From: Candidatus Rokuibacteriota bacterium
GTDB lineage: Bacteria > Methylomirabilota > Methylomirabilia > Rokubacteriales > JACPHL01
Assembly (NCBI GenBank): GCA_016188625.1
Contig: JACPHL010000002.1
Coordinates: forward strand, 1 to 10,253
Direction: 5' to 3'
Length of the DNA stretch: 10,253 nucleotides
Of the stretch, positions 1-10,253 are shown in pieces. Numbering within the stretch: position 1 is the stretch's first letter; each line of letters opens with the position of its first letter. Under the pieces are notes generated by a model. That model was not told where the DNA came from. It saw nothing but the letters and a program-made list of their open reading frames with translations, and ran no database searches. The position numbers and the translations under genes are program-made.

Positions 1-1260
1 GGCAACGGCGGCGCCGGCTTCCAAGACGCTGTCGGGAATGTCCTTGGGCCCGCTGGCGCACCCCGCCGCATAGATCCCCGCCCTGGTGGTCACGACGAGG
101 CCGGCCTTCCGCTCCACCGCTCGGATGAAGCCGTCCTCGTCCAGCTCGACGCCGAGGACGCGGGCCAGATCGGCGAGGCCGTCCGGCGGGCGGACCGCGG
201 TGGCCAGGACCACCATGTCGTAGGCCTCCTCCCGGAGCCGCCCGGCCTCGGTATCCTCGAAGCGGACCGTGAGCCGGCCGTCCAGGGGCCTGACCGACGC
301 GGGTCGGCCCCGGATGAACTTCGCGCCCTCGGCCCGGGTGCGCTCCAGGAAGCCGTCGAAGCCCTTGCCGTAGGCCCGGAGGTCCATGTAGAGGACCGTC
401 ACGTCCTTGACCCCGTGATCCATGAGCTGGAAGGCGTGCTTCACCGAGTACATGCAGCAGAAGCGCGAGCAGTAGCGGTAGAAGCGGCGGTCGCGGGAGC
501 CGACGCACAGGACCAGGAGCACCCGCTCCGGGTGGCGCCGGTCCGAGGGGCGGACGATCTCGCCCCCGGTGGGCCCGGCGGAGGTCAGGAGCCGCTCCAG
601 CTCCAGGGAGGTCAGGATGTCCGGATGGCTCCCGTACCCGTACTCCCTGAGCAGGAAGGGGTCGATCAGGTCGTACCCGACGGCCGCCACGATGGAGCCG
701 ACCTCCCGGCTGAGCCGCCGCGCCAGGGGCATTCCGAAGTCGATGCACCGGGGCCCGCAGGCCTGGACGCAGCGCTGGCAGGGGAGATAGTTCGGCGGGT
801 CGTTCAGGCAGTTCCCGAGGTCCACCACATACGGCCCCGGCACCGCCTGGGGGATGGGCGTGTAGACGGCCTTCCGGGAGGCCATGGCCGCGTCGAACTC
901 GTTGGGGAGGAGCACGGGGCAGGCGGGCACGCACTCGCCGCAGCGGGTGCACTCGTCGGTGACGAAGCGGGCCCGCTGGCGGATCCCCACCTGGAAGCGG
1001 CCGGCCACCCCTTCCACGGACTCCACCTCGGCCAGCGTGAGGAGCTCGATGTTCGGGTGCTGGCCCACCTCGGACATCTTGGGGGCCTCGATGCAGATGG
1101 AGCAGTCCAGGGTGGGGAAGTTCTTGTCCAGCGCCGCCATCTTCCCGCCGATGGACGGGGCGCGCTCCACCAGCACCACCCTGGCACCCGACTCGGCCAG
1201 ATCCAGCGAGGCCTGGATGCCGGCGATCCCGCCCCCGATCACCAGGACCGCATCGCTCAT
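1..1260 (-). CDS. hdrA: HdrA-like heterodisulfide reductase subunit A, iron-sulfur flavoprotein (C-terminus cut by window edge)
   Basis: 420 codons are visible from ATG at 1260 and the frame is still open at base 1, so the C-terminal part is missing. The protein begins with an FAD-binding Rossmann motif (GGGIAG, residues 9-14), followed by the HdrA signature around residues 50-70 (TLDCSICIEAPKM). A ferredoxin-like domain has C104/C107/C110/C114, then C151, C161, C164, C168 and C172. The flavoprotein core shows YGYGSHPDILTSLE, SAGPTGG and LCVGSRD, then YCSRFCCMYSVK and YMDLRAYGKGF (about 208-302), and a second dinucleotide-site segment GIYAAGCASGPKDIP near 395-410. HdrA proteins are cytoplasmic FAD and 4Fe-4S hubs that exchange electrons between ferredoxin, disulfides, NAD(H) or quinone-linked partners, often by flavin-based bifurcation. 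The position downstream of korDABC suggests a Kor-linked electron acceptor; this is inference. No clear Shine-Dalgarno precedes the ATG, because a GC hairpin lies 4 nt upstream of it. The family assignment is firm; the partner is unknown. Confidence 0.93.
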   Translation of the reverse strand, partial: MSDAVLVIGGGIAGIQASLDLAESGARVVLVERAPSIGGKMAALDKNFPTLDCSICIEAPKMSEVGQHPNIELLTLAEVESVEGVAGRFQVGIRQRARFVTDECTRCGECVPACPVLLPNEFDAAMASRKAVYTPIPQAVPGPYVVDLGNCLNDPPNYLPCQRCVQACGPRCIDFGMPLARRLSREVGSIVAAVGYDLIDPFLLREYGYGSHPDILTSLELERLLTSAGPTGGEIVRPSDRRHPERVLLVLCVGSRDRRFYRYCSRFCCMYSVKHAFQLMDHGVKDVTVLYMDLRAYGKGFDGFLERTRAEGAKFIRGRPASVRPLDGRLTVRFEDTEAGRLREEAYDMVVLATAVRPPDGLADLARVLGVELDEDGFIRAVERKAGLVVTTRAGIYAAGCASGPKDIPDSVLEAGAAVA

Positions 1261-1264
1261 AAGT

Positions 1265-1335
1265 CGGAGGGGGCCTGGGCGCCCCCTCCGAGGCCTCCCC
1301 CAGGACCGATTGCGCGGGCAAAGCCCGCGCTCGAA
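1265..1335. repeat. Two-hairpin intergenic element, copy A
   Basis: In the korC-hdrA gap (1261-1383). Hairpin 1 is a perfect 10-bp stem, CGGAGGGGGC (1265-1274) with GCCCCCTCCG (1281-1290), and a 6-nt loop. A CCTCCCCCAGG linker (1294-1304) follows. Hairpin 2 is a perfect 8-bp stem, GCGCGGGC (1312-1319) with GCCCGCGC (1323-1330), loop AAA, followed by TCGAA (1331-1335). The same order of parts recurs at 5505-5573. Neither hairpin has a T-run, so it is not a standard intrinsic terminator. Hairpin 1 lies against the hdrA start codon and could mask the ribosome-binding region. The rest of the gap (1336-1383) has no recognisable signal beyond a weak GCGGTAACGC repeat. Confidence 0.75.
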
Positions 1336-1383
1336 CCAACGCGGAGTAGTGCGGTAACGCAATGTCCAATGGCACGGAATGCC

Positions 1384-1926
1384 TCATGCCGCCTCCCGTG
1401 CGTGGGGCGCGTAGTCGTAGCCGGTCGCAAATGCCCTGAGGTTGAGCTCCAGGAGGCGCGGGGCGAGCGTGGACCGCAGGGCCGCCTCGACGGCCTCCCG
1501 GCGCACCAGCCCGCTCACCGCGGTGAAGAAGCCCAGCATCACCACGTTGGCCACGATCTTCTTCCCGAGCCCTTCGGCCAGCCGCGTGGCCGGGATCGCG
1601 TGAAACGCCCCCTCCCCCGGGTCGGGCCTCACGAGGTCCTGGTCGAGGACCAGGAGGCCGCCTTCCACGAGGCCCGGACGGTGGCGTTCGTAGGCCTCCT
1701 GGAACATGACGACCAGGCAGTCGGGGCGCGTCACCAGCGGGTAATCCACCGGCGCGTCGGCGATGACCACGTCCGCGTTGGAGGCTCCGCCCCGAGCCTC
1801 GGGCCCATAGGACTGGGTGAAGACCGCCTCCTTGCCGTCGTGGAGGGCCGCGGCCTTCCCCAGGAGCAGGCCGATCAGGATGATCCCCTGCCCTCCGTAG
1901 CCGGCCAACCGGACTTCCCGGCGCAC
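1384..1926 (-). CDS. korC: 2-oxoacid:ferredoxin oxidoreductase, gamma subunit
   Basis: 180 aa, the usual size for a free-standing gamma subunit. The N-terminus has the family glycine motif GYGGQG (residues 9-14), followed by TQSYGPEARGGASNADVVI, which matches the pyruvate/ketoisovalerate oxidoreductase catalytic domain (POR, PF01558). The gamma subunit helps form the oligomer and its active site and carries no iron-sulfur cluster. The start is GTG at 1926. It is supported by a strong AGGAGGGG Shine-Dalgarno just upstream and by lying 3 bp after the korB stop, and the conserved RLAGYGGQG block begins within a few residues. It is the last of four tightly spaced kor genes. The repeat and hdrA follow downstream. 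Confidence 0.93.
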   Translation of the reverse strand: MRREVRLAGYGGQGIILIGLLLGKAAALHDGKEAVFTQSYGPEARGGASNADVVIADAPVDYPLVTRPDCLVVMFQEAYERHRPGLVEGGLLVLDQDLVRPDPGEGAFHAIPATRLAEGLGKKIVANVVMLGFFTAVSGLVRREAVEAALRSTLAPRLLELNLRAFATGYDYAPHAREAA

Positions 1927-1929
1927 GGC

Positions 1930-2808
1930 CTACCCCTCCTGTTCCTTCCGGGCCAGCGGTGCGTGGTCCTCGACCTCGGGGGCGGGCCGACGCATGGCCA
2001 GCGGATCGAAGACCGGTCGCTCGATGTCCACGAAGTTGCCCAGGACGATCGGATGGTCCCTCTGCCGGAGGTCGATGTCCAGGGCGGCCAGGGGCGCCCC
2101 GTGGTCCACCACGCACCGCTCCCGGTAGAGCATCATCTCCTCCATGGCGTCGCCGATCTCGTTGGGGCGGCCGAAGCCCACGGGGCACGGGGCCAGGACT
2201 TCGATGAAGGTCAGCCCCCGCTTCTTCATGGCGCGGAGGATCGCCTGCTTGAGCTGGCGCAGGTGGAGCGAGGTCCACCGGGCCACGAAGACCGCCCCCG
2301 TGGCGGCCGCGAGATACGGGAGGCTGAAGGGCTGCTCGTAGTTCCCGTAGGGGGCGGTGGTGGCGCGGGCGCCCATGGGGGTGGTCGGGCCCACCTGACC
2401 GCCGGTCATCCCGTAGTTGAAGTTGTTGATGCAGATGACGTTGAGATCCACGTTGCGCCGGGCCGCGTGGATGAAGTGGTTGCCGCCGATGGCGAACAGA
2501 TCGCCGTCGCCGCTGAAGACCGCGACCTCCAGCTGGGGCCTGACCAGGGCGACGGCCATGGCGAAGGGGATGGCCCGGCCGTGGGTGGTGTGGTAGGAGT
2601 CGATGTTCAGATAGCCCGGCACCCGCCCCGAGCAGCCGATCCCGGACACGCAGACGTGGCGGTCGAGCGGGATCCCCGACTCCACCAGGGCCTGGGCGTA
2701 GGCGTGCATGGCCGGACCGATCCCGCACCCGGGGCACCAGATATGCGGCAGGCGATCCGCCCTGAAGAGGGGATCGCTCGGGTGCCGCTCTGCCATGAGC
2801 GTGGTCAT
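1930..2808 (-). CDS. korB: 2-oxoacid:ferredoxin oxidoreductase, beta subunit (TPP-binding), probably 2-oxoglutarate-specific
   Basis: 292 aa, normal for KorB. It binds thiamine pyrophosphate and the 4Fe-4S cluster next to it, and performs oxidative decarboxylation of a 2-oxoacid to its acyl-CoA. The TPP motif is SGDGDLFAIGGNH (99-111) ending in the INNFNYGMTGGQ block (127-138). The cluster ligands are visible as WCPGCG (C25, C28), GIGCSGR (C59) and LAPCPVGFGR (C208). The HTTHGRAIPFAMA segment (73-85) is typical of the family. ATG at 2808 overlaps the korA stop by 4 bp (ATGA), so translation is probably coupled; a GGGAGG lies about 10 nt upstream. The same frame is open further upstream, but that part only reads antisense or shifted over korA. 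Resemblance to KorB favours 2-oxoglutarate, but other 2-oxoacids cannot be excluded from sequence alone. Confidence 0.94.
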   Translation of the reverse strand: MTTLMAERHPSDPLFRADRLPHIWCPGCGIGPAMHAYAQALVESGIPLDRHVCVSGIGCSGRVPGYLNIDSYHTTHGRAIPFAMAVALVRPQLEVAVFSGDGDLFAIGGNHFIHAARRNVDLNVICINNFNYGMTGGQVGPTTPMGARATTAPYGNYEQPFSLPYLAAATGAVFVARWTSLHLRQLKQAILRAMKKRGLTFIEVLAPCPVGFGRPNEIGDAMEEMMLYRERCVVDHGAPLAALDIDLRQRDHPIVLGNFVDIERPVFDPLAMRRPAPEVEDHAPLARKEQEG

Positions 2809-3962
2809 CGCGTCGCCGCCTCCCGGATCGTATCGAGGATCGGCTCGGGAGGAAGCATCGCCCCGCCCGCGTGGTTCACCCCGAGGACCGGGCGATGCGT
2901 GAACCGCTCCACCTCGCGGGCGATCTGCCCCATGTTCAGCTCGGGGACGACGACGGCGCCGACCCGCTCGGCGAGCCTTCGCACGCGCTCCCCGGGAAAG
3001 GGCCAGAGGGTGATGGGACGGAGGAGCCCGGCCCGGATCCCCTCCTCGCGGGCCACGGCCACGGCGCGGCGGGCGGAGCGCGCCGTGGAGCCGTAGGCGA
3101 TGACCACCACCCGGGCATCCTCGAGCTGCGACTCCTCGTACTCCTCGATCCGCCAGGCGTGCCGCCTGACCTTCTCCACCAGACGCCGGACGAGCCGATC
3201 GTGGGCCTCCGCGTTGGTGGCCGGATAGCCCCGCTCGTCGTGCGTGAGCCCGGTGAAGTGGACCCGGTAGCCTTCCCCGGCATGGGCCATGGGAGGAACC
3301 AGGTCGTCGTCGGCCTGGAAGGGGAGGAACCCGTCCCCTCCCGGGGCCGTCCGGGGACGCTTGCGCTCGACCTTCGGGATGGCGTCCGGAGGGGGGATGA
3401 CCACCCGCTCGGTCATGTGCCCGACCACCTCGTCGGCCAGGACGAACACGGGAATCCGGTACTGGTCCGCGGTGTTGAACGCGCGGACGGTGAGGTCGAA
3501 ACACTCCTGAGGCGAGGCGGGCGCGTAGGCCACGATCTCGTAGTCGCCGTGGGAACCCCACCGGGCCTGCATGACATCGGCCTGCGCCACCAGGGTCGGA
3601 AGGCCGGTGGAGGGGGCGCCTCGCTGGACGTTCACGACCACGCAAGGCACCTCCATCATCGCGGCCAGGCCGACGTTCTCCATCATGAGGGAAAAACCCG
3701 GGCCCGAGGTGGCGGTCATGGCCCGCGCCCCCGCCACCGAAGCGCCGACGATGGCGGCCATCGAGGCCAGCTCGTCCTCCATCTGGACGAAGATCCCGCC
3801 CACCTCGGGGAGGCGGTGGGCGAGGCGCTCGGCGATCTCCGTGGACGGCGTGATCGGGTAGCCGGCGAAGAAGCGGCAGCCGGCGGCCAGGGCCCCTTCG
3901 GCGCAGGCGTGGTCGCCCAGGAGGAAGTGCTGCCCCTCGAGGACCGCCGGCCCATCCTTCAC
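2805..3962 (-). CDS. korA: 2-oxoacid:ferredoxin oxidoreductase, alpha subunit, probably 2-oxoglutarate-specific
   Basis: 385 aa, the length of a stand-alone alpha subunit without a gamma fusion. The pyrimidine-binding domain holds the hallmark GYPITPSTEIAE (about 34-45), QMEDELASMAAIVGASVAG (60-78) and MTATSGPGFSLMMEN (82-96). Then come VNVQRGAPSTGLPT and ADVMQARWGSHGD, close to characterised 2-oxoglutarate and related KorA proteins. A transketolase C-terminal-like domain follows at about 280-385 (VVIAYGSTARSARRAV, LLRPITLWPFP, PELNMGQIAREVE). With KorB it forms the TPP active site. The start is GTG at 3962, overlapping the korD stop by 4 bp (GTGA). No good Shine-Dalgarno is present, which fits coupling to korD translation. 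Confidence 0.94.
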   Translation of the reverse strand: MKDGPAVLEGQHFLLGDHACAEGALAAGCRFFAGYPITPSTEIAERLAHRLPEVGGIFVQMEDELASMAAIVGASVAGARAMTATSGPGFSLMMENVGLAAMMEVPCVVVNVQRGAPSTGLPTLVAQADVMQARWGSHGDYEIVAYAPASPQECFDLTVRAFNTADQYRIPVFVLADEVVGHMTERVVIPPPDAIPKVERKRPRTAPGGDGFLPFQADDDLVPPMAHAGEGYRVHFTGLTHDERGYPATNAEAHDRLVRRLVEKVRRHAWRIEEYEESQLEDARVVVIAYGSTARSARRAVAVAREEGIRAGLLRPITLWPFPGERVRRLAERVGAVVVPELNMGQIAREVERFTHRPVLGVNHAGGAMLPPEPILDTIREAATR

Positions 3963-4249
3963 GGCGTGACCCCGGCGCCGGCGACCTCCACCGTGTAGAT
4001 GGCGTACTCAGGGCAGACCAGGGAGCAGAACTCGCAGTGGACGCAGGCGACGTCCTTGCCGGTGGCGACCACGGGGTAACGGTAACCCCTGACGTTGGTC
4101 TCGGTTGAAAGGGTCAGGACGTCCCTGGGGCAGAAATCAATGCAAAAACGGCACTCTTTGCAGCGGGAGGGGATGACATACACCTGCCCCTGCGGCAGGA
4201 CCGCCGCCTTCCAGTCCAGTGGGACCCGGGTGCTCTGGCCCCGCAGCAC
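3959..4249 (-). CDS. korD: Kor-associated 2x[4Fe-4S] ferredoxin subunit (delta)
   Basis: 96 aa with two bacterial-type 4Fe-4S motifs: C30-x2-C33-x2-C36-x3-C40-P and C69-x2-C72-x2-C75-x3-C79-P. This is the small delta subunit that carries electrons from the KorB cluster to an external ferredoxin or partner protein. The about 25 residues before the first motif (VPLDWKAAVLPQGQVYVIPS) resemble those of other KorD proteins. It is the first gene of the kor operon. The start is GTG at 4249. A weak GAGG lies about 10 nt upstream and no ATG is available upstream in this frame, so the exact start is less certain than the product. Confidence 0.9.
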   Translation of the reverse strand: MLRGQSTRVPLDWKAAVLPQGQVYVIPSRCKECRFCIDFCPRDVLTLSTETNVRGYRYPVVATGKDVACVHCEFCSLVCPEYAIYTVEVAGAGVTP

Positions 4250-4368
4250 GAACGGCGCCCTCGCTGCGCCTTCGGAGCTTTCCCTCCCTCTCGAGTCCAG
4301 CGCGGCACACCAGTGCCTGTTTCCATTTGCACCTTTTTTCCCGCGGAGTCCATGAAGCGATCGCCTTA

Positions 4369-4374
4369 ATTTTA
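4369..4374 (-). promoter_or_regulatory. Candidate -10 box for the korDABC operon
   Basis: On the minus strand this reads TAAAAT, 5 of 6 matches to the sigma-70 -10 consensus, in the only AT-rich patch upstream of korD. No good -35 box lies 16-18 bp upstream (best TTTCGG). The call rests on the -10 and on location only. Confidence 0.3.
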
Positions 4375-4397
4375 TGCGCCCGATGGGCTACCGAAAG

Positions 4398-4418
4398 GCG
4401 GAGGGGAGGGCCCTCCGC
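4398..4418. other. GC hairpin in the divergent promoter region
   Basis: A perfect 8-bp stem, GCGGAGGG (4398-4405) with CCCTCCGC (4411-4418), and a 5-nt loop. It sits between the two candidate promoters, 10 bp before the -35 box of the TAXI gene. It may be an operator, a cruciform or a structural insulator. It resembles hairpin 1 of the two-hairpin element but lacks the second hairpin. Confidence 0.4.
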
Positions 4419-4427
4419 TCCCCCCCC

Positions 4428-4457
4428 TTGACCGTCAGGGGAGCGCCGGGTTATCTT
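4428..4457 (+). promoter_or_regulatory. Candidate sigma-70-like promoter for the TAXI/DUF1850 unit
   Basis: TTGACC (4428-4433, 5 of 6 to the -35 consensus), an 18-bp spacer, then TATCTT (4452-4457, 4 of 6 to the -10 consensus). Transcription would start near 4464, giving a leader of about 60 nt. The TAXI ATG at 4523 is preceded by GAGAGAGGGGG, a good Shine-Dalgarno. Confidence 0.45.
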
Positions 4458-4522
4458 CATGACGGTTTCTTCGCGATCACGAGAGCTCTTCCCGGAACCC
4501 GACGCAGAGAGAGGGGGTCCCC

Positions 4523-5497
4523 ATGACACCGCGACATCGCATCGTCGCACTCGTCCTGCTCCTCGGCCTCGCCGCCCTGGTAGGGGCCCCGACGCCCATC
4601 GAGGCCCAGGCCAAGCGGCTCGTCACCATCGCCTCCGGCTGGGTGGTGGGGGTCTACTACCCGCTGGCCGGGGCGATGTCCCGGATCGTCTACAAGGCCA
4701 AGGACCTCAACCTCCGGGCCACGGTCGAGTCCTCGGGGGCCTCGGTGGCCAACGCCAAGCTGATCGGCGGCGGGGAGGCCGAGTTCGCCCTGCTCCAGAA
4801 CGACATCGCCTACTATGCCCACAACGGGACCGAGATGTTCAAGGACCAGGCGGTGAAGAACATGGGCGGGGTCTTCACCATCTACCCCGAGCTGATCCAC
4901 GTGGTGGCGACCACGACCTCCGGGATCAGGTCGCCGAAGGACCTCAAGGGGAAGACCGTCGCCATCGGGCCCCTGGGGAGCGGCACCGAGGCCAACGCGG
5001 TCCAGATCCTCGAGGCCTACGGCCTCAAACTCGGGGACCTCAGGAAGGCCGAGCGGATCGGCGCGGGCGAGGCCGCCGACGCCCTGAAGGACGGCCGGGT
5101 GGACGCGGCCTTCTTCACGGTCGGCCTGGGCGGCGCCGTCATCATCGATACCTTCGTGACCGGCAAGGTCGCGCTGGTGCCGGTGACCGGGACGGAGGCC
5201 GAGGCCCTGAAGAAGCGCTACCCCTTCTACACGACCACCCCGGTGCCCGCGAACACCTACAAGGGGCAGGAGCAGGAGGTGAGCACGGTCGCGGTGATGG
5301 CGATGATGGTGGCCCGGAGCGATCTCCCCGAGGACCTGGTCTACCGCTTCACAAAGGCCATCTTCGATGACCTGGCCCAGTTCCACGCCGCCCACGCCGC
5401 GGCCAAGCACCTGACCCTCAAGACGGCGCTGGACGGGATGCCGATCCCGCTCCACCCCGGGGCCGAGAAGTTCTACAAGGAGAAGGGCGTCAAGTAA
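4523..5497 (+). CDS. TRAP transporter solute receptor, TAXI family (periplasmic substrate-binding protein)
   Basis: 324 aa, the usual TAXI length. A Sec signal peptide is clear: RHR at 4-6, a hydrophobic core at about 7-23 and a likely cleavage after A28-Q29-A30; there is no lipobox cysteine, so the protein should be free in the periplasm. The family blocks are GVYYPLAGAMSRI (43-55), ESSGASVANAKLIGGGEAEFAL (69-90, including the glycine-rich GGGEAEFAL) and LQNDIAYYA. Then come YPELIHVV, SPKDLKGKTVAIGPLGSGTE and VGLGGAVIIDTF. TAXI receptors bind small organic acids and deliver them to a fused TRAP permease driven by a sodium or proton gradient. The ligand cannot be read from the sequence. The matching permease is encoded on the opposite strand at 6412-8490, with a DUF1850 gene just downstream. 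Confidence 0.94.
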   Translation: MTPRHRIVALVLLLGLAALVGAPTPIEAQAKRLVTIASGWVVGVYYPLAGAMSRIVYKAKDLNLRATVESSGASVANAKLIGGGEAEFALLQNDIAYYAHNGTEMFKDQAVKNMGGVFTIYPELIHVVATTTSGIRSPKDLKGKTVAIGPLGSGTEANAVQILEAYGLKLGDLRKAERIGAGEAADALKDGRVDAAFFTVGLGGAVIIDTFVTGKVALVPVTGTEAEALKKRYPFYTTTPVPANTYKGQEQEVSTVAVMAMMVARSDLPEDLVYRFTKAIFDDLAQFHAAHAAAKHLTLKTALDGMPIPLHPGAEKFYKEKGVK

Positions 5498-5504
5498 AGA
5501 CCCT

Positions 5505-5573
5505 GGGAGGGGGGCTCCGCCCCCCTTCCCAACCTCCCCCCCAGAGGTTGCGCCGGCAAAGCCGGCGCTCGAA
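5505..5573. repeat. Two-hairpin intergenic element, copy B
   Basis: It begins 7 bp after the TAXI stop. Hairpin 1 is a 10-bp stem with one G-T pair, GGGAGGGGGG (5505-5514) with CCCCCTTCCC (5521-5530), and a 6-nt loop CTCCGC. The linker AACCTCCCCCCAGAGG follows. Hairpin 2 is GCGCCGGC (5550-5557) with GCCGGCGC (5561-5568), loop AAA, then TCGAA (5569-5573). Compared with copy A, stem position 5 changes from G-C to C-G with pairing kept. It could act as a 3' stabiliser or weak terminator for the TAXI message, but no T-run is present. Confidence 0.75.
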
Positions 5574-5631
5574 GTGGACCCTCCATCCGCCAGCCGAGGG
5601 TCGAGGGCGCGGAGGCACCTCTGACGTGGGA

Positions 5632-5648
5632 GGGGGGCTAACGCCCCC
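5632..5648. repeat. Short GC hairpin resembling hairpin 1 of the intergenic element
   Basis: GGGGGC (5633-5638) pairs with GCCCCC (5643-5648) around loop TAAC. It is preceded by GGGAGG, as in copy B, but no second hairpin follows. It lies 16 bp before the DUF1850 start. Bases 5574-5631 hold nothing recognisable. Confidence 0.45.
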
Positions 5649-5664
5649 AATCGAGTACTCCGCC

Positions 5665-6189
5665 ATGCGCGAGCGGGGAAGTGCCAGCCAGAGCGGGCTG
5701 CGGGGTCTGCCCCTTGCGCTCCTCCTGGGGGGCGCCGCCCTCGTCCTGCTCGGGTGGTTCCTCCTCCGGCCGCTCCCGATTCTAACCGTCACCGAGGCCG
5801 GGTCAGGGGCGCTCCTCCGCCTCCCGGTTCGCGCGGATGAGACCTTCACCCTGAGCTACATCCACTCGGTCGAGCGGGTGCCGGTCACGGGCACCTTCGC
5901 GATCGGCCGGGACGGGAGGCTCGAGGTCCTCGAGACCGCCTTCGGCTCCTTCGGCCCCGGCCTCCCGGAGCCCCGGCCGGGAGAAGACTACGAGCTCCGC
6001 GGCGGGATGATCCACTACCGCCCCGGCGGCCAGGCCCTGGAGGTCCTCTCCTTCTTCGTCCACCCCTTCACGGACCACCGGTTGACCGTCGGGGGACGCA
6101 CCCTGGAGCTCTCCCGCCTCCTCCCGCCGGGGAGCCGGGTCGTCGTCCGGGTCGACCCGGTGCCCGCCTACCGGACGCTGTTCCCCTGA
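5665..6189 (+). CDS. DUF1850 family protein, TRAP-TAXI accessory
   Basis: 174 aa. One N-terminal membrane segment (about 15-34, LPLALLLGGAALVLLGWFLL) would anchor a small extracytoplasmic domain. The DUF1850 core (PF08905) is recognisable by FTLSYIHSVERVPVTGTF (about 66-83), the acidic and aromatic LEVLETAFGSFGPGLPE, and FFVHPFTDHRLTVGG. The family has no established biochemical role, but its genes usually lie between a TAXI receptor and a fused TRAP permease, so a role in that transporter is inferred from context. ATG at 5665 was chosen. An earlier TTG at 5548 would force translation through both repeat hairpins and adds nonconserved sequence. No strong Shine-Dalgarno precedes the ATG, so the start is moderately certain. 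Confidence 0.85.
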   Translation: MRERGSASQSGLRGLPLALLLGGAALVLLGWFLLRPLPILTVTEAGSGALLRLPVRADETFTLSYIHSVERVPVTGTFAIGRDGRLEVLETAFGSFGPGLPEPRPGEDYELRGGMIHYRPGGQALEVLSFFVHPFTDHRLTVGGRTLELSRLLPPGSRVVVRVDPVPAYRTLFP

Positions 6190-6210
6190 GCCTCGCTTAG
6201 CCGGGATTAT

Positions 6211-6402
6211 TTCGTGAACGCCGCCAGCGGACGTCGGACGGGTGGCGCGCCGGGCGGGGCGCCCCACGCGGCGAGCCGGGGGACCCCACACCGGGCGGGG
6301 GTGGCGAGCCGAGTGGGGCTGCCCGGCGCGACAGGACCCGTCCGCCTCGCGGGAAGCCGTTCATGAAAGGACCCGTCCGCCTCGCGGGAAGCCGTTCATG
6401 AA
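6211..6402. repeat. Long imperfect palindrome between convergent genes
   Basis: Nested complementary blocks, outside to inside: 6211-6220 with 6358-6367 (9 of 10); 6235-6243 (CGGACGGGT) with 6336-6344 (perfect 9); 6246-6255 (CGCGCCGGGC) with 6321-6330 (perfect 10); 6261-6267 (GCCCCAC) with 6313-6319 (perfect 7); 6269-6272 with 6308-6311. The right arm is followed by a second exact 35-bp copy of its outer part (6368-6402). The span fills most of the 222-bp gap between the DUF1850 stop and the TRAP permease stop. It could be a bidirectional terminator, a MITE-like element or a structured RNA. No transposase motif or T-run is seen. Confidence 0.6.
6333..6402. repeat. Exact tandem duplication, 2 x 35 bp
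   Basis: Bases 6333-6367 and 6368-6402 are identical over all 35 positions and directly adjacent. Each unit starts AGGACCCGTCCGCC and ends with the 8-bp palindrome TTCATGAA. The period is not a multiple of three and both flanking genes end before it, so it is not coding. It ends 9 bp beyond the TRAP permease stop codon. Confidence 0.95.
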
Positions 6403-6411
6403 CAATCGCGG

Positions 6412-8490
6412 TCAGATCCAGGGCACGGCCTGACCCCGGACCCGGTGGCGCTGGAGGCTGTAGACGAGCGCCATCACCCCCAGGCCCGCCATGTCGGTGT
6501 AGAGGCCGGGCTTGACCAGGGCCAGGGCGGCCGCGAAGAGGAGGACGCGCTCGGGGAGGCGCGCCTCGGTGATGAGGAAGCCCTGCATCGCGGCCGCCAG
6601 CCCATACATCCCCACGGTGGCGGTCACGAAGATCCAGGCCGCCTCCCAGGGCGTGGTCTCGATGAGAAGCATCTGGGGGGCGGTGATGAACATGTACGGC
6701 AGCAGGAAGGTGCGCATGTCGAGCTTGAAGGCCTGGATCCCGGCCCTCAGCGGGTCGCAGCGCGCGATCCCCGCCGCGGCGTAAGCCGCCAGCCCGACCG
6801 GGGGGGTGTCGTCGGCCAGGATGCCGAAATAGAAGACGAAGAGGTGGGCGGCGATGAGGGGGATCGTGGGCGCCATCAGCGAGATGGCCGGGGCGGTCAG
6901 GGTGGCCATGATGATGTAGGTGGCGGTGGTGGGGACCCCCATCCCGAGCACGAGGCTGGCGATCATGGTCAGGAAGAGGGCCGTGAAGAGGTCCGCCTGG
7001 GGGAAGAGGACGAGGAGACCCGCGGGGAGCGAGCCGGCCAGCTCGACGACGATGTTGGAGAGGTTGAGGCCGATCCCGGTCAGGGTCACGACCCCCACGA
7101 TGATCCCCGCCGAGGCGGTGGTCGCCGCGACCCCGGCCATGGTGCGGGCCCCCATGTAGAGCCCGCGCAGCAGCCGGCCCCCGATCGCCCACCCCGAGAC
7201 CTCCTCGCCCTTCACCCCAGAGAACTCGACTCCCCGGAGGTTCCGGAGGGTGCCGGCCACCACATAGAGGGCCGCGGCGGCGACGATGGCGTAGAAGGCC
7301 GCCGTAAGCGGGGTGTACTGGGCCCAGATCAGGGCCCAGAGGAGGACCCCGACGGGGATCAGGTAGTGGATCCCCGAGAGGAAGGTGGCCCAGAAGCGCG
7401 GCAGCTCCTCCCGGGGCAGGCCCCGGATCCCGTGCTTCAGGGCCAGGAGGTGGACGGCCCCGAGGAGCGCGAGCTGGTCGATCACCGCGGGGAGGACGGC
7501 GGCCTTGACGACCTCGAGGTAGGGGATCCGGAGCCACTCGGCCATCACGAAGGCGGCGGCCCCCATGATGGGGGGCATGAGCTGGCCGTTCCCGGAGGCG
7601 GCCGTCTCGATCCCCGCGGCGGTCTCGGGGGCGTAGCCGACGCGCTTCATCAGCGGGATGGTGAAGTTCCCGGTGGTCGCCACGTTGGCGATGGAGGAGC
7701 CCGAGATGGTCCCCATGAAGGCCGAGGCCACCACGGCCGCCTTGGCCGGGCCGCCCCGGGTGCCGCCGAAGAGGGAGAAGGCCAGCCGGATCAGGTACTC
7801 GCCGATCCCGGTCTGGTCCAGGATCGCCCCGAACAGGACGAAGGCGAAGACGAAGGTCGAGGAGACCCAGAGGGGGATCCCGAAGATCCCCTCGGTGGTG
7901 AGGTAGAGGTGATCGACCACGCGGCGGATGGTGTAGCCGCGGTGGGCGATGATCAGGGGGAGGAAGGGGCCGAGGAAGGCGTAGCCGATGAAGCAGGCGG
8001 TGATGAGCGGGAGGATCCAACCCACGGTCCGCCGGGTCGCCTCCAGGATGAACAGGATGCAGAGGACCCCCGTGACGATGTCCGTGGTCGTGGGGTCCCC
8101 GACCCGCCGGACGAGGGCCGCCTGGAACCAGTAGACGTAGAAGGCGGTCCAGGCCCCGAGGAGGGCCAGGCCGACGTCGTAGGCCGGCAGGCCCTGCCGC
8201 CCGATCCGGCGGGCGGCGGGGTAGAAGATGAAGCAGAGGGCCAGGCCGAAGGCGAGGTGGACCGCCCGCTGCTCGACCCCGGGGAGCGTCCCGAAGGCGG
8301 CGGTCCAGAGCTGGAAGCCGGACCAGGCCACCGCCACGGCGCCGGTCGCGTAGAGGAGCGGCCCGCTGAACGTGCGGGCCCCGAACTCCGCCTCCCGGAC
8401 GAGGCGCTCGGCCTCGGCCGCGCCCTCCTCCTCCGGTGCCCCCTCGGCCCTGGCGTCGGAGGGCACTACTCCACCGGAAGAGTCCGCCAT
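6412..8490 (-). CDS. TRAP transporter permease, fused 4TM/12TM (DctQM) type, TAXI-associated
   Basis: 692 aa, very hydrophobic. A charged cytoplasmic N-terminus (1-40) is followed by four DctQ-like membrane segments (about 43-65, 74-92, 104-126, 138-150). A DctM domain (PF06808) then fills most of the rest. Diagnostic blocks are GTISGSSIANVATTGNFTIP (260-279), SGNGQLMPPIMGAAAFVMAE (299-318), the pseudo-repeat LGMGVPTTATYIIM (515-528) and GILADDTPPVGLAAYAAAGI (556-575). It is the inner-membrane secondary transporter that takes substrate from a TAXI receptor. The ATG at 8490 lacks a clear Shine-Dalgarno. It lies 40 bp after the aldehyde dehydrogenase stop, so the two are probably one transcript. 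It faces the TAXI and DUF1850 genes, which is unusual because all three are normally co-oriented. Confidence 0.94.
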   Translation of the reverse strand: MADSSGGVVPSDARAEGAPEEEGAAEAERLVREAEFGARTFSGPLLYATGAVAVAWSGFQLWTAAFGTLPGVEQRAVHLAFGLALCFIFYPAARRIGRQGLPAYDVGLALLGAWTAFYVYWFQAALVRRVGDPTTTDIVTGVLCILFILEATRRTVGWILPLITACFIGYAFLGPFLPLIIAHRGYTIRRVVDHLYLTTEGIFGIPLWVSSTFVFAFVLFGAILDQTGIGEYLIRLAFSLFGGTRGGPAKAAVVASAFMGTISGSSIANVATTGNFTIPLMKRVGYAPETAAGIETAASGNGQLMPPIMGAAAFVMAEWLRIPYLEVVKAAVLPAVIDQLALLGAVHLLALKHGIRGLPREELPRFWATFLSGIHYLIPVGVLLWALIWAQYTPLTAAFYAIVAAAALYVVAGTLRNLRGVEFSGVKGEEVSGWAIGGRLLRGLYMGARTMAGVAATTASAGIIVGVVTLTGIGLNLSNIVVELAGSLPAGLLVLFPQADLFTALFLTMIASLVLGMGVPTTATYIIMATLTAPAISLMAPTIPLIAAHLFVFYFGILADDTPPVGLAAYAAAGIARCDPLRAGIQAFKLDMRTFLLPYMFITAPQMLLIETTPWEAAWIFVTATVGMYGLAAAMQGFLITEARLPERVLLFAAALALVKPGLYTDMAGLGVMALVYSLQRHRVRGQAVPWI

Positions 8491-8530
8491 GCGGCGTGCG
8501 GAGCGAGGGGCGGGGCGCCGCCCGCTTCCC

Positions 8531-10015
8531 TCACACGTCGATCTGGGCCTTCTGGAGCCTGCCCGAGTAGTCGATGTAGACCGTCTTCCACTCCGTCATG
8601 ATGTCCAGGACCGTCCACCCCCCCTCGCGGTGGCCGTTGCCCGTCTGGCGCACGCCGCCGAAGGGGAACTGGATCTCCGCCCCGATGGTGGACGCGTTGA
8701 CGTAGGTGACCCCCGTGGCGATGTCCTGGATGGCCCGGAACGCGCGGTCGATGTCCCGGGTGTAGATCGCCGAGGAGAGGCCGTAGTTGGTGTTGTTGCA
8801 GATCTCGACGGCCTCCTCCAGGCTCCGCGCCCGGAGGACCGAGACCGAGGGGCCGAAGATCTCCTCCCGGGCGATCCGCATCCCCGGGTCCACCTCGCCG
8901 AAGATCGTGGGCCTGTAGAAGAACCCCCGCCGGAGCTCCCCCTCGGTGGCGATCTCGCCGCCGAGGAGCACCCGGGCGCCCTCCTTCCGGCCGATCTCGG
9001 TGTACTCGTGGATCCGCCGGAGCTGGGTCTCGTTGATGACCGGCCCCACGTCGGTCGTCTCCTCGAGCCCCGAGCCGAGGCGCAGCCCCTTGGCCCGGTC
9101 CACGAAGGCCTGGGTGAACCCCTTCAGCACCGCGTCGTGGACGATCACCCGGCTCGCCGCGGTGCAGCGCTGTCCCGAGGTCCCGAACCCTCCCCAGATC
9201 GCCCCCTCCACGGCCAGGTCGAGGGCGGCGTCGTCCATGACCAGGATGGCGTTCTTGCCCCCCATCTCCAGCGAGACCTTCTTGTACGTCTCCGCCGAGA
9301 CCCTAGCGATCTCGCGCCCCGTCTCGCTGGAGCCCGTGAAGGAGACCAGATTCACGCCGGGGTGCCGGACGAGGGCGGCCCCGGCCTCCTCGCCGTAGCC
9401 GTGGACGAGGTTGACGACCCCGGGCGGGAGGCCGGCCTCGATCAGGATCTCGACGAAGGCATGGGCCATCAGCGGGGTGTCCTCGGCCGGCTTGAAGACG
9501 ACGGTGTTGCCGCAGACGATCGCGGGGAGGAGCTTCCAGGTGGGGATGGCCAGCGGGAAGTTCCACGGGGTGATCGCCGCCACGACCCCGACCGGGACCC
9601 GCATGGCGACCCCGAACTTCGAGGGGAGCTCGCAGGGGACGTGGTGGCCGAAGAGCCGCCGCCCCTCGCCGGCCATGTAGTAGGCGGTGTCGATCCCCTC
9701 CTGGACGTCGCCCCGGGCCTCCTTGAGGACCTTCCCCATCTCCCGGACCATGAGGCGGGCCAGCTCCTCCTTCCGCTTGAGGAGCAGCTCGCCCGCCCGG
9801 AAGACGATCTCGGCCCGCCGGGGCGCCGGGTAGAGCCGCCAGCTCTTGAAGGCCTCCCGGGCGGCCTCGACCGCCCGATCCACGTCCGCCGCGTCCGACC
9901 GCGGGAAGCGCCCGAGGAGATCTTCCTTGTTGGCTGGGTTGAGGTCCTCGAAGGTCCGGCCCGAGGCCGCCTCCACCCATTCGCCGCCGATGTAGTTCCG
10001 ATACGTGGTCGTCAT
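8531..10015 (-). CDS. NAD(P)-dependent aldehyde dehydrogenase (ALDH superfamily), substrate unknown
   Basis: 494 aa, full length for the superfamily, probably cytoplasmic. All catalytic elements are present: TPWNFP with oxyanion N152, FKPAEDTP with cofactor-binding K175, the Rossmann FTGSSETG (226-233), LEMGGKNA with general base E250, and [12 protein letters not shown] with nucleophile C284. The C-terminal [10 protein letters not shown] and [17 protein letters not shown] are also intact. It oxidises an aldehyde to the acid. The TGNGHRE ending recalls amino-acid or sugar-acid semialdehyde dehydrogenases, such as those making 2-oxoglutarate, but the substrate cannot be fixed. ATG at 10015 was chosen over TTG at 10030, because GGGGAGGG just after that TTG is a well-placed Shine-Dalgarno for the ATG. 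The gene probably leads an operon with the TRAP permease. Confidence 0.94.
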
Positions 10016-10021
10016 CGCGTC

Positions 10022-10026
10022 CCTCC
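10022..10026 (-). promoter_or_regulatory. Shine-Dalgarno that decides the aldehyde dehydrogenase start
   Basis: The minus strand reads GGAGG within GGGGAGGG, 6 nt before ATG 10015. The longer reading from TTG 10030 would place this site inside the coding region, so the shorter protein is preferred. Confidence 0.7.
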
Positions 10027-10253
10027 CCAAAAGCCTATTCGGACAGGTTCTTCCGACTTTCGAGTGGGTGGAGGCCCCGCCGGGGGTTCCCGGCGAGCGA
10101 ATTCCGGGCGAGCCGTGTGGCCGTGCGCAGCGCAGGGCGGGGCGGAGCGCGCCGGCCCGAAAGCACGGACCCAGAGGGTCGGGTCTTGGCCCGCCCCCTT
10201 GGCCCGGGGGTGACAGCGAGCGGAGCGAGCGCCAGAGGGGCGGAGCCCCTATG
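10027..10253. other. Upstream region of the aldehyde dehydrogenase operon
   Basis: No gene was recognised in these 227 bp. They contain TCGGA-N8-TCCGA (10039-10056), a possible operator. There is a perfect 7-bp hairpin CGCCGGG/CCCGGCG (10078-10095) and a 5-bp hairpin GACCC/GGGTC (10168-10180). AGCGAGCG occurs twice (10215-10222 and 10224-10231). A hairpin AGGGGC/GCCCCT (10236-10250) has the same GGGGC-GGA-GCCCC core, inverted, as hairpin 1 of copy B. No convincing -35/-10 pair or sigma-54 box was found for the minus strand. The terminal ATG (10251-10253) cannot be judged as a start. Confidence 0.5.

Follow-up and report, generated by a model that had tools for sequence, protein, structure and literature searches.

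A window of 10,253 nucleotides from a Candidatus Rokuibacteriota genome (order Rokubacteriales) carries a long nested palindrome between two converging genes. The initial annotation, made from the sequence alone, placed it at 6211-6367 and named three candidates: a non-autonomous mobile element (the outer ends resembling a degraded terminal inverted repeat), a bidirectional terminator or decay barrier, and a structured RNA made from one strand. It also called for folding against dinucleotide-shuffled controls, a search of the genome for homologous copies and a search for empty sites in relatives. The genes of the window are ordinary (1384-4249 -, 4523-6189 +, 6412-8490 - and 8531-10030 -), their products being 2-oxoacid:ferredoxin oxidoreductase subunits, an NMT1-like (TAXI-type) binding protein, a DUF1850 protein, a TRAP permease (DctM) and an aldehyde dehydrogenase. 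The gap lies between the DUF1850 gene, which stops at 6189 on the plus strand, and the TRAP gene, which stops at 6412 on the minus strand.

Extent of the palindrome and its copies

The nested palindrome is present in the convergent gap, its outer ends are the same as those quoted in the initial annotation, and both strands fold better than their shuffled controls. For region 6205-6373, the plus strand folded at -103 kcal/mol and the minus strand at -101 kcal/mol, whereas 200 dinucleotide shuffles per strand averaged -87 and -82 kcal/mol (z = -3.6 and -4.5), and equally good folds were found in 1/200 and 0/200 shuffles, respectively. The expectation that the arrangement exceeds chance was settled by further copies in the same genome, because their occurrence rules out a chance origin of the palindrome. 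The original bounds were too short: position 6367 is the last base of the first of two identical 35-bp units, and since this right arm is tandemly duplicated in the window copy, the element extends from about 6201 to about 6411. The duplication looks private to the window copy, because the right arm is single in the other genomic copies listed in the alignment. The features of the locus are as follows.

6197..6200, no strand: putative left target copy TTAG (family consensus CTAR; duplication or end sequence)
6201..6411, no strand: whole MITE, 211 bp in the window (alignment of genomic copies)
6201..6219, plus strand: left terminal inverted repeat (TIR) CCGGGATTATTTCGTGAAC, with one T more than the family (copy alignment, TIR pattern matches, letters checked)
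6239..6340, plus strand: structured core CGGGTGGCGC...GCGACAGGACCCG, 102 bp (covariance-model match, covariation, wobble asymmetry)
6333..6367, no strand: right-arm duplication, first 35-bp unit
6368..6402, no strand: right-arm duplication, second 35-bp unit, identical to the first
6394..6411, minus strand: right TIR, GTTCATGAACAATCGCGG on the plus strand (copy alignment, TIR pattern matches)
6412..6415, no strand: putative right target copy TCAG, where the TRAP gene stop codon (6412-6414, TGA on the minus strand) coincides with the right junction of the element

The whole-genome similarity search recovered 13-15 copies of the element in this genome; among 22 matches, 14 (the window copy included) span most or all of the core, and the remaining ones are partial copies. 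Several copies lie at contig ends, as expected for repeats in an assembly. The complete copies outside the window are 154-176 bp long, end in CCGGGATTATTCATGAAC / GTTCATGAATAATCSCGG and are mostly flanked by CTAG/CTAG or CTAA/CTAA, and the TIR pattern gave 24 matches in the genome versus none for the reversed control. Note that the flanks of the copies agree mostly at 3-4 of the four bases and that shuffling of the right flanks gave nearly equal agreement (p = 0.20), the CTAG flanks being either a duplicated target or part of the ends. Identity among the copies was 97.5% in the core and 75-81% in the arms, the absence of the TIR from some left arms adding to the divergence of the latter. Several copies adjoin another dispersed repeat, about 75 bp long (like GCGGACCANCCATCCGCGNGCCGAGGGTCAGAGCGC), which recurs across the order (left flanks of L009, L013, L014, L020 and L021; also L308, L311, L158, L203 and L324); this cross-match has a tRNA-like look, but ARAGORN found no tRNA.

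Among the relatives compared, which are related to the window's genome at the level of the order, no exact empty site of the window copy was found. When the flanks of copies in two sister species were joined, relatives were found to have the same genes adjoining without the element, although their gaps have diverged too far for the exact junctions to be read.

IS1380-type ends of the element

In a relative of the same order (genome G034, contig C342, locus L084), a transposase gene of the IS1380 family (PF13701) lies between CTAGCCTGGATTATTCGTGAAC and TTTCGCGAATAATCCAGGCTAG, and the ends of this insertion sequence match those of the window element (CCGGGATTATTCATGAAC, flanked by CTAR), including the end CCTGGATTATTCGTGAAC and the CTAG flanks. 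The G034 transposase copy itself looks decayed, since the PF13701 match is split over two frames. The element has TIRs at both ends, contains no transposase gene within its 154-211 bp (below 500 bp) and occurs in multiple copies at unrelated sites. Given the ends shared with the G034 element, the window element is, by sequence, a MITE with IS1380-type ends, and the first of the initial proposals, a non-autonomous mobile element with degraded TIRs, was right in view of the copies, these ends and the CTAR-like flanks. Unlike members of the IS1380 family, it has no transposase gene inside, and none was found elsewhere in its own genome (84% complete). A search for larger autonomous versions yielded no convincing pair of ends farther apart. 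The element was probably moved in trans by a transposase of the IS1380 type.

Like the prokaryotic MITEs reviewed in PMC10969869 (e.g. QMITE2 of Coxiella), the element is short, gene-less and bounded by TIRs, with many intergenic copies and a stem-loop fold; stem-loop transcripts are described in that review. Unlike them, it has a very GC-rich core, in which internal loops are conserved and stems covary, and which recurs across phyla inside MITEs with other ends; a text search of the review for the word 'phyla' gave no match.

Conserved structure and spread of the core

In other genomes of the order, similarity to the element is often limited to its interior. In the core family, CGGGUGGCRC is followed by a variable stem, by more conserved internal loops and then by GYGACAGGACCCG, the base of the hairpin (CGGGU/ACCCG) being near invariant. 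The fold is conserved on the plus strand of the window, where covariance model R1 matches at 6235-6344 (37.4 bits, E = 3.6e-6). In an alignment of 56 sequences, 18 of the 23 pairs had changed on both sides, and the covariation score was 0.425, whereas shuffled partners gave 0.136 and slid partners no more than 0.082. The first five positions of stem 2, whose bases are free of the search pattern, were Watson-Crick paired in 73-86% of cases, against 31-52% with the partners shuffled among loci. The wobble pairs in the core were asymmetric: stem 2 contained 72 G-T and 20 A-C cells (shuffle expectation, 98 and 81), and the R/Y pair 17 and 0, respectively, whereas the outer stem had no asymmetry (15 G-T and 21 A-C). 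Because of this asymmetry, the substitution pattern indicates that selection acts on the core as a single folded strand of one polarity, the plus strand in the window; the outer stem behaves like a DNA palindrome in the same comparison. The initial proposal of a structured RNA from one strand is therefore partly supported, namely for the core, where the covariation and the unequal wobble counts indicate that one folded strand is under selection.

Some cores are of a long form (about 141-149 nt) that conserves the frame around an apical segment of about 50 nt, which is strongly copy-specific even within a genome, with recognisable subfamilies common to some copies (loci L111, L154, L157, L159, L161, L384, L386, L391 and L401-L438). 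In Candidatus Uhrbacteria (CPR), four loci (L163, L225, L241 and L249) have a copy-specific middle of about 40 nt in a near-identical frame. One gap which contains a short-form core in genome G056 contains a different long-form core in G028 (L367, G028:C39), either by repeated occupation or by fast turnover. Partial cores are nested or in tandem at L200, L222 and L239, which suggests that palindromes grow by template switching; the 35-bp duplication in the window is comparable. In G037, a sub-threshold match to the PyrR site (L110, 432-531 +; 39.4 bits, gathering score 54) adjoins a core copy.

For the window, Rfam 15 had no family at gathering score, and scans at permissive thresholds, run on the window segment and on related loci, found nothing relevant at the element. 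Searches with the conserved 11-mer and by topic found no published description, an absence that is not proof because subscription papers were largely outside their scope. The core hairpin family is absent from Rfam 15 and, within the reach of these searches, previously unlisted. An integron attC site was rejected, since it needs RYYYAAC / GTTRRRY boxes at the base of the hairpin, where the core has CGGGU/ACCCG. BOX and ERIC-type modular repeats are small structured repeats known only from few genera; the core family is likewise small and structured, with exchangeable middle parts, but it spans many phyla.

Within the order, the exact core pattern matched 16 of 60 genomes and had few matches in the control, and the covariance model found the core, in a patchy distribution, in 25 of 59, with up to 27 copies in one genome. 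A scan of GTDB genomes with the core pattern matched at least 118 contigs, and the matches listed include Acidobacteria, Nitrospirae, Aminicenantes, Omnitrophota, Melainabacteria, Gamma- and Deltaproteobacteria, Actinomycetota, Chloroflexi, Gemmatimonadetes, Krumholzibacteriota, Rokuibacteriota and several CPR lineages. Outside the order, the covariance model counted 104 copies in a gammaproteobacterium, 27 in Aminicenantes, 25 in Omnitrophota (one genome each), 17 in a Kerfeldbacterium and 9 in the 0.6-Mb genome of a Saccharibacterium; these counts come from 24 genomes picked for holding a match and do not represent prevalence. No core was found in viral, phage and plasmid collections including IMG/VR.

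Outer inverted repeats exceeded the 95% level of mismatched controls at 43 of 115 loci (6 expected). Several were plain MITE-like ends, not the same from one lineage to the next: Acidobacteria yielded GGTTTCATAACC and GTTGCAGAATT, and Gammaproteobacteria CCGGCCGGATTCA and a long AT-rich repeat. Other copies had only a locus-specific palindrome of about 8-18 bp. Judged from these ends, the MITEs that contain the core have unrelated ends in different phyla, and some cores lack recognisable ends.

Origin and role of the element and its core

We consider it likely that a MITE with ends of the IS1380 type entered the window at a CTAR-like site in the gap between convergent genes, and that it carries in its interior, as a passenger, a hairpin from a widespread family of structured repeats. 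An IS1380-family transposase would bind the ends and move the element in trans; the core would be retained since its plus strand acts as a folded single strand, most likely RNA, that aids the persistence or copying of the element; this role, not regulation of the neighbouring genes, would be the reason for its retention. Against this reading, no IS1380 transposase was found in the genome of the window or in most other core-rich genomes (present in 3 of the 18 examined), and the mobiliser outside the order may be of another kind.

The explanation which survives best beside this one overlaps with it and would sharpen its conditional half: the core may be a structured RNA with a function of its own, as a ribozyme or by binding a protein, which unrelated transposons carry because it is helpful, an alternative that includes an RNA useful to the host. 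The internal loops are conserved while the stems vary, selection acts on one strand and the core is repeatedly paired with different MITE ends; against these points, it has no relative in Rfam and no consistent gene association, the common neighbours of core copies being only ordinary or spurious families, and we judge this possibility to fall some way short of an even chance.

That the core itself is the mobile unit, a REP-like single-strand hairpin which a Y1 transposase copies and which enters palindromes, MITEs among them, seems unlikely. REP elements with RAYT (Y1) transposases are also hairpins dispersed in gene gaps, the outer ends of the core are unrelated or missing, the wobble asymmetry would suit a single-stranded DNA fold as well, and Y1 transposases were present in 10 of 14 core-rich genomes. 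However, cores flank Y1 genes no more than expected (2 of 39 loci), the Y1 gene is absent from the genome of the window and from several core-rich genomes, no constant cleavage motif was seen outside the hairpin, and the family is longer than REP elements and of other sequence, with no consistent or adjacent Y1 gene; a REP/RAYT identity was therefore rejected.

An ordinary bidirectional terminator or decay barrier, which the convergent gap and the very stable fold had brought to mind, is very improbable and found no support, since near-identical copies are dispersed and the family extends across phyla, no T-run lies beside the stem in the window or in the copies read, convergent gaps are only slightly over-represented (21/84 core elements versus 94/471 control gaps, counted with the element masked and with rough gene calls) and no strand bias of the 84 elements toward neighbouring genes was significant relative to control gaps.

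Returning to the MITE with a passenger hairpin, we tentatively suggest, at slightly under an even chance, that its core is a structured nucleic acid of a new class, most probably RNA, which transposons have in common across many bacterial phyla. Such a core would be a module with a function of its own, as a ribozyme, a protein-binding RNA or a transposition signal; unrelated MITEs would have acquired it repeatedly, and its apical domains would be exchangeable or copy-specific. The current RNA family library lacks this hairpin, which ranges from Rokubacteria to CPR, keeps its internal loops and shows strong compensatory change, and the covariance model renders the readings of the core testable. 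As a functional RNA, the core would rank among the more abundant of the structured elements that lack an assignment in uncultured bacteria; as a transposition signal, it would bring to light a mechanism common to MITEs with unrelated ends.
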